Below, piece by piece: positions 1 through 64,000 of a stretch of DNA of 64,000 nucleotides. The position numbers and the translations under genes were made by a program. A model generated the notes under the pieces. The model was not told the DNA's origin. It made no database searches and saw only the letters and a program-made list of their open reading frames with translations. Position 1 is the first letter of the stretch, and each line of letters begins with the position of its first letter. The stretch is from Paracoccus aminophilus JCM 7686 (GTDB lineage: Bacteria > Pseudomonadota > Alphaproteobacteria > Rhodobacterales > Rhodobacteraceae): the NCBI RefSeq assembly GCF_000444995.1, contig NC_022043.1, forward strand, positions 62,001-126,000, in the 5' to 3' direction.

Positions 1-2
1 GG

Positions 3-236
3 TTTTTCACGGCCGGAAACGATCAGGTTATTCTCCTGTCGATGGTCTTTGTCGGCATCGTTGCGGTTGGTATGACGCCGGTGATGCTCTCGGGCGCGTT
101 CGTCTCTATGGGCTTGGAGGTGAGGGCGGCGGCGATGATCTTCATGGCCGGCTTTTCGCTCGACCTGCCGGTCGCGATCGCGATCGGGGTGGGAGCTGTG
201 ACCGAGGTTCTTCAGGACGTGGTGATCGGCGGCTGA
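3..236 (+). CDS. C-terminal end of an unidentified membrane protein (cut by window edge)
   Basis: The frame is open from the first bases of the window and ends at TGA 234-236, so only about the last 77 residues are present. They are strongly hydrophobic, with at least two membrane segments (around VFVGIVAVGMTPVMLSGAFV and the AAAMIFMAG to VAIAIGVGAV stretch), and finish VLQDVVIGG. An internal ATG at 42 is unlikely to be the start, because the frame stays open and hydrophobic upstream of it. The family cannot be named from this fragment. The gene converges on the response-regulator gene that ends at 418; about 180 bases without a gene separate them. Confidence 0.6.
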   Translation, partial: FFTAGNDQVILLSMVFVGIVAVGMTPVMLSGAFVSMGLEVRAAAMIFMAGFSLDLPVAIAIGVGAVTEVLQDVVIGG

Positions 237-417
237 AACGCCATACGACCACCGTCACCATTGCGCCGAGGCCAAGCTGAGCGGGCTCTCCGCCTTGAGC
301 AAGAGTGACGGCCCGGGCGCGCGCCGCGCGGTCGTCTCCGATATTTCCGACACGGATTACGTGTTGCTCCTTGCCGTTCTGTCCAAGCAACCTCGCCCCA
401 CAAGCTGCAGCCCGCGC

Positions 418-1044
418 TTAAATCCCGTAGCTCAGCGCATATTTCACGAGATGCGCCGTGCCGACGACGCCCAACTTGCGCTGGATGTTGGCCTTATGCG
501 TGCTGACGGTCTTCACGCTCAGGCACAGCCGCTCGGCGATATCGGTCACCGATGAGCCCGAGGCGAGAAGTTGCAGCACAAGCAATTCGCGGTCCGACAG
601 CGCCTGAATATCGCTGTTTGGTGCCCCGCGTGCGGAATCGACCAGTTGGCTGATCAACGCTTCGCTGGCGTAAGACCGGCCCGCCGCGACCTGACGCACG
701 GCGCGGACGAGTTGGCTTGCGTCGCTGTCCTTGGTCAAATAGCCGTTCGCGCCCAACTTCAATGCGCGCATCCCGTAAACCGCTTCGGGATGCATGCTCA
801 GGACTAGGATCGGCAGCTTCGGCCAGTGGCGGTTCAGATGCTTGATGAGGTCAAGCCCTGTGCGCCCCGGCATCGACATGTCGAGGACGAGCACATCAAT
901 CTCGATCCCGGTCTGCAACAATGCGCAAAGGCGATCGCCATCCTCGACGACGGCCGCGATCTCCATATCCTCCTGATAGGACAGGATTTGCGCGAGCCCA
1001 TCGGTTACGATGCGATGGTCATCTGCCAGCACGATGCGGATCAT
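418..1044 (-). CDS. NarL/FixJ-type response regulator of the amide locus
   Basis: A 208-residue two-domain response regulator. The N-terminal receiver has the acidic pair at D8-D9, the phosphoacceptor at D55 (VLVLDMSMPG) and the conserved lysine at about K105 (GYLTKDS). A LuxR-type helix-turn-helix fills about residues 145-205 (LSDRELLVLQLLASG, then SVKTVSTHKANIQRKLG). Its start overlaps the stop of the kinase gene by four bases, so the two are translationally coupled and are almost certainly cognate partners. The AmiC-like gene lies upstream on the same strand and the DMFase operon diverges from it. The inferred job is transcriptional control of DMFase genes by phosphorylation. The family assignment is firm; the target is inference. 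Confidence 0.93.
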   Translation of the reverse strand: MIRIVLADDHRIVTDGLAQILSYQEDMEIAAVVEDGDRLCALLQTGIEIDVLVLDMSMPGRTGLDLIKHLNRHWPKLPILVLSMHPEAVYGMRALKLGANGYLTKDSDASQLVRAVRQVAAGRSYASEALISQLVDSARGAPNSDIQALSDRELLVLQLLASGSSVTDIAERLCLSVKTVSTHKANIQRKLGVVGTAHLVKYALSYGI

Positions 1045-2513
1045 TCTCGTGACCTTTCGCGGAAGGGTGCTTCGGCAAATGGCACGGTGATCGCGACGCT
1101 TGCGCCGCCCATGGCGGATCTTTGAAAGGTGATCGAGCCGTGGAGCTGCCGGACCCGCTCGCGCATACCCAGAATGCCGAAGGAGGGCTTTCTGTCATCG
1201 CAATCGGGATTGGCGGGGAAGAGGTCGTCCTGCATACCGATCCCGTCATCGGCGACGGTCACGGTGATCTTGTCTTGCGCGCAATCAAGGCTGACATGCC
1301 CGGTTCGGGCCTGCGCATGGTGGACGATATTGGTGCAGGCCTCCTGGATCAGGCGGAAGAGCCCGGTCGCCATGGCCTCAGAGAGATCCTCGGGCGGTTC
1401 GGTGGCATCGAGGCAGAAGGCAATGCCCGATTCATGCTCCAGACTTTCGAGCAGATTGCTCACGGCGGGCACGAGACCCAGATCGTTCAGCTCGGAAGGC
1501 CGCAGATCGGCGATAATGCGGCGGACGGCATCGACCGTCGTATCCGCGATCTGCTTCAATTCGGCGAGGCGGCGGGTCTCGGCCGTTTCGGGCGGCAGCT
1601 GATCTTGCACCCAGCTGATGCCCATGCGCAGCACCGTCAGCAATTGGCCGAGCTGGTCGTGCAATTCGCGCGAGATGCGCTTGCGCTCTTCCTCGCGGAC
1701 ATTTTGCAAATGGCCGGTCAGCCGTTCGAGTTTGAGACGTTGCCGATCCAGATTGCGCGCGGCTGTCCAGGCGAGCGTCATATCCTGAATCGTGCCGAAA
1801 AAGCCGACGACGATGCCCGCCTCGGCGGTCTGAAGCTCGCAGACGGTGCGCAGATAACGGATTTCGTCGCCGGCCCGCAGGATCCGGTAATCCACGCTGA
1901 AGGGACGCGCTGCGGTCACCGCTTCGCCGATGGTCTTGAGCACATGCGAGCGGTCATCGGGATGGACGCGGCGCAAAAACACGTCGAAGGCGATTGGGGT
2001 TTCCAGCCGGTCTCCCGGCGGCAGGCCCAGAATGACGAGGGATTCTCGGCTGAGCAGAATGAGATTGTCGGGGATGTTCCAATCCCAGCAGCCGCATTCG
2101 GTGATCTCTTGCGCGCGCTGAAGCCGATGCAGCGTGGCGGTCAGCGATTCCTGAATCTCGGTTGCGCTGGTCTCATCGTGCAGCGTCACGGCTTTGACCG
2201 CCTGCCCATCAAGGTCCATCGGAATGCGGCTGACGCTGGCGCGGAACTCGGTTCCGTCGGCGCGCTGATAGCGGCCATGCTCGCCGGGCGGGGTCGAAAC
2301 CGCACTGAGCAGCTCACCATAGCGCCGGTTGCGCAGCTCTTCGGCCGAGAGCCGGAATTGTTGGCACGCGGCGCCATTGGCCGCGAGGATGCGCCCCGCG
2401 TCATCCTCGACGATCAGAATAGCGGCGGGGTTGTTTTCAAAGAGCGAGGCGGCCCAGGTCGCGCTCTGCGACCCGGCAGAGGAAAGGTCGATCGGTCTGG
2501 CTATCTGGGACAT
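1041..2513 (-). CDS. Soluble PAS-PAS histidine kinase (NarX/DegS-type HisKA_3)
   Basis: A 490-residue kinase with no membrane segment. The order is a PAS domain at about residues 22-115, a second PAS with PAC-like end at about 140-250, a coiled linker, a HisKA_3 dimerisation domain with phosphoacceptor H285 in the RISRELHDQLGQ motif, and a HATPase domain with the N box (LIQEACTNIVHHA) and G boxes (DDGIGM, GILGMRERV). HisKA_3 kinases pair with NarL-type regulators, which fits the overlapping downstream gene. With no transmembrane or periplasmic part, its signal should be cytoplasmic; the obvious candidate input is the AmiC-like protein encoded 100 bases upstream on the same strand. That link is inference. 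Confidence 0.92.
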   Translation of the reverse strand: MSQIARPIDLSSAGSQSATWAASLFENNPAAILIVEDDAGRILAANGAACQQFRLSAEELRNRRYGELLSAVSTPPGEHGRYQRADGTEFRASVSRIPMDLDGQAVKAVTLHDETSATEIQESLTATLHRLQRAQEITECGCWDWNIPDNLILLSRESLVILGLPPGDRLETPIAFDVFLRRVHPDDRSHVLKTIGEAVTAARPFSVDYRILRAGDEIRYLRTVCELQTAEAGIVVGFFGTIQDMTLAWTAARNLDRQRLKLERLTGHLQNVREEERKRISRELHDQLGQLLTVLRMGISWVQDQLPPETAETRRLAELKQIADTTVDAVRRIIADLRPSELNDLGLVPAVSNLLESLEHESGIAFCLDATEPPEDLSEAMATGLFRLIQEACTNIVHHAQARTGHVSLDCAQDKITVTVADDGIGMQDDLFPANPDCDDRKPSFGILGMRERVRQLHGSITFQRSAMGGASVAITVPFAEAPFRERSRE

Positions 2514-2613
2514 GGCGTGACCTGAAAACCGGAGGATGCGCGCCGTTTTCGCGCGCTGATGCTCAAGGTAACGGCAGCTGGATCGGCTGTGTCAACCTTT
2601 GCCGCCCCAGAGG

Positions 2614-3921
2614 TCAGTAAAGCGCATTCGGCACAACCATGCCGTCGGGCGTATGCAGCCCGTCGCGTCGGCAGATGCCGCGCTCGGGATAAAGCGCGTA
2701 AGGATCGGGCAGGACATGGCGGACCGAGCTGTGCAGGACCTCGAACTGGCCATCCGGCCCACAGCGCCCGATTTTCGGCACGAAGGCCATGCAAAAGTTG
2801 TCCGGATCGATCCAGACATGACCCTCGGGCGAGACCTCATTCTCAAGCGCCAATCCCGCCGAGGCATTGCGGATGTCATTCGCAGTCAGGTCGGCCCAGT
2901 CCCGGCTGGTCAAGCTGATCCGCAGCGCGCGCTCGAAGGCGAGAACGGCGAGATAGGTGTTTTCCAGATTGAAATGGGTGACCCCGGATTCCCCATGCGG
3001 GCTGGACAGAAAGGCGCGCACAAACCGTGCGTTGGTCGGATTTTGCAGCGACTGGAAATAGGGCGCCGAGAGGATATGCCCCTCGCCGATCTCATGGCCC
3101 ATCGCGCGCACCTCGGCCTCGCTGGTGGTCAGCGAAGCGATGGGCGTTCTGGCCCGGTCAAAGCCGATCCGGGCATATTCGCGATAAAAGGCCAAAGCGG
3201 AATTGCCGACCAGCGTCGAGAAGATGAAATCCGGCGCCTCGGCGCGGATCAGCGCCAGAAGGTCGGCCACATCGGTGACGCCAAGTGTCAGATAGCGCTC
3301 GCTGATGACCGCGCCACCATGCTGATCCATCCAGGCGCGGGCCACGGCATTCGACTCGCGCGGCCAGACGTAATCCGAGCCGACGAAACAGGCGCGGGGG
3401 CCGTAGTTTCGGATCATATAGGGGATGAGCTCGATCGAGTGCTGATTGGCGACGGGCCCGGTATAGATGATGTTTTGCACGCATTCCTTGCCCTCCCAAC
3501 AGGTGGGCAGATAGAGCAGGTGATTGTTGGCGATGACGGTCGGCAACATCGCCCGCCGACTGGCCGAGGTATAGCCGCCGAAGGTGCACAGCACGCCATG
3601 CTTTCGGATCAATTCGCCGATCCCGACCGCATAGGTGCCGACATCCGAGCAGGCGTCAAAGAGATAGGGCGTGACCTGCCTGCCACCGATCCCGCCCGCC
3701 TCGTTGATGCGGTCGATCGCGTAAAGCGTGACATCTATTGAGCTTTTCTCGATGACCGAGAGATGTCCGGTGGCCGAAAAAATCACGCCGACGGGAATGT
3801 CGTCCCGCGCTGCAAGCGCCTCGTTCCGCGTCATATCGGCTGATCCCGTGGCTGTGCTGTTCAGTGCGGCGTCGCGGCGCTTTGCGTCCACGATCCGGGT
3901 AAGCTGGCACGAATGGGACAT
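2614..3921 (-). CDS. amiC: AmiC-like cytoplasmic amide sensor (periplasmic-binding-protein fold)
   Basis: It carries hallmarks of AmiC, the ligand sensor of the Pseudomonas aliphatic amidase operon: a GVIFSATG start of the fold, TGPVANQHS, the GSDYVWPRESN motif, PIASLTTSEAEV, APYFQS and a terminal RPDPY-like segment (LPDPYALYPERG). The fold begins near residue 41. The preceding residues are polar, with neither a signal peptide nor a lipobox, so the protein should stay in the cytoplasm as AmiC does and unlike FmdD/UrtA transporter proteins. The start is uncertain: the AGGA directly abuts the ATG at 3921, and ATG 3834 is an alternative. In Pseudomonas AmiC restrains the RNA antiterminator AmiR. 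No AmiR/ANTAR gene is present here; a kinase and a regulator follow instead. Confidence 0.88.
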   Translation of the reverse strand: MSHSCQLTRIVDAKRRDAALNSTATGSADMTRNEALAARDDIPVGVIFSATGHLSVIEKSSIDVTLYAIDRINEAGGIGGRQVTPYLFDACSDVGTYAVGIGELIRKHGVLCTFGGYTSASRRAMLPTVIANNHLLYLPTCWEGKECVQNIIYTGPVANQHSIELIPYMIRNYGPRACFVGSDYVWPRESNAVARAWMDQHGGAVISERYLTLGVTDVADLLALIRAEAPDFIFSTLVGNSALAFYREYARIGFDRARTPIASLTTSEAEVRAMGHEIGEGHILSAPYFQSLQNPTNARFVRAFLSSPHGESGVTHFNLENTYLAVLAFERALRISLTSRDWADLTANDIRNASAGLALENEVSPEGHVWIDPDNFCMAFVPKIGRCGPDGQFEVLHSSVRHVLPDPYALYPERGICRRDGLHTPDGMVVPNALY

Positions 3922-3934
3922 TCCTCAAAGAAAA

Positions 3935-3982
3935 ATCAGAATAGTCCGATAGTCGTAGGCCTCTGCGGATTTCTACTCTGAT
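3935..3982. promoter_or_regulatory. Inverted repeat in the divergent amiC/dmfA1 control region
   Basis: ATCAGAATAG (3935-3944) and CTACTCTGAT (3973-3982) form a 10-base inverted repeat with one mismatch and a 28-base spacer. It lies in the only non-coding stretch (3922-4027) between the divergent sensor and DMFase arms. The position suits an operator for the NarL-type regulator; that role is inference. Confidence 0.5.
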
Positions 3983-3983
3983 G

Positions 3984-4007
3984 GGACGGGCAGCACGGCT
4001 GCCGTCC
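3984..4007 (+). promoter_or_regulatory. Leader hairpin upstream of dmfA1
   Basis: GGACGGGCAGC pairs with GCTGCCGTCC around a 3-base loop, with one bulged G. The hairpin ends just before the strong ribosome-binding site (GGGAGG, about 4015-4020) of the gene at 4028. No T-run follows, so it is not a plain terminator. It could be an operator, an mRNA-stability hairpin or a relic of antitermination control. Confidence 0.45.
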
Positions 4008-4027
4008 ATCTCGACAGGGAGGTCATC

Positions 4028-4468
4028 ATGTATCGAATTCCGCCGAAGGGCTCGAAAGAGCGGGACAGACTGATTGCTGAACACAAGGCCTGCACCGAAT
4101 CCATGTATGGGGTGGCGGGCTATTCCTCGCTGCTTTGCGCCACGCAGGGCGATGTCACCGAGGTGTCGGGCGGCATGCACGGGGATATCGAGCTCAACCG
4201 CGTGCTGTTGCGGATGCGCGCGCAAGAGGCGAAGGGCAAGCTCGTCTCGATCTGCACCAAGATCGACGAGGAATGGCGCATCGCCCGACTGTCCGGGGTC
4301 CGTGGGGTTCCGCCGAAATTCGTCGATGACCGCGTCTTCACCGAGGAGAACGAGGTCCAGCACGCCATCTTCCTGATGCGGCTTGATGAGATGAGCGAGA
4401 CCGACGGCGAGCCAGAGGATTTCAACGAGGGTTGGAAGCGCCGCTCGGACAATTGGACGGTCACCTGA
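4028..4468 (+). CDS. dmfA1: N,N-dimethylformamidase small (alpha) subunit
   Basis: A 146-residue soluble protein lying 58 bases before the large-subunit gene, the same order as characterised dmfA1-dmfA2 pairs, and close to the roughly 15 kDa size of the known small subunit. Features include the YRIPPKGSKERDRLIAEHKA start and a basic, aromatic tail (NEGWKRRSDNWTV). With the large subunit it forms the enzyme that hydrolyses N,N-dimethylformamide to dimethylamine and formate in the cytoplasm. The ATG at 4028 follows a clear GGGAGG ribosome-binding site. It opens the plus-strand operon that diverges from the AmiC/kinase/regulator genes. The identification rests on recognised sequence plus linkage to the unmistakable large subunit. 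Confidence 0.88.
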   Translation: MYRIPPKGSKERDRLIAEHKACTESMYGVAGYSSLLCATQGDVTEVSGGMHGDIELNRVLLRMRAQEAKGKLVSICTKIDEEWRIARLSGVRGVPPKFVDDRVFTEENEVQHAIFLMRLDEMSETDGEPEDFNEGWKRRSDNWTVT

Positions 4469-4526
4469 GCGCCTCGCGCGGCAGGTCGACACCCCACCCA
4501 CCCCATTCAGCAGAAAGACCACGATC

Positions 4527-6953
4527 ATGAAACTGACCGGCTATGCCGATCGCCTCAGTGTGCGTCCCGGCGAAACAATCCGCTTCCATATCAACGCCGA
4601 TCTCAAGGGCGAGTATGATGCCCAGCTCGTCCATCTGATCAACGGCAACACCAATCCGCGCGGCCCCGGCCTGATCGAGAAGCCGCAAAAGGCCGCGTTC
4701 AACGGCGCGCATCCGGCGCGGCGTCAGAAGATCTACAGCGGCTCTTATGGCTATGTAGAGGATCTGCCGCAATTCCATCTCGACAGCGTGACCCTGCAAT
4801 GCTGGGCTTGGCCGACGATCCCGAAGACTGACCCCGGCTATTGGAAACACGGCGCGCAGGCCTTGATGTCGAAATGGTCCGAGGGCAAGGGCTATGGCCT
4901 CTTCATCGACGCCGAGGGACATGTCGAGTTTCGTATCAATGGGAAAAGCCTGCGCAGCCCGGTTCCGCTGCGCGACCATGCCTGGCATTTCATCGCGGCG
5001 AGCTATGACGGGGCGACCGGCAAGGCCGTGCTCTATTGCGAGCCGCAGATCCACTATGCGCTCGATCCGCAAAGCGAGGCCGCCAGTGCGAGCTGGAAGG
5101 AAAAGATCAAGACCCCCGCCGTGCCTTTCGTGATCGCAGGCAGTCCCGAGCGTCTGGACAAAGCCCCCGAGCCCGAGGCGCAGGCCTCGCGCCCCGAGGG
5201 CGTGGTGATCGCCAATCATTACAACGGCAAGCTCGACAGCCCCCGGCTTTGTAATCGCGCGCTGAGCCGGTTGGAAATCGAAACCATGAAAATGGGCGGG
5301 CAAAGCGCACAGGATGAACGACGCGGCTCGGGCCCGACGCCTGCGCTCAGCGAAGCTCTGGTCGGCGCTTGGGATTTCTCGGTTGGCATCGACACGATGA
5401 CCGCCACCGATCGCGGGCCCTACCGGTTCGACGCCGTGCTGATCAATGCCCCGACCCGCGCCCTGACCGGCCATAACTGGGACGGGCATGTCTTCGACTG
5501 GAAACAGGCGCCGCAGCAATATGGCGCGATCCATTTTCACGACGACGATCTCGATGATGCGCGCTGGCAGGTCGATTTCTCTTGGGAGGTGCCGAAGACC
5601 CAGAAAAGCGCGACCTATGCCGTCAAGCTGACCAGCGCCGAGGGCCACGAGGATTACATTCCCTTCTTCGTCACGCCCTGGCCCGGCAAGCCCACCGCGA
5701 AAATCGCGGTCATCATGCCGACGACCAGCTATATCGCCTATGCCAACGAGCACCTTGCCAATAACGCGGGCGGGGCCGAGTTGCTGGTCTATCGCGTGCC
5801 GGTCATGCAGCAACAGAACATGTATCTGTCCGAGCATCGCGAATATGGCGGCTCGGTCTATGACACCCATACCGATGGCAGCGGGCTCTGTCTGTCGTCG
5901 CGGCTGCGCCCGATCCTCAGCATGCGGCCGAAATACGACCACTTCCTGTCGCAGGCCCCGTGGCAATATCCGGCGGATCTTCATCTGATCTGCTGGCTCG
6001 AAATGAAGGGCTATGATTACGACGTTCTGACCGACGAGGACGTGACCTATGACGGGTTGCGCCTGCTCGAAGGCTATAACGTCCTGATCACCGGCTCGCA
6101 TCCCGAACATGTCGTGGGCAGCCAGCTTGATGCTTTGCACAATTACAAGCAGCGCGGCGGGCGGCTGATGTATATGGGGGCGGATGGGTTCTACTGGGTC
6201 CATTCCTATCATCCCGCCTATGAGGATCGCGGGCGCGGCGTCCTGACAGAGATGCGCCGCTGCGAATCCGGGATCCGCACCTGGCGCGCCGATCCGGGCG
6301 AATATTACCATCAGGGCAGCGGTGAGCTGGGCGGCATGTGGCGCTATCGCGGACGTTATCTCCATACGGTCGGCGGCACGGGCATGTCGGCGGAAGGGTT
6401 TGATATTTCGACCTATTACAGCCGAACCCCGGAAAGCCTCGATCCGCGCGTCGCTTGGGCTTTCGAGGGCATCGGCTTCGACGAAAAGCTTGGCAACTTC
6501 GGCCTTGTCGGCGGCGGTGCGGCCGGGCTTGAGCTGGATATCGTCGACACCATGCTCGGCTCGCCGCCCCATACGCTGGTCGTCGCGACCTCGGCGGGGC
6601 GTCATACCGAGTGCTATCTGCTGGTGATGGAGGATTTCGGCTTCAACCAGCAAGGGCTCGATGGCACCCAGCATCCGCGCGTGCGCTCGGATATTGCCTT
6701 CCACGAGACGCCGAATGGCGGCGGCGTCTTTGCCTTCAGTTCGATTGCCTTCTGCGGCGCTTTGCCGTGGAACGACGGGGAAAACAATATCTCGCGCCTC
6801 GTCGGCAATGTGCTTGACCGCTTCATGCAGGACGGCGCGCTTCCAGCCGCGCCCGAGGAGGCGATCAAGCCGCGCGGCAGGGCGGAATATGTGCAGGACA
6901 TTCCCGCCGCGCCAAGCGAGAGCCAGCCCTTCCGGCGCGCGGCCAAGGTGTGA
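4527..6953 (+). CDS. dmfA2: N,N-dimethylformamidase large (beta) subunit
   Basis: An 808-residue catalytic subunit, slightly longer than the roughly 762 residues of described DMFases. An N-terminal beta region (KLTGYADRLSVRPGETIRFH) is followed by a LamG/concanavalin-like insert at about 90-280 (SKWSEGKGYGLFIDAEGHVEFR, AWHFIAASYDGA) and the DMFase catalytic C-domain from about 320 (PTTSYIAYANEH, EYGGSVYDTHTDG, TGSHPEH). The family binds mononuclear iron through two tyrosines and a glutamate; candidates here are Tyr402 or Tyr405, Tyr440 or Tyr445, and Glu527 in the HPE motif, although exact equivalence needs an alignment. No signal peptide is present. It is the second gene of the operon and is followed 59 bases later by the Rieske-like gene. 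Confidence 0.95.
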   Translation: MKLTGYADRLSVRPGETIRFHINADLKGEYDAQLVHLINGNTNPRGPGLIEKPQKAAFNGAHPARRQKIYSGSYGYVEDLPQFHLDSVTLQCWAWPTIPKTDPGYWKHGAQALMSKWSEGKGYGLFIDAEGHVEFRINGKSLRSPVPLRDHAWHFIAASYDGATGKAVLYCEPQIHYALDPQSEAASASWKEKIKTPAVPFVIAGSPERLDKAPEPEAQASRPEGVVIANHYNGKLDSPRLCNRALSRLEIETMKMGGQSAQDERRGSGPTPALSEALVGAWDFSVGIDTMTATDRGPYRFDAVLINAPTRALTGHNWDGHVFDWKQAPQQYGAIHFHDDDLDDARWQVDFSWEVPKTQKSATYAVKLTSAEGHEDYIPFFVTPWPGKPTAKIAVIMPTTSYIAYANEHLANNAGGAELLVYRVPVMQQQNMYLSEHREYGGSVYDTHTDGSGLCLSSRLRPILSMRPKYDHFLSQAPWQYPADLHLICWLEMKGYDYDVLTDEDVTYDGLRLLEGYNVLITGSHPEHVVGSQLDALHNYKQRGGRLMYMGADGFYWVHSYHPAYEDRGRGVLTEMRRCESGIRTWRADPGEYYHQGSGELGGMWRYRGRYLHTVGGTGMSAEGFDISTYYSRTPESLDPRVAWAFEGIGFDEKLGNFGLVGGGAAGLELDIVDTMLGSPPHTLVVATSAGRHTECYLLVMEDFGFNQQGLDGTQHPRVRSDIAFHETPNGGGVFAFSSIAFCGALPWNDGENNISRLVGNVLDRFMQDGALPAAPEEAIKPRGRAEYVQDIPAAPSESQPFRRAAKV

Positions 6954-7012
6954 CCTGTGGCGCGGCTGCCCTTGATCCGGCGGCCGCGCGATTTCCTTGA
7001 GGAAAGCAAGCC

Positions 7013-7993
7013 ATGACCATCCAAAGCCACAGCAAGGCAATCGCCACATCCTCCTTTCTTCTGCCAGAGGAGGGTCCTCCGGCCAGTGCCGATCCGGCGA
7101 GCGGGGCCCGCGATCCCTGGACCTCGCGGGCGCTCGTCGCGCTGGAAGACCAGCTGATCTGGTCGCGCGAATGGGTCGCGATCGGCTATGCCGCTCAGAT
7201 TCCGGCTGTCGGGGATATCCTGCCCTTCACCGTCGGCAATCACGGCATCCATGTCGAGCGCATGGCCGATGGCAGCATTGCGGCGCGGTTCAACTTCGTC
7301 CAGCACGGCGGCTGTCGCAGCATTCCCCTGCAATGCCAGACCGGAACCAGAACGCGCTGCTCCTATCTCTCTTGCGGCTATAGCCGTGACCGGGTCGAGG
7401 GGTTTCCGACCTCGCTGAACCGCTCCGATCCGAGCGCGCATCATTTTCTGGGTTTTTCCGAAACGCCCGGCTTTCCCGTCGGTGTTCGGCTGGCCGGAGA
7501 GGTGATCCTCGTCCATCTGGGCGGGGCCAATCCGGCGGCGCAGGGGCCCGCGCCGATTGCGCTGCTGTCCGGCGAGGCGCAAAGCGCGACCCTCGAGCCC
7601 GCCTGCAACTGGAAATATCTCTGGCAGGCCGTGCTTGCGGAATTCGAGCGCGACGAAGGCGCGGGTTCGGCGCTGACCGGGCGCAATCGCGCCGGGCTGC
7701 GCCTGCGGGCCTATCCGCCCAATTTGCTCATCCTCGATGAAGAGGGCAGCCAGCTTTCCGCCACGCTCCAGCCGACGGGCATAAACCTGACCCTGCTGCG
7801 CCTTGCGCTGCGCGGGAAAGGGGGGGCGCCGCGTGCGCTTGGCCTGCTCGCGCGCTGCGCCGAACGGGCGAAGTTGGCGACGACGGCGGCTGATCTTGGC
7901 CGGAATGCCTTGCAGCGCGAGGTGATTGACTGGTTCGCGACGCGGTTGGGCCAATCGTTTTCGGTGCCCACCGAGGCAGGAGGAGGCCAATGA
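7013..7993 (+). CDS. Rieske-oxygenase-alpha-like protein lacking its metal ligands
   Basis: A 326-residue protein that follows the plan of ring-hydroxylating oxygenase alpha subunits. There is a Rieske-type domain at about 45-170 (SREWVAIGYAAQIPAVGD, then GDILPFTVGNHGIHVER) and a catalytic-domain-like part opening with CNWKYLWQAVLAEFERD and containing AYPPNLLIL and LQPTGINLTLLRL. The first Fe-S motif, normally CxH, reads FVQHGGC, and the second, normally CxxH, reads CSYLSCGY. The segment after NWK lacks the His/His/Asp iron site. The protein therefore probably binds neither the 2Fe-2S cluster nor the mononuclear iron. A GAGGAAAG ribosome-binding site precedes ATG 7013. Its stop overlaps the next gene by four bases. 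Its role in the operon is unknown. Confidence 0.75.
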   Translation: MTIQSHSKAIATSSFLLPEEGPPASADPASGARDPWTSRALVALEDQLIWSREWVAIGYAAQIPAVGDILPFTVGNHGIHVERMADGSIAARFNFVQHGGCRSIPLQCQTGTRTRCSYLSCGYSRDRVEGFPTSLNRSDPSAHHFLGFSETPGFPVGVRLAGEVILVHLGGANPAAQGPAPIALLSGEAQSATLEPACNWKYLWQAVLAEFERDEGAGSALTGRNRAGLRLRAYPPNLLILDEEGSQLSATLQPTGINLTLLRLALRGKGGAPRALGLLARCAERAKLATTAADLGRNALQREVIDWFATRLGQSFSVPTEAGGGQ

Positions 7994-8316
7994 AATACAG
8001 CGTTCAACAGATCAAATACGAACTCCTTGGCTATATGAAGGCAATCGACGCGGATTTCCGTCATTGGACCATCGGCACCAGCGACGACCCTGCCGGAGAG
8101 ATGCAGATTATTCCGGGCGCTGATCTCGACCGCGATCCGTGGATCTTCAAACCGGCGGTCAGCGCGATCGCGGCCCGAAACATCCAGAGCTATTTCACCG
8201 GGATACTCGCCTGCCGCCTGCCGCCGGGCGATGAGCAGCCCGAGGCGGGCAGCTGCGTTTTCGCGATCCGGTTGGTGATCCCCTACCAGCCGCCTTCGCC
8301 GCCGCCCGGGTCCTGA
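7990..8316 (+). CDS. Small protein of unknown function in the DMFase operon
   Basis: A 108-residue protein whose ATG overlaps the stop of the Rieske-like gene (ATGA, 7990-7993), after an AGGAGG ribosome-binding site at about 7978-7983. It starts MKYSVQQIKYELLGYMKAID, has a central acidic/aromatic part (GADLDRDPWIFKPA) and ends in a proline-rich tail (PYQPPSPPPGS). There is no signal peptide and no membrane segment, and I do not recognise the family. Tight coupling to the Rieske-like gene suggests the two proteins work together, perhaps as a complex as with small subunits of ring-hydroxylating oxygenases, but no similarity to those was seen. Confidence 0.75.
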   Translation: MKYSVQQIKYELLGYMKAIDADFRHWTIGTSDDPAGEMQIIPGADLDRDPWIFKPAVSAIAARNIQSYFTGILACRLPPGDEQPEAGSCVFAIRLVIPYQPPSPPPGS

Positions 8317-8338
8317 CCCCGCTTTCACAAGGATGACC

Positions 8339-8851
8339 ATGATGCTTGGATTTCTGCTGCTCTGGGTCGGCGCTGTCCTGTTTCTGAACGGGCTTTGGCT
8401 GATGGCCAAGATCGAGGATCGCGAGATCGTCGTGATCAATCTCGTCTCGGGTCTGGTCGCGGGGGCGGTGGCCGCGCAATCGATCTTTGGCCCGGCCGCC
8501 ACGACCATCAGCATCCGCGCGGGCGCCCTGACTTTGCTTTTCGCCACGACCTACCTTTGGGTCGCCTATAATCGCTGGTCGGGCGTGAACGGGCGGGGGC
8601 TCGGTTGGTTCAGCCTCTTCGTCTCGATCACGCTGCTGCCGGAAATTCTGGGCGGCTTTCAGGCGGCCGCAAACGCCAGCGAGATCTGGCTCGCGCTCAA
8701 CTGGCTGATCTGGGCGGTCCTGTGGTTCATGTATTTCCTGCTTCTGGCGCTTGGAAAGCCCATCCTGAAGCAAACCGCCTGGACGACCCTGATCGCGGGG
8801 ATTGTCACGGGCTGGCTGCCGGGTTTGCTGCTGCTTTATGATCGGATGTGA
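8339..8851 (+). CDS. amiS: AmiS/UreI-family amide channel
   Basis: A 170-residue protein with six or seven hydrophobic helices and the family signature near the start (LLLWVGAVLFLNGLWLMAKI), then VVINLVSGLVAG, TYLWVAYNRW and a terminal LPGLLLLYDR. AmiS and UreI proteins are inner-membrane channels for short amides and urea. Here the likely substrate is dimethylformamide or a related amide, which would feed the cytoplasmic DMFase. The start at ATG 8339 is preferred because AAGGA at 8328-8332 is then six bases away; ATG 8333 would be too close. It closes the operon begun at 4028. AmiS also occurs in the Pseudomonas amidase operon beside AmiC, which supports reading this locus as a re-equipped ami operon. 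Confidence 0.9.
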   Translation: MMLGFLLLWVGAVLFLNGLWLMAKIEDREIVVINLVSGLVAGAVAAQSIFGPAATTISIRAGALTLLFATTYLWVAYNRWSGVNGRGLGWFSLFVSITLLPEILGGFQAAANASEIWLALNWLIWAVLWFMYFLLLALGKPILKQTAWTTLIAGIVTGWLPGLLLLYDRM

Positions 8852-9004
8852 GGGCACGGGCGGAGGGATGTGGGCCGCCGAAATGTCAATGCGATGTGCC
8901 CATTTGGCTTGTATCCCACCTGGTGGCCCGAGAGCAGCGTCGGCAAACTGATCGAAGTGGCGCTTTGCATGCTCGGCATCAGTGGCCAGCGAGATCCTGA
9001 CGCG

Positions 9005-10080
9005 TTAGCAGCTCAACGAGCTTGGCAGCCGCCGCATCAGGATCAGCACCGCCAGCACTGCGGGGATCAGTGCAGCCGAGAAGGACTGGACGGCTGCCGA
9101 AAGGCCGACATAGGTCGCGAGATAGCCCACAGCGATCATCGGCATGCCGATGCCAAGATAGACGATGACGTAATAGGTCGAGACGGTCTCGGCGCGGTGC
9201 TCTGGCGGCGCGCATCGGGTAATTTCCGCAAGGCTGCCCAGAAAGATGAGCCCGTATCCGTATCCGGCGATGCAAGCGGCAATGATCAGCAGGCCAAGCG
9301 GGGATTGGCGCCCGCCGAGGATCAGATAAATCAGACCAGGCAAGAGCAAGAGCAGTCCAAACCGCTGCAACGGCGTCGCGGGTCCCTCCCGTCCGAGGAT
9401 CTGGGCAAGGATCGACGCCGTGAGAAAGACGCTGGTGCTGCCCCCCGGGGGCCGCCAGCTTGACGCGTCCCGACAGTTCGATGCATAGGCCGACCCCACT
9501 CTGCAGAAAGATGTCCTCCATCTCCTTGGGGGCCGAGGGCTGGCGCGGTTTCCATGGATGCCGGGCGGCGGTGTCGGGAATGGTGAATAGAAGGGCGAGG
9601 GCGATCAGCAGCAAGACGGTTTCGAAGAGATAGGGCGTGACGAAAGGTGCAGGCCCGTATGGTGCAAGGATGCTCGAAACGAGCGGCCCGATCGCCAAGC
9701 CTGCCGCCGAGGTGGCTGCGGCGATCAGAGCGGCTGATTGAGGGATCTACCTCACCGGTCAGGGCGGTCAGGGCGCCCGAAGACGCGCCGACGACATATC
9801 CCTGAAGGATGCGGGTCCAGAAAAGCCACGCCGTGCCGGTCGCAAAAAGCAGGACCAGTATCGCGCGGCGCCCCAGTGCATCCGTAAGCGGCCCGACAAT
9901 CAGCAGGGCTGGAATGAGCGTCGCGACATATGCGGCGAAGATCGGCCTAGTGACGAAAGGGCTGTGGCCAAAGGCGTGCTCGTAGCCGTGGTCAAGGGGT
10001 GCCGGGAAGCTGGTGTCGACCAGCAAGACAAAGAGCGCGAAGGCGGCTTTTCCGAGGTTCCAGGGAACGGGAGAGCGGGA
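9005..10080 (-). pseudogene. Frameshifted MFS drug-efflux transporter
   Basis: Three pieces in three minus-strand frames together make one MFS protein. The first, about 10080 down to 9740, reads AAFALFVLLVDTSFPAP and contains the family loop GPLTDALGRR. The second, about 9740-9480, contains GPLVSSILAPYG and FETVLLLIALALLFTIPDT. The third, 9499-9005, contains the remaining transmembrane helices (FLTASILAQILG to LMRRLPSSLSC). Joining them needs at least two frameshifts. The 5' end also lacks a normal start: the frame runs into a TGA at 10081-10083 with no ATG or GTG after it. It was probably an exporter controlled by the divergent TetR gene, which is broken as well. Confidence 0.8.
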
Positions 10081-10179
10081 TCATTGGGTTTGGTTCACGA
10101 CATGCGGCATGATAGATCCGCCCGCGACTGAGCGGGCGTCAGTCTCAGTGAATCTCTGTCGATCTGTGAGTCTCGCCAG

Positions 10180-10832
10180 ATGCCCGGCCTAACCTTCAGC
10201 GCGCAGTCCCTCGCGGTAGAGCCGAAGAAGAAGCGCGTTAGCGAAGCTCCTGATGTCCGGCGCGAAGAGCTACTTCAGGCGGCATCAGCGCTGTTCACCG
10301 AAAAGGCGTCGCCGAGACCGGGATTGGCGATATCACCTGCCGCATCGGCGTCGCGCGCGGGACATTCTATCTTTACTTCAAATTCAAGGACGAAATCGTT
10401 TCCGCACTTTGGCAGCGCTATGTGTCGGGCTTTATGACCTTAACCGACGCTCTGATAACCGGGCCAGAGCACAGCCCCGGGCTACGGTTGGTCGCGTTTT
10501 TGATGCGCCTGACCGAACATGCGTTGGATCACATCCATCTGCACCGTACAATCTACGGCGCGGCCGATGCCCCGGCGAGCGCGCTGTGCAAACGCTCTGA
10601 CGAGGCGATTCTCGAGCGCCTGATCGGCATCCTCGACGACCAGCCGGATCTTGCTCCCGGCGTGCCGACCGACACGACCGCCGCGCTGCTGTTTCATGCG
10701 CTCGACGGCGCGCTTCACCAAAAAATCATGCGTGATCGTCAGATCGACCGCGATGCTTTTCCGGCCGAACTGCGTCATTTTATTGTGAAATTCATGACCA
10801 TTGAGGGCCGCTGCGGCGTAAGCAGAAGCTGA
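10180..10832 (+). pseudogene. Frameshifted TetR-family regulator
   Basis: The N-terminal half reads RREELLQAASALFTEK up to about 10304. The other frame then continues the TetR helix-turn-helix (GVAETGIGDITCRIG, then ARGTFYLYFKFKDEIVSALW) and a full ligand domain to TGA 10830-10832. One base lost from the A-run at 10301-10304 (GAAAAGGC where GAAAAAGGC would restore the frame) explains the break. The gene diverges from the broken MFS transporter, the usual repressor/pump arrangement, so both halves of an efflux module have decayed. A sequencing error in the A-run could produce the same picture for this gene, but not for the multiply broken neighbour. Confidence 0.78.
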
Positions 10833-10954
10833 GCTTTACGCCTGATATTGCCCCGCGCGTCGCCCAACGCACCCACGCAATTTTTGAGAAGTCGCGAGCT
10901 CCGCTCAACGGTTAGGCTCTTTCGAAGGCCAAGGCCGGAACAGGGGGCGGAAGT

Positions 10955-11528
10955 GTGTCGATTGCGGCTTGCGGGCTCAAGGCAGGACGGAGCAAAGGGG
11001 CGGTGGCCTTATGTCTCGGCTGGCTGGTGCTCGGGATCTTGGGTGCAATCCCCTCTGCCCATGCCGAGACCGCGTCCGACCTCACCAGGTTGCTTGCCTT
11101 GCGCGACGATCAGGTTGCGCCCGCAAAAGCCGAAACCGAGGTCGAGCGGCAAGTAACGCAGATGGCCAAAGGCATCGTCGGCGCTTGAGGCGCGCGATGT
11201 CGAGGCGCTGCGGCCCTATTACTCCTTCGATCCGCAGAATGTGTTTTTCGGACCGAATGCCATCGTCGCGCAGGGCGGCGATGCCTTTTTGCAGATGCAG
11301 GCTTTGATTCTGAAGAATTTCGATCACGTCGAAATCGGCATCAGCAATCTGGAGGTGCAGGATTACGAACCGATTGCGATCATGACCGCAGAGGGCACCG
11401 CCGTCGTCGAAATCAGCGGCCTCGCGGCGAGGTAGCCATTCCGCTGGACGCTTGTCGCCCGGCATTTCCCCGACGGCGCGTGGCGGGTCGTCCATGAGCA
11501 TTATTCTAGCCAACCATCCGAAGACTGA
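10955..11528 (+). pseudogene. Broken secreted SnoaL/NTF2-like protein
   Basis: The first frame (GTG 10955) gives a signal-like stretch (ALCLGWLVLGILGAIPSAHAE) and ends at a stop near 11188. Shifting one base at about 11180 continues smoothly as LEARDVEALRPYYSFDPQN and FFGPNAIVAQGG. After an in-frame TAG at 11433-11435 it continues as PFRWTLVARHFPDGAWRVVH, ending at TGA 11526-11528. The pattern, a helical start, a FFGP-type strand and a WRVVHEH-type last strand, fits the SnoaL/DUF4440 ketosteroid-isomerase-like fold. One frameshift plus one nonsense codon make it a pseudogene. The intact secreted-protein gene starts 41 bases after it. Confidence 0.65.
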
Positions 11529-11569
11529 CCGAAGGCGACATTCGTCGCAGAGCCCAACAGGAGAAAGAG

Positions 11570-12439
11570 ATGCAGCTTATCAAACGCATGATCCTTGGCA
11601 GCGGGGCAGTTCTGGCCCTGTCGCTTTCCGTCAGCGCGGGCGATCTGAGCACGCCGATTGCACCGGAAAATCAGGCCAAGATCGACAGCCTTCTCGAACG
11701 GATGAAAACGATGGATGTTAACGCGATGCCGAGCCTTTCGGTCCAGCGTTTCACCTTGCCCTCGGCGGGCGTCGACGTGCTGCGTGCCAAAGTCGAGGAA
11801 ACCTATACGATCGACGGCATCGGCCGCGATACGGTCGAGCTTTCAGGCTGGATCGCGGTGGTCCACAGCGATCCGGTTTCGATCGAGCCGGGGCAGGCGC
11901 CGCGCTGGGGTAATGCACAGGTCGGAACCGAATTCGTCGGCCTTTCCCTCAAGGGCGAAAGCGCGCTCTTTGGTCCGATAGAGGTCTCGCTCAATCCCGA
12001 CATGCCCGCGATTGGTCGGGTCGGCGCCTGGCCCGACGGCAAAGTGCCGCCCGCGTTCCTAACCATGGTCGGCGTCGATCAAAGCGATATCGACGAGATG
12101 GGGCGCCCGACCTGCAAACCGCCGAAGGGCAATTCTCCGCCCGAGAATGCGCCCTGCACCTGTCTTGCACCGCTGGCCGTTTCTGTGCGGATGCCGAGCC
12201 TGAAGCTTGAGATGAAGACCGACCGGCCCGTGGTCATGCAATCCTCGGTCGAGACCATTCCCCCGGTCGGCTATGTCGCCTCGACCAGCGTCGAGCCGCG
12301 CGCTTTGATGAGCGATGGTCGCAAGGTCGGAGAGTTACGTTCGGCCCAAGTGAAGTTCCGCGAAATTATCCTGCATGAGCCCCTGAGCGGCGCGGGCTTT
12401 GACCAGCGCTTCGATCTGAAAACCGTGTCGAACGATTAG
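11570..12439 (+). CDS. Secreted protein of unknown function
   Basis: A 289-residue protein with a signal peptide (MQLIKRMILGSGAVLALSLSVSAGD) and a GGAGAAAGAG ribosome-binding site before ATG 11570. The mature part is beta-rich, with repeated short strands (YTIDGIGRDTVELSGWIAVV, FVGLSLKGESALFG, VREIILHEPL-like end) and a central cysteine cluster (CKPPKGNSPPENAPCTCLAP). I do not recognise the family. It sits immediately downstream of the broken SnoaL-like gene and may once have formed an operon with it. A perfect stem-loop right after the stop probably ends the transcript. It is the only clearly intact larger gene between 8.9 and 14.1 kb. Confidence 0.72.
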   Translation: MQLIKRMILGSGAVLALSLSVSAGDLSTPIAPENQAKIDSLLERMKTMDVNAMPSLSVQRFTLPSAGVDVLRAKVEETYTIDGIGRDTVELSGWIAVVHSDPVSIEPGQAPRWGNAQVGTEFVGLSLKGESALFGPIEVSLNPDMPAIGRVGAWPDGKVPPAFLTMVGVDQSDIDEMGRPTCKPPKGNSPPENAPCTCLAPLAVSVRMPSLKLEMKTDRPVVMQSSVETIPPVGYVASTSVEPRALMSDGRKVGELRSAQVKFREIILHEPLSGAGFDQRFDLKTVSND

Positions 12440-12440
12440 G

Positions 12441-12486
12441 CCGATCTTGCATCGGGCGGGGTCAGGCCCGCCCGATGCAAGATCGG
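12441..12486 (+). terminator. Perfect 20-bp stem-loop after the secreted-protein gene
   Basis: Bases 12441-12460 are exactly complementary to 12467-12486, with a 6-base loop (GTCAGG). The stem begins two bases after the stop codon. No T-run follows, so termination may be partial, or the stem may protect the 3' end of the mRNA. Confidence 0.65.
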
Positions 12487-12503
12487 GAGTGGGCGAAGCA
12501 ACG

Positions 12504-12635
12504 ATGAAAGACAAGCTGTGGATTACTGAAGCGCCAATCGCCCGTCCCGCCTTACGGGATGTCAGGCTGATTTTGGCGGGCGTTCTCGCGATCCTGCTCA
12601 GTCTTGTCCTGCTTGGCTTAGCTGCGGCATGCTGA
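12504..12635 (+). CDS. Small single-pass membrane peptide (43 residues)
   Basis: A short frame from ATG 12504 to TGA 12633-12635 encodes a charged N-terminus (MKDKLWITEAPIARP) followed by one clear transmembrane helix (LILAGVLAILLSLVLLGLAAAC). A longer reading from 12447 would run through the stem-loop and is less likely. No strong ribosome-binding site is visible. The family is unrecognised. It lies between the secreted-protein gene and the decayed transposase, and could be a genuine small membrane protein or chance coding. Confidence 0.4.
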   Translation: MKDKLWITEAPIARPALRDVRLILAGVLAILLSLVLLGLAAAC

Positions 12636-12668
12636 TTGAGGCTGTACGTGTCCCTTTCTCGGCTTGTT

Positions 12669-13540
12669 TCAGCGCATGCGAACGGTCTCGGGCGTCCCGA
12701 GTAATGTGGGGCGGTTCATGAGTGTGATGCGGATCTGAACCTGTGCATCCTGCCGGTCGAACTCTCTGGCCATGACGCGCTCATTCAGCAACTTGAGGCG
12801 CCTCATCTTGGCCGCGACACGACGCCGTCGGTGATATCCGGACCACTTCTTCCAGTTCGCCCGACCGAAGCGTTTGCGGGCCTGCAATACTTCCTTGCGT
12901 GCATTCAGACCCGGGTCGGGGCCCTTCCAGTCCCGGGCCTATCGTCGCGACGGTATGTTGGCATCGACACCTCGGGCGGGGTCTGCGCCAACGGGTCGGG
13001 CAGAACGCCCTGCCAGTTCGCTCGAATCGGTGGCGCCTCACCGGCGCGATATCGCCACCGCGCGACCTTCAAGGGTTTCGGCATCGATGCCGATGTGGAT
13101 CTTGCGCCACTGCCTACGGCGGCTGGCCCCTTGCTTGCGAACCTGCCACTCGCCTTTGCCCGCGGGCTTAGGGCCGCTGCTGTCCAACAGCAGATGCAGG
13201 GGGCCGGACGCTGCACGATAGGGGATCTGCACCTTCAGATGCGTTTGCCTGCGACAGAGCGTCGTGCAATCCGGCACCGACCAGTTGAGACCGGACAGGC
13301 TTAGCAGGCTCTCTAGGAACGCAGCTGCTTGTCGGAGCGGTCGCCCGAACAGCACCTTGACCGAAAGGCCGACTTGGATGGTTGCGGCAGACACCTCTCA
13401 GGATGGTCTGGCCTGCCGTTCGGGCCGCGAAACATGACACCTCTGGGTCAAGCCATACCAAGAGCGCGCCGCGCCGCTTTAGAGCCTGGTTGTAGCAGGA
13501 TCAGTTCGTCGTGCGGAAAAGGGGGGACGGGTTTGCTCAT
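12669..13540 (-). pseudogene. Decayed IS5-family transposase
   Basis: Minus-strand pieces match an IS5-family transposase. A start at ATG 13540 (MSKPVPPFPHDELILLQPGS) meets a stop after about 30 codons. The central block at 13394-13038 reads VLFGRPLRQAAAFLESLL, SLSGLNWSVPDC, HLLLDSSG and QWRKIHIGIDAETLEGRAV. The C-terminal block at 12887-12669 reads WKKWSGYHRRRRVAAKMRRL. The first catalytic Asp (LLLD) remains, but the catalytic Glu is Ala (RVAAKM where RIEAKM is usual). Several frameshifts and stops break the gene. It is related to, but clearly different from, the intact transposase at 37761. No terminal repeats or target duplication were found. Confidence 0.85.
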
Positions 13541-14137
13541 AGTGCCAGCCTAATCGGCTGATTCAAAATCATGAATCCGACGGCCAAGGAAGAGCGCAAC
13601 AAAGCCATATCAATCTATCATCTGATCCTGCGCCACGAGCGCGGATTTGGTGCGGGCAGCGGCGAGATTGCGCGGCTCCAGTTCAAGAACCGTGCCAATG
13701 CGATCAGCCCGATCATTGTCGGCTCTTTTGATCGCCGCGCGCCGGTGGGAAGGCCTGCGAATTGGCGTTTTGTTCCGCCGTTGCGCAAGCCAGCACAGCT
13801 TGAACTGGCGGGAAAATACCTGCTGGCGGTGACGTTGCCGCTTTTTCCCAAGGTCTCAGATATGGTGTGCTTTCGTCCGCAACAGATTGGCTCGGTTCAG
13901 GCAAAAGGCACTGGCGCCGCACTTGAAATCGAGATGCGCGCACCGACGATTTTTGATCCGCCGATCACCTTGGCCATCCCCGCGCTTCTGTGCCGCAGGC
14001 ACCGGAGGCGAGCCGCTCGGGCCGGGCTATCTGCCCAGATCGACGATAACGATCATTTGGCTTTTCGGCGACGGCGATCGGGGCTATGGCCCGGCTCCGA
14101 AGAGGGCCGCATTCGCGTCGAGGCGGGCCCCGGTCAG
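13541..14137 (+). other. Gap before the AraC gene; open frame of doubtful coding value
   Basis: The AraC frame stays open back to 13571, giving about 189 extra codons that begin MNPTAKEERNKAISIYHL. This part has no recognisable domain, ends in an arginine-rich run (CRRHRRRAARAG) and does not resemble the N-terminus of any AraC protein. A block around 13790-13950 faintly recalls acetamidase/formamidase sequence. Most likely this is decayed DNA that happens to be open. Confidence 0.35.
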
Positions 14138-14977
14138 ATGCAGAACAGGTCCGCCATGCAGGGCTCCAGTCTCACCTCGCGCCGCGATCTTGTCACCGGG
14201 ATCGAGGCCATTCATGCGCGGTTCTCGGGTCATGCCTATGACATGCACACGCATGACGACGAATGGCTGGTCGGCGTGACCCATGCGGGCGTGCAGGATT
14301 TCTTCTGCCGAGGCAGTCGGCGGCAGAGCACGCGCGGCAAGGTCATCCTGATCGAGCCCGGCGAACGACACGACGGCCGTGCGGTCGAGGCGGGCGGGTT
14401 CTCCTATAGTATGCTCTACCTGCCGGCGCCTTGGGTGCGACATGCGCTTGGCAGCGATGCGGGCATTGGTTTTCGCCAGACCTTGGCCGAGGACGACCGG
14501 CTGGGCCAAGCGATTGTTGCAACCTGCCGCGCAATGCTGAAGGGGGGCGGCGCGCTGCAAATCGAAGAGCTTCGTGACCGCGTGCTCGGGCGGCTGCGCC
14601 AGCATCTGGGTGCCGCGCCTGCGCGCGCGGACCGCCCCGACCTTGGGCTCGCGGCGCGGGCGATGGCCTATTTGCAGGCCCATTTCGACACGGATCTGAC
14701 CAGCGCCGATCTGGTTCAGGCGACGGGCGCGGACAGCCGCTTTCAGCTCGCGCGCGCGTTTCAGGCGCGCTACGGCACCTCGCCCCATGCCTGTCTGGTC
14801 GAGATCCGGCTGGCGCGAGCGCGGGCGCTTTTGCGCGCGGGTCAAGCCCCGGCAGAGGCCGCCGCTGCCTGTGGATTTGCCGATCAAAGCCATATGACCC
14901 GTTGGTTCCGGCGAGCCTATGGCATTGCTCCGGGGGCCTGGCAGCGGGGGCGCACAATCGTTCAAGACCACGCCTGA
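14138..14977 (+). CDS. AraC-family regulator with cupin N-terminal domain
   Basis: From ATG 14138 (or 14156) the protein has 279 or 273 residues. An AraC-type cupin sensor comes first (HAYDMHTHDDEWLVGVTHAG, then VILIEPGERHDG) and a double helix-turn-helix last (ARAMAYLQAHFDTDLTSADL, RLARARALLRAG, ACGFADQSHMTRWFRRAYG). These starts are chosen because the open frame further upstream does not look like AraC sequence. It is followed 42 bases later by a DUF2000 gene; such pairs are common, and the regulator probably controls that gene. The effector is unknown. Confidence 0.88.
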   Translation: MQNRSAMQGSSLTSRRDLVTGIEAIHARFSGHAYDMHTHDDEWLVGVTHAGVQDFFCRGSRRQSTRGKVILIEPGERHDGRAVEAGGFSYSMLYLPAPWVRHALGSDAGIGFRQTLAEDDRLGQAIVATCRAMLKGGGALQIEELRDRVLGRLRQHLGAAPARADRPDLGLAARAMAYLQAHFDTDLTSADLVQATGADSRFQLARAFQARYGTSPHACLVEIRLARARALLRAGQAPAEAAAACGFADQSHMTRWFRRAYGIAPGAWQRGRTIVQDHA

Positions 14978-15019
14978 CCGCGTGGGCTATTGCGGCCTCC
15001 CATCACGAAGAGGCCGCAG

Positions 15020-15427
15020 ATGTTTGACACCAAAATCGCCATTCTGATCCAAACCGATCTAGAAAACTGGCAAAAACTGAACGTGACCGCGTTCCTTGCA
15101 TCCGGGATGACAGCCGCGCTGCCCGATCTTCTGGGCGAGCCCTATATCGACGCCGCCGGGCGCGAACACGGGCGGCTTTTGGGCCAACCGATGCTGATTT
15201 TTGCGGGCGAGACCGATCTGCTGCAGCGCGTCTGGGCCAAAAGCATCGAGCGTGGTCTGGTTCGCGCAGCCTATGTCCGGGCGATGTTTGCGACCGGCCA
15301 TGACAGTGCCAATCGCGAGGTCTTTCGCGCCGAACCCGCCGATGCCCCGGATCTGGTCGGGCTCGCCGTCTATGGCGCCAAAAAGGACGTGGATAAGGTG
15401 ATCAAGGGCGCGAAGCTTCATCCCTGA
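15020..15427 (+). CDS. DUF2000-family protein
   Basis: A 135-residue protein from ATG 15020 (MFDTKIAILIQTDLENWQKL), which has AGAGG nearby; the upstream in-frame start at 14990 would add ten unconserved residues. Family features visible are KLNVTAFLASGMTA, LLGEPYIDAAG, LGQPMLIFAG, ERGLVRAAYVRAMFATGHDSAN and the closing DKVIKGAKLHP. DUF2000 proteins have a peptidyl-tRNA-hydrolase-II-like fold and no settled function. It lies directly behind the AraC-type regulator and probably shares its transcript or control. Confidence 0.88.
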   Translation: MFDTKIAILIQTDLENWQKLNVTAFLASGMTAALPDLLGEPYIDAAGREHGRLLGQPMLIFAGETDLLQRVWAKSIERGLVRAAYVRAMFATGHDSANREVFRAEPADAPDLVGLAVYGAKKDVDKVIKGAKLHP

Positions 15428-15731
15428 CGCGCGGCGCGGGTTACGACCTGGCTCAGCTGTGGCGTCAAAGTTGCGCGGACCAGACGCCACGCGCCTCGGC
15501 CGCGAAAATCCTTGAACCGCACCCGCTGCCGGGTCCAGATCGCGGCGGCGGGATTTGCGGGCATATCGAGCTTTATCCAAGGCCAACTGCCCGTTCGCCC
15601 GCCCAGAGCCTGAGGTTTCGGTCCCCGACCAGAGCGGTCTCACGGGATCGATAATATCTTAAACACTGATTTCTGGCCTCGATCCAAGGGCGGGACTATG
15701 GTCAAAGAGCCTGAGAAGCGGAGCGTTGTTG
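15428..15731. other. Gene-free stretch before the CAP/RTX gene
   Basis: About 300 bases with no convincing frame on either strand. The last 80 bases are less GC-rich (GATAATATCTTAAACACTG) and probably hold the promoter of the CAP/RTX gene. No strong hairpin was seen. Confidence 0.4.
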
Positions 15732-16997
15732 ATGTCCTATGCCACTCAAGATGAACGATATTTTGTCAGTCTGGTTAATACAGCCCGGGCGGAAAAGGGG
15801 CTGAAGCCCCTGACCATTGAAAAGCATTTGAACGATTCCGCGGACAGCCACAGCAGATGGATGCTCGACGCCAATGTGTTCTCCCATACCGGGGAGCGGG
15901 GATCGAGCTCGAATGATCGGATGAAGGCCGCGGGCTTTGATCTTGCGGGCAATTGGATGACCGCGGAAAACATCGCTTATGTCACGATCCGGGGCGAGGA
16001 CGATCTGCGCGACGAGGTGCGCCAGCTGCATCAGAACCTGATGAACAGCCCCGGCCATTACGCCAATATCATGAGCGATGCGGCCTTTATCGGCATCGGG
16101 CTTCAGGTCGGTTCTTTCCGCTCTGGCGGGCGCGATTACAAAGTCCTGATGGTGACGCAGAATTTTGGAAATACGCAAGGCGAGCTTTCGCTCGATACCG
16201 GTAATTTCGAGCGGGTCGCGGCGCCGAAGGTAGATTTCTCGATGATCGGTCGGGCGGAATGGCTGACCAGTTTCGACGGTAAGCTGTTTCTGGACGCAGG
16301 GCCTCAGGACCGAACCGCGCGGAATGATGATTACCGGCTGACGGGCAAGAATGACGTGGTTTCGGGCGGCGCGGGGGATGATTGGATCGCGGGCAATGGC
16401 GGTCATGACAAGCTCGACGGCGGCGCGGGCAATGATCATCTCTTTGGCGGGGCTGGCAATGACAAGCTGATCGGCGGGGCAGGCCATGACAGGCTGGTCG
16501 GCGGTGGCGGGCATGACCAGATTTTCGGCGGGGCCGGGGACGATATCATCTTTGGCGGCCTCGGGAATGATCGGCTCTTTGGGGGCGCCGGGCAGGACAA
16601 GATCAGCGGTGGTGCGGGGGCGGACCGGATCGACGGAGGCCCCGGCGATGACTGGCTTGCCGGAGATGCCGGGAACGACACGCTGATCGGGGGGCCGGGC
16701 AATGACACGCTGGTCGGCGGACGCGGCAATGATTTGATGAACGGCGGCGCGGGCGCGGATGTGTTCCTCTTCGAGCGCGGCTTTGGGCGCGACACGATTG
16801 TGGGGTTCGAACATGGCATCGACCGACTGTTCCTGACCGCTGATCTGGTCGGCAAGAATGGCCCGGACTATATTCTGTCCCATACCCGCGAGACCGCGAC
16901 CGGCGTTGTCATCGACTTCGGCGCGCAGGGCTCGATCACCATTCAGGGCAAGGGGCTGACGGCCGCGGTAATCGCTGACGACATTTTCGTCGTCTGA
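15732..16997 (+). CDS. CAP/SCP-domain protein fused to RTX calcium-binding repeats
   Basis: A 421-residue protein starting at ATG 15732 (two TTG codons precede it). Residues about 8-150 form a CAP (SCP/PR-1-like) domain: FVSLVNTARAEKGLKPL, the His of DSHSRWM, FSHTG, AENIAY and LMNSPGHYANIM. From about residue 210 to 345 runs a block of GGxGxDxUx nonapeptides (GGAGNDHLF, GGAGNDKLI and others) that bind calcium. The tail (VIDFGAQGSITIQGKG, ending DDIFVV) fits a C-terminal signal for type I secretion. There is no N-terminal signal peptide. No type I exporter gene lies in this window, so secretion would depend on one elsewhere. Its activity after export is unknown. Confidence 0.9.
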   Translation: MSYATQDERYFVSLVNTARAEKGLKPLTIEKHLNDSADSHSRWMLDANVFSHTGERGSSSNDRMKAAGFDLAGNWMTAENIAYVTIRGEDDLRDEVRQLHQNLMNSPGHYANIMSDAAFIGIGLQVGSFRSGGRDYKVLMVTQNFGNTQGELSLDTGNFERVAAPKVDFSMIGRAEWLTSFDGKLFLDAGPQDRTARNDDYRLTGKNDVVSGGAGDDWIAGNGGHDKLDGGAGNDHLFGGAGNDKLIGGAGHDRLVGGGGHDQIFGGAGDDIIFGGLGNDRLFGGAGQDKISGGAGADRIDGGPGDDWLAGDAGNDTLIGGPGNDTLVGGRGNDLMNGGAGADVFLFERGFGRDTIVGFEHGIDRLFLTADLVGKNGPDYILSHTRETATGVVIDFGAQGSITIQGKGLTAAVIADDIFVV

Positions 16998-17232
16998 GTG
17001 CTTTGCCTTCGGCGGCGAATGCTCGGAGGGGAGCACCGTCTGAGCGCGCCTTGGCGGTGATCTCGCTACGCGGCTGCCGTCTGAGCCGCATGACCAGTAT
17101 TGGCTGATGTCGGCCCGGCCGGAGGCCTAGAGGGCGGGTGCCGCGCAGCGCGCCGGAATCTTCGCCCTCGGGTCTTTGCCCCGTCTGCCGCGCTGCCTAT
17201 CTTGATGTGGGCCGCATCCTGGCCTTCACGCT

Positions 17233-17898
17233 ATGGGAACGCAGATGAGCGCGGATCTTTTCTCGGGCGAGGATCCGATTCAGACCGGGCGCGAGACGCT
17301 CGCGCCGGGCGCTGTCATCCTGCGCGGTCGCGCCATCGCCACCGAGGCGCAGCTGCTCGAGGATATCGCCCGGATCAGCGCCGCCGCGCCCTTTCGCAAT
17401 ATGACGACGCCGGGTGGCTATAAGATGTCGGTCGCGATGACCAATTGCGGCGGCGCGGGCTGGGTCACGGATGCGCAGGGCTATCGCTATGCCCGAAACG
17501 ATCCGCTTGGCGGTGCGCCTTGGCCCGCGATGCCCGCAAGCTTCCTGACGCTGGCCAAGGCCGCCGCCGCAGAGGCGGGCTTTCCCGGATTTGCGCCGGA
17601 TGGCTGCCTGATCAACCGCTACGAGCCTGGCGCGAAGCTCTCGCTCCATCAGGACAAGGATGAGCAGGATCTGGGCCATCCCATCGTCTCGGTCTCGCTG
17701 GGATTGCCGGCGGTGTTTCAATTCGGCGGCCTGACGCGGGCGGCGCCGGTCCATCGCTATCCCTTGCTGCATGGCGATGTCGTCGTCTGGGGCGGCCCGA
17801 TGCGGCTGGCCTATCACGGTATTCTCGCCCTGAAACCCGGCGAGCATCCGCGGGTTGGTCAGATCCGCCTGAACCTGACTTTCCGCCATGCGCTCTAG
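17233..17898 (+). CDS. alkB: AlkB DNA oxidative demethylase
   Basis: A 221-residue Fe(II)/2-oxoglutarate dioxygenase that removes N1-methyladenine and N3-methylcytosine lesions. The iron site is visible as HQD in AKLSLHQDKDEQD and the later His in AYHGI. The 2-oxoglutarate-binding arginines are in RLNLTFR at the C-terminus, and PFRNMTTPGGYKMSV and CLINRYEPGAKL are typical of the bacterial group. The start may be 17233 or ATG 17245 (MSADLFSGED); neither has a strong ribosome-binding site. It stands 97 bases upstream of ada, and a further dioxygenase gene follows, so the three make an alkylation-damage repair unit. Confidence 0.95.
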   Translation: MGTQMSADLFSGEDPIQTGRETLAPGAVILRGRAIATEAQLLEDIARISAAAPFRNMTTPGGYKMSVAMTNCGGAGWVTDAQGYRYARNDPLGGAPWPAMPASFLTLAKAAAAEAGFPGFAPDGCLINRYEPGAKLSLHQDKDEQDLGHPIVSVSLGLPAVFQFGGLTRAAPVHRYPLLHGDVVVWGGPMRLAYHGILALKPGEHPRVGQIRLNLTFRHAL

Positions 17899-17994
17899 CC
17901 CGATCTCTCGTCCGAATTTGAAAGCAAGGACCGGAGTGAGCGCGGCAGGGGTGTGGCCTATCTTCGACCCATGGTTCAGACAATGAGGTCCAAG

Positions 17995-19056
17995 ATGACC
18001 AGCCACTCCAAATTGATAGAAGCCGATCCGCGCTGGCACAGCGTGGTGGCGCGCGATGCCGGGGCCGATGGCCGCTTTGTGTTCGCGGTGAAAACCACGG
18101 GGATTTATTGCCGCCCGTCCTGTCCCTCGCGCCATGCAAGCCCGGCCAATGTCCGGTTTTTCGCGGTCCCGACCGAGGCCGAAGCTGCGGGCTATCGCGC
18201 CTGCCTGCGCTGTCACCCGAAGGGCCAGTCGCCCGCCGAGGCCAATGCCGCGCTGGTGGCCGAGGCCTGCCGCCTGATCGCCGAAGCCGATGAGCCGCCG
18301 AACCTTCAGGCGCTTGCCGACCGCCTCGGCATGAGCCCGCATCATTTTCACCGCCAATTCAAGGCGATGACAGGGCTCACCCCCAGAGCCTGGGGCGAGG
18401 CCGAGCGGGCGCGCCGTCTGCGCGACGGTCTTGCGGCGGGGGAAAGCGTCACTGGCGCGATCTATGGCGCGGGCTATAATTCGAGCAGCCGGTTTTATGA
18501 GAAATCCGCCGAGACTTTGGGCATGACCGCCTCGGCCTATCGCAAGGGCGGTGCGGCGGCGACGATCCGCTTTGCGCTGGCCGATTGCTCGCTTGGTGCG
18601 CTTTTGGTGGCGCAAAGCGATCGCGGCATCTGTGCGATCACGCTTGGCGACGATCCCGAGGCGCTTCTGCGCGAGCTGCAGGACCGCTTTCCCAAGGCCG
18701 AGCTGATCGGCGCGGATCCCGAATTCGAGAAGCTTGTCGCCGAGGTCGTGGGTTTTGTCGAAGCCCCTGCGATCGGTCTTGACCTGCCGCTCGACATTCG
18801 CGGCACAGCGTTCCAGCAGCGCGTCTGGCAGGCTCTGCGTGAAATCCCCTCGGGCGAGACGGCAAGTTATGCCGAGATCGCCACCCGGATCGGCGCGCCG
18901 AAATCGGTGCGCGCGGTGGCGCAGGCCTGCGCGGCGAACCGGCTTGCCGTGGCGGTGCCCTGCCATCGGGTGCTGCGCAGCGATGGCGCGCTCTCGGGCT
19001 ATCGCTGGGGCGTCGAGCGCAAGCGCCAGCTTCTCGCCCGCGAGGCCAGCGCATGA
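17995..19056 (+). CDS. ada: Ada: methyl-sensing regulator and O6-methylguanine methyltransferase
   Basis: From ATG 17995 (MTSHSKLIEADPRWHSVV) the protein has 353 residues and the full Ada layout. The zinc/methyl-acceptor domain carries the four cysteines in YCRPSC and CLRC. An AraC-type helix-turn-helix follows (LADRLGMSPHHFHRQFKAMTG), then the methyltransferase with catalytic PCHRV and FQQRVWQALREIPSGETASY. Methylation of the N-terminal Cys turns Ada into an activator, so it probably drives its own operon. The ATG overlaps nothing upstream, and the stop overlaps the next gene by four bases (ATGA at 19053). Confidence 0.95.
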   Translation: MTSHSKLIEADPRWHSVVARDAGADGRFVFAVKTTGIYCRPSCPSRHASPANVRFFAVPTEAEAAGYRACLRCHPKGQSPAEANAALVAEACRLIAEADEPPNLQALADRLGMSPHHFHRQFKAMTGLTPRAWGEAERARRLRDGLAAGESVTGAIYGAGYNSSSRFYEKSAETLGMTASAYRKGGAAATIRFALADCSLGALLVAQSDRGICAITLGDDPEALLRELQDRFPKAELIGADPEFEKLVAEVVGFVEAPAIGLDLPLDIRGTAFQQRVWQALREIPSGETASYAEIATRIGAPKSVRAVAQACAANRLAVAVPCHRVLRSDGALSGYRWGVERKRQLLAREASA

Positions 19057-19799
19057 GCCCGGTCGAAAGCGTGGTTGAAAGCCCGATTGCAATTTCGGTC
19101 GAGAGCCGGGTTCAGGCACAGGATTGGCAAGCACTGCGGCGCGAGCTCGACGGCTTTGGTGCCGCCATCCTGCCCGGCCTACTGAGCGCCGAGGAATGCG
19201 ACGGGATCGCCGGGCTTTATCCCCAAGAGCGCCATTTCCGCAGCCATATCCATATGGCGCGCCATGGTTTCGGGCGGGGCGAATACCGCTATTTCGCCTA
19301 TCCGCTGCCCGGGCTGATCGCCGATCTGCGCAAGGCGCTTTATCCCCGCCTCGCGCCGGTCGCGAATGATTGGGCGATGCGGATGGGCGGTGCGACGCCC
19401 TATCCGGCGGAGCATGCCGATTTTCTGGCCGCCTGTCACGCGGGCGGCCAGACCCGCCCGACGCCTTTGCTGCTGCAATATGTCGAGGGCGATTATAACT
19501 GCCTGCATCAGGATCTTTACGGGGCGCTCGCCTTTCCCTTGCAGGTCGCCGTTCTGCTCTCCGAGCCCGGGCGTGATTTCACCGGCGGCGAGTTCGTGCT
19601 GACAGAGCAGCGCCCCCGCATGCAAAGCCGGGCCGAGGTGGTGCCTTTGCGCCAGGGTGATGCGGTGATCTTCGCGGTCCATAACCGCCCGGTGCAGGGC
19701 AGTCGCGGCAGCTACCGCGTCAACCTGCGGCACGGGGTCAGCCGGTTGCGCTCGGGGCGGCGCCATACTTTGGGGATCATCTTTCACGACGCGCTCTGA
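19053..19799 (+). CDS. 2OG-Fe(II) oxygenase coupled to ada
   Basis: A 248-residue Fe(II)/2-oxoglutarate-dependent dioxygenase. The metal motif appears as HQD in YNCLHQDLYG, and the distal His with the cosubstrate Arg in SYRVNLRHGVS. An N-terminal segment (GFGAAILPGLLSAEECDGI) is typical of prolyl-hydroxylase-like folds. The ATG overlaps the stop of ada, so the gene is translationally coupled to the adaptive response. It is not a second AlkB by sequence; its substrate could be a damaged base, nucleotide or protein, and is not known here. A hairpin between 19830 and 19859 separates it from the convergent lipoprotein gene. Confidence 0.85.
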   Translation: MSPVESVVESPIAISVESRVQAQDWQALRRELDGFGAAILPGLLSAEECDGIAGLYPQERHFRSHIHMARHGFGRGEYRYFAYPLPGLIADLRKALYPRLAPVANDWAMRMGGATPYPAEHADFLAACHAGGQTRPTPLLLQYVEGDYNCLHQDLYGALAFPLQVAVLLSEPGRDFTGGEFVLTEQRPRMQSRAEVVPLRQGDAVIFAVHNRPVQGSRGSYRVNLRHGVSRLRSGRRHTLGIIFHDAL

Positions 19800-19829
19800 C
19801 GCGCGCGCCTCAAGACTGGCCACCTCAAG

Positions 19830-19859
19830 ACCGGCCGCCGCAGATCCGTGGCGGCCGGT
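19830..19859. terminator. Hairpin between convergent genes
   Basis: ACCGGCCGCC (19830-19839) and GGCGGCCGGT (19850-19859) form a perfect 10-bp stem with a 10-base loop. It sits between two genes transcribed towards each other. No T-run follows on either side. Confidence 0.5.
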
Positions 19860-19877
19860 TCGCGGCGCTTTCTGCGA

Positions 19878-20288
19878 TCAGCGGGTGCGCTCGACCAGAA
19901 TATCGGCCTGTTTGGCTTCGCCCGGCACATAGGGGTGATGGGTCGTGTTGATGAACAAGAGCTTGCCCTGATCGCTGATCCGCGCTTGCAGCGCATAGCT
20001 GTGGCCGCTCTCGATCCGCGCGGGATCATAGCTCAGCACATAGGGGATCGGCACCTGACTCTTGGGCTGGATCGTGGTCTCCGCCAAGGTGATCGAGGGG
20101 GCATCGGCGCGCGAGACATCGACGAGCTGCACCGAAACCTCGGCTCCGGGCGGCAGGGCCATGCGCTCGCGATAGATGACCGAGCCGCTCACGGTCTCGG
20201 TCTTGGCGGCAGGGGCCTCGCAGGCGGCCAGCGACAGCACGGCGGCGGCGACCAATGGGGCGGAAATTACGCGTTGAAACATTGACAT
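19878..20288 (-). CDS. YbaY-like lipoprotein
   Basis: A lipoprotein of 136 residues from ATG 20288 (MSMFQRVISAPLVAAAVLSLAAC) with a lipobox LAAC, so it is anchored by its cysteine. The mature part is one YbaY/YscW-type beta-sandwich: VSGSVIYRERMALPPGAEVS, VQLVDVSRADAPS, IPYVLSYDPARIESGHSY and LLFINTTHHPYV. Such domains are found in outer-membrane lipoproteins of unclear role and in secretin-pilotin-like proteins. A GGGAGATG ribosome-binding region precedes the start. It stands alone: the upstream neighbour is divergent and the downstream one convergent. Confidence 0.85.
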   Translation of the reverse strand: MSMFQRVISAPLVAAAVLSLAACEAPAAKTETVSGSVIYRERMALPPGAEVSVQLVDVSRADAPSITLAETTIQPKSQVPIPYVLSYDPARIESGHSYALQARISDQGKLLFINTTHHPYVPGEAKQADILVERTR

Positions 20289-20512
20289 CTCCCGAATTGC
20301 GGCTTGGCCCAAGGCTATGCGGCGTGGCCCGAGGCGGCAATGACAAACGTCTTTCGCCGCAAAACGTCGCCGCGCGCCACGCAGCGTCACAATCTTGACG
20401 CGACTTGCGTCGATTGACTTGTTCGAGGCGCCGCTCTCGGACAAAAGGAGGGCAAGCCTTGCGGCCGGCCCCAAGCGGCGGGCGCGACCCGGACCATCAG
20501 CGGAGACAGAAC

Positions 20513-22177
20513 GTGACAGGACAGAAATTCATGTCGGAGGTCTCGGTTCTGGCCATTCTGGTCGGGCTGCTTCTCGCGGCGGCCTCGCTGACGCCCTCGC
20601 TGATCCCGCGCGACATGCTGTTTCAGGGCGTGCTCGCGGGCGCATCGACTGCGGTCGGCTATCTTTGCATGCGCTTCTTTCTGGCGCTGTGGCGCGCGCT
20701 CGAGATCCCCGAGCTTGGCGGACGTCCGGCACGCATCGCGCTGACCATTCTCGCCATTCCGGTGCTGGCCACTCTGGTGTTTTGCATCTCGCAGGCGCGG
20801 ATGTGGCAAAACAGCATCCGCTCGCGCATGGGGCTGCCTGATCTCGAGGCGACGAGCACGGTCAAGATGCTTCTGGTGGCGCTGGCGGTGTTTCTGGTGC
20901 TCTTCGCGATCGGTCTGGCGGTGCGCGGGCTGTTTCGCATCCTACGCGACCGGCTCGCGCGCTATATCCCGGCCCGCAGCGCCAATGTGCTTGGGCTCTT
21001 GCTGTCGGCGGTCTTGCTGATTGTCGTGACGCGCGACGGCGTGGTCAATGCCGCGCTGAAGGTCGCCGACCAATCCTATGTCGCGGCGCAGCGCCTGACC
21101 GATCCGGCGACCCCGGCCCCGGCGCAAAGCTGGAAATCCGGCTCGGCACCTTCCGAGATCCGCTGGGACATGATGGGCGCGCCGGGGCGGGATTTCGTCG
21201 AAAGCGGCCCCTCGCGCGCCGATATCGAGGCCTTCAACCACCGTCCCGCGCAAGAGCCTTTGCGGATCTATGTCGGTCTGGCCGAGGCCGATCATGCGCA
21301 GCGCCGCGCCGAGATCGCTTTGGCCGAGATGATCCGCGTCGGGGCGTTCGAGCGCAAGATCCTGGTGGTCGCGAGCCCGACCGGCACCGGCTGGATGGAT
21401 CCGGCGAGCTATGATGTGCTGGAATATATGCATGACGGCGATGTCGCGACGGTGGCCGCGCAATATTCCTATCTGCAAAGCCCGCTCGCCCTGATTTTCG
21501 AGACCGATTCCGGGCTCGAACAGGCCGAGGCCCTGATGCATGTCGTCTATGACCATTGGGCGCGCCTGCCGCCCGACCGGCGGCCGAAGCTTTACATGCA
21601 TGGGATCTCGCTTGGTGCCTGGTCGTCGATGTATGCGTTCAACGTCTTCCAGATGATGAACGAGCCGATCGACGGCGCGCTTTGGGTCGGCCCGCCCTTC
21701 CCCTCGACGTTGTGGAATCAGGCCAATTCGGCGCGCGATCCGGGCACGCCCTTCGTTCTGCCCGAGCTCGATGAGGGCCGCGTCATTCGCTATGCCAGCC
21801 AGTTCGCCAAGCCCCTGCGCTCGGGCAAGCCCTGGGGTCGGATCCATATCCTCTTCCTGCAATATGCCAGCGATCCGATCACCTTCTACGCGCCGAGCGG
21901 CTTCTGGCGCGCCCCGGTCTGGATGCATGAGCCGAAGGCGCCCGATGTCTCGCCGCTGCTGTCCTTCACGCCTCTGGTGACGCAGCTTCAGCTGACGGTC
22001 GATCTGCTGTTCAGCACCGTGCCGCCGCCCGGCTTTGGCCATACCTATCATGCCCATGACTATATTGACGCCTGGGCCGCGGTGACCGAGCCTGCGGGCT
22101 GGTCCGAGGCGGCGGCCGCGGCGCTCAAGGGGCATTGTGGTCAGGGAGAGATGCTGGGATGCGCAAACGGGTCCTGA
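20513..22177 (+). CDS. Membrane-anchored alpha/beta-hydrolase family protein
   Basis: About 554 residues from GTG 20513, which has GGAGA eight bases upstream; ATG 20531 is the alternative. An N-terminal half with four or five transmembrane helices (VLAILVGLLLAAASLTPSLI, ALTILAIPVLATLVFCI, LVALAVFLVLFAIGLAV, LGLLLSAVLLIVV) is followed by a hydrolase domain with the nucleophile elbow HGISLGAWSS and a distal HTYHAHDYIDAW. The architecture matches the Abhydrolase_9 family (alpha/beta-hydrolase with its own N-terminal membrane domain), whose substrates are not established. The 3' end overlaps the next hydrolase gene by 19 bases, so both are made from one transcript. Confidence 0.85.
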   Translation: MTGQKFMSEVSVLAILVGLLLAAASLTPSLIPRDMLFQGVLAGASTAVGYLCMRFFLALWRALEIPELGGRPARIALTILAIPVLATLVFCISQARMWQNSIRSRMGLPDLEATSTVKMLLVALAVFLVLFAIGLAVRGLFRILRDRLARYIPARSANVLGLLLSAVLLIVVTRDGVVNAALKVADQSYVAAQRLTDPATPAPAQSWKSGSAPSEIRWDMMGAPGRDFVESGPSRADIEAFNHRPAQEPLRIYVGLAEADHAQRRAEIALAEMIRVGAFERKILVVASPTGTGWMDPASYDVLEYMHDGDVATVAAQYSYLQSPLALIFETDSGLEQAEALMHVVYDHWARLPPDRRPKLYMHGISLGAWSSMYAFNVFQMMNEPIDGALWVGPPFPSTLWNQANSARDPGTPFVLPELDEGRVIRYASQFAKPLRSGKPWGRIHILFLQYASDPITFYAPSGFWRAPVWMHEPKAPDVSPLLSFTPLVTQLQLTVDLLFSTVPPPGFGHTYHAHDYIDAWAAVTEPAGWSEAAAAALKGHCGQGEMLGCANGS

Positions 22178-23028
22178 TCGGTGGGCTGATCGTTCTGGGG
22201 GTGCTGATCGCCGCGCTTGCGGGCAATACCGCGCGCAATGCCGCGCGCTGGCAGCCGCTGACCGAGACCCCGACCGAGCGCGCCGCGCTGCTCGCCCCGG
22301 GCTGGCGGCTGGTGAAGCCCGAGGGGCCGGGCCCGTTCAAGGCGGCCGTGCTGATGTCGGGCTGCGACGGGGTCCACGACAATATGGATCTCTGGGCGGG
22401 CGAAATGGTCCGGCTTGGCCGCGCGGCGCTGATCGTCGACAGCCACGGCCCGCGCGGGCTTGATCAGTTGCAGGCCTGGCGCGCGGTTTGCGCGGGGCAG
22501 GTGCTGACCGGGGCCGAGCGGGCGGGCGATATTGCGGTTGCGATCAAGGCGCTCAGCTCGCTGCCCGAGATCGACCCGCATGAGATCGCGCTGATCGGGG
22601 CCTCGCATGGCGGCTGGTCGGTGATGGAGCTTCTCGACCTTCTCGGCAGCGACGCGCCCCCGCCCGGCCTCTCGGATTGGCCCGAGCCGCGCGCGGTGCT
22701 GTCCGCCCGGATCGGCCCGGCGGTGATGCTCTACCCCTACTGTGGCCTCTTGAGCGGCGCGGCCGAGGCGCGCTGGCCCGCGCAGGTGCGCGGCCTGATG
22801 CTGCTGTCGCAAAATGACAGCATCGTCGATCCGCAGAAATGCCGGACGATGTCCGAGGGCCTGATCGCTCTGGGCGATGAGGTCGAGGTCGTGACGCTCG
22901 CCGGGGCGGATCACGGTTTTGACCAGAATGACCGCTCGTTCCTGTCGACGCTGAAATTCGATCAAGGGCTGGTCGATCAGGCCAAGGCGCTGATTGTGCC
23001 CTTCATTCTGGAATATGGATCGCGCTGA
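22159..23028 (+). CDS. Dienelactone-hydrolase-like secreted or anchored hydrolase
   Basis: A 289-residue protein from ATG 22159 (MRKRVLIGGLIVLGVLIAAL), with an N-terminal membrane anchor or signal helix. The fold is dienelactone-hydrolase-like: strand and oxyanion region AAVLMSGCDGVHDN, nucleophile elbow GASHGGWSV (Ser), Asp-bearing LLSQNDSIVDP and His in LAGADHGFDQ. The catalytic triad is therefore complete. Residues GPRGLDQLQAWRAVCAGQ match similar proteins of this group. It overlaps the membrane hydrolase upstream and ends one base from the convergent response-regulator gene. The substrate is unknown. Confidence 0.82.
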   Translation: MRKRVLIGGLIVLGVLIAALAGNTARNAARWQPLTETPTERAALLAPGWRLVKPEGPGPFKAAVLMSGCDGVHDNMDLWAGEMVRLGRAALIVDSHGPRGLDQLQAWRAVCAGQVLTGAERAGDIAVAIKALSSLPEIDPHEIALIGASHGGWSVMELLDLLGSDAPPPGLSDWPEPRAVLSARIGPAVMLYPYCGLLSGAAEARWPAQVRGLMLLSQNDSIVDPQKCRTMSEGLIALGDEVEVVTLAGADHGFDQNDRSFLSTLKFDQGLVDQAKALIVPFILEYGSR

Positions 23029-23029
23029 T

Positions 23030-23656
23030 TCAATCCAGCAGGCGGCGCCGGACGGCTTCGCGCGCGGCCTCGGCCCGGCTCGAGATATTGAGCTTAGAAT
23101 AGACCGATTTCACATATTGCGCGACCGTATGTTCCGAGATCGCCAGCAGCAGCGCGATGTCGGAAATCTTCAACCCCAGCCCCAGCTCGCGCAGGACCTG
23201 CGTTTCGCGCCGCGACAGATGAACCGAGGGCGGGCCGGTCTCTGGTCCCGGTGGCGGCGGCGCGCGCAGGCGGTCGATGTAATCGAGTTTCGCGCGGACA
23301 GCGGCCTCGAGCAGATCGAAATCGACAGGTTTGACAAGATAGTCATTCGCGCCCAGCCTGCGGGCGCGGATCTGGCTGTCGCGATCGCTGAGCGCGGTCA
23401 GGAAAATGAAGGGCAGCACGCCGGTTTCGGGGCTTTGGCGCAACTGGTCCAGCACTTCGAAGCCACTGCGCTCGGGCATCATAATATCGCAAATGATCAG
23501 ATCGGGCCGCAGTCGCGCGATTTGATCCTCAGCTTCGCGCGGGTGAGGCGTGCCATGGGCATCAAATCCCAGCGCCGTCAGCTCTTCGACCAGCTCGCCA
23601 AGCAGATGCGGCTCATCCTCGATACACAGGATGACGGGGCGTTCGGGCGCGGGCAT
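23030..23656 (-). CDS. LuxR-type response regulator (partner of the kinase at 23659)
   Basis: A 208-residue response regulator. The receiver contains the acidic pair in CIEDEPHLLGELVEE, the phosphoacceptor Asp in LIICDIMMPERSG and the Lys in NDYLVKPVDF. A proline-rich linker (RAPPPPGPETGPP) leads to a LuxR helix-turn-helix (LSRRETQVLRELGLG, SEHTVAQYVKSVYSKL). It begins two bases after the kinase stop, so it is the kinase partner and last gene of a three-gene minus-strand operon with the molybdopterin-fold protein. Its targets are not visible here. Confidence 0.93.
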   Translation of the reverse strand: MPAPERPVILCIEDEPHLLGELVEELTALGFDAHGTPHPREAEDQIARLRPDLIICDIMMPERSGFEVLDQLRQSPETGVLPFIFLTALSDRDSQIRARRLGANDYLVKPVDFDLLEAAVRAKLDYIDRLRAPPPPGPETGPPSVHLSRRETQVLRELGLGLKISDIALLLAISEHTVAQYVKSVYSKLNISSRAEAAREAVRRRLLD

Positions 23657-23658
23657 CG

Positions 23659-25053
23659 TCAGACCTCCTTCAGGTCAGAGGAAGCAGGCAGGTCAAAGGT
23701 AAAGGTCGTGCCCTCGCTTTCGACAGAATGAAAGTTCAGGCGTCCCCCATGCAGCTCGATGATCGTATGTGACAGATTGAGCCCGAGGCCAGAGCCAACC
23801 AGCAGCGATGCGTTGCCCGCACGGAAAAAACGCTCGAAGATCCGATTTTGATCCGCTGCCGGAATACCGATTCCGTGATCACTGATCGCGCAGCAGCACC
23901 GCCGTTCCGCGCACCAGCTGCGGATGCGGATCACGGTCAGATCGTCGGAATATTTGATTGCATTCGAGATAAGATTCAGCGCGACCTGCTCGATCAGCGC
24001 CGGGTCGCAATCACAAACCAAAGGGTCGGACGCAAGATCAAGCTCGATTCGGCGATGGGGCTCGAATTCGGCGTTGAAGGCGGCGGCAGAACGCAGGATC
24101 TCATTGAGATCATGCGGCTTACGCGAAATCGCCACATCGCCGCCGTCGAGCTTTGCGACGCGGGTGACGCTGGTGACCAATTGGTTCAGCCTCTGCGTCG
24201 CCGAGCGGATGCGCCGCGCCTTTTCGGCGATTTCGGCGGTGGTGAACTTCTCGGGCCGTCGGATCAGGCGCTGCGCAACCATGTCAATGATCGCAAGCGG
24301 GGTTCGAAACTGATGCGAGACGGTGGTGATGAAGCTGCGATAAACCTCTTTGGCATGGCGCTCGGTCGCCAAAGCCGCATTGAGCTTGTCGGTGCGTTTG
24401 CTCACCAGATCTTCGAGATGGATCTTGTGCTGGCGCAGCTCTTCGCCTGCGCGTTCGGTCGCCCGCATCGTCAGGACCAGCCGCCAGGACAGGAAGGCGC
24501 CCGCCAGAAGCGTGCCAACCAGAGCGGCCATGATCAGATACATGCTCTGGCGTTCCTCTTGCCATTGCGCGACCCGTTCATTCTGCTCACCGATCATCGT
24601 TTGATTGGCGAGTTCGCCCATATCCGAAAGAATCGGCCGCAAGATGGCGCGCGCTTGGTTCAGATCGACCGCAGAGGGCGATGGCGCCGCGTCGATCAGA
24701 GCCGCCAATGCGTCGACGCGGCGGGCATTTTCCTCGATGCGCGATGTCGCGCCAAGATGGGTAACCCAGGCGGCCTGAGGCGGCTCTTTCAGCAGGGTGA
24801 TGCGGCTGTAAAGGATATCGAGGCGAAGCCGGATCTCATCATCCGTGGCCAGATGCAGCTTTGCACCGACCAAGGCCTCTTGAAGCCGCAAAGCCTCGCG
24901 CTCGGCCTGATAGATTGCCCAGAGCATGTTCTCGCCGACCTTGGTCGTGATCCGGTGCTGGATTTCGACAAGCTGGACGAAAGCGTAGAGGAACAGCAGG
25001 ACAAAGCCACAGATCGCCGCCCCGGTGGGCAGGAAGTAGCTTTTCCCTCTCAT
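23659..25053 (-). CDS. Membrane sensor histidine kinase
   Basis: A 464-residue kinase. TM1 is at about 10-30 (GAAICGFVLLFLYAFVQLVE). A periplasmic helical sensor of about 140 residues follows (RITTKVGENMLWAIYQAERE, ending with ANQTMIGEQNERVAQWQEE). TM2 is at about 172-192 (LIMAALVGTLLAGAFLSW), then a coiled coil. The HisKA domain has its His in VSHQFRTPLAIID, and the HATPase domain has NLISNAIKYS, DHGIGI, FERFFR and GSGLGLNLS. The gene lies between the molybdopterin-fold protein and the regulator, so the exported neighbour may be what the sensor region reads; that is inference. Confidence 0.93.
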   Translation of the reverse strand: MRGKSYFLPTGAAICGFVLLFLYAFVQLVEIQHRITTKVGENMLWAIYQAEREALRLQEALVGAKLHLATDDEIRLRLDILYSRITLLKEPPQAAWVTHLGATSRIEENARRVDALAALIDAAPSPSAVDLNQARAILRPILSDMGELANQTMIGEQNERVAQWQEERQSMYLIMAALVGTLLAGAFLSWRLVLTMRATERAGEELRQHKIHLEDLVSKRTDKLNAALATERHAKEVYRSFITTVSHQFRTPLAIIDMVAQRLIRRPEKFTTAEIAEKARRIRSATQRLNQLVTSVTRVAKLDGGDVAISRKPHDLNEILRSAAAFNAEFEPHRRIELDLASDPLVCDCDPALIEQVALNLISNAIKYSDDLTVIRIRSWCAERRCCCAISDHGIGIPAADQNRIFERFFRAGNASLLVGSGLGLNLSHTIIELHGGRLNFHSVESEGTTFTFDLPASSDLKEV

Positions 25054-25066
25054 CGGCCGGGCGACC

Positions 25067-25639
25067 TCATTTCACGATGACGCTGCGCAATTGCCAGATC
25101 CAGCGGTAATCGTAGAGCGCGTCTTTCAGCTCGGGATAGGTGTCGCGCGGATAGACGAGCCAATAGGGGCCCTTGTCACGCCGCGACATCGGCACGCCGT
25201 TGATCTTGCGCGCGACCATGGCGTCGTAGTGATAGATATCCTCGATCGGGATATTGATGCGGTAGTCATTCAGCGCGAGCGTATCGACCGTGTGACGTTG
25301 CATCGCCGCTTTGTCATCGCCAACCGCGGCCAGCAAATCGCGCATCAGCACCCCGTCGAAGGTCTGGGCAGTGTCGGTCCAGGTCGTATTGGTCACGATC
25401 TGGTGTTGCGGCAGCTGGTTGAACTCTTCTTCCGAAAAGTCGTGCTGGACGCCATCGGTTCCGGTTACCGATAAAATGACCTCCAGCGGGGTGTGGTCAT
25501 CCTCTTGTGCCTGGGCCGGGCTTGTTGGCCCCGTCGCCATAACAATCAAAGATATAGCGCATAGAAGAACCGCCAGACGCGTCCAGAAAGGGGCCGCTTT
25601 ATCCTGAGCAGAGTTATGCAAGGCAGAACACTCCAACAA
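25067..25639 (-). CDS. Exported protein with sulfite-oxidase-type molybdopterin-binding fold
   Basis: Up to 190 residues with an N-terminal export signal (LAVLLCAISLIVMATGPTSPAQAQ). The start is uncertain: TTG 25639 or TTG 25624, the latter with GGAG at a good distance. The mature part carries the short form of the oxidoreductase molybdopterin-binding domain: LEVILSVTGTDGVQHDFSEE, LPQHQIVTNTTW, FDGVLMRDLLAAVG and DKGPYWLVYPRD. No catalytic cysteine typical of sulfite oxidases is visible in the mature protein, so it may bind a ligand rather than act as an enzyme. It is 13 bases upstream of the membrane kinase gene, which suggests an accessory sensor. Confidence 0.82.
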   Translation of the reverse strand: MLECSALHNSAQDKAAPFWTRLAVLLCAISLIVMATGPTSPAQAQEDDHTPLEVILSVTGTDGVQHDFSEEEFNQLPQHQIVTNTTWTDTAQTFDGVLMRDLLAAVGDDKAAMQRHTVDTLALNDYRINIPIEDIYHYDAMVARKINGVPMSRRDKGPYWLVYPRDTYPELKDALYDYRWIWQLRSVIVK

Positions 25640-26127
25640 CCGACATCTTCACTCACATAAAGGTTTCTATTCGTTTTTACAGCAGGGCTATTCCCGAGTT
25701 CGGGGGAATGTTGCGGTCAAGATAACTTGTATAAGTATAGGTCCTGCGAGAGGTGGTGAGGCGCGGGCTCAAACTGGGGTCGGCGCTGGTTATTTTGGGG
25801 CAGGTTAAGTGGTTTCCGCCCCTCGCACGTTGAAATGAGGAAGACTTGTGCTGAAAGGCTAATGGGGCTTGCTCCCGGACGCATCCTCAATTTCGTGAAA
25901 ATTATCAGGAAATTTGTCTGATAAGTCAGGAACGGGCCTTGTTCGGCCCATCCAAAGCGGGCTGTCAAAGCGCGTTTTGCCGCGTGTGCTCGCGGGCGCG
26001 GTGGTCAGAGACCTGAGCCAGCGCGCCGCGCCGCGGCGCAAAATCCGAGGCGATCTTGCAGATTTAGATCAATTGATTCGTCAATTCAGACGGGGATCCG
26101 AGCGTTTGGGCTCGGCCGTCACCGGCC
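25640..26127. other. Gene-free stretch between the sensor operon and vgrG
   Basis: About 490 bases without a convincing gene. The part next to 25640 is AT-richer (AAAGGTTTCTATTCGTTTTTACAG on the plus strand) and probably contains the promoter of the minus-strand sensor operon. A perfect palindrome GCGCCGCGGCGC occurs around 26028-26039. No effector or immunity gene is present behind vgrG. Confidence 0.4.
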
Positions 26128-28179
26128 TCAGCTTTCTTCCTCGAACTTGGCGCATTCCTCGCACAGCGGCAGCCCGTCGCGTGCAGCGGCAAGCAGCGTC
26201 GGCACCTGCGCGCCACCGGTGCCGCCGGTGATGACTTGGCCCTTCAGCCAGATCGTCGGCGCCTCGAGTGTGATCCCGGTTGCATCGATGGTGATCTTGC
26301 CGCCGGGGCCCTTGATCTGCATCTTCTCGAAGGCCATCAGCGTATGGACGCGGGTGTTGTTGGTGATCGACTTGCCGACATCCAGCGTGTAGCGCCCCAG
26401 CACCTCGCCCTCGAAATTCCGCCCGGCTTCATAGAGATGATCCGCGAAGATCGTCTGTTTGTGGATATTGCCGACGCGGTGGATGTGATCCTTGCCGTAG
26501 TTTTCCTGCTGGTTGCGGCCGACCTGATAATACATGTCCTGACCGATGGTCTCGCGGTGGTCATTGCCGACCGAGATCGCCTTGTCATGACCGATGGATT
26601 CGCTTTGGTTGTTGCCCACGGCCTTGGCACGGTCGTGACCGATCGAATGGCTTTCGTCTTGCTCGATCACGGTGTTGTGGTCGCGTTGCGCGTGCAGGAA
26701 AATCTCTTCGCGGCCCGACTGATCCTCGAAACGCAGCTCGTTATAGCCGGTGCCCTCATGGGTGTCGGTGCGAAAGGTGCTGACCGTCTTATTGGCGGGC
26801 AGATCGTAGGGAACGTTGTTCTTGCCGTTATAGACGCAACCGGTGACGAGCGGCTTGTCGGGATCGCCTTCGAGGAATTCGACCACGACCTCCATGCCGA
26901 TGCGGGGGATGACCATGCCGCCCCAGCCCGCGCCCGCCCAGTTCTGCGACACGCGGCAGCGCATCGAATAGGCGTCCTTCAGATCCCAGTGGAACCGCAC
27001 GAGGATGCGGCCGAATTCGTCGCAATCGATCTCGCCATCGCCGACCACCATCGCGGTCTGCGGGCCCTGAACCACGGGCACGGCAGTGCGGCGCGGCGGC
27101 GTCATTGGCGCCGAGGCCGGCATCATCGTCCAGGCGCCGTTGAAGGCATAGCCGTCGCTTGCCGGCGAGCCCGATCCATAGGCCTCGCTCAGGAAATGAT
27201 AGCTCGAAGAGAGCACGAGATAGGTCTCGCCCGTGCCCGGCACCGGATCGCCCGAGAGCGAGACCTGCATCCCCGATCCCAGCGAGATGCAATCGCCCGC
27301 CGCACGGTGGCGCTTGTCGCCGCCGCGTTCGCCGTCATTGCGCAGCCCGACCACGGTCTTGCCGCGCCCGCGATCGAGATAATCGCCGGGATAGTCGAAG
27401 CTTTCGATCTTGCCCTGTGCATGGGCGGCATCGCCCTGCCGGTCGACCTCCATCGCGGCAAGCGGGGTCTTGAAGTTGAAATCGGTCAGGCGCACCGCGC
27501 CGGTGGTGATGTTCCTTTCCGGAGCCCATTCCCAGAAATGTTCGCCCTCGGCCTGGTGATGGGCATCGAAGGGTTTGAATTCGCGCGCGCCGACATTCGG
27601 ATGGCTGGAGACATCATCGGTCAGAACGAGGGTATGGCTGCCCTCGGCATGGCGGAAGAAGAAGGAGATCCCGTGCCGCTCCATCTGGCGCCGGGCGAAA
27701 TCGAGGTCGGATTCGCGATACTGGACAGTATATTCCAGCACCGGATAATCGCCGGTTAACGCGAAATCGAAAGCCGGATCGCCAAGCGAGGCATAATCGG
27801 CGAAAAGCTCCTGCAGGATTTGCGTCACGGTTTTATTGTGGAAAATCCGCTGGTTGCGCCGACGCCCCGCGAGCCAAAACCACGGGCGCAGCGTCAGATC
27901 ATAGCGATGCCCGTTCTCGCCCGAGCCGATCCAGCGCGCTTGCGTGACGATGCCGTCGAAATGGCGCGCGCCCTCGCGGCCCTCGATGGTGACGCTGGCA
28001 TGGGTGCCCATGAGGCTGTCGAAATCGAGGTCACGCTCGGCGGACAGGGCCTCGACGCGGTATTCGAAGAGCTCGCTCAGGTGGTCCGACCCGTCAAAGC
28101 GCAAGAGAACCAGAACATCCGGGCCTAAAACCGTCGTCAGATGCCCGAGACGGTCAGTTTGGCGCAAGCTCGTTGACAT
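26128..28179 (-). CDS. vgrG: VgrG-type spike protein of a type VI secretion system
   Basis: A 683-residue VgrG from ATG 28179 (MSTSLRQTDRLGHLTTVLG; GTG 28197 would add six residues). The gp27-like part comes first (FEYRVEALSAERDLDFDSLMG, TQARWIGSGENGHRYDL, ESDLDFARRQMERHGISFFF), then the gp5-like OB fold (MRCRVSQNWAGAGWGG, VEFLEGDPDKPLVTGCVYN) and a long needle of repeating SIGHDRAKAVGNNQSESIGHD-like beta-helix units. It ends in an unusual short tail with PLCEECAKFEEES. No other type VI genes, PAAR protein, effector or adaptor lie nearby, so it is an orphan copy that would serve a system encoded elsewhere. Confidence 0.93.
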   Translation of the reverse strand: MSTSLRQTDRLGHLTTVLGPDVLVLLRFDGSDHLSELFEYRVEALSAERDLDFDSLMGTHASVTIEGREGARHFDGIVTQARWIGSGENGHRYDLTLRPWFWLAGRRRNQRIFHNKTVTQILQELFADYASLGDPAFDFALTGDYPVLEYTVQYRESDLDFARRQMERHGISFFFRHAEGSHTLVLTDDVSSHPNVGAREFKPFDAHHQAEGEHFWEWAPERNITTGAVRLTDFNFKTPLAAMEVDRQGDAAHAQGKIESFDYPGDYLDRGRGKTVVGLRNDGERGGDKRHRAAGDCISLGSGMQVSLSGDPVPGTGETYLVLSSSYHFLSEAYGSGSPASDGYAFNGAWTMMPASAPMTPPRRTAVPVVQGPQTAMVVGDGEIDCDEFGRILVRFHWDLKDAYSMRCRVSQNWAGAGWGGMVIPRIGMEVVVEFLEGDPDKPLVTGCVYNGKNNVPYDLPANKTVSTFRTDTHEGTGYNELRFEDQSGREEIFLHAQRDHNTVIEQDESHSIGHDRAKAVGNNQSESIGHDKAISVGNDHRETIGQDMYYQVGRNQQENYGKDHIHRVGNIHKQTIFADHLYEAGRNFEGEVLGRYTLDVGKSITNNTRVHTLMAFEKMQIKGPGGKITIDATGITLEAPTIWLKGQVITGGTGGAQVPTLLAAARDGLPLCEECAKFEEES

Positions 28180-28261
28180 AAAAACACCGGTAAACACAAA
28201 GGACTTGAAGAAATGCTAGGGTATTTAGACAAAACAGGCAAGATTTTGCCACCGGAAATTG

Positions 28262-28299
28262 CCCGATTTCCCGAAGGTGTGCCTTCGGGTGACATCGGG
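28262..28299 (-). terminator. Nested hairpin downstream of the LPG-synthase-like gene
   Basis: CCCGAAGG (28270-28277) and CCTTCGGG (28282-28289) form a perfect 8-bp stem with a TGTG loop, enclosed by CCCGAT (28262-28267) and ATCGGG (28294-28299). It lies 20-60 bases beyond the stop of the minus-strand gene ending at 28320. No clear T-run is present. Confidence 0.5.
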
Positions 28300-28319
28300 T
28301 TTCCAAAAATGCGGTGAGA

Positions 28320-29300
28320 TCAGGGGGTTGGTGGATCGTTTGGCTGCGCGTCGACGGTTTTGAGCTGCTGATGCTCGAAATAAGCCACGGTCAGAAGGCC
28401 GATCGCCAACGGAATCAGGAAGTAGCAGAGCCGGAAGACCAGCAGCGCGGCGAGCACGGTCTCTGGCGGAAACTCAGGCAAAGCGGTGATGACCGCAAGC
28501 TCAAAGACCCCGATTCCCCCCGGAGCGTGGGACAAAAGCGCCAGCGTGAAGCCCACGACAAAGACGCCCAGCACCACGAAATAGCCGGGGTTGCCCAGAG
28601 CCGGCAAAGCGAAATAGAGGATGCCGCCTGCGAAAAACAGCTCGACCGGGGCCACCACCACCTGCTTCAGCGCGATCGACAGGCTGGGGTAAGAGATGCG
28701 GAAGTTGCGGATTATGAGATCGGGCAGCTTCAAGGCGCTGCCAATCAGGTAAAAAATCACCAGCGCCAGCAGGCCAAAGGCGATCCAGCGCACGGTCGGC
28801 CCAGAGAGCAGGGTTGAGAAACGGTCGTCGAGCGCAGGCACCAAGAGGTAAAGCGCGCCCAAAAGCATCATCACCCCAAGCGCGAAGGTGAGCGAGCAGA
28901 AGGTGGCGAGGACCCCCACCTCGGCCGCACTGAGCCCTTTGGTCGAATAGGCGCGGTAGCGGATCACCGCGCCGGTGAAGGCCGAGGCTCCGAGCGTATG
29001 CGAAAGCGCGTAGCTCGACAGCGAACAGAGCGCGATGAAGAGATAGCCGACCTTTTTATGCAGATGCTGAAGCGCCAGCCCGTCATAGGCCGCAAGGATC
29101 AGATAGCAGCCAAGCGTGCAGATCAGGATCATCAGCCAATGCTGCGAGGGAATCGCCCGCAGATCCAGCCAGAGCACATGCCAAGACATGCCCCGGAGCT
29201 CTTTCGTCAGCAGCCAGAACGAGATCGAGATCGCGGTCAGGCCGATAACCGGCCAGAGAAACCGCTTCCACCTGCTAGAATTGCCGCATTGACCTGCCAC
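28320..29300 (-). CDS. Lysylphosphatidylglycerol-synthase-like/UPF0104 membrane protein
   Basis: About 326 residues from GTG 29300, preceded by GAGG at good spacing; the frame extends further upstream, but that part is arginine-rich and unlike the family. Eight or so transmembrane helices are present, with family motifs SYALSHTLGASAFTGAVIRYRAYS and SHAPGGIGVFELAVI. This is the flippase-type membrane domain of MprF-like proteins without the aminoacyltransferase domain, so it cannot by itself attach lysine to lipid. In alphaproteobacteria such stand-alone domains are of uncertain function, possibly lipid or isoprenoid related. The gene is monocistronic as far as can be seen. Confidence 0.87.
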   Translation of the reverse strand: MAGQCGNSSRWKRFLWPVIGLTAISISFWLLTKELRGMSWHVLWLDLRAIPSQHWLMILICTLGCYLILAAYDGLALQHLHKKVGYLFIALCSLSSYALSHTLGASAFTGAVIRYRAYSTKGLSAAEVGVLATFCSLTFALGVMMLLGALYLLVPALDDRFSTLLSGPTVRWIAFGLLALVIFYLIGSALKLPDLIIRNFRISYPSLSIALKQVVVAPVELFFAGGILYFALPALGNPGYFVVLGVFVVGFTLALLSHAPGGIGVFELAVITALPEFPPETVLAALLVFRLCYFLIPLAIGLLTVAYFEHQQLKTVDAQPNDPPTP

Positions 29301-29757
29301 TTTGCCTCGTCTTCCTGTCGCGCTTTTCCTGACGCGGGCCGAGACCGGCCTTGCGGCAGGCCCGGCGTGCCGGGATAGGATCAGCATTCCGAGGCGGGGG
29401 CAATGCGCCGAAGGGCGCAGACTTTCCCGAGTTGAAATGCCGACATCCGTTCTGTTCGGTCGCATACTGCGCGCGGGTCGGAAGGTCGAGGGGTTTCCTT
29501 GATCGCGCGAACGCTCTGTGCTGGTGCGCGTTAAGGTTGCGCCGTTGCCACTGTGTCACAATCTGCGGCAAGCTGTCACAGCAGATGTTGTCTTTCCCCG
29601 AGCCATCGGAGATTGCTCGGAGGCAGATATCCGAATTGTGCGTTGTTTGCGTGACCGGGATTCTCTCTCGGTGGAACCGCAGGCAAAGCTGCCCGTTGCC
29701 TCATACCAGTGACGTTCGAATCTCTGCGCTGGGTATTTCGGGCCGTCAGGAAGAACT
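29301..29757. other. Gene-free divergent control region
   Basis: About 450 bases between the minus-strand membrane protein and the EmrA-like gene. It has several short open frames but none convincing. A perfect 6-bp hairpin, TGCGCC-GAAG-GGCGCA, lies at 29404-29419. The promoter of the efflux operon is presumably in the less GC-rich part after 29550. Confidence 0.4.
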
Positions 29758-30888
29758 ATGAATAAGAAACTGATTATCATCGGTGCGGTGGCTGTCGCGG
29801 CGGGCGTCGGCATGTGGTTCTGGTGGCAGCATTCCAAGCTGCATCCGTCGACGGACGACGCCTATCTGACCGCCGATATGATCACGATTTCTCCGCAGAT
29901 CGGCGGGCGCGTGCTTTTGGTCGATGTGACCGAAAACCAGCGCGTCACAGCCGGGGACGCGCTTTTCACGATCGACGACACGCCGGTTCAAGCCGCGGTC
30001 TCGGCGGCGCAGGCCAAGCTTGATATCGCGCTGCAAGGCAGCGGCGTGACTGGCGCCGACATCAGCCAGGCCGAGGCGCGGCTTGCGGGCGCGCGGGCGG
30101 GGCTTTCAAATGCCCAGCTGACCTATGACCGGCAGGTTACGCTGTTTCGCAAGGGCGATGTCGCCAAAGCCGCGCGCGATCTGGCGCAGGCCCAGCTCGA
30201 TCAGGCTGCGGCCGAGGTCAAGGCCGCCGAAGCGGCGCTGAAGGCCGCGCAGGATCAGCACGGCTCGAGCGGCGATGAAAACGCGCAGGTGCGCGCCGCT
30301 CAGGCCGCACTCGATCAGGAAAAGATCTCGCTTGGCTATACCCGGGTCACCGCGCCCGCCTCGGGTTGGGTATCGAACCTGACCTTGCGGCCGGGGCAGG
30401 TCGTCGATACCGGACAGGGGCTCTTCACGCTGGTCGAGGACAGCAGCTGGTGGATCGTCGCGAATTTCAAGGAAACCGATCTGGACCGCATCCGCCCGGG
30501 CCAGCCCGCATCAATCGAGATCGACATGTATCCCGGCCTTAAGCTTAAGGGCCATGTCGAGAGCATTGGCGCGGGCTCGGGGTCGAGCTTTTCGATTCTG
30601 CCGCCCGAGAATGCGAGCGGGAACTGGGTGAAAGTGACGCAACGTTTCCCGGTCCGCGTGCGGTTGGATGAAGTGCCGACCGATCCCGCCTTCCAACTGC
30701 GCACCGGCGCCTCGACCACGGTCACGGTCGATACGACGCAGAGCGGTGGTGCGGCCCCGCAGACCCAGCCCACGACCGCCCCCGCCCCTGGGGCGGGCCA
30801 ACCGGCCCAATCGGCGGTCGCCGGGGCTGGTCAGGCAGGCGCGGCAGAGCCCGCCGCAGCGGCGGCGAAGCCGGGCCAAGCCGAATGA
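29758..30888 (+). CDS. EmrA/HlyD-type membrane-fusion protein
   Basis: A 376-residue periplasmic adaptor. The N-terminal anchor is LIIIGAVAVAAGVGMWFWW. A biotinyl-lipoyl-like half follows (STDDAYLTADMITISPQIGGRV, VTENQRVTAGDALFTIDD), then a coiled-coil hairpin rich in Ala/Gln (about 80-185), the second lipoyl half (YTRVTAPASGWVSNLTLRPG) and a beta-barrel (WWIVANFKETDLDRIRPGQ). The last 50 residues are a low-complexity Pro/Ala/Gly tail (QTQPTTAPAPGAGQPAQSA), unusual for EmrA. Its stop overlaps the exporter gene by four bases, so adaptor and pump are made together as an EmrAB-like multidrug system. Confidence 0.92.
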   Translation: MNKKLIIIGAVAVAAGVGMWFWWQHSKLHPSTDDAYLTADMITISPQIGGRVLLVDVTENQRVTAGDALFTIDDTPVQAAVSAAQAKLDIALQGSGVTGADISQAEARLAGARAGLSNAQLTYDRQVTLFRKGDVAKAARDLAQAQLDQAAAEVKAAEAALKAAQDQHGSSGDENAQVRAAQAALDQEKISLGYTRVTAPASGWVSNLTLRPGQVVDTGQGLFTLVEDSSWWIVANFKETDLDRIRPGQPASIEIDMYPGLKLKGHVESIGAGSGSSFSILPPENASGNWVKVTQRFPVRVRLDEVPTDPAFQLRTGASTTVTVDTTQSGGAAPQTQPTTAPAPGAGQPAQSAVAGAGQAGAAEPAAAAAKPGQAE

Positions 30889-32402
30889 CCGAAACCAGCC
30901 CGGTCAAATGGGGCGTGGTGCTGGCGGTCGTGATGACCGCCATTCTCGAGGTGCTCGACAGCACCATCGTGAACGTCGCGCTGCCCCATATGAAGGCGGC
31001 TTTCGGCATTACCTCGGACCAGACTGTCTGGATTTTGACGAGCTATATCGTCTCGGCGGTGGCGGCGATGCCGCTGACCGGGCTGATGGCGCGCCGCTAT
31101 GGTCGCCGTCGCCTGATCATGACCGCGATCATCGGCTTTACCGTGTCTTCGGCCTTGTGCGGCGCCTCGATCAGCATTGGCATGATGGTGGCCTGCCGCA
31201 TCCTGCAAGGCCTGTTCGGCGCCTTCCTGATCCCGCTGTCGCAGTCGATTCTGTTTGACAGCTTCCCGGTGGAAAAACGCGGGCAGGCGATGGCGCTGTT
31301 CGGACTTGGCGTGATCGTCGCACCGATCCTTGGCCCGACCGTCGGCGCAATCTTGACCGAGCATTTCAGCTGGCGCGCGGTCTTTTACGTCAATATCCCG
31401 GTCGCGGTTCTGGCGCTGCTGATGATGGCAGGCGGTCTGCCGAAGGAGGATCCGAAGCCCGCGCCGATCGACTGGACCGGGCTGATCCTGATGGTGCTGG
31501 CAGTGGGCGGCCTGCAGATGATGCTCGACATGGGCGAAAGCAAGGACTGGTTTTCCTCGCATTTCATTCAGGTCTCGCTGCTGGTCTTCGTTTTCGCCGG
31601 GGCCGCCTTTCTGGCGCATAGCCTTGGCAACAAGCACAGCGTCGTCGATCTGAAGCTCTTCGCCGACCGCAGCTTCGCCGCCGCGAATATTGCGATGATG
31701 GGCTTTGGTCTGGCGATGTTCGGCACGATCGCGATCCTGCCTCTGTTCGTGCAGGGGCTTTTGGATTTCGACGTGCTGACGGCGGGTTATCTTTTCATGC
31801 CGCGCGGGCTGGCCGCCGGGGTCACTATGGTCGTGACCGGCTCGATCCTCCTTAAAAAATTCGACCCGCGTTTGCTGGTGGCCTGCGGGCTGGTGATGAC
31901 CGGGCTTGGCAATATCATGCTGGCGCGGGAAAATCTCTTCTCGGGCTTTTGGGATCTCGCTTGGCCCGGGGCGGTTTCCGGTGTCGGCATGGGCCTTTTC
32001 TTCGTGCCGATGTCGACGGTGGCCTTCCAGAAGATCTCGCGCGAACGGCAGGACGAAGCCTCGGGCCTTTACGGCGTGGTGCGTCAGATTGGCAGCTCGA
32101 TCGGGATTGCGATTGCGGGTTGGCAGGTCTCATCGCGGACCCAGATCCACTGGCACGATCTCACCGCCCATATCACCGAGGTCAATCCGACCGTGCAGCA
32201 TTGGGCCGAGGTCCACGGCATCCCGCTTCTCAGCCCGGCGGCGGCGGGGCAGTTGACCCAGATCGTCGCGGCGCAGGCGCAGATGCTGGCCTTCAAGGAC
32301 GTCTTCCTGCTGACCGGCTGGGGCGCTTTCGCGATGCTGCCGGTGGTGTTGCTGATGGAGCGTCCGCATCTGGGGCAGGGCGCCCCGGCTGCCGCGCATT
32401 GA
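30885..32402 (+). CDS. EmrB/QacA-type DHA2 multidrug exporter
   Basis: A 505-residue major-facilitator protein with about 14 transmembrane helices. Family motifs include LDSTIVNVALPHM in TM1, the loop GLMARRYGRRRLIM, RILQGLFGAFLIPLSQ, GPTVGAILTEHFSWRAVFYVNIP (motif C) and VSGVGMGLFFVPMSTVAF. It is a proton-driven inner-membrane exporter that couples with the adjacent EmrA-like adaptor and an outer-membrane channel not present here. Substrates cannot be told from sequence. A phospholipase-D-family gene follows after about 170 bases. Confidence 0.93.
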   Translation: MTETSPVKWGVVLAVVMTAILEVLDSTIVNVALPHMKAAFGITSDQTVWILTSYIVSAVAAMPLTGLMARRYGRRRLIMTAIIGFTVSSALCGASISIGMMVACRILQGLFGAFLIPLSQSILFDSFPVEKRGQAMALFGLGVIVAPILGPTVGAILTEHFSWRAVFYVNIPVAVLALLMMAGGLPKEDPKPAPIDWTGLILMVLAVGGLQMMLDMGESKDWFSSHFIQVSLLVFVFAGAAFLAHSLGNKHSVVDLKLFADRSFAAANIAMMGFGLAMFGTIAILPLFVQGLLDFDVLTAGYLFMPRGLAAGVTMVVTGSILLKKFDPRLLVACGLVMTGLGNIMLARENLFSGFWDLAWPGAVSGVGMGLFFVPMSTVAFQKISRERQDEASGLYGVVRQIGSSIGIAIAGWQVSSRTQIHWHDLTAHITEVNPTVQHWAEVHGIPLLSPAAAGQLTQIVAAQAQMLAFKDVFLLTGWGAFAMLPVVLLMERPHLGQGAPAAAH

Positions 32403-32568
32403 TCGGCCCGCGCGACGCTCGGCTGTGGCTCGCGCGCCGCCTTGGCGTGACATCTGGCTGCGCTGGAACAGAGCCCCTTGCGGCGCGGCGCGGTTTCGCC
32501 ATGCTCGGGGGACAGAGCGGGAGCATCTGCCGCGGGCCGAACGGGCAGGCAAGGAAGAGGAGCGGCTT

Positions 32569-34116
32569 TTGATCGTGATCGTCCTGAAGATCCTGCTCTG
32601 GACCGTGGTCGCTCTGGTTGCGGCCATTCTGGTGGCCCGGTTGATCTTTCGCCTGCCCTCGATCGCGGGCCGCCCCTTCGAGGCCGCCATTCCCGCCGAT
32701 GAAACCACCCGGCTTGGGCGCGAGATGTTCGCGGGAATGCGCACCCATCCGGGTCTGAGCGGCTTCATCCCGCTGATGAGCGGCCATGACGCTTTGGGCA
32801 GCCGACTTGAGCTGGCGCATCGGGCCGAGCGTTCAATCGACGTGCAATATTACATCTGGCACGACGACACGTCTGGACGGCTGCTGCTGAAGGCGCTGCA
32901 TGATGCGGCCTTGCGCGGCGTCCGGGTGCGGCTATTGCTCGACGACAACGGAATCCCGGGGCTCGATGACACGCTTTATGCGCTGAACGCGCTCGAGCAT
33001 TTCGAGGTCCGGCTGTTCAATCCCTCGACCATTCGGCGTCCGAAATATGCAGGCTATGCGTTCGATCTTTTGCGCATGAACCGGCGGATGCACAACAAAT
33101 CCTATCTGGTTGATGGGGCGCTGGCGATCATTGGCGGGCGCAACATTGGCGATGAGTACTTTCAGGTCGGGGACGCCGATTTTTATCTCGACCTCGATGT
33201 CATCGCGATTGGCCCGATCGTCGCCGAGACGGCAGAGGCCTTTGACGCCTATTGGAATTGCAGCTCGGTCTTCGCGCTCGAACAGATCGTGCGCAAGGTC
33301 AAGGATCCGGATGCATTGCGCGAAACCCTGACGACCTCGGCCAGCACGCCCGAGGCGCAGAAGGTGGTGGGCGAGCTGACCACCAGCGCCGAGCGGCTGA
33401 ACCGGCACAGCATCACCCCGGATTGGACCGAGATCCGGCTGGTCGTAGATGATCCGATCAAGGGCACCGGCGGGGCCAAGCGCAAGCATCTGATGGTCAC
33501 CCATCTCGATCAGATTCTGGGCGGCGTCGAAAGCGAGCTTAATCTGGTCTCGGCCTATTTCGTGCCGGGAACGGGCGGGCTGCGGCTGTTTTCAAGTCTC
33601 GCGCGGACGCGGCGCGTGCGGATCCTGACCAATGCGCTTGATACGACTGATGTGCTGATGGTCCATGCCGGTTATACGAAATACCGCCGCCGTCTGCTCA
33701 AGGCCGGGGTCGAGCTTTTCGAGCTGAAGCTGCGCGCGGGCAAGGTGCGCGGCGACGAGGAAATCAAGCGCTTCGGTCTTTCGGGCGCAAGTCTTCACGC
33801 CAAAACCTTTGCCATCGACCAGAAACGCGTGTTCATCGGCTCGTTCAACTTTGACCCACGCTCGGCGCTTCTGAATTGCGAAATGGGCTTTATGATCGAA
33901 AGCCCGGTGCTGGCCAAAATGACCACGGCGGCCTTTGACGGCGCGCTGGAGGTCATGTGCTACAAGCCCCAGCTCAGTGTCGAAGAGCGCCTTGTCTGGA
34001 CCGAGAAAAAGCACGACGGCAAGGTTGCGATCTATCAGCAAGAGCCCGGCTCGACGCTTTATGATCAGGCGGCGATTGTCGTGATCGGTGTTTTGCCGAT
34101 CGAATGGTTGCTCTAG
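32569..34116 (+). CDS. Phospholipase-D-family protein (cardiolipin-synthase-like)
   Basis: About 515 residues, probably starting at TTG 32569 behind a GGAAGAGGAG ribosome-binding site, or at GTG 32575; the open frame upstream to 32425 is arginine-rich and not part of the family. One N-terminal membrane helix (LKILLWTVVALVAAILVARL) precedes two PLD halves with catalytic HKD motifs: MHNKSYLVDGALAIIGGRN and LHAKTFAIDQKRVFIGSFNF. The spacing fits membrane-anchored cardiolipin synthases (ClsC-like) and related phospholipases. It lies downstream of the EmrAB genes and may be cotranscribed; the functional link, if any, would be membrane remodelling. Confidence 0.88.
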   Translation: MIVIVLKILLWTVVALVAAILVARLIFRLPSIAGRPFEAAIPADETTRLGREMFAGMRTHPGLSGFIPLMSGHDALGSRLELAHRAERSIDVQYYIWHDDTSGRLLLKALHDAALRGVRVRLLLDDNGIPGLDDTLYALNALEHFEVRLFNPSTIRRPKYAGYAFDLLRMNRRMHNKSYLVDGALAIIGGRNIGDEYFQVGDADFYLDLDVIAIGPIVAETAEAFDAYWNCSSVFALEQIVRKVKDPDALRETLTTSASTPEAQKVVGELTTSAERLNRHSITPDWTEIRLVVDDPIKGTGGAKRKHLMVTHLDQILGGVESELNLVSAYFVPGTGGLRLFSSLARTRRVRILTNALDTTDVLMVHAGYTKYRRRLLKAGVELFELKLRAGKVRGDEEIKRFGLSGASLHAKTFAIDQKRVFIGSFNFDPRSALLNCEMGFMIESPVLAKMTTAAFDGALEVMCYKPQLSVEERLVWTEKKHDGKVAIYQQEPGSTLYDQAAIVVIGVLPIEWLL

Positions 34117-34432
34117 GGCCAATCAGGCACAGGTCAAAGCCCCGGATTGACGCCGCAGAGTGTGACCTCTCGCACTGATGATCCGGAGATTTCGGCACCG
34201 ATTCTGGGATAATTTCCCGAACTGGCTGAGATCATCTCAAAATCTCGGGATTTTTTCCTGTACTCCGACATCAAAGAGCAAAACATGCTCTGGAACGCAC
34301 CTTTTTTGGAATGGCGGGACGGCGGAACTCGGGCGTAGTTTATACACGACCATATAGGGCGTGATTAAGCCCTGCCGACCCGGGAACTCCCTGAGGCCTT
34401 GCGCCGCGGAGCCGTGCAGAAAGGACGTTGAG
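34117..34432. other. Control region between the PLD gene and the monooxygenase operon
   Basis: About 315 bases with no gene. It holds a terminator-like hairpin (34215-34256) and then an AT-rich patch (TAGTTTATACACGACCATATAG, 34337-34358, read as two shorter pieces) that is the likely promoter of the operon beginning at 34433. No known riboswitch pattern was recognised. Confidence 0.45.
34215..34256 (+). terminator. Hairpin with T-run
   Basis: TCCCGA (34215-34220) pairs with TCGGGA (34245-34250), followed by TTTTTT. The loop contains its own dyad TGAGATCATCTCA (34227-34239). It is probably the terminator of the upstream PLD gene, although 100 bases behind it; the inner dyad could be an operator. 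Confidence 0.5.
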
Positions 34433-35782
34433 ATGAGCAGAAAGATCCGCCTTGGCGCATTCCTTCCCGGCGGCGGGCAGCATGTTGCGGCGTGGCGCCA
34501 TCCGGGCTCCCCCTCGGATGGCGCGACCAATCTGGCCTTTCACATCGAACTGGCCAAGACCGCCGAAAAGGGCCTGTTCGATGCCTATTTCCTCGCCGAC
34601 GGCCTTTCCGCGGGCTTTGCGGGGGGCCGGGAGGGCGGCAGTGCCAAGGCGGCGGGCTTCGAGCCGGTGACGCTCTTTGCGGCGCTGTCGGCCCATACGA
34701 AGCGCCTCGGCTTTATCGCGACGGCCTCGACGACCTATGAAGAGCCCTATCAATTGGCGCGCAAATTCGCCTCGCTCGATCTGGTGACGGGGGGCCGCGC
34801 GGGCTGGAATGTCGTGACCTCGACCGGCGACGAGACCGCGCGCAACTTTAGCCGCGATACGCAGCTGCCCCATGCCGAACGCTACGCCCGGGCGCGTGAA
34901 CATGTCGATGTCGTGCGCCAGCTCTGGGACAGTTGGGAGGACGATGCCTTCCTGCGCGACAAGGAAAGCGGGCAGTTTTTCGACCGCGACCGCGTCCATG
35001 AGATCAATTACGAGGGCGAATATTTCAAGGTTCGCGGCCCGCTGAACACGCCGCGTCCGCCGCAGGGCCATCCGGTGGTGGTGCAGGCCGGTGCCTCGGA
35101 GGACGGTCGCGATCTGGCTGCGGCCACCGCCGAAGTAATCTTCACCGCGCATCAGAACCTCTCTTCGGCGCAGGAATTCTATCGCGACATCAAGGCCCGC
35201 GCCGCAGCAAAAGGCCGTGATCCGCGCGAGATTCTGGTCATGCCCGGGGTTGCGCCCTTCATCGGTCGCACTCTGGGCGAGGCGCAGGCGAAATATGACC
35301 GGCTGACCTCGCTGATCCTGCCCGAAGAGGGGCTGGCGCTTCTCAATGGGCTCGCGGGCGGCACGCTTGATCTGACCGGCTATCCGCTGGACGGCCCCCT
35401 GCCGCCGCAGGATGTGACCGAGGGCAACAAGAGCCGTCAGGTCCTTATCCGCGAGATCGCCGACCGCCATGGCTTCACCATCCGCCAGCTTTATCAATAT
35501 GTTGCAACCGCTCGCGGGCATCTGACGCTGATCGGCACGCCCAAGACCATCGTCGATACGCTTGAGGAATGGTTCACCTCTGACGCGGCTGACGGCTTCA
35601 ATATCCTGCCGCCGTGGCTGCCGGCCGGGCTCGAGGATTTCGTGGGCCTGATCGTGCCGGAATTGCAGCGACGTGGGCTCTTCCGCACCGAATACGAGGG
35701 GCGGACGCTGCGCGAAAACCTTGGGCTCGCCCGGCCCGAGAATCCCTGGACCCGCGCTCGCAGCGCGCTTGCGGCAGAGTGA
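34433..35782 (+). CDS. FMN-dependent LLM-class monooxygenase (NtaA/SnaA/DszA group)
   Basis: A 449-residue bacterial-luciferase-type monooxygenase from ATG 34433 (MSRKIRLGAFLPGGGQHVAAW), preceded by AAGGAC. Family features are GLFDAYFLADGL, ATASTTYEEPYQLARKFASL, the GGRAGWNVVTS motif, ARNFSRD, HAERYARAREHVDVVRQLWDS and GHPVVVQAGASEDGRDLAA. The NtaA/SnaA/DszA group attacks chelators, sulfones and similar compounds using reduced FMN from a separate reductase, which is not encoded here. It heads an operon with an SsuCAB-like transporter, so it likely oxidises the imported compound, plausibly an organosulfur one. The exact substrate is unknown. Confidence 0.92.
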   Translation: MSRKIRLGAFLPGGGQHVAAWRHPGSPSDGATNLAFHIELAKTAEKGLFDAYFLADGLSAGFAGGREGGSAKAAGFEPVTLFAALSAHTKRLGFIATASTTYEEPYQLARKFASLDLVTGGRAGWNVVTSTGDETARNFSRDTQLPHAERYARAREHVDVVRQLWDSWEDDAFLRDKESGQFFDRDRVHEINYEGEYFKVRGPLNTPRPPQGHPVVVQAGASEDGRDLAAATAEVIFTAHQNLSSAQEFYRDIKARAAAKGRDPREILVMPGVAPFIGRTLGEAQAKYDRLTSLILPEEGLALLNGLAGGTLDLTGYPLDGPLPPQDVTEGNKSRQVLIREIADRHGFTIRQLYQYVATARGHLTLIGTPKTIVDTLEEWFTSDAADGFNILPPWLPAGLEDFVGLIVPELQRRGLFRTEYEGRTLRENLGLARPENPWTRARSALAAE

Positions 35783-35791
35783 GAGACAGCG

Positions 35792-36631
35792 ATGACGCTC
35801 CAAACGACCAATCCGCTTGACCTGAGCACGCTTCGCACGCTGCCGCGCCCGAGTTCGCGCCGCATGGCCGCGGTCGTGCGCGCGACGCTGGCCCGCTATG
35901 GCATCATTCTCGCGGCCTTGCTGCTGTGGGAGGTGACGGCGCGGCTGGGTTGGATCAACACCGCCGTTTTCCCCGCCCCTTCGACGATTGTCGCGGCAAT
36001 GGGCGTGGCGATCGACAAGGGCATCGTGCAACGCGATCTGGCGATTTCGCTGCAACGCTCTGGTCTGGCCTTTGGCGCGGCGGTTCTGGTCTCGATCCCG
36101 CTCGGGCTGGTCATGGGCACGCTGCACCGCCTTGAGCGCGTGCTCGACCCGGTGCTGCAGCTCTTTCGCCAATTGTCGGCGCTGGCGCTTTACCCGGTCT
36201 TCATTCTGCTGCTCGGCCTTGGCGAGACCTCGAAGGTTTTCGTGATCTTCTGGGGCACCGCCTTTCCGCTGCTTCTGGCGACGATTGGCGGGGTCAAGGA
36301 GGTCGATCACAAGTTGGTCGAAATGGCGCGCAGCTATGGCGCGAACCGGGTGCAGATCTTCCGCCGGGTGATCCTGCCCGCCGCGCTGCCCCAGATCTTC
36401 GTCGGGCTGCGGCTATCTGCGACGACCGCGCTTTTGATGCTGATCGCCTCTGAAATGATCGGCGCGAACAGCGGTGTCGGCTTTCAGGTGATGAATGCCC
36501 AATACAATTTCCAGATCGGCCTGATGTTTGGCTATATCGGCCTGCTCGCCCTTCTGGGTCTGGCCGCCAATGGCTTGATCGTCGCGCTTCAGCGCCACCT
36601 CTGCCGCTGGAACACCAAGGCCAATTACTGA
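35792..36631 (+). CDS. SsuC-like ABC transporter permease
   Basis: A 279-residue permease of the SsuC/TauC family with about six membrane helices (YGIILAALLLWEVTARLGW, AFGAAVLVSIPLGLVMG, LSALALYPVFILLLGLGE and others). The inner-membrane coupling loop is EMARSYGANRVQIFRRVILPAALPQIFVGLRL, read as two adjoining pieces. It starts ten bases after the monooxygenase stop. It would pair with the substrate-binding protein at 36661 and the ATPase at 37679, which is interrupted; without a substitute ATPase the permease would be idle. Confidence 0.92.
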   Translation: MTLQTTNPLDLSTLRTLPRPSSRRMAAVVRATLARYGIILAALLLWEVTARLGWINTAVFPAPSTIVAAMGVAIDKGIVQRDLAISLQRSGLAFGAAVLVSIPLGLVMGTLHRLERVLDPVLQLFRQLSALALYPVFILLLGLGETSKVFVIFWGTAFPLLLATIGGVKEVDHKLVEMARSYGANRVQIFRRVILPAALPQIFVGLRLSATTALLMLIASEMIGANSGVGFQVMNAQYNFQIGLMFGYIGLLALLGLAANGLIVALQRHLCRWNTKANY

Positions 36632-36660
36632 CCCCCTTTCCCCAGATAACGGATCCGAGC

Positions 36661-37653
36661 ATGTTTTTGCGCAATGTGACACGTCATGCGGCCGCTCTGG
36701 CTGCTGTAACCTTCGCCGCTCTGGCGAGCCCCGCCTTGGCCGAAGACCCCGCGACCTTCCGCGTCTTCGCCTCACGAGGCGGCATCGAGCCCCATCTTCT
36801 CGCCGAAAAGCTGGGCTATTACGACGGCACCCCGGTCCGGCTTGAGCATATCGGCTATAGCAGCGGCGGCCCGGAATCGCTGATGGCGGTGGCGGGCGGC
36901 AGCGGCGATGTCGGCTCGGCGGCGACGGCGGCGGTGCTGAACTCGATCGCGGCGGGCAATGATTTCGTGCTGGCCTATCCCAGCAACGGCATCAATGAAA
37001 ACTCGCAAAGCCACTTCTATGTCCTTGAAAACAGCCCGATCAAGGCGATCGCTGATCTGAAGGGCAAGACGATTGCGGTGAATACGCTTGGCGCGCATCT
37101 CGATTATACGGTGCGCGAGGCTTTGGCGCAGAACGGGTTGAAGCCTTCGGATGTGAACCTCGTCGTCGTGCCGGGCCCCCAGCTCGAGCAGGTCTTGCGC
37201 GCGGGTCAGGTCGATGTCTCGGCGGTCGGCTATTGGCAGACGACCTTCGACGGCAAGCTGCTCGCCACCGGCGGCGTGCGCGAGGTCTTTAACGACACCG
37301 ATGTTCTGGGCAATATCGCGGGCGGTTTCATCGTTCTGAGCAAGAAATTCACCCAAGAGCATCCCGAGGCGACCCGCGCTTTTGTCGATGGCGCGATCCG
37401 GGCCGCAGATTGGTCGCGCGAGCATCCCGAAGAGGCCAAGAAGGTCTTTGCCGAGATCCTTGAAGCCCGCAGCGAGCCGGGCGAGCTGGCGCAATACTGG
37501 CGCGGTTTCGGCCTGCGTCCGGGCGCGGTTGCCGAGAAACACGACCTCTCCTTCTGGATCGAACGGCTTGAAGCCGAGGGCTCGGTCCCGAAGGGCAAGC
37601 TTGATGCCGATGCCTTGCTGGCGGCCTCGCCCGCAGCAGCGGCGAAATCCTGA
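36661..37653 (+). CDS. SsuA-like ABC substrate-binding protein
   Basis: A 330-residue periplasmic binding protein with a signal peptide cleaved after SPALA (MFLRNVTRHAAALAAVTFAA). The fold is of the SsuA/NMT1 type: FRVFASRGGIEPHLLAEKLG, GGSGDVGSAATAAVLNSI, IADLKGKTIAVNTLGAHLDY and QVLRAGQVDVSAVGYWQ. It delivers a sulfonate-like or other organosulfur ligand to the adjacent permease, judging by family and by the linked flavin monooxygenase. The ATPase start codon lies 26 bases after its stop, in the normal operon order permease, binding protein, ATPase. Confidence 0.92.
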   Translation: MFLRNVTRHAAALAAVTFAALASPALAEDPATFRVFASRGGIEPHLLAEKLGYYDGTPVRLEHIGYSSGGPESLMAVAGGSGDVGSAATAAVLNSIAAGNDFVLAYPSNGINENSQSHFYVLENSPIKAIADLKGKTIAVNTLGAHLDYTVREALAQNGLKPSDVNLVVVPGPQLEQVLRAGQVDVSAVGYWQTTFDGKLLATGGVREVFNDTDVLGNIAGGFIVLSKKFTQEHPEATRAFVDGAIRAADWSREHPEEAKKVFAEILEARSEPGELAQYWRGFGLRPGAVAEKHDLSFWIERLEAEGSVPKGKLDADALLAASPAAAAKS

Positions 37654-37684
37654 CATGCTGATGGACCCGGAGACCACCATGCTG

Positions 37685-37693
37685 GACCTGAGC
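37685..37693. repeat. Target-site duplication, left copy
   Basis: GACCTGAGC, identical to 38748-38756 on the far side of the element. It consists of codons 3-5 of the interrupted ATPase gene. Confidence 0.95.
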
Positions 37694-38747
37694 GGCTTTG
37701 TTGCAGAAGTCCCCAGGGAGCAGGATTCACACGGGGAATCCATGGGGTTAATGGTCTGAGATGACGAGACCTGATCCTGCCCGCTATCGGACGAATAACT
37801 GGAAGAGTTACAACGAGGCCCTGAAGCGGCGCGGTTCCCTGCTGATCTGGTTGGACAAAGACATGACGTGGCTTGCGCCGAAGGCCGGTGGCAATGGCCG
37901 ACCGCCGGTGTTCAGCGATGCATCTGTCCAGTTTTGTTTGATGGTGAAGGTTCTGTTCGGGCTCCCACTTCGCCAGACGACCGGGATGGTGGCAAGCATT
38001 CTGTCGATGGCCGGTCTGGACTGGCCGGTGCCTGACTTTTCGACCCTGAGCCGTCGGCAGAAGCGCATCACGGTGCAAATATCGAACCGCCGTGCGTCCG
38101 GTCCGCTCAACCTGCTTGTTGACAGCACCGGAATAAAGTTCCTCGGGGATGGGGAGTGGCTTGCGCGTAAGCACGGCACGCAGCGTCGGCGCCAATATCG
38201 CAAGGTTCATTTGGCGATGGATACGGCCACCGGCGACATCCGTGCAGTAGAGTTCACCTCGAGCGACAAGGGCGACAGCCCCGTTCTGCCCCACCTGCTG
38301 GACCAGATCCCTGCCGATGAACAGATCGGCACCGTGACCGGCGATGGCGCTTTTGACACAAGGCGATGCCATAGCGCGATCCTCGAGCGCGGTGGAACGG
38401 CGATCATACCCATCCGCAAGAACGGGCGGCGATGGCGGGAGAACTGTCCCGCCGCCAGGGCCCGCAACGAGATCCTCAAGGCGACACAACGCCTGGGGCG
38501 GGCAGTCTGGAAACGCTGGTCAGGATATCACGCCCGAAGCCGGATCGAGGCCAAGATGAGGTGTCTCAAGTCGTTCGGGGAACGCATTGCATCACGCGAC
38601 CCGGATCGCCAAACCGCCGAGGTCCAGATCCGCGTAGCACTCATGAACCGCTTCAATGCACTCGGCACTGCCGAGATTGAACGCGTGGCCTGAACCCAAC
38701 GGGGAAAGGGGCGCGTCTGGCCGCAGCCGGACTTCTGCAACAATGCC
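37694..38747 (+). mobile_element. IS903-like insertion sequence (IS5 family), intact, 1,054 bp
   Basis: The ends are GGCTTTGTTGCAGAAGTCC (37694-37712) and its inverted copy at 38729-38747 with one mismatch. The first bases GGCTTTGTTG match the IS903 end. The flanks carry an exact 9-bp direct repeat, GACCTGAGC, at 37685-37693 and 38748-38756; 9 bp is the IS903-group duplication length. One intact transposase gene lies inside. The clean duplication points to a recent insertion. Confidence 0.95.
37761..38693 (+). CDS. IS5-family transposase (IS903 group)
   Basis: A 310-residue DDE transposase that appears intact. The first catalytic Asp is in LNLLVDSTGIKF, the second in TVTGDGAFDTRRC, and the Glu in HARSRIEAKMRC with the typical YREK-like spacing (RIEAKMRCLK). 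The N-terminal part has YNEALKRRGSLLIWLD and the VKVLFGLPLRQTTGMV block that defines the group. It fills most of the element. The stop at 38691-38693 is in the same frame as the downstream ATPase fragment, but that in-frame TGA prevents fusion. Confidence 0.95.
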   Translation: MTRPDPARYRTNNWKSYNEALKRRGSLLIWLDKDMTWLAPKAGGNGRPPVFSDASVQFCLMVKVLFGLPLRQTTGMVASILSMAGLDWPVPDFSTLSRRQKRITVQISNRRASGPLNLLVDSTGIKFLGDGEWLARKHGTQRRRQYRKVHLAMDTATGDIRAVEFTSSDKGDSPVLPHLLDQIPADEQIGTVTGDGAFDTRRCHSAILERGGTAIIPIRKNGRRWRENCPAARARNEILKATQRLGRAVWKRWSGYHARSRIEAKMRCLKSFGERIASRDPDRQTAEVQIRVALMNRFNALGTAEIERVA

Positions 38748-38756
38748 GACCTGAGC
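38748..38756. repeat. Target-site duplication, right copy
   Basis: GACCTGAGC, the duplicate of 37685-37693. The ATPase reading frame resumes directly behind it. Confidence 0.95.
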
Positions 38757-39527
38757 CGCCACCAATCGGCCCTGCGCATCCGCGATCTGAGCAAGAGCTT
38801 CGAGATCAACGGCGAGCGGCTTGAGGTGCTGCGCAACCTCGATCTCGACATCGAGCCGGGCGAAATTCTGGCGATCGTCGGCGCCTCGGGCTCGGGCAAA
38901 ACCACGCTGCTGCGGGTTCTGGCTGGGCTGGAGGAGGCCGACAGCGGCAGCATCAGCATCGACGGCGATCCGGTTTCGGGCGTTGGTCCGGGCCGCGCCG
39001 TGATCTTTCAAGAGCCACGGCTGCTGCCCTGGCTGACCGTGCTCGACAATGTGGCCTTCGGGCTTGAGATGCAGGGCCGCACCAAGCTTGCCGCGCGCCG
39101 CTATGCGGAAAGCTATCTGCGGCTGGTCGGGCTTGGCGATTTTTCCGCGGCCTATCCGGCGCAGCTTTCGGGCGGCATGGCCCAGAGGGTCGGGATCGCC
39201 CGCGCGCTGGCGGTCCAGCCCGGCATCTTGCTGCTCGACGAGCCTTTCGGGGCGCTGGATGCGATGACCAAGATCACCATGCAGGAGGAACTGGCGGGGA
39301 TCTGGCAGCGCGAGGGCGTGACCATGGTTCTCGTGACCCATGACCTCGAAGAGGCGATCTATCTGGCCGACCGAGTGCTGGTCCTGTCCCATCAGAAAGG
39401 CGGCGCGCCGCGCATACTGGAAAACCCGCTGCCGCGCCCGCGCGAACGCGCCGAAACCGGCTTTGTGCGGCTGCGCGAGCGGCTCATGCGCGAATTCGGC
39501 CTGCATTGAGCTCTGGCCGGGCGCGGT

Positions 39528-40118
39528 TTATTTGTCGAAACTGCCAAGCTTCTTGAAATCGATCCGTTCGAGCACCGGGCGCATCTTGTCAAAGCTCATG
39601 CCCTCGGCCTGAACCAGCACGCGATTGGCCAGCATGGCCGTGACCGTGTCATTCTGATCGAGCAGCGCCACCCCGTTCAAATCCACGACCTTTCCCAGCA
39701 GGGCCATCAGCTTCGGATCGCCATAGGCATTGCTTTGGGTGCCCGCGACGGGATTGTCGGCGGAATAGGTCAGGGTGAAGGCATCGCTGTCACCATTGAC
39801 ATAGGTCGCCTCGATCGAGGGCCCGCTCAGCAGCGTCGCGGCGGCGGTCGCACTGTCGTCCGTGCCGGTTTCGGTGATCTGGCGAGACCAGCCAGAGGGC
39901 GCGTCGGGTAGTGCCGCGCGCAGCTTTGCGGTTTCGATGCGGCGCAGCTCTGTGCTCGCGGTGATCAGGCTGGCGCCGGTCGCGGCGAGATCGCCCGAGC
40001 GATAGGCGCTTTGCGCGGCGTTCAAGGCATCGCTGACCGGATCGGCGCTGCCTGCGCAGGGCAGGGCCAGACTGAGCGGGATCATCAGGCAAGTGGCAAG
40101 GCGGAGATGAAAGCTCAT
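39528..40118 (-). CDS. Secreted protein of unknown function
   Basis: A 196-residue protein with a signal peptide (MSFHLRLATCLMIPLSLALPCAGSA). The mature part starts with a helical repeat-like segment (DALNAAQSAYRSGDLAATGASL, read as adjoining pieces) and has a beta-rich second half (GPSIEATYVNGDSDAFTLTYS, LLGKVVDLNGVALLDQND, RVLVQAEGMSFDKMRPVL). I do not name a family with confidence; similar small exported proteins with an amphipathic N-terminal helix pair occur in proteobacteria. Its stop is 18 bases from the convergent ATPase fragment. The GNAT gene lies upstream on the same strand, 88 bases away. Confidence 0.78.
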   Translation of the reverse strand: MSFHLRLATCLMIPLSLALPCAGSADPVSDALNAAQSAYRSGDLAATGASLITASTELRRIETAKLRAALPDAPSGWSRQITETGTDDSATAAATLLSGPSIEATYVNGDSDAFTLTYSADNPVAGTQSNAYGDPKLMALLGKVVDLNGVALLDQNDTVTAMLANRVLVQAEGMSFDKMRPVLERIDFKKLGSFDK

Positions 40119-40206
40119 GGCATTCTCCTTGCGGGCGCGTCGCTGTGGGCCGATCTGACGGGACGGCCCTCAGGCGTGGGATGAACTCGCAACGGCCCCG
40201 CAGGGT

Positions 40207-40716
40207 TCAATCACGTCGCGGCGATGCAGCGGCGAAATCGGCGGGCAGGGGATGGGACAGTACATCAAGCCCCTCGACCGCGCGCTCTTCGACCGTCCAG
40301 CCGAGCCGCTCGTAATAGGCCGAGATCGGGTTTTCCGCGCAAAGATACAGCCGCGCAGCGCCGCTGGCTTTGGCATGGGCCAGAGCCGCGCCGATCAAAG
40401 CCGCCCCGATCCCACGCCCGCGTGCCTCGGGCTCGACCCAAAGCGCGGCGAGCCACGGTGTCAGCGCCGGGCGGGCCTCGAGATCATTGGCAATGACCGA
40501 AACCGTGCCGAGAAAGCGCCCCTCGGTCAGAGCGACCAGTGTCGAGGGGATCGCCGCCTCGCCCATCGACAGGCGCGTCAGCGCGGTAACATCGGCCAGA
40601 GCATGACCATCGGCCTTCCACCAGGCTTGCCAGATCCGGTCGGCGACATCTGCCGCCTGCTCGGGGCAGTCGCGCAGATCGAGGATCTGCCAGGCGGGAG
40701 CTGTGGGATCGGTCAT
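40207..40716 (-). CDS. GNAT-family N-acetyltransferase
   Basis: A 169-residue acetyltransferase with the GNAT core: strand region GRFLGTVSVIANDLEAR, then TPWLAALWVEPEARGRGIGAALIGAAL (the acetyl-CoA loop, RGRGIG), and LYLCAENPISAYYERLGWTVEER near the end. It uses acetyl-CoA to acetylate an amine; the acceptor is unknown. Its start overlaps the stop of the patatin gene by four bases (40713-40716), so it is translated with that gene. Confidence 0.92.
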   Translation of the reverse strand: MTDPTAPAWQILDLRDCPEQAADVADRIWQAWWKADGHALADVTALTRLSMGEAAIPSTLVALTEGRFLGTVSVIANDLEARPALTPWLAALWVEPEARGRGIGAALIGAALAHAKASGAARLYLCAENPISAYYERLGWTVEERAVEGLDVLSHPLPADFAAASPRRD

Positions 40717-42539
40717 TCGTTGGGATCTTTCGGGGCAGGGCCAGCCAGCAGCCCGGCCAAGCCGCCTGCTGCGTCAAGCCGGCGCAGGGTGAATTCATAG
40801 GCCGCCGCCTCTTGAGCGCGGACGCTTTTCCAGTCGAGCAACCCCATGCCCGGCACCGAAGGCGGCATCAGCAGCAGGTCGTCGGGATGGGCGGGCTGGC
40901 GGAGTGTGCGGCTGCTGGTGACCATCATTGCGCGGCCGACGACCTCCATGATCTTCGGGAAATCCGTCGCGGAATGGCGGCGCAGCACGATCTGCCCGGC
41001 CAAACGGCGGCGCGAAGGCAGGTTCTCATAGGCGCTGCGCACGCGCCAATCTTCGTCCGGCGATAGGATCACCGCGATATTCGGGCCGGGTTTCAGCTGC
41101 CGCATGACCGCAGTCGGCACGTTGTCGATGATCGCGCCATCAACCAGCACATCGCCGGTTTCGGTGACAAAGGGCGGCAGCACGGCCGGGATCGCGGCTG
41201 AGGCGCGCACGGCCTGCCAGCACAGGCCTTGACGCAGCACGACGATCTCATTCGTCGACAGGCTGGTCGCGACTGCGAAGGCGTTGAGCGGGAGGTCTTC
41301 GAGGCGGTTCTTGCCGAATTCGACGCGCAATTCAGTGTCGAAATGGCTGTGATCGAAAACGCTGTAGAGCGGGATGTTCAGCTTGCTGAGCGAGCGCCGC
41401 TTGAGGAAAAACTCCTCGAACACGTCGAGCTTGCCCGCCATGACCGGGTTGCGCGCCATTTCAATCGCGATTGACGAGCCGATGCTGGTGCCGCCGAAAA
41501 GGTCAAAGACCGCGCCCGCATCAAACAGCGCACGCAGGACACCGATATGACCCGCGCCAAGCGCCCCGCCGCCGCCAAAGACGGCGCCAAGTGCGGTGCC
41601 GTTGAGAAAGCGCACGAGCCGCGCGAGATCGCCCGGATTGTCCAGCGCCAGATGGTGATGGAGATGCGGCGCGCGCGGGCCAAGCCAATTCGCCGTCTCG
41701 CGGATGGGGTCGCTCTGGCTTTCGCGCCAAAGCAGCAGGCTCACATGCTCTTGTCGGAAAAGCGGCAGGGCGAAGGTTTCGAGCGCGCCAAGCGCGACCG
41801 GTCCGGCGTGGCCTTCATCGGCGGCACCGATCAAAAGCAGGAAATCGCATTGGCTGAGCGCGGTGCGGTCCCAATCGGCATTGCCCTCGCCCGTGATGAG
41901 CAAAAGCCGCCCCTGCGCGCGCTCGCGCATCGCGAGCCAGTCCGAAACTGCGGCGGATTGGCTTGGATCGCGGTCGGCGGGCAGGTCGCGAAAGCCGATT
42001 GGCGCTGCATGGCCCGACTGACCCAGCGCCGCGCAGAGCTGGCGCACCAGACGTTCAGGCATCGGGGTCGCGCCCGCCTGACAGATGCCGATGGTCCCGG
42101 GCGCGCGTGGTGCCAGCGCGGGTGCGGTCGAGGTTGCCGCCGCCAGCCTGCGCCCGAAACTGCGCAGGATCGCCTGCGTGAAGGCTGGGACGCGCCGCGA
42201 CAGCTCGGCATAGGCATCGCGGTCGAGCGACATGACATCGCTGTCGCGAGTCGCGGTGACATCTGCGGTGCGGGTCAGCCCGGCGAAGAAGGCAATCTCG
42301 CCGATGGGCTCACCCGGGCCGATCTCGGCCAGCACGCGACTGCGGTCGCGCAGCACCTCGAATTTGCCGCGCAAGACGAAATAGACGCAATCGGCAGGTT
42401 CGCCTTGATGGACCAGCACCTTCCCGCGCGGCACCCGCAGGATCTGGGCCATCTGCAAGACCAGCCCGCGATCCTCGGGCGAGAGATCGCGCAGCAGTTC
42501 TTGCGCTGAGGGGGGAAGCTCGGAACTGGAAAGGGTCAT
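40713..42539 (-). CDS. Patatin-like phospholipase with cyclic-nucleotide-binding domain
   Basis: About 608 residues from ATG 42539 (MTLSSSELPPSAQELL). An N-terminal cyclic-nucleotide-binding domain covers about 20-130 (VLQMAQILRVPRGKVLVHQG, CVYFVLRGKFEVL, GPGEPIGEIAFFAGLTRTAD). A linker domain of about 150 residues follows (GTIGICQAGATPMPERLVRQ), then a patatin domain with oxyanion GGGGALGAGHIGVL, nucleophile GGTSIGSS and Asp of VDGAIIDN. This is the NTE/YchK-like architecture of an esterase or lysophospholipase controlled by cAMP or cGMP. A class III adenylate cyclase gene lies 4 kb away on the other strand, a possible source of the ligand. Confidence 0.93.
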   Translation of the reverse strand: MTLSSSELPPSAQELLRDLSPEDRGLVLQMAQILRVPRGKVLVHQGEPADCVYFVLRGKFEVLRDRSRVLAEIGPGEPIGEIAFFAGLTRTADVTATRDSDVMSLDRDAYAELSRRVPAFTQAILRSFGRRLAAATSTAPALAPRAPGTIGICQAGATPMPERLVRQLCAALGQSGHAAPIGFRDLPADRDPSQSAAVSDWLAMRERAQGRLLLITGEGNADWDRTALSQCDFLLLIGAADEGHAGPVALGALETFALPLFRQEHVSLLLWRESQSDPIRETANWLGPRAPHLHHHLALDNPGDLARLVRFLNGTALGAVFGGGGALGAGHIGVLRALFDAGAVFDLFGGTSIGSSIAIEMARNPVMAGKLDVFEEFFLKRRSLSKLNIPLYSVFDHSHFDTELRVEFGKNRLEDLPLNAFAVATSLSTNEIVVLRQGLCWQAVRASAAIPAVLPPFVTETGDVLVDGAIIDNVPTAVMRQLKPGPNIAVILSPDEDWRVRSAYENLPSRRRLAGQIVLRRHSATDFPKIMEVVGRAMMVTSSRTLRQPAHPDDLLLMPPSVPGMGLLDWKSVRAQEAAAYEFTLRRLDAAGGLAGLLAGPAPKDPNE

Positions 42540-42967
42540 CACATCCGCGGAATTGAGGGGCAGGCAGCAAGAAAACGGCAAGGTGGTCAGGCTGAACCAA
42601 ACGGATCAGTCAGTGCAGCAAAGCCCGTGGGGCGCAGGTCGTCACAGCGAAGGGGTTGCGTCGTCGTTGGTGATCCGGCGTTCTCATCTCCGCAATATGT
42701 CAGAGTTTAGGATGAGGTTTAAGCCAAGGAAATCAAACTGTGTTAAACTCTCCGACAGAAGCTGGCGATGGCGCGGAACTGTGATCTTCCAGACGCAAAC
42801 CCTCGGGTGCGGATGGCCCGCACAGCACACTTTCCCCGGGAAAACTAACTTTGTAGGGGCTGCCGGGGTCAAATGCTTTGGTCCTCGGCCCAAAGTCGCC
42901 TACACAAGCCCGAAGATGACGAATCTCAGATGCGGGTAAACCGCTTGACTGAGCGAGGGACGGACGA
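42540..42967. other. Gene-free divergent control region before the surface-protein genes
   Basis: About 430 bases between the minus-strand patatin gene and the plus-strand barrel gene. It is less GC-rich in the middle (GTTAAACTCTCCGACAG) and contains the near-palindrome TTTCCCCGGGAAA at 42831-42843. Promoters for both directions are expected here. No coding frame is convincing. Confidence 0.45.
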
Positions 42968-44392
42968 GTGACAGGCAAGAGCAGATCTGACGCGGGCGGG
43001 TATTTTTCTGGCCTGATGACGCGTGCGGGTCTGGCTGCGGGCGTCATGTTTGCGGGCTTCGCCGCGCCCGCGCCGCTTTTGGCCGAGCAGGTCAATTTGC
43101 AGCGTTACAACATTGCCCCGGACGCCCCCGGTGCCCTGGTCGCGCCGCTGGAACAGCGCCGGCGCGCGCTGCTCAAGCGGATGCAGGCCGATCCCGGCGA
43201 TCTCGATGCGGCCTTTGCCTATGCGCAGGCCTCGGCGCGGCTTGGTGATCTTGAGGGCGCGATTGCGACCTATGAGCGGATGTTGATCCGGGTCCCGAAC
43301 ACGCCGCGGCTGCAGCTCGAGTTGGGCGCGCTCTATTTCCGGCTGGGCGCGTTTGACAATTCGCGCGCCTATTTCCAGCAGGTGCTGGCCCGGCCCGACA
43401 CGCCGCCCGAGGTGCGCAACAATATCTCGACCTTCATGCTGGCGATGAACGGCAGCCGCAAGAAGGGCGGGGTGACCGGCCAACTCACCTATGGCCTGCG
43501 CCATCAAAGCAATGCCAATGCCGGGCCGAACAATCCGGTCGTGAACCTGATGGGCCGTGATTTCGTGCTCGACGATCTGGCGCGGGGGCGCCCGGATACC
43601 AGCGCGGTGCTGGGCCTGACGCTTGGCTATCTTCAGCCTTTGTCCTATCGCGGCGTCGCGATGCAATACAGCCTCGATGTCAATGCCACTGAATTCCGCG
43701 AGCGCACCGACATCTCGACCGAGGATGTCGAGATCCGGCTGGGTCCGGTCTTCCTGCTTGATCGCTATGGCATCAAGGGCGGCCGGCTGTCGGTCGCGGC
43801 GACGCTGGGTGGCGGGCGGTTGGGCGATGCGCCGAATTATCTCAGCTATGGGCTGAGCGTCGGCTATCAGATGCCGCTTTCGCGCAAAAGCGGGCTGCGT
43901 CTGGCCTTTGATTACCGTGATGAAGATTACCGCGCGACAGCCAAGCGCCCGCTGTCCAATCTGCTCTCGGGAGAGCGCTATCGTCTGACCGGCATGATCA
44001 CGCGCCAGCTTGGGCAAAATCTGCAGGGCTTTATCGGCGCGGGCCTCGAGCGGCGCACGGCCGAGCGCGATTACACCGCCTATTGGGAGGGCAGCACGCA
44101 ATTCGGTCTGTCCTATCGCTATACCGCGCCCTTCAAGGTGACCGAGCGGCCTTGGACGCTGACGCTGCTTGGCCGGGTCTCGCGCCGGGTGAATGATGCG
44201 CCCAACCCGATTGTCAGCAGCACGGAAAAGCAGAAGGGGAACGATTATTACCTTCAGCTGATCCAGAATGTGCCGCTCAACGACAAGGTCGGGTTGCAGG
44301 TCTATGGTGGCTATCGCTCGGTCCGTTCGAATTACGACATCCGCACCTTCCATGATGCCTCGGTCGGGGTATCCGTGATCCACAACTTCTGA
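42968..44392 (+). CDS. TPR plus outer-membrane beta-barrel protein, Slam/DUF560-like
   Basis: A 474-residue protein from GTG 42968 behind GAGGGA. A signal segment lies at about 17-40 (MTRAGLAAGVMFAGFAAPAP). TPR-type helices span about 55-150 (LDAAFAYAQASARLGDLEGA, LQLELGALYFRLGAFDNSRA). Beyond that the chain alternates beta strands to the end (GQLTYGLRHQSNANAGPNN, LSYGLSVGYQMPLSRKSG, FIGAGLERRTAERDY) and finishes with Phe (GVSVIHNF), as outer-membrane barrels do. This layout, exported TPR then barrel, is that of Slam (surface lipoprotein assembly modulator) proteins. Its immediate neighbour is a protein with a TbpB-like barrel, the type of cargo Slam moves. Assignment to Slam is by architecture, not proven. 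Confidence 0.78.
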   Translation: MTGKSRSDAGGYFSGLMTRAGLAAGVMFAGFAAPAPLLAEQVNLQRYNIAPDAPGALVAPLEQRRRALLKRMQADPGDLDAAFAYAQASARLGDLEGAIATYERMLIRVPNTPRLQLELGALYFRLGAFDNSRAYFQQVLARPDTPPEVRNNISTFMLAMNGSRKKGGVTGQLTYGLRHQSNANAGPNNPVVNLMGRDFVLDDLARGRPDTSAVLGLTLGYLQPLSYRGVAMQYSLDVNATEFRERTDISTEDVEIRLGPVFLLDRYGIKGGRLSVAATLGGGRLGDAPNYLSYGLSVGYQMPLSRKSGLRLAFDYRDEDYRATAKRPLSNLLSGERYRLTGMITRQLGQNLQGFIGAGLERRTAERDYTAYWEGSTQFGLSYRYTAPFKVTERPWTLTLLGRVSRRVNDAPNPIVSSTEKQKGNDYYLQLIQNVPLNDKVGLQVYGGYRSVRSNYDIRTFHDASVGVSVIHNF

Positions 44393-44401
44393 GGTGAACC
44401 G

Positions 44402-46369
44402 ATGAGAACCTCCCGTCTTCTCGCGGCCTCTGTCGCCGCGGCGCTGAGTTCAGGCCCGGTTCTGGCGCAGGATGTCGGCGTGACCTCGGCGATCAATCCC
44501 GATGCGAAATCGCGGATGGAGGGCGGCGCCTCGACGTTGGTGCGGCTGGGTCAGACGGTGATTCACAACGAGATCTTCGATACCGACAGCGCCGGGATCG
44601 TGCAGATCCTGCTGGCGGATGGCACGAATTTCACGGTCGGCCCGAATTCCTCGCTCAAGATCGACAATTTCGTCTATGACCCAACCGCCGATACGGCGAG
44701 CGTTGCCGCAAGCGCCTCGCGCGGGGTATTCCGCTTCATCGGCGGCGCGGCGAGCAAGGGCGATGGCAAGGCCGAGGTGACAACGCCGGTGGGCGTCGCG
44801 GGCATCCGCGGCGCGATCGTCGATTTCAACCTGACGCCCGCGGACGACATGCCGGCCCATATCACGCTGGTCTTCGGCGAAGAGGTCACGCTGCGCCTGC
44901 CAAACGGTGAAATCCTGAGCCTGAGCCTGCCCGGGACCTCGATCATCTTCAGCCCCAACGAGCCGCCCCGGATCGGATGGGCGCCCGACAGCTGGGCTGC
45001 AACCCAGAACATGGTCTTCACCAACAGCCAGCAACAGCAGGGCCTGCGCGCGCCCTTGACGGAGCTTGAGGCCGCGCTGATCCGCAGCGGTCTCGGCCCG
45101 GTTCCGCTGCCGCCGCCTGCTGGCTGGGGCAATCGTCCCGGGGATGAGGAAGACCTCGCCAATCAGAGCAACCAGCCGGGAGATCAGGCCCGCGAGGACA
45201 ATACGCTGGTGAATCTGCCGGACCATCTCGTGCCGACGGTTCCAACCGGCCCGACCGGACCCACGGGTCCGACCGATCCTACGGGGCCGACTGGCCCAAC
45301 CGATCCAACCGGACCCACTGGGCCAACCGGCCCGACTGACCCAACAGGCCCCACCGGGCCAACGGGTCCCACCGATCCCACCGGCCCGACGGGTCCGACT
45401 GGACCAACCGATCCGACCGGCCCCACGGGACCGACGGGGCCCACCGATCCCACTGGACCAACGGGTCCGACTGGTCCGACCGATCCTACGGGACCGACCG
45501 GTCCAACAGAGCCGACGCTCCCGACCGAGCCGACCTTTCCGACGAACCCGACCTTTCCAACCGATCCGACGGGCCCGACAGAGCCGCCTCCGTCCGGGCG
45601 GACCTTCACGGGCACCTATCAGGGTTATTCCAGCGGGTTGACCACCGCCTTTGGTCCGTTGAGCGGCACGACTGGGCAGGTGCGTTTCACCTTCAACCCG
45701 CAGGAGCGCACGCTCAACGGCTCGATCACTCCGGGCAGTTGGTACGGTGACCAGCAGTCATTCGACTTTTCCGATGCGGAATCGTTTTATTCCTCGGATA
45801 GCCGTTTCGGCGCGAGGAAGCCGGCAGGTTCGGGGCAGCAGGGCAGTGTGACGACGGCGATCCGCCAAGACCGGCTGTGCGACTGCGCGTTCATGGCTTG
45901 GGGCGTCTGGGCGGCGACCGGGCCGACCGGCAGCACCAATCACGATCCGGTCGAGAACGGCTATTGGGCGGTTGGCCGGTTCACCGATCCCGCCGATATT
46001 CCGACCACTGGCAGCGCAACCTATAGCGGCCATGCGGTCGGGAACTCGGTGCAGGACGGGCAGGTGCGAGAGGTCACCGGCGATATGACGGCAGGCGTCG
46101 ATTTCGCTACGGGCCGGGGCAACGTCCAGATCACGAATTTCGATGGCCGCGACTTTGGAACCGGCAATATTCCCATGACGCCGCAGGGCGGAACCCATGG
46201 CAATGGCTTTATCGGAGAGGCGCAGGGCCCGGGCGGCATCAACGGGCATCTCGAGGGCGGTTTCGTTGATAACGGCCAAATTCCGGCTGGCGGAATTCTC
46301 GGCGGCTTCGATGTCCATGACGGGTCGGGATGGTCCGGGTCGGGCATTTTCGGCGGCGGGCGTGACTGA
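44402..46369 (+). CDS. FecR-domain protein with GPT repeats and TbpB-like C-terminal barrel
   Basis: A 655-residue exported protein. The signal peptide is [20 protein letters not shown] with LAQ cleavage and no lipobox. A FecR domain covers about 45-145 ([35 protein letters not shown]). A linker then runs into a collagen-like GPT/DPT region at about 280-395. The C-terminal 255 residues look like the TbpB/factor-H-binding-protein barrel: [51 protein letters not shown] and [20 protein letters not shown]. The last strand is [10 protein letters not shown]. It starts nine bases after the barrel-protein gene and is followed 12 bases later by the adenylate cyclase, so all three are one operon. A surface or secreted sensor is the best guess. 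Confidence 0.82.
45238..45590 (+). repeat. In-frame GPT/DPT coding repeat
   Basis: A tandem repeat with a 36-base unit encoding [12 protein letters not shown], first irregular, then about six regular copies, then decaying to EPT/FPT/NPT triplets. Third codon positions vary between copies (CCG, CCC, CCA; ACC, ACG, ACT), so the protein repeat is conserved while the DNA has drifted. This suggests selection on the protein rather than recent slippage. Confidence 0.9.
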
Positions 46370-46381
46370 CGCTCGGGCGGA

Positions 46382-48613
46382 ATGATACGGCTCTGGCCGA
46401 GCTCTCCGGTCGGGCGGCGCCGCGCTGGCGTGAGCCTCGCCGGGCTGGCGACGCTGCTCTTGGCCTTGTTTGCGGCGACGCTGTTTCAGCCTTGGCGCGA
46501 ACGACTGACCTTTCAGGTCTTTGACGCCTATCAACGGCTGGCGCCTCGGGCCGCGACCGATCCGGCGGTTGCCGTGGTCGATATCGACGAGGCCTCGATT
46601 GCCGCGCTTGGGCAATGGCCTTGGCCGCGCGGAACTGTTGCCGATCTGGTTGACCGCTTGGGCGGCATGGGCGCGGCGGCCATTGCCTTCGATATGAGCT
46701 TTTCCGAGCCTGACCGCACCTCGCTCGATCAGGCGGTGACGCGGCTGCGCAATATGGGGGCCAGCATCAACCTGCCTGACGGCGGCGCGGCGCTGAACAG
46801 CGACGCGGCTTTCGCCGCCGCCATTGCGCGCAATCCGGTGGTGCTCGGGGTCGCGCTGAACAACGAAACCCGAACCCCGCCGCCGAAACCCCGCGCGGGC
46901 TTTGCCTTTGGCGGCTCTGATCCGCTGAGCTATCTGCCGCATTTCACCGGCAGTATCGGCAATATCGCACCGCTGACGGCGGCGGCGACCGGGATCGGCA
47001 GCTTTTCCTTCGTGCCGTCATCCGACAATATCGTCCGAACCATGCCGCTGGTCGTGGCGACCGAAGAGGGGCTTTTTCCCGCGCTCAATGTCGAGGCGCT
47101 GCGCGTGGCGCAAGGGGCTTCGTCCTTCGTCTTGCGCTCGACCGATGCCAGCGGCGAGCTTGGCGGCTCGGGCGGGGCGATGACCGCGTTGAAAGTCGGG
47201 ACACTTTCGGCGCCGACCGATGCTGACGGGCGGCTCTGGCTGCATTTCTCGGGTATGCCGCGGATGCCGGTGATCCCAGCGGCGGATGTGCTCGACCCAA
47301 CGAAAGCGGCGGTGATCGAGCCCGAGATCTCGGGCCGGATCGTGCTGATCGGCACCAGCGCAATCGGGCTGCGCGATATTGTGGCGACTCCGATCTCGCG
47401 TTCTTGGCCCGGGGTGAAGGTCCATGCCGAGGTCATCGACCAGATCATCAACCAAAGCTTTCTGACCCGTCCCGACTGGGCACCCGGCGCCGAGCTGACG
47501 GTCGCGGTTCTGGCCAGTGTCGTGCTGATCGGGATCGTGGCCCTTCTGGGCCCGGTTCTCAGCAGCCTTGGCCTTGGGCTGTTGCTGGCGGCGGTGGCCG
47601 GGCTGTCCTGGATCAGCTTCAATCGCTTTGGCCTGCTCCTCGATCCGGTGCTGCCGGTCCTGTGCCTGATCGCGGTCTTTGGCCTGACCGCGCCTTTGCT
47701 GATCGCGCTGACCAACCGCGAGAAGCTTTTCGTGCGCAGTGCCTTCGGACGCTATCTCTCGCCGACGCTGGTCGATCGGCTGTCCGATGACCCCTCGGCC
47801 CTGCGGCTGGGTGGCGAGGCGCGTGAGCTGACCGTGCTCTTTTCCGATATCCGCGGCTTTACCACCTTGTCAGAGCGGCTCGATCCGACCGCATTGACCG
47901 CGCTTTTGAACGGCTTTCTTACGCCGATGACCGATGTCCTCTTGGCGCATGAGGCGACGATCGACAAATATATTGGCGATGCGATCATGGCCTTCTGGAA
48001 CGCGCCGCTGGAGATCGAAGGACACGAGCGCAAGGCCTGCCTTGCCGCGCTTGCCATGGCCGAGGCGGTCGAGCGGATGAACCGCGAGCGCGGCAGCGAG
48101 ATCCGTATCGGCGTTGGGCTGCATCGCGGCATGGCCTGCGTCGGCAATCTGGGCTCGATCCAGCGGTTTTCCTATTCCGCGATTGGCGACACCGTCAATC
48201 TGGCCTCGCGGGTCGAAGGGCTGACCAAGCAATATGGCGTCAGCATTGCCGTGACCGAGGCGGTGCGCGCCGCCGTCAGCGAGGCCACTGGCGAGGATCT
48301 GGCCTTTCTCGAACTTGACCGCGTCCGCGTTGTGGGTCGCGCCGCGCCGGTCGCGCTTTTCGCGCTTCTCGGCGATGAAAACCAAGCGCGCCAGCCCGCG
48401 TTCTACGACTGGCGTCTTGCGCATGAGGCGTTTCTGGCGGCCTATCGCGCTGGGGATTTCGCCACGGCCACCACGCGTCTGGCCGCGCTGCGCACCCGAG
48501 CCGAGCCCGGATTGCAGGGCCTCTACGAACAATATCACGAGCGGATTACGAATCTTCTTGCCAAACCGCCCGGCCCAGATTGGGATGGCGTTTATACCGC
48601 GAAATCAAAATGA
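46382..48613 (+). CDS. CHASE2-domain class III adenylate cyclase
   Basis: A 743-residue membrane cyclase. TM1 at about 18-37 is followed by an extracytoplasmic CHASE2 sensor (about 40-350: VAVVDIDEASIAALGQWPWP, AIAFDMSFSEPD, IVLIGTSAIGLRDIVATP), three helices (about 370-440) and a catalytic domain at about 475-660. Metal-binding aspartates are in VLFSDIRGFTTLSE and IDKYIGDAIMAF. The Lys of DKYIGD and the Asp of YSAIGDTVNLASR are the pair that selects ATP, so cAMP is the expected product. The arginine transition-state residue is in NLASRVEG. It follows the FecR/TbpB-like gene by 12 bases, so it may signal the state of that surface protein. Confidence 0.93.
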   Translation: MIRLWPSSPVGRRRAGVSLAGLATLLLALFAATLFQPWRERLTFQVFDAYQRLAPRAATDPAVAVVDIDEASIAALGQWPWPRGTVADLVDRLGGMGAAAIAFDMSFSEPDRTSLDQAVTRLRNMGASINLPDGGAALNSDAAFAAAIARNPVVLGVALNNETRTPPPKPRAGFAFGGSDPLSYLPHFTGSIGNIAPLTAAATGIGSFSFVPSSDNIVRTMPLVVATEEGLFPALNVEALRVAQGASSFVLRSTDASGELGGSGGAMTALKVGTLSAPTDADGRLWLHFSGMPRMPVIPAADVLDPTKAAVIEPEISGRIVLIGTSAIGLRDIVATPISRSWPGVKVHAEVIDQIINQSFLTRPDWAPGAELTVAVLASVVLIGIVALLGPVLSSLGLGLLLAAVAGLSWISFNRFGLLLDPVLPVLCLIAVFGLTAPLLIALTNREKLFVRSAFGRYLSPTLVDRLSDDPSALRLGGEARELTVLFSDIRGFTTLSERLDPTALTALLNGFLTPMTDVLLAHEATIDKYIGDAIMAFWNAPLEIEGHERKACLAALAMAEAVERMNRERGSEIRIGVGLHRGMACVGNLGSIQRFSYSAIGDTVNLASRVEGLTKQYGVSIAVTEAVRAAVSEATGEDLAFLELDRVRVVGRAAPVALFALLGDENQARQPAFYDWRLAHEAFLAAYRAGDFATATTRLAALRTRAEPGLQGLYEQYHERITNLLAKPPGPDWDGVYTAKSK

Positions 48614-48650
48614 TAATCTCGATCCTGACCCGGTTTGACGGAGCACTGAC

Positions 48651-48989
48651 ATGCTGACGAGCAATCTGGCGGACCTGTTTGCCCTGATGGTCTTTGGGCA
48701 TATGCTCGGGGATTATCCATTGCAGGGCGCGTTTCTGTCGCGTGCCAAGAACCGCAGCGATCCCTTGCCCGGCACGCCGTGGTATCAGGCGCTGGCGGCC
48801 CATGCGATCATTCAGGGCGGTATCGTCGGGATCATCACCGGCAGCCTTGTGCTCGCGCTTTTGGAAACCGTGATCCACGCCTTGATCGACGACGCCAAAT
48901 GCAGAAACAAGATCGGCTTCAATCTCGATCAGCTGCTGCACATCCTGTGCAAACTGCTGTGGATCGGGCTGCTGGTGATCTGGACCTGA
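48651..48989 (+). CDS. DUF3307-like small membrane protein
   Basis: A 112-residue membrane protein with about three helices. Family features are FALMVFGHMLGDYPLQGAFLS near the start (a conserved HxxGDxxLQ pattern), WYQALAAHAIIQGGIVGII and VIHALIDDAKCRNKIGFNLDQLLH. DUF3307 proteins have no settled function; the His/Asp pattern in the membrane recalls metal or lipid enzymes but is not proof. It begins 38 bases after the cyclase gene and could be cotranscribed. Confidence 0.85.
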   Translation: MLTSNLADLFALMVFGHMLGDYPLQGAFLSRAKNRSDPLPGTPWYQALAAHAIIQGGIVGIITGSLVLALLETVIHALIDDAKCRNKIGFNLDQLLHILCKLLWIGLLVIWT

Positions 48990-49011
48990 CGGCCGCAGCG
49001 GAGGGAGGGGC

Positions 49012-49482
49012 CTAGCGGCCCAGCCCTTTCGCGTAGGCTTCAAGCTGGTCGATGACCGCGCTCCAGCCGGAGTGAAAGCCCATTTCTTCATGGCTTTTGC
49101 GCGCCTCAGCCGAGCGATGGCGGGCGATGGCCGTATAATCGGTCCCGCCCTTGGGATTGTCCGCAAGCAGCAGGATTGCGGTCAGGAAGGGCTCGGGCGC
49201 AGGCTTCCAGCCCTCACGATAGCTGTCGGCGAAGACGAGTTTGCGCTGCGGGTCGATTTCAAGATAGACGCCCTCGTTCTTCATCTCATGGCCTTCGACA
49301 TCGAATGTCGTGTTGAAGCGGCCACCGACCCGCAGGTTGATCTCGCAATCAAGGACCCGATGCGGGCTCGGGACGAAGAAATGCCGGATATGCTCGGGCG
49401 TCGTCCAGCATTCCCAGACCAAGGCGCGCGGCAGGTCGAGATGGCGTTCCAGCGTGAGATCGGTCAGAGGGTCGAGTTCCAT
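49012..49482 (-). CDS. SRPBCC/AHSA1-type protein
   Basis: A 156-residue protein from ATG 49482, which has GAGGAG eight bases upstream; GTG 49491 would put that site too close. The AHSA1/START-like fold is shown by LTLERHLDLPRALVWECWTT, PEHIRHFFVPSP, VGGRFNTTFDVEG, YLEIDPQRKLVFADSYREGW and the closing HSGWSAVIDQLEAYAKGLGR. Such proteins bind hydrophobic ligands or act as small regulators of unknown target. They often follow an ArsR regulator gene; none is seen here. Confidence 0.9.
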   Translation of the reverse strand: MELDPLTDLTLERHLDLPRALVWECWTTPEHIRHFFVPSPHRVLDCEINLRVGGRFNTTFDVEGHEMKNEGVYLEIDPQRKLVFADSYREGWKPAPEPFLTAILLLADNPKGGTDYTAIARHRSAEARKSHEEMGFHSGWSAVIDQLEAYAKGLGR

Positions 49483-49608
49483 CGTCTTCACTCCTCGTCA
49501 AGGGAGGCGGGTCTCGCGCGTCAGGATCGGCAGGGCCGATTTGTCGGGCAGCGCGCAGCTCTCGCCATGGGCCAAGCTAGCCACGTGAGCCGCATCAAGG
49601 CAAGCGCG

Positions 49609-50856
49609 CTATTTGCCGTCAAGCCGCTCGATCCGGCGCAGCACCGGGAAAGCGCTCATCCAGATCGCGACCACGGCCAGCGTGCCGACACCGCCGATTA
49701 CGCAGGCTGTGACCGGACCGAGAAAGCCCGCCATCATCCCGCTCTCGAACTCGCCCAATTGGTTCGATGTGCCGATGAAGAGCGAATTGACCGCGTTGAC
49801 CCGCCCGCGCATCTCGTCGGGGGTCATCAGCTGCACCAGAGAGGAGCGCACGACGACGCTGATATTGTCCGAGGCGCCGACGACCAGCAGCGCAAGGATC
49901 GAAAGCCAGACCTGCGTCGAGAGCGCGAAGACGATGGTTGCCAGACCAAAGACCGCGACGGCGGCAAACATCTTGCGCCCGGCGCCTGCGACCACCGGAT
50001 AGCGGCCGAGATAGATCGACATCGCCAAAGCGCCGATTGCCGGGGCCGAGCGCAACAGGCCAAGCCCGAAGGGGCCTGCCTCAAGAATATCCGAGGCATA
50101 GATCGGCAAAAGCGCGGTCGCGCCGCCCAACAGGACCGCGAACAGATCGAGCGAGATCATGCCCAGAACCGCAGGCGTGCGCCGGATGAAGGCGACGCCC
50201 GCGAAGATCGTTTCGAAGGTCACGGGCGTGCGGGCCGTGGGCGCGGCGCTCAGGATGCGGATCGTGCCGACGCTATAACCCGCCGCCAAAAAGAGCAGCC
50301 CCGAGACGAAGAAGGGCACGATATGGCCAAAGCCGTAAAGCACGCCGCCAAGCGCCGGACCCACGATCAGCGCGGTCTGCATGAAGGAGGTCGAGGTTGC
50401 GATGGCGCGTTGCAGCATGGCCGGGCCGACGATGCCGGGCAGAAGCGAGGCCATGGTCGGGCGCTCGAACGCCTGTGCGGCGCCCAAGATCGTCACCGCG
50501 ACCAGAATGCCCTGCGGCGTCAGGCTTTGCTTCCAGACCAGAACGCCCAGAACGAGCACGGTCAGCGCCTCGACCCATTGGCAGATCAGCCCGATGCGAC
50601 GGCGGTCATAGCGGTCGGCCATGGCGCCGACGACAAAGGTCAGGATCAGCATCGGCAGGAATTGGAAAAAACCGACCCAGCCCAGCATCCAGGCCGATCC
50701 GGTGATCTCATAGATCATCCAGCCCATTGCGACAGTCAGCGACTGAAACGCCAAGGACGAGCAGGTGCGCGAGATCAGGAAATGGCGATAATTGCGATTT
50801 TGCAGAACGGATGGAGAGAGGAGATCGCTGCCGTTGGCAAAATCTTGGGAGGTCAT
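49609..50856 (-). CDS. MFS exporter, EntS/MdtH-like
   Basis: A 415-residue major-facilitator protein with 12 helices. The start is NYRHFLISRTCSSLAFQSL, and the typical loop is VVGAMADRYDRRRIGLICQW. Further family matches are LLPGIVGPAMLQRAIATST, PALGGVLYGFGH and MTPDEMRGRVNAVNSLFIGT, common to the MFS_3/EntS group. It exports an unknown compound. It diverges from the D-aminopeptidase gene with about 150 bases between, and follows the SRPBCC gene on the same strand only loosely. Confidence 0.92.
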   Translation of the reverse strand: MTSQDFANGSDLLSPSVLQNRNYRHFLISRTCSSLAFQSLTVAMGWMIYEITGSAWMLGWVGFFQFLPMLILTFVVGAMADRYDRRRIGLICQWVEALTVLVLGVLVWKQSLTPQGILVAVTILGAAQAFERPTMASLLPGIVGPAMLQRAIATSTSFMQTALIVGPALGGVLYGFGHIVPFFVSGLLFLAAGYSVGTIRILSAAPTARTPVTFETIFAGVAFIRRTPAVLGMISLDLFAVLLGGATALLPIYASDILEAGPFGLGLLRSAPAIGALAMSIYLGRYPVVAGAGRKMFAAVAVFGLATIVFALSTQVWLSILALLVVGASDNISVVVRSSLVQLMTPDEMRGRVNAVNSLFIGTSNQLGEFESGMMAGFLGPVTACVIGGVGTLAVVAIWMSAFPVLRRIERLDGK

Positions 50857-51008
50857 GGGCCAGTCCTGGGCGGTTGGATGTCCTGAGCGCCATCACGGCG
50901 GAAGGGCAGGTTGGGGGCGTTGGCTGCGCGCTCTTTACGCGCGGCGCTTGCGGACGTAACACACGAGCCGCGCCATGACACCACCGACAGGGAAAAGGAA
51001 ATCTTTCC

Positions 51009-51806
51009 GTGAAAGTCTTCATCTCCGCCGATATGGAAGGCACCGCTGGCATCGCTCATTGGGACGAGGCCGACCGCAACCATGTTGATTACGAACAATT
51101 CCGCGTGCTGATGACTGCTGAGGTGGTTGCCGCCTGCGAAGGTGCGCGCGCGGCGGGGGCCGATGAGGTGCTGATCAAGGATGCCCATGAAAGCGGGCGC
51201 AACCTTCTGGTCGACCGTCTGCCCGCTTATGCGCGGATCGTGCGCGGCTGGTCGGGCCATCCCGATTCGATGATGTTCGGGCTGGACCCCAGCTTCGACG
51301 CGGCGATCTATACCGGCTATCACGCCAAGGCCGGGGCCGAGAGCAACCCGCTCGCCCATACTTCGACGCTGCGGATCTCGCGCTTCCTGCTCAATGGCGA
51401 GGTGGCCTCCGAGCTGACGGTGAATGCCCTGGCGGCGGCGCGCCATGGCGTGCGCTCGGCCTTTATCGCGGGCGATGCCGAGATCTGTGCCGATGCGCAG
51501 GCGATGATCCCGGGCATCCACTCTTTCGCGACGCTGGAAGGCTTTGGTCGTGCCTCGATTTCCGTGGCGCCAGTGCGCGCGCAGGAGGCGATCCGCGCGG
51601 GGGTCGAGGCGGCGCTGCGCGAAGGCGTGGGGGGATTGCCGCAGATCGAGGGGCCCTTCGAGGTGGTGATCGAATTCGTGAACCCGACCGATGCCTATCG
51701 CGTCTCGTGGTTTCCGGGCGCGCGTGCGCATGGCCCGCGCGCCGTGGCCTTTGCCGCGACCGAGTTCTTCGAGATCCAGCGCGCGCTGCGTTTCCTGATC
51801 GATTGA
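51009..51806 (+). CDS. dppA: M55-family D-aminopeptidase (DppA-like)
   Basis: A 265-residue zinc peptidase. Metal-binding residues expected in the family are present: D8 and E10 (MKVFISADMEGTAGI), the His of KDAHESGRNL, the His of YTGYHAKAGAES and the Glu of LNGEVASELTVN. DppA removes N-terminal D-amino acids from peptides and in Bacillus is encoded with a dipeptide transporter, as here. A GGAAAAGGAAATC sequence precedes the ATG. The gene converges on the CocE-type hydrolase gene, so the peptide-handling genes flank one another on both strands. Confidence 0.93.
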   Translation: MKVFISADMEGTAGIAHWDEADRNHVDYEQFRVLMTAEVVAACEGARAAGADEVLIKDAHESGRNLLVDRLPAYARIVRGWSGHPDSMMFGLDPSFDAAIYTGYHAKAGAESNPLAHTSTLRISRFLLNGEVASELTVNALAAARHGVRSAFIAGDAEICADAQAMIPGIHSFATLEGFGRASISVAPVRAQEAIRAGVEAALREGVGGLPQIEGPFEVVIEFVNPTDAYRVSWFPGARAHGPRAVAFAATEFFEIQRALRFLID

Positions 51807-51886
51807 GCAAAAGCGCGGCGCGGTTCAAACCCGCGCCGCCCAAAGCCGTTCGGGCGTGCCACCCGCTGAGGCGGCGCGCCTTGTCG

Positions 51887-53890
51887 TCAGATCAGATGCC
51901 GCGCAATCACCTGCGACCAGTCGCGGCGCGCGACCTCTTCGCCCTCGAGATGGGCGGTGAGCCAGCCGGTCAGGTAGAAATTCCCCGCATCCGAGGTCAT
52001 TTCCGTCCGCGTCTCGATATGGCTCTGCCAGCCCTCGCGCCCCATGACATAGCTCTGCTCAAGGACGTAGCGCGCCGAGAGCGGGTCATCGGGGTGGATG
52101 GTCAGCTCGCGCCGCAGGTTATGGGCCTGCGTCGTGTCGATCTCGTCAAAGCGCAGAATGCCCTCGCCGAAGAGCCCGCCTTCGCCTTCAGTGACATAGG
52201 TCGCAAGCCCGGTCAGGTGATCGACCGAGGACCAGCGCGCGACCCGACCCGGATCAAGCTGGGTTGTCGGCGTCAAAGGCCCATGCGCCGGAGGCAGGAA
52301 GGCGACCTCAGCTTGCGGCAGGGACAGGTCACGCACCGGCAGCGAGAGCGTCGAATGCTCGGGGTGGATGGTCAGCGTCGCGGCCTCGGGCGCGGGCCAG
52401 ATCGCGGGCCAATAGGCCGAACCGATCGAGAGGCGCAGCTTGTGACCCGGAAGGAAGCGATGGCCGCAAGCCGACAGCGTGACCTTGACGCGGGTGGTCT
52501 GGCCGGGTTCGAGCGGGGTCGGATGCTCGTGGCTCTCGCGATGGGTCAGGTTCAGGACCTGATAGCTGACGCGCAGGATCTCGCCCGAGGGCAGGACATC
52601 CGACAACCGGACCGCGATCTGGGCCAAGGGCTTGTCCGAGGCAAGATCCAGCTCCAGCTCGGGCGCGCCGAGGATCTCGAAGGCCTCGGTCACGGCGATG
52701 TCGAAATTGAGCGAGCCGCCATCGTCAAGGCGCTGGTCGGTCGGCATCTCGCCCTCGCAGCCCGTGCCCATCCATTCGCCCGCAGCCTGACCGTGGTTCT
52801 GGGGCGAGCGGATCGCCAAAGCCTCGCCGGGCCGCGCGGTTTCGGCGAGCCGGCCCGCATCGGTCAGATGCAACAGGCGCGGCTTGATCGCGGGGCTCGG
52901 CCATTGCGTCTCGCCGACCCAGCGGCCGGGCTGATCGCGGCGCGTGCCGGTGGGCGCGACCGGATCATTGATGAAGGCGCGCATCTGCGGCTCGTCCATG
53001 ATGCCATTGTCGATGCCATTGAGCCAGCGGTCCCACCAGCGCACCGCCTCTTGCAGAAAGCCGATGGCCGGGCCGGGGATGCCGTCATGGGGATAGACAT
53101 GGCCCCAAGGACCGATGATGCCGAGGCTCGGCACCTTCAGCCCGGAGATCAGGCGCGGCACCGAATTCGTATAGCTGTCGACCCAGCCGCCGACGACCAT
53201 GACCGGGCATTCGATCGCCGACCAGTCTTCCTGCACCGAGCCATGTTTCCAATAATCGTCATAGGTCTGATGTTCGGCCCAGAGGGCGGGGAAGAAGGGC
53301 AGGTTTTCAAGCCGCTCGATCCAGCGCTCGCGCCAATCCGCGCCTGCGACTTCGGGGTCAAGCGGGCGGGCCTGATAGGCCAGCATGATCGCGCCCCACC
53401 AGAGGTTATCGTTCAAAAGGCAGCCGCCCATGAAGTGGATGTCGTCGCGGAAGCGGTCATCGGTCGAATAGGCCGACAGCACCGCCTTCAGCGCCTTGGG
53501 ACGGCGCGCCGCGACCTGCAGGCAGTTGAAGCCAGACCAGCTTTTGCCCATCATCCCGACATTGCCCGAACACCAGTCCTGTGCCGTGATCCAGTCGATC
53601 ACCTCGAGCGCATCGTCTTGTTCTTGCAGCAGATATTCATCCGCGAGCTGGCCGTCGCTTTCGCCCGATCCGCGCATATCGACGCGCACCGCCGCATAGC
53701 CGTTCTGGGCGAAATAGCCATGCATCGGCTCGTCCCGCCCGCGGGTTCCGTCGCGTTTGCGGTAGGGGATATATTCGAGAACCGCCGGGACCGGCTGCGC
53801 GCGCGCGCCCTCGGGCAGAAAGATCCGCGCGGCAAGGCGGGTGCCGTCGCGCAAGGGGATCCAGATATGTTCAATCTTTTCAATGCTCAT
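51887..53890 (-). CDS. CocE/NonD-family hydrolase
   Basis: A 667-residue hydrolase from ATG 53890 (MSIEKIEHIWIPLRDGTRLA) behind GGAGGG. The alpha/beta-hydrolase domain has VPAVLEYIPYRKRDGTRGRD, VDMRGSGESDGQL, the nucleophile elbow GMMGKSWSGFN (Ser) and GPWGHVYPHDG; a C-terminal jelly-roll domain follows (LELDLASDKPLAQIAVRL, YWPAIWPAPEAATLTIH). This matches CocE esterases and X-Pro dipeptidyl peptidases (S15). Lying last in the oligopeptide ABC operon, it probably cleaves an imported peptide, ester or amide. It has no signal peptide, so it acts in the cytoplasm. Confidence 0.93.
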   Translation of the reverse strand: MSIEKIEHIWIPLRDGTRLAARIFLPEGARAQPVPAVLEYIPYRKRDGTRGRDEPMHGYFAQNGYAAVRVDMRGSGESDGQLADEYLLQEQDDALEVIDWITAQDWCSGNVGMMGKSWSGFNCLQVAARRPKALKAVLSAYSTDDRFRDDIHFMGGCLLNDNLWWGAIMLAYQARPLDPEVAGADWRERWIERLENLPFFPALWAEHQTYDDYWKHGSVQEDWSAIECPVMVVGGWVDSYTNSVPRLISGLKVPSLGIIGPWGHVYPHDGIPGPAIGFLQEAVRWWDRWLNGIDNGIMDEPQMRAFINDPVAPTGTRRDQPGRWVGETQWPSPAIKPRLLHLTDAGRLAETARPGEALAIRSPQNHGQAAGEWMGTGCEGEMPTDQRLDDGGSLNFDIAVTEAFEILGAPELELDLASDKPLAQIAVRLSDVLPSGEILRVSYQVLNLTHRESHEHPTPLEPGQTTRVKVTLSACGHRFLPGHKLRLSIGSAYWPAIWPAPEAATLTIHPEHSTLSLPVRDLSLPQAEVAFLPPAHGPLTPTTQLDPGRVARWSSVDHLTGLATYVTEGEGGLFGEGILRFDEIDTTQAHNLRRELTIHPDDPLSARYVLEQSYVMGREGWQSHIETRTEMTSDAGNFYLTGWLTAHLEGEEVARRDWSQVIARHLI

Positions 53891-53963
53891 CCTGCCCTCC
53901 AAAGGCAAAGCGTCAGGCCCAAGAGGCGCGCCCCTTGGGAAGTCGGTGAAAATCGGGGCGGGC

Positions 53964-55571
53964 TCAGGCGCTGCGGGCGGCCATGACCTCGCTTAGCCAA
54001 TCACGCCGGAGTTCTGGCACGGCGGCCAGAAGGCGGCGGGTGTAATCCTCGGCCGGGGCCGCAAAGAGCTGCGCGGTCGGCGCGGTCTCGACGACGCGGC
54101 CACGCTCCATCACCATGACCCGGTCGGCGAGGCGCTGCACGACCGAGAGATCATGGGTGATGAAAAGGTAAGTCAGCCCATGATCTTGCTGCAACTGGCG
54201 CAGAAGCTTCAGGATTTCCTCGGCCACCAGCGGGTCGAGCGCGGAGGTCACCTCGTCGCAGATCAGAAGCTCGGGCTCGGCGGCCAGAGCACGCGCGATG
54301 CAGACGCGCTGCTTTTGCCCGCCCGAGAGCGCCGAAGGCAGGCGATCCGCGAAATCGGCGGGCAGGCCGATCATCTCAAGGAGCCGCGCCACCTCGTCGC
54401 GCGCCGCCCGGCCTTTCAGCCCGCGCAGAAGCGCGAGCGGCCGACCAATCGCCTCGCCCACGGTCTGGCGCGGATTAAGCGCCACATCGGGCAGCTGATA
54501 GACGAGCTGGATGCGGCGCAGCCCCTCGCGGTCACGGGCGCGAAAGCCCGAGGGCAGGGGCGCGCCGTTGAAGAGCACCTCGCCCGACGAGGGCGGCAAA
54601 AGTCCCGCGATCAGCCGCGCCAGCGTCGATTTGCCCGAGCCGCTTTCGCCGACCACCGCCAAAGTCTCGCCGCGTTCAAGCGTCAGCGAGACATCATGCA
54701 GCACCTTGACCTGACCATAGGCCGCGTCAACGCGCGACACGCGCAGGATCTCATCGCCGCTGGTCGCCCGGCCCGCCGCGCTGCGTTGCAGATTGCCTTG
54801 GCGTTCGGCGACAAGCTGGCGGGTATAATCGGCGCGCGGGGCCTCGAGCACCTGCTCGGTGGTGCCGAGTTCAACCTCGCGGCCATGGCGCAGAACCATC
54901 AGCCGGTCGGCGACCTGCGCGATCACGGCAAGGTCGTGGGTGATGTAAAGCGCCGCCGTGCCATAGCGGCGAATGACCTCGCGCAAAAGCGCCAGAACCT
55001 CGATCTGGGTGGTCACGTCCAGCGCGGTGGTCGGCTCGTCGAGGACCAGAATATCGGGCTTGCCCGCCATCGCCATGGCGATCATCGCGCGCTGCAATTG
55101 CCCGCCAGAGACCTGATGCGGATAGCGTTTGCCGAAGGTTTCGGGATCGGGCAGGCGAAGCGCGGTGAAAAGCTCGATCATCCAAGCGCGCGCCTCGGCC
55201 GGGCTCATCAGCCCATGCACCAGCGGCACTTCGAGGATCTGGGCTTCAAGCCGCATCGCCGGGTTGAAGGCGGCGGCCGCACTTTGCGCGACATAGGCGA
55301 TGCGCGTGCCGCGCATCTCTTCGCGTTTGGCGCGGCCCGCGCTGCGCAGTTCGGTCCCGACCAGACGGATCTCGCCCCCGGTGATGCGGCAACCGCCGCG
55401 CCCGTAGCCCATGGCGGCGAGGCCAATGGTCGATTTGCCCGCGCCGCTTTCGCCGATCAGGCCCAGAACCTCGCCCGGCGCAAGATCAAGGTCGATCCCA
55501 TGAAGCAGCACCGCGCCATTCGGGGCCTCGACCTTGAGACCGCGGATTTCAAGAAGATGCGCCGCGCTCAT
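53964..55571 (-). CDS. Oligopeptide ABC transporter ATPase with two fused ATP-binding domains
   Basis: A 535-residue DppD-DppF fusion from ATG 55571 behind GGGAGAAAA. The first ATPase has Walker [13 protein letters not shown], signature [14 protein letters not shown] and Walker [14 protein letters not shown]. The second has [28 protein letters not shown] and [12 protein letters not shown]. Both are complete, so the protein can form the whole ATPase pair by itself. It overlaps the permease stop by four bases (55568-55571) and follows two permeases and a binding protein in the usual order of peptide/nickel uptake operons. Confidence 0.95.
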
Positions 55572-56395
55572 CTGTTTTCTCCCTGATAGGAGGTGCGGCC
55601 CGCCAAGGCCCAATCGACGACGAGGTTGACGCCGATGGTCACCAGAGCAATCGCCGCCGCCGGGAAGAGGGGCGAATAGAGCCCGTAGAGGATGCCCTGC
55701 TGATTGTCGCGCACCATGCCGCCCCAATCCGCGAAGGGGGGCTGCACGCCGAGGCCGAGGTAGGAAAGCCCCGCGACAAAGAGGAAGGTGAAGCAGAAAC
55801 GCATCCCGAATTCGGCCAGCAGGGGCGGCAAGGCATTTGGGAGGATCTCCTTGCGGATCATCCACCAATTGCCCTCGCCTCGCAGGCGCGCGACTTCGGC
55901 ATATTCCATGACAACAACGCCTTGCGCGACGATCCTCGACAAACGAAAGACGCGTGTGCTGTCCAAAAGCGCGATGGTCAGGATCAGGACCGGCAGGCTC
56001 GAGCCCAAGGCTTGCAGCACGACCAAAGCCGAGATCAGCACCGGAATCGACATCATCACATCCACGAGCCGCGAGCCCAGAACGTCCGGCCAGCCGCCGC
56101 GCAGGGCCGCGAGAAAGCCAAGCGGCACGCCGATCGAGAAGGAAATCACCTCGGCCAAAAGCGAGATGCCGATCGACATGCGCGCGCCGTACAGGATGCG
56201 GGACAGCATGTCGCGCCCGTTCTGGTCGAGGCCGAAAAGATGCGCGGCGCTTGGCGGATCGAAGGGGGCGCCGACGACCTCTTCCTGTCCATAAGGCGCG
56301 AGCATCGGCCCGAAAAGGAACAGGAAGGCCGCGACCAGCACGATGGCAAGCCCAAGAAGTCCGGCGATGGGCAGGCGTTTTCCGAAAAGTCTCAT
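55568..56395 (-). CDS. Oligopeptide ABC permease (DppC-type)
   Basis: A 275-residue permease with about six helices. DppC-type marks are LLGLAIVLVAAFLFLFGPML, HLFGLDQNGRDMLSRILYGAR, LLAEVISFSIGVPLGFLAAL and the coupling loop EVARLRGEGNWWMIRKEILP. The end FADWGGMVRDNQQGILYG and WWALAGR-like closing are usual for the family. It starts two bases after the DppB stop and ends inside the ATPase start, so translation is coupled. Confidence 0.94.
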   Translation of the reverse strand: MRLFGKRLPIAGLLGLAIVLVAAFLFLFGPMLAPYGQEEVVGAPFDPPSAAHLFGLDQNGRDMLSRILYGARMSIGISLLAEVISFSIGVPLGFLAALRGGWPDVLGSRLVDVMMSIPVLISALVVLQALGSSLPVLILTIALLDSTRVFRLSRIVAQGVVVMEYAEVARLRGEGNWWMIRKEILPNALPPLLAEFGMRFCFTFLFVAGLSYLGLGVQPPFADWGGMVRDNQQGILYGLYSPLFPAAAIALVTIGVNLVVDWALAGRTSYQGENR

Positions 56396-56396
56396 C

Positions 56397-57356
56397 TTAC
56401 GCCTCCTTCGCGCGGGGATGGCGCAGGCGCGGATTGAGCGCGATGGCCAGAATATCGGCCAGCATGTTCAGCCCGACATAGATCGAGGCAAAGACCATGG
56501 CGGCGGCCTGCACCATCGGCAGATCGCGCTTGGACACGGCATCGACCATGAAGCGGCCAAGGCCGTTGTAGTTGAAGATCGCCTCGACCAGCACGACGCC
56601 GGCGATCAGATAGGTGAGGTTGAACGCGACGACGTTCACGATCGGGCCAATCGCATTCGGGGTGGCGTGGCGCAGCACGACGCGGCCGTTTTTCATGCCT
56701 TTGAGAAAAGCCGTCTCGATATAGGGCTGGTCCATGACGCCCAGCACCGTGGTGCGCGTCATCCGCATGATCTGGGCCACGGTGACCAGCACCAGCACGA
56801 TCATTGGGAGTGTCGTGGCCTTGAGCCATTCACCAAAACCCATCCCATCCCAAGTGTCGGCAAGGCTTGGCAAAAGCCCGGTCTGGACCGAGAAGAAGAG
56901 GATCAGCAGCAGCCCGAGGAAATATTCGGGCAGAGATGCGGTGATCAGCGCGATGACATTGGCGGCGCGGTCGAAGAACGAGCCGCGAAAGGCCGCGCAA
57001 GCGATCCCAAGCACCAGCGCCAGCGGGATCGCGATCACGGCGGCATAAGCGGCGAGCGACATCGTGTTCCAAAAGCGCGGCCACAACAGCCCCGCGACCG
57101 GCTGACGGTTCGCAAGCGATTGGCCGAGATCGCCGTGCAGGATACCGCCCGCCCAAGAGAGATAGCGCGCGACCGGCCCGGCGTTCAGGCCAAGCTCGGT
57201 CCGCAGCGCGGCCAAGGATTCCGGCGTCGCATTCTGGCCAAGGATCGACGAAGCGACATCGCCCGGCAAAAGCTCGGTTCCGGCGAAGACCAGAACCGAG
57301 ACGAGGACAAGCGTCACAAGGCCGAGGCCAAGGCGCTGAAGGATCAGCGTGCCCAT
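56397..57356 (-). CDS. Oligopeptide ABC permease (DppB-type)
   Basis: A 319-residue permease from ATG 57356 (MGTLILQRLGLGLVTLVLVS). It has six helices and the DppB features FAGTELLPGDVASSILGQNA, LLWPRFWNTMSLAAYAAVIA, the coupling loop IETAFLKGMKNGRVVLRHAT and LTYLIAGVVLVEAIFNYNGL. Its ATG overlaps the stop of the binding-protein gene (TAATG), so it is translationally coupled to it. With DppC it makes the membrane channel. Confidence 0.94.
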   Translation of the reverse strand: MGTLILQRLGLGLVTLVLVSVLVFAGTELLPGDVASSILGQNATPESLAALRTELGLNAGPVARYLSWAGGILHGDLGQSLANRQPVAGLLWPRFWNTMSLAAYAAVIAIPLALVLGIACAAFRGSFFDRAANVIALITASLPEYFLGLLLILFFSVQTGLLPSLADTWDGMGFGEWLKATTLPMIVLVLVTVAQIMRMTRTTVLGVMDQPYIETAFLKGMKNGRVVLRHATPNAIGPIVNVVAFNLTYLIAGVVLVEAIFNYNGLGRFMVDAVSKRDLPMVQAAAMVFASIYVGLNMLADILAIALNPRLRHPRAKEA

Positions 57357-58909
57357 TACGCCTCCAGCCAGACCTTCTCGGCGAAGCGCGCGCCCATCAG
57401 GTTGAACATCGGATGCGGGGTCACGCCCTTGACCTGAACCGAGACGCCGTCGAGATAATCGCCGAACATCGGGATCATCACGCCGCCCTCGTCCGAGATC
57501 ATCTGTTGCAGCTCCCAATAGATCGCCTTGCGCTTCTCATCGTCCAAAAGCGCGCGGGCTTCGGTCAGAAGCTGGTCGAATTTCTCGTTCTTCCAATAGC
57601 TGTCGTTCTGGGCCGAGGTCGATTGATAGGCGATGGTCAGCATCTGGTCAGCGGTCGGACGCCCGCCCCAATAGGACATGCAGAAGGGCGCCTTCATCCA
57701 GACGTTTTCCCAATAGCCATCCGCAGGCTCGCGCTGGATCGTGACATTGATGCCTGCCGCTGCCGCTGCCGTGCGATAGATCGCCGCCGCATCGACAGCG
57801 CCCGCGAAAGCCGCATCAGAGGCTTGCAAAGTCACATCGAGCTTATCCAGCCCCGCCTGTTTCAGATGGAACTTCGCCTTTTCCGGGTCATAGACGCGCT
57901 GAGGCAGCTCGGTGTTGAAGAAACGGTCGGTTTTCGGGATCGGGTGATCATTGCCAAGCTGGCCGTAGCCGCGCAGAGCGGTGTTCAAAAGCTGCTCGCG
58001 GTCGACCGAATATTTGATCGCGAGCCGGATATTGTTGTCGCTGAAGGGCGCCTGAGTGCAGTTCATCGGGAAGGTGAAATGCTGGCCGCCCGCAGATTGG
58101 ATCACCTGCACGCGCGGATTGCGCTTCAAAAGATCGACCGTCTTGAAGTCAACCGCGTTGATCGCCTGCACCTGACCCGACATCAGCGCATTGGTGCGCG
58201 CCGACAGATCGTTGATGACGATCACCTCGACCACATCGACATTGGCGCAGCCGGGTTTCCAATAGTTCGGGTTGCGGGTGAAGCGGCCGCGCACGCCCGG
58301 CTCGATACTTTCGGGGATGAAGGGGCCGGTGCCGATGGGTTTCGCCCAATCGGTGAAACCATCGGGCACGACGAGGAAGTGATAATCCGACAGCATATAG
58401 GGCAGGTCGGCATTGCCGCTTTCGAGCGTAATCTTGACCTCGCTGTCCGAGACCTTCGCGAGATCCTTGATCACCGCCGCAATCGAGCGCGCGCCCGAAG
58501 GCGTATCCGGCCCGCGATGGAGGTTCAGCGAATAGATAATGTCATCGGCGGTCAGCGCCTTGCCGTTGTGAAAGCTCACGCCTTGGCGGACCTTGAAGCT
58601 CCATTCGATGGCGCCGGGCTGGGCCTCCCAGCTTTCAAAGAGCTCGGGCTGGGCCTTGTTGTCCTTGTCGATCTCGACGAGGCCGTTCATCACCATATAG
58701 GCTTGGTTGACCGGCACCCAATCGTTCATCTTGCGCAGGTCGAAATCATCGGTGGTCGAGCCGCCGCCGATGCCCATTTTCAGCGTGCCACCCTTTTTCG
58801 GAACCTCTTGCGCGGCGAGAAGGCCGGGCAGGAAGGTCAGGGCGCCAAGCCCTGCGGCTCCGGCCAAAAGGGCGCGGCGATCCAGATGAAAACGGGAATT
58901 GGCGGTCAT
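57356..58909 (-). CDS. Oligopeptide-type ABC substrate-binding protein with Tat signal
   Basis: A 517-residue family-5 solute-binding protein from ATG 58909. The leader FHLDRRALLAGAAGLGALTF, with RR followed by a hydrophobic stretch, is a Tat-type signal, so the protein is probably exported folded. Family marks are QPELFESWEAQPGAIEWSFK, VRQGVSFHNGKALTADDIIY, RFTRNPNYWKPGCANVDVVE and IRLAIKYSVDREQLLN. It captures peptides or similar ligands for DppBC. A hairpin and an operator-like repeat lie directly upstream, and a LysR gene beyond them on the same strand. Confidence 0.93.
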   Translation of the reverse strand: MTANSRFHLDRRALLAGAAGLGALTFLPGLLAAQEVPKKGGTLKMGIGGGSTTDDFDLRKMNDWVPVNQAYMVMNGLVEIDKDNKAQPELFESWEAQPGAIEWSFKVRQGVSFHNGKALTADDIIYSLNLHRGPDTPSGARSIAAVIKDLAKVSDSEVKITLESGNADLPYMLSDYHFLVVPDGFTDWAKPIGTGPFIPESIEPGVRGRFTRNPNYWKPGCANVDVVEVIVINDLSARTNALMSGQVQAINAVDFKTVDLLKRNPRVQVIQSAGGQHFTFPMNCTQAPFSDNNIRLAIKYSVDREQLLNTALRGYGQLGNDHPIPKTDRFFNTELPQRVYDPEKAKFHLKQAGLDKLDVTLQASDAAFAGAVDAAAIYRTAAAAAGINVTIQREPADGYWENVWMKAPFCMSYWGGRPTADQMLTIAYQSTSAQNDSYWKNEKFDQLLTEARALLDDEKRKAIYWELQQMISDEGGVMIPMFGDYLDGVSVQVKGVTPHPMFNLMGARFAEKVWLEA

Positions 58910-58983
58910 GGTCTTCCTCTCCTGTGCTGTCCAAGGCCCATGCTGCGGGCGAATGTCCGGCCTCGTTGGGCCGCTCAGAGCCT

Positions 58984-59046
58984 GAGAAAACTGCGGGAAA
59001 TACCGCCTGTTTCTCAAATGACTTTTTGTCATACCCCTGTGACAAA
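58984..59046. promoter_or_regulatory. Two inverted repeats upstream of the oligopeptide operon
   Basis: GAGAAAACTGCGG (58984-58996) faces CCGCCTGTTTCTC (59003-59015), matching at 10 of 13 pairs. Next to it TTTGTCA (59025-59031) and TGACAAA (59040-59046) are a perfect inverted repeat with an 8-base spacer. The second has the T-(N)-A dyad form of LysR-type operators and lies between the LysR gene and the operon it probably controls. Confidence 0.55.
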
Positions 59047-59068
59047 GGCGCATTTGCCTGCCGCAAGG

Positions 59069-59968
59069 TCAAGCCTGATCATGCCGGTTTTCCGCAATCA
59101 GCCATTCGGCGAGACGGCGGGTCGCCATGCGCTGATGGCGATGGGCCGAGCGCATCAGATAGTAATTTCCCTGTCCGCGCAGACGATGCGGATGGGCCTC
59201 GACCAGACGGCCCGCGTCGATCAGATCCTGCACGACCCAGGTCCAGCCCATGGCGATGCCAACCCCCTCCATCGCGGCCTCAATGGCCAGGCGGTAGCAC
59301 CCCATTTTCCAGCGCATCGCCCCTCTCGGAAGGGAAACGCCCGCCGAATACAGCCAGTTTCCCCAGTCGGTCCATTCCTTGAAGGTTTCTTCCATGCTGA
59401 GGATCAGCGGGCTTTCTTGCTCGATCAGCGGAGGCTGGCCGGGTGCCATGACCGGGACCATGAGCTCGGGGCCGAGCCGGTCCATGATGAAATCGGCGAT
59501 GCGCACGGGGCGGTGATAGATCGCGAGATCATATTCATCGGGGCGCAGCTGGGCGATGTTGTCATCGACCCTGAGCTTCAGCTCGAGCCAAGGCAAATCG
59601 CGACGAATTCCGGCGAGACGCGGCAGCACCCAAAGATCGGCCACACCCTGCGAGCAGGCCAGCACGACCTCGGATTGATCGCGCGCGCCCTGAACGCCCT
59701 CTCCCAACACCGAAAGCGCATCCATCGCCCGCCCGACCTGCAACGCGTAATCCTCGCCCGCCGCATTCAGCGCCATGCCCGAGGCGACGCGGTCAAAGAG
59801 CACTGCGCCGACGTGATCCTCAAGCCGCGCGATCTGACGGCTGACCCCGCTTTGCGTCAGACCAAGCAGCTCGGCAGCCCCAGAAATCGAGCCGCACCGC
59901 GCCACGGTCTGGAAGGCCACCAGCTGATTGAGCGGCGGGATGCGCGGCGGTGCGGGGGGCTGGGACAT
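59069..59968 (-). CDS. LysR-family regulator (GcvA-like)
   Basis: A 299-residue LysR protein. The helix-turn-helix is at about 12-70 (PPLNQLVAFQTVARCGSISG, AAELLGLTQSGVSRQIARLE, GAVLFDRVASGMALNAAGED). The ligand domain follows (SEVVLACSQGVADLWVLPRL, LRPDEYDLAIYHRPVRIADF, LAIEAAMEGVGIAMGWTWVV) and resembles the GcvA/AmpR-type group. It lies upstream of the oligopeptide operon on the same strand, with the repeats at 58984-59046 between. It is likely the regulator of that operon; the effector may be a peptide or amino acid. Confidence 0.93.
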   Translation of the reverse strand: MSQPPAPPRIPPLNQLVAFQTVARCGSISGAAELLGLTQSGVSRQIARLEDHVGAVLFDRVASGMALNAAGEDYALQVGRAMDALSVLGEGVQGARDQSEVVLACSQGVADLWVLPRLAGIRRDLPWLELKLRVDDNIAQLRPDEYDLAIYHRPVRIADFIMDRLGPELMVPVMAPGQPPLIEQESPLILSMEETFKEWTDWGNWLYSAGVSLPRGAMRWKMGCYRLAIEAAMEGVGIAMGWTWVVQDLIDAGRLVEAHPHRLRGQGNYYLMRSAHRHQRMATRRLAEWLIAENRHDQA

Positions 59969-60095
59969 GGGGCGCGGGCCTTTCGCAGCAGGACAGGGCC
60001 AGAGCCGAGGCTCTGCGCTCTTAGGATCATGCAGCTGGGGCGGGGCGTAAAGAGGGTGCGGTCGTAATGCGGTTGCGGGCGCGCGGCCCGGAAAT

Positions 60096-60125
60096 GTGAA
60101 AAGGAGACGGGAACCCCGTCTCCTT
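60096..60125 (-). terminator. Rho-independent terminator of the RTX-Hint gene
   Basis: AAGGAGACGGG (60101-60111) and CCCGTCTCCTT (60115-60125) form a perfect 11-bp stem with a 3-base loop. On the minus strand it is followed by TTTTCACATTT. It lies 64 bases beyond the stop of the minus-strand RTX gene. Confidence 0.75.
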
Positions 60126-60188
60126 CCGGTCCCGGATCGGGACGAATTTGCTGTGCTTTAGCCGAGGGATCGCCGCGGCCAAGCGAGA

Positions 60189-61949
60189 TCAGCTGACCAG
60201 AACGCGGCGGTTCTGGCGGTGCCGGATCGCGAGCTTGCGGCCCATCCGACCCGAAAGCAGCAGCCGGGCCGGCGGCTGGCTTGCCCCATCGCGGAGTTCG
60301 GGGAAGAGGGTATAGATCTCTTCCCGCGCTTCAGCGCCGACAGAATGCAGCGCTTCTTCCCCGGTATACATCGACTCGCACTCCGCCCCATTGGCGCGCA
60401 CGACCTCGTGGCCGTCGAACATGAAGTGGACATAGGTCACTTCGGTCAGATCGGTCGCGATTTCGACGCCGTCGAGCGAGAGCAGCTGTTTCGCAGCGAC
60501 GAGAACTTCGTTCGTGCCGAACATGCGCTGCGCGATCTTCGAGCGGATCAGCACGCGGTGCTGCGGCGAGACGACCAGATCCGAGGACGGGATATTGTCG
60601 CCAAGCGCGCCCTTGCTGATGCGGATCGGGCGGATCTTCGGATTGGCGATGAACTCTGCCTCCGAGATGAGACGCTGACCGACCCATTGGATCGCCTGCA
60701 GCCCATGATCGCTGGTGAAGACCAGATCGCCGGTCTCGAGATGACCCGCGCGAACCTCGCCATGCGCCGTTTCGATCAAGGCATCTGCCGAGAAGCAAAC
60801 GACATTGGTGTTGTCCCAGGTCAGATCCTGCCCGCGCACCGGCTGGCCGTTGTTCTGAATGGTGAAGCTGAAATCGCTGCCAAAGCCGTGAGCTGTCGAA
60901 TGGTCGTTCAGGACGCCGTCATCCTCCTGGTCGCCACGCATCCATTCAATCGCATTGGGATAGGTCGGCGCGCCATTGGCGCGAGCCCAATCGTTATAGG
61001 TCTTGAGATTGTCCGCGTTGTAGAAGCCAGCGAGATCGACGAAATCGTTGTTGCTCTGATTGCCGTCGTTGAAGTTGCCGCCATTGGCCAGGTTGAAGTC
61101 GGTGATCAGGCCGCCGTCATGGGCGACGAACGTGTCGAAACCATCGCCGCCGGTCATCGTCGAATGGCCGGGACCGCCGTCGATGAAGTCATTACCCTCA
61201 CCGCCATAGAGCGTGTCATCGCCATCCCCGCCATAGAGGAAGTCGTTGCCGTCACCGCCATAGAGGAGGTCGTTGCCCACGCCGCCGTAAAGCGTATCAA
61301 TGCCCGAACCGCCCGACAGCGTGTCGTCGCCGTCGCCACCATAGATCAGGTCATTGCCGTCTTCGCCCAGAAGCGAATCGTTGCCCTCGTCGCCGAAAAT
61401 CGTGTCGTCGCCCGAGCCGCCAAAGACGGTATCAGCGCCGGTGCCGCCGTAGATCAGGTCATCGCCATTGCCGCCGCTCAGCGAATCGTCGCCTTCGTCA
61501 CCATAGATGGTGTCGTTGCCGTCGTTGCCGTCGATGGTGTCGTTGCCCTCACCGCCATAAAGCAGGTCGTCGCTGTTGTCGGTGATGATGACATCGTTGC
61601 CCGCACCGCCGAACAGCGTGTTGTTGATGCTGTTGCCGCCGCCCCGGATCGTGTCGTCGCCGTCGCCACCATAGATCAGGTTGCTGCCGCCGCCGCCGTC
61701 AATGTTGTCATTGCCGTTGCCGCCATAGATGGTGTCATTGCCATCCGCGCCGTGGATGTTGTCATTGCCGTCGCCGCCATAGACGAGGCTGCCATCCTGG
61801 CCGGTGTTGATGACGTCATCGCCGCCGCCGCCGTAGAGGCTGTCCTGGCCGCCATTTCCGTAAATGCTGTCATTGCCGGCGCCGCCGTAGATCAGGTCTG
61901 CGTCTGGAGTGCCGTCAATGCGTCCGTTTCCATAAATTGGATCAGGCAT
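60189..61949 (-). CDS. RTX-repeat protein with C-terminal Hint domain
   Basis: A 586-residue secreted protein without N-terminal signal (MPDPIYGNGRIDGTPDADLI). Residues about 10-270 are almost entirely GGxGxDxUx calcium-binding nonapeptides (GGAGNDSIYGNGG, GGDGDDTLSGGSG and so on). A linker with FVDLAGFYNADNLKTYNDWA leads to a Hint_2 domain from about 390: CFSADALIETAHGEVRAGHL (nucleophile-type Cys-Phe), GDLVFTSDHGLQAIQWVGQR, VVSPQHRVLIRSK and YVHFMFDGHEVVRANGAECE. Hint domains can self-process. The combination is common in Rhodobacteraceae and implies type I secretion, but no exporter is encoded nearby. It has its own terminator and an AT-rich control region. Confidence 0.93.
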   Translation of the reverse strand: MPDPIYGNGRIDGTPDADLIYGGAGNDSIYGNGGQDSLYGGGGDDVINTGQDGSLVYGGDGNDNIHGADGNDTIYGGNGNDNIDGGGGSNLIYGGDGDDTIRGGGNSINNTLFGGAGNDVIITDNSDDLLYGGEGNDTIDGNDGNDTIYGDEGDDSLSGGNGDDLIYGGTGADTVFGGSGDDTIFGDEGNDSLLGEDGNDLIYGGDGDDTLSGGSGIDTLYGGVGNDLLYGGDGNDFLYGGDGDDTLYGGEGNDFIDGGPGHSTMTGGDGFDTFVAHDGGLITDFNLANGGNFNDGNQSNNDFVDLAGFYNADNLKTYNDWARANGAPTYPNAIEWMRGDQEDDGVLNDHSTAHGFGSDFSFTIQNNGQPVRGQDLTWDNTNVVCFSADALIETAHGEVRAGHLETGDLVFTSDHGLQAIQWVGQRLISEAEFIANPKIRPIRISKGALGDNIPSSDLVVSPQHRVLIRSKIAQRMFGTNEVLVAAKQLLSLDGVEIATDLTEVTYVHFMFDGHEVVRANGAECESMYTGEEALHSVGAEAREEIYTLFPELRDGASQPPARLLLSGRMGRKLAIRHRQNRRVLVS

Positions 61950-62336
61950 AGGTTACTGTCCCTTTTACCGACAGATGATTGGAATCATTCGAGGTATGTT
62001 AAATAAGCTATATGCAAGCTTATTAACGCAATCAATAGGGGTAAATACCGAGAACATATTGTAAATTTAAACAAAATGGTTCGCGGTTTTTGTCTGCCTC
62101 GGCGCCCGCCCCGCGAGGCGTCGGCTGGGCCGTCGCTTGCGTGAAATGCTGAAAAACACGGGAAAATGAGCGATCTGGACATCCCGCGCTGTCGTCAGAC
62201 CCGATGAGAGCGATCGCCGTTTTGGCCGATCTCGGGGCGATGCGCGGCGGAAAATAAGCCTCGCTCTTGAGCTCCCCTATACTTTAAGACAGGCTTTGCT
62301 CAGCCAGACCGGCCAAAACGTCATTCGGAGCTTCTC
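61950..62336. other. AT-rich divergent control region
   Basis: About 390 bases with no gene between the minus-strand RTX-Hint gene and the plus-strand META-domain gene. The part from 61975 to 62090 is markedly AT-rich for this genome. It probably carries the promoter of the RTX gene and part of that of the META gene. Confidence 0.5.
62002..62024. promoter_or_regulatory. Inverted repeat upstream of the RTX-Hint gene
   Basis: AATAAGCT (62002-62009) and AGCTTATT (62017-62024) are a perfect 8-bp inverted repeat with a 7-base spacer, about 53-75 bases upstream of the RTX-Hint start. Its form suggests a dimeric regulator site; no regulator gene adjoins it. Confidence 0.45.
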
Positions 62337-63482
62337 GTGCGCCTCTTGTCACCGCTCACCCTTGCAACTCTGGCCCTGCCGTTTCTGGGGCCTTTGCCAG
62401 CCTTGGCAGAGCCGGATCAGGTTCTGGATCTGCCCGCCGGACAGGTTGCGATTCGGCCCAATCCCGCGTTGGACCCTGAGCTGATCGCCGTGGCGAATGG
62501 CAAGGAAATCGGCCTCGCCAGCGCCTATCCGCCGGAAGTCATCACCAAACATGGCGACAGCGTGCTCTTGCAGGTCTATTCCGGCGGCACGGCTTGCCCG
62601 ACGCAATATGTCTGGATGACGCTGGATGCGAAGGGTCTGCGCGCCACCCCGGCCTTCGGGACCTGCGCCGAGGGCGTCGAGCTGCACGACACCGACGGCT
62701 TCCCGGCCGCGGTCATGCCCGGGATCGGCGCGGTGCTGGGCACCTTCCGCTATGATTTCGACGGCACGCAGGTTGTCGAGACCCCGGTCAAGGTTGAAAG
62801 CACGGGCAAGGCTGCCAAGCCGAGCGACTGGGAAGGGGCCAGCGCCTATGACGTGCTGAGTGATCCCGCGATGCAGGCCGAGTTCGGCAAGATCATGTCC
62901 GAGGCCCAGATCGGCGAGCTGCGTCAGGCCGTCGCGCTGACCTCGCCGCAAGATGAGCTACGTCGCAACGGCGAATGGATCATCGGCGGCGGCTGTCGGC
63001 CCGAGCTTTGCGATGTCGAAAGCGGCCAGATCGCGATTTCGGTCGCTGACTGGCATGTGCTCGGGGTCTTCCGCGATGTCAAAGGGCCGCATTATTACGG
63101 CGCTGAGGCCTCAGAGGTCTTTGCCGATGGCGCGGAAAGCGAGGTCGATCTGCAGGGCTACTGGGCCGTGGTCGCGATCAATGGCAAGCAGGTCTGGGAG
63201 ATGGTTGATGACGAGCGCAACGGCCCCTCGGTCGAGTTCGATGAAAACGGCAAGGCCAGCGGGCAATCCTTCTGCAACCGCTGGACCGGCAAGGCCGAGA
63301 CCAGCCGCAACTCGATCTCCATTTCGGGGATCGCCATGACCCGCATGGCCTGCCCGCATCAAGCGGCCGAAGCCGAGCTGATGGGCGTGCTCGAGCATCT
63401 TCACAGCTGGGCGGCGACCGATGACGGGCTTGAATTGCGCACGGAGGATGGTCATACGATCCTGATGGTGCGGCCCGGCTGA
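62337..63482 (+). CDS. Exported DUF1176-like protein with C-terminal META domain
   Basis: A 381-residue exported protein starting at GTG 62337 with a signal peptide (PLTLATLALPFLGPLPALAE). The N-terminal two thirds resemble DUF1176-type proteins (YSGGTACPTQYVWMTLDAKG, ADWHVLGVFRDVKG-like blocks, paired cysteines GGGCRPELCDVESGQ). The last 120 residues form a META/HslJ domain (DLQGYWAVVAINGKQVW, GPSVEFDENGKASGQSFCNR, ISISGIAMTRMACPHQ). META-domain proteins occur in heat-shock and envelope-stress contexts, with no defined activity. It stands alone between divergent and convergent neighbours. Confidence 0.82.
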   Translation: MRLLSPLTLATLALPFLGPLPALAEPDQVLDLPAGQVAIRPNPALDPELIAVANGKEIGLASAYPPEVITKHGDSVLLQVYSGGTACPTQYVWMTLDAKGLRATPAFGTCAEGVELHDTDGFPAAVMPGIGAVLGTFRYDFDGTQVVETPVKVESTGKAAKPSDWEGASAYDVLSDPAMQAEFGKIMSEAQIGELRQAVALTSPQDELRRNGEWIIGGGCRPELCDVESGQIAISVADWHVLGVFRDVKGPHYYGAEASEVFADGAESEVDLQGYWAVVAINGKQVWEMVDDERNGPSVEFDENGKASGQSFCNRWTGKAETSRNSISISGIAMTRMACPHQAAEAELMGVLEHLHSWAATDDGLELRTEDGHTILMVRPG

Positions 63483-63559
63483 TTGGTCGCATCCCGGGCC
63501 CGGATCACGCTGGCCCGGATCTCAGGGGCCCGGTCCACGGGTCGCGCACAGGTGGCGCG

Positions 63560-63943
63560 TCACGGCGTGGCAAAAACCCAGCGGCTTGAGGCCAGATAGA
63601 TCAGGGCCGCGATCAGCGTGGTAACGCCGATCTGGGCGGCATAAAGTGGCAGGCCCGCGCGCTCGACCAAGGCCCACATCGTCAGCGAATTCAGTCCGAG
63701 TGCCACCCCATGCATCAGGCCGAAGCGGTAGGGGGCGCCGCGGCTGGGGCTGCGATGCCGAAAGGTCAGGGACCGTTGCAGCACGAAGTTCCAGATCATG
63801 CTGGCGAGATAGCAGATTGCCGCCAGAACGGCGACGCGCGGCGTCAGCCCCTGCAAGGCCCAGAGCAGCGAAAAATAGACCGCCGTCGACGAAAGCCCGA
63901 CCAGAAGGAAAGTCACGACCTCGGCTGAACGAGACGCGGTCAC
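63560..63943 (-). CDS. GtrA-family membrane protein
   Basis: A 127-residue protein from GTG 63943 with four membrane helices: VVTFLLVGLSSTAVYFSLLW, VAVLAAICYLASMIWNFVLQ, GLMHGVALGLNSLTMWALVE and AAQIGVTTLIAALIYLASSR. The Asn/Arg pattern IWNFVLQRSLTF and the ending SSRWVFATP are typical of GtrA proteins, which flip or carry lipid-linked sugars for surface glycan modification. Its GTG overlaps the stop of the gene at the window edge (GTGA), so both belong to one operon. Confidence 0.93.
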   Translation of the reverse strand: MTASRSAEVVTFLLVGLSSTAVYFSLLWALQGLTPRVAVLAAICYLASMIWNFVLQRSLTFRHRSPSRGAPYRFGLMHGVALGLNSLTMWALVERAGLPLYAAQIGVTTLIAALIYLASSRWVFATP

Positions 63944-64000
63944 GGCGCGTGCCTGACAAACAGCGTGCCGATCGGATTGGTCTGCACGATCTCATAATCC
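63940..64000 (-). CDS. C-terminal end of a gene cut by the window edge
   Basis: The minus-strand frame that ends with TGA at 63940-63942 reads DYEIVQTNPIGTLFVRHAP. Its stop overlaps the start of the GtrA gene by four bases, the mark of a coupled operon. Twenty residues are too few to name a family; glycosyltransferases are common GtrA partners, so that is the best guess. Confidence 0.5.
   Translation of the reverse strand, partial: DYEIVQTNPIGTLFVRHAP

Follow-up and report, generated by a model that had tools for sequence, protein, structure and literature searches.

The type 11 secretion system (T11SS; Slam, DUF560/SlipAM) has a channel in which a TPR region precedes 14 strands, and its cargo proteins carry a handle and a C-terminal TbpB-like barrel. 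In the available text of PMC12282271, PT/PTD repeats precede some of the predicted cargo barrels, and soluble cargo is predicted besides surface lipoproteins. The T11SS papers treat the channel as an exporter only; neither the 2021 nor the 2025 paper mentions FecR, CHASE2 or cyclase in its main text. The factors recognised by CHASE2 domains were not known according to a 2016 paper (PMC5192318, available portion), which describes a Burkholderia operon encoding a secreted FecR/LysM protein and then a CHASE2 histidine kinase. In Campylobacterota, a CHASE2 cyclase clusters with a FecR protein and a TPR protein (PMC9239204, in part). The S. meliloti barrel NsrA is required for the CHASE2 cyclases CyaK, CyaD1 and CyaD2 to sense an external protein (PMC7529298, in part), and the S. 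meliloti FecR gene smc02177 is dispensable for perceiving the plant shoot signal (PMC5498481, in part). LapA/BapA-type adhesins have a periplasmic retention module.

The locus described here lies in a window of 64,000 nucleotides from Paracoccus aminophilus JCM 7686 (NC_022043.1) and encodes a TPR-plus-barrel protein (P1), a FecR protein (P2) and a CHASE2 cyclase (P3). It shares with T11SS the channel architecture and the handle and barrel of the cargo, preceded in P2 by a comparable rod. In contrast to T11SS, P2 opens with a FecR domain and has no lipobox, a cyclase follows, a gene for a cyclic nucleotide (cNMP)-binding protein is near, and the window P1 scores under the Pfam cut-off. The Campylobacterota cluster includes a phosphodiesterase, and a Slam-like barrel, a TbpB-like cargo domain and a secretion link are absent from its description in the available part of PMC9239204. 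The original prediction had taken the combination to be undescribed; its CHASE2-FecR-TPR part is already in print for Campylobacterota, though without the link to secretion. Added here are the linkage of cNMP-binding genes to the cyclase and the association of FecR-CHASE2 with type 1 secretion elsewhere. NsrA, likened to P1 by description only, similarly combines an outer-membrane barrel with CHASE2 cyclases; however, PMC7529298 (in part) places its barrel portion at aa 600-1200. In the Burkholderia operon a kinase replaces the cyclase, and an exporter and a cargo barrel are absent from the description in the portion of PMC5192318 available. The LapA/BapA retention module is resembled by FecR proteins found beside CHASE2 without P1, whereas the window P2 pairs with a T11SS-like channel and matches the LapA retention model weakly (E 8e-4, 19.7/50 bits).

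Domains encoded at the locus

The three open reading frames, all on the + strand, span 42968-44392 (474 aa), 44402-46369 (655 aa) and 46382-48613 (743 aa), and the gaps of 9 and 12 bases between them agree with those predicted originally. P1 starts with GTG at 42968, and ATG is also present at codons 17 and 27. Several TPR models scored over their cut-offs, and an AlphaFold model (pLDDT 91.6, pTM 0.78) has helices within aa 55-163 (approximately 43130-43456) followed by 14 long strands, counted by hand, at aa 168-473 (approximately 43469-44386). The model thus gives P1 the predicted T11SS architecture of an N-terminal TPR region and a 14-stranded barrel. The direct Pfam SlipAM match was weak and under the cut-off (E=0.02, 14.9/22 bits). 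When the TPRs were removed and the P1 barrel was aligned with SlipAM proteins (n=16, of which one, L302, is a scrap), HHalign gave 99.8% across 283 columns, and the window P1 matched SlipAM barrels at E 3.4e-14 in a search of 83. The SlipAM cut-off itself was passed by 6 of the 53 strong P1 places (G280, G292, G360, G376, G487 and G546), and a SlipAM search of the window's own genome gave zero matches at E<=0.001. By these profile comparisons, the P1 barrel and the channels of type 11 secretion (Slam, SlipAM) are homologous.

P2 has a signal peptide, assigned by eye, and a FecR domain over the Pfam cut-off at aa 61-156 (44582..44869). A rod of 30 triplets follows at aa 283-372 (45248..45517) and comprises 22 GPT, 7 DPT and 1 EPT. 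The Pfam Collagen model scored under its cut-off (20.7/27.2 bits), and the NCBIfam collagen-like adhesin models gave E 6e-12 and 4e-11 for the rod, far under theirs. A collagen triple helix was set aside in favor of a Pro/Thr rod because the Asp and Glu residues break the Gly-X-Y rule. Of the FecR domain, collagen-like spacer and TbpB-like barrel originally proposed for P2, the first and last are therefore retained. The handle and barrel occupy aa 398-655 (45593..46366) and have the Slam-cargo fold of the TbpB C-lobe/NHBA/fHbp type. The curated cargo cut-offs were missed by TbpB_B_D (25.8/26 bits) and slam_lipo (E=5.5e-9, 38.6/80 bits), and the FHBP_C match was also under cut-off. A lipobox cysteine is absent from P2, the sole cysteines being 493 and 495, and a lipobox-like pattern was seen in just 2 of 73 N-termini of relatives. 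These two cysteines form a CxC ahead of WG (45878..45886); both columns are invariant in a 68-row alignment, and C-x(1,2)-C...WG was recovered by pattern in 67 rows.

P3 consists of a CHASE2 domain (aa 27-384, E=3e-60) and a class III cyclase domain (aa 481-654, E=5e-24), as had been anticipated. It carries both residues that we take to be the metal-binding Asp, together with the presumed adenine Lys and transition-state Asn and Arg, all kept in 41/41 cyclases. The position assumed to be the second in base selection varies (Ser in 23, Thr in 7, others in 11). By its domains and catalytic residues, P3 is predicted to be a CHASE2 adenylate cyclase.

Recurrence and co-distribution

The three-gene arrangement is confirmed as real and not due to chance, because it recurs in Alphaproteobacteria and Stenotrophomonas. 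Among relative loci with full flanks, a FecR gene lies beside P1 in 62/66 and a cyclase is present in 39/66, the remaining 27 showing none. P3 lies 3' of P2 in the same orientation in 36 loci, and in 29 of these, with starts taken from the longest ORF, the two genes overlap or are no more than 13 bases apart. Both the recurrence and the DUF560 and TbpB similarity of the two barrels, on which the original prediction depended, thus proved to be real.

A barrel match was found in 66 of 70 P2 rows, a count that is not independent as the profile matches its own members by construction. Of the four others, the genes of L121 and L180 are broken, in L167 a short FecR protein precedes one with both FecR and barrel, and the barrel is missing from L168. 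L168 is one of the cases, besides 14 further proteins, in which the FecR partner of a P1 relative has no detected barrel, and the P1 tree requires 8 changes of the barrel label, at least 5 of them on supported branches. Variants therefore exist both with a barrel-less FecR and with P1-P2 but no cyclase. Across 385 genomes, where scoring stopped at 4 candidates for P1 and 6 for the barrel per genome so that misses are possible, a strong P2-type barrel occurred in 30 genomes, all 30 of which also had a strong P1; 20 of the 42 strong barrel copies had no adjoining detected P1. The P2-type barrel thus co-occurs with a T11SS-type channel, as T11SS cargo does.

The gene set is rare in the window's own family, Rhodobacteraceae. 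P1 and FecR were close to 4 of 57 other CHASE2 places, none of the four FecR proteins there had a barrel match, and a full-length second match to P2 was not found among the matches listed for 198 genomes. FecR-CHASE2 pairs are also kept without P1, and some of these loci adjoin type 1 secretion genes. The LapA retention model matched 15/20 such FecR proteins at E<=0.01, and 5/20 had cadherin-type repeats.

A candidate trans-envelope signaling module

A trans-envelope cAMP signaling module built on a type-11-secretion-like channel is the best explanation, held with evenly balanced confidence. From the outer membrane, P1 would move the TbpB-like barrel at the P2 C-terminus to the cell surface, while the FecR domain would be held in the periplasm, with the Pro/Thr rod or some other long linker connecting the two. 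The periplasmic CHASE2 domain may sense FecR as present, absent or altered, the change being triggered once the surface barrel binds a ligand or is oxidized, and this reading would set the cytoplasmic cyclase. cAMP would then act on the neighboring cNMP-binding protein, at the window locus a patatin fusion encoded divergently (40713..42581, - strand; the listed TTG start is possibly too far upstream). This candidate effector has a cNMP-binding domain, an NTE-type P-loop and a patatin phospholipase domain.

Like the original prediction, we infer surface export coupled to cAMP, helped by cNMP-binding genes that lie close by solely in cyclase loci: within 500 bp in 23/42 of these versus 0/38 others, part of the 23/42 not being independent as the profile matches its own members by construction. 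The Fisher test treats loci without correction for relatedness, and with independent pairs only (2-3 for, 0 against, p>=0.25) significance is lost. The coupling is further qualified by the barrel-less FecR partners, the loci without a cyclase, the rarity in the own family and the Campylobacterota precedent. Counted against the model were the cyclase-free loci, the sub-threshold SlipAM score of the window P1, the empty SlipAM search of its genome, the small share of strong P1 places over that cut-off (6 of 53), the scarcity of the set in the own family and the dispensability of smc02177. Slam cargo such as TbpB crosses the outer membrane in its entirety, which could leave FecR on the outside. 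P1 may also serve FecR itself, since its relatives pair with barrel-less FecR proteins.

The possibility was considered that nothing is exported and that P1, in the manner of NsrA or FecA, serves as an outer-membrane receptor or as a channel with a plug, its state being relayed through the periplasm to CHASE2 by the P2 FecR domain, with the TbpB-like barrel as a periplasmic plug or docking piece. In many genomes, no barrel is detected in the FecR partner of P1, and NsrA provides a precedent for barrel-to-CHASE2 signaling (PMC7529298, in part). However, the P2 barrel is of the T11SS-cargo type, and the confinement of its strong copies, in the 385 genomes, to those with a strong P1, although nearly half the copies lie apart from any detected P1, is the pattern expected of an exporter and its cargo. 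We consider this receptor a rather unlikely alternative. Less likely still, P1 may export P2 in full to act as an adhesin or a binding protein while the cyclase merely hitch-hikes and, with the cNMP genes, regulates other envelope functions. P2 could be released, as it has no lipobox, and P1-P2 without a visible cyclase is common; yet FecR-CHASE2 pairs are maintained in the absence of P1, in some cases next to a different export system, and P2 and P3 are closely spaced. Foldseek placed the TPR-plus-barrel proteins PelB and BcsC first and second for P1, as would suit a polysaccharide exporter (PgaA/BcsC/PelB kind) with P2 as a matrix protein. This is highly improbable: the P1 model has 14 hand-counted strands versus 16 predicted for PgaA homologues (PMC8406197, in part), its barrel is homologous to SlipAM proteins, and its partner bears a cargo-type barrel.

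The preferred module offers CHASE2 a candidate periplasmic partner in FecR, a linear pathway and a candidate output next door. If it is true, a cell could report inside what an exported protein does outside, and whether a CHASE2 cyclase reads the FecR end of such a protein becomes directly testable in environmental bacteria. More tentatively, the channel and its half-exported cargo may together be the receptor. FecR would be a periplasmic retention and reporting head, read by CHASE2, and the tail would be displayed by whichever export route is available (T11SS-like here, type 1 elsewhere), with the C-x(1,2)-C that is nearly invariant in this barrel as a redox or metal input. The cNMP-binding protein switched by cAMP would be local and exchangeable (phospholipase, SulP transporter, SpoIIE phosphatase, glutaminase or CRP).

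A DUF3307 protein gene lies 3' of P3 (48651..48989, + strand). Not found in L122, a relative was present in the other four of five near loci (L121, L123, L125 and L128).

Organization and recurrence of the cassette

All three genes of the cassette lie on the same strand, and the ORF coordinates bear out the noted spacing of 9 and 12 bases between them. P1 (474 residues) joins TPR repeats to a barrel; P2 (655 residues) has a signal peptide, recognized by eye, a FecR domain, a GPT/DPT rod and a C-terminal barrel; P3 (743 residues) is a CHASE2 cyclase. About 4 kb away is an ORF (window 37761-38693) that we take to resemble an insertion-sequence transposase.

The best 80 of 326 P1 relatives from one scan of named genomes were kept, from Paracoccus, Stenotrophomonas, Rhizobium, Aureimonas, Stappia, Roseibium and others; 66 of these loci extend 3 kb or more in each direction (full-flank loci). 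A FecR gene was directly downstream of P1 in 62 of the 66, and in the remaining four, all Stappia (L160, L161, L187, L198), it was upstream. A P3 homologue was present in 39 of the 66, downstream and on the same strand in 36, so that the Slam-like P1, FecR and CHASE2 genes do recur together, as predicted. The barrel profile was matched, partly by construction, by 66 of 70 P2 proteins (the window's and those of 69 loci); of the other four, that of L168 has no barrel and three are broken or short first genes. In Paracoccus cavernae (L121), all three cassette genes are split into overlapping frames, probably by assembly errors. Two loci with no cyclase in view, one from Stappia (L160) and one from Roseibium (L162), have a 5'-nucleotidase-type metallophosphoesterase gene upstream of P1.

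Within the Rhodobacteraceae, the distribution of the complete cassette is patchy. The loci most closely related to it come from Paracoccus species and from Stenotrophomonas. Searching 198 family genomes with the whole of P2 gave matches in 54, covering the FecR part or the repeats; among the matches listed, none but the window itself was full-length. CHASE2 is present in 44 of the 198 genomes. All 57 CHASE2 places besides the window's were fetched, with three more regions, and P1, FecR and cyclase occurred together at four of the 57 (L081, L086, L092, L110), where the FecR proteins matched no TbpB, FHBP or slam_lipo model. At L118, with no cyclase in view, P1 scores 22.4 bits, barely above the SlipAM cut-off of 22, and the FecR protein matches slam_lipo (E 9e-6).

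The original prediction that no described system is known to combine these parts stands in part. By term counts, none of the open-licence papers searched joins T11SS terms (DUF560, surface lipoprotein assembly modifier) with the FecR domain or CHASE2, whereas three name CHASE2 together with FecR and two bring together the FecR domain, adenylate cyclase, outer membrane and TPR; within this set, papers on CHASE2 or adenylate cyclase never co-mention the surface lipoprotein assembly modifier, and CHASE2 is absent from those linking the cyclic-nucleotide-binding (cNMP) domain and patatin. FecR, CHASE2 and cyclase are also unnamed in the main text of the 2021 and 2025 T11SS papers. However, PMC9239204 reports clusters that, like the cassette, contain a CHASE2 cyclase, FecR and TPR, and also a phosphodiesterase.

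Relationship of P1 to the T11SS channels

The Slam architecture predicted for P1 was upheld at the level of fold and barrel homology, although the window protein scores 14.9 of 22 bits against Pfam SlipAM and is therefore under the cut-off. The structure model (pLDDT 91.6, pTM 0.78) has helices within residues 55-163 and 14 long strands, counted by eye. Among 83 P1 relatives, SlipAM was matched by 21 (best 5e-9) and TPR_Slam by seven (best 1.2e-5), both at E<=0.01; matches to other barrel families were fewer and weaker (OMP_b-brl_3, 9, best 3.7e-5; DUF481, 8, best 1.6e-4).

The barrels alone were then compared, the rationale being to rule out similarity driven by the TPR repeats. The comparison set was 16 SlipAM matches from Alphaproteobacterial genomes, one of them mis-cut. 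HHalign of P1 against SlipAM barrels gave 99.8% and an E-value of 2.9e-29 over 283 columns. The profile of the 16 proteins matched 83/83 P1 barrels at E<1e-3 (window P1, 3.4e-14, in a search of 83) and, in reverse, the P1 barrel profile matched 14 of the 16, with E-values for a search of 16 sequences. The SlipAM cut-off was exceeded at six of 53 strong P1 places in the 385-genome survey (G280, G292, G360, G376, G487, G546), and two more match under it (G476, G563). Judged by these comparisons, P1 appears to be a distant branch of the SlipAM superfamily rather than a Pfam member.

Co-distribution of P1 and the cargo-type barrel

The 385 genomes of the class were searched separately for P1 (strong, E<=1e-30) and for the P2-type barrel (strong, E<=1e-15). 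Strong P1 was found in 47 genomes and strong barrels in 30, and 30/30 strong-barrel genomes also carry P1 (Fisher 6e-33, relatedness not corrected). Weaker barrel matches alone (E 1e-11 to 1e-3) occurred in 12 more genomes, three with strong P1; eight of the other nine have a SlipAM match and G541 has neither. Twenty-two of the 42 strong barrels sit downstream of P1. The remaining 20 (L231-L250) have no P1 within the fetched stretch, several stretches stopping at a contig end; FecR is in the same ORF in 13, six are cut before the N-terminus and one has no ORF match (L242).

P1 loci lacking a strong barrel (33) were fetched and read by eye. A FecR neighbour was absent at 14, 11 of them in genomes with barrel genes elsewhere, and present at 19, with a weak barrel match in two (L271, L272) and no detected barrel in 17, some of these being cut by contig ends. 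The 14 barrel-less FecR partners that were read have mostly low-complexity tails, and four end in CxC or CxxC. P1 thus seems also to serve FecR proteins without a cargo barrel, and this observation weighs most heavily against a model built on the cargo barrel alone. CxC, CxxC or Cys-cluster ends were seen in the barrel-less partners of L251, L256, L278, L286 and L168. G477 has six FecR-barrel genes elsewhere and one detected P1, and the FecR proteins of L266 and L268 (1,620-1,632 residues) carry two barrel copies resembling the two lobes of TbpB.

Proposed signal reading and candidate output

At 20 fetched family loci, a P3 homologue is accompanied by a FecR protein but not by P1. All 20 FecR proteins matched the FecR model and none a TbpB or FHBP model; five have cadherin-type repeats, and for 15 the LapA retention model gave a match with E<=0.01 (the lowest being 2.3e-7; one row, 28.2 of 50 bits). 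Ten of the 60 loci that were fetched carry HlyD and ABC genes of type 1 secretion beside a CHASE2 cyclase (L061, L062, L067-L071, L076, L077, L107; L062 and L071 checked by Pfam), nine of them with an outer-membrane efflux match and seven with a large neighbouring frame (820-3,345 residues) that has a FecR match. The export route thus appears to vary while the FecR-CHASE2 pair persists, the main argument for FecR as the part that would be read in the periplasm.

LapA has a split topology. In 66 P2 proteins, the linker from FecR to the handle or barrel is 59-482 residues, a length that should suffice for FecR inside and the barrel outside; this favours a LapA-like split topology for P2, with FecR in the periplasm, where the CHASE2 domain of P3 would read it. 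Sinorhizobium meliloti offers both a precedent and a caution: responding to an external protein requires the outer-membrane barrel NsrA together with CyaK (PMC7529298), but the FecR gene smc02177 is dispensable for shoot-signal perception and required for infection control (PMC5498481).

P3 has hydrophobic stretches at 14-37 and 366-446, flanking CHASE2. The residues expected of a class III cyclase are kept in all 41 sequences aligned (41/41): two Asp for metal binding, a Lys for adenine selection, and the Asn and Arg of the transition state. The second position for base selection is variable.

A gene for a protein with cNMP-binding, NTE-P-loop and patatin domains (window 40713-42581) is divergent from P1, 386 bases upstream of the cassette. 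The five near relatives whose flanks are adequate all have it next to the cassette: L121 (broken) and L122 in Paracoccus, and L123, L125 and L128 in Stenotrophomonas. By Pfam, other loci have different neighbours. A SulP-STAS-cNMP gene lies 38 bp away in Rhizobium wuzhouense L134, 272 bp in L150 and, farther off, 2.3 kb in L137 and 3.9 kb in Shinella L144. SpoIIE-cNMP is the neighbour in Aureimonas (L127, at a distance of 49 bp) and is also present at L073, a locus that lacks P1; a Devosia MAG (L133) has glutaminase-STAS-cNMP at 106 bp, and L256 has a CRP gene between FecR and cyclase. With a cNMP profile built from eleven such proteins, 23 of 42 P3-containing loci had a matching gene no more than 500 bp away, vs. 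0 of 38 loci lacking P3, and at up to 5 kb the counts were 28 of 42 vs. 0 of 38; the full-flank subset gave 21/39 vs. 0/27 (p 1.2e-6). Because independent tree pairs leave two to three for and none against (p>=0.25), the linkage of cNMP genes to the cyclase is suggestive, not proven. Directly after P3 lies a DUF3307 gene (window 48651-48989), which was not found in L122, was weaker in L256 and was also present in L121, L123, L125 and L128.
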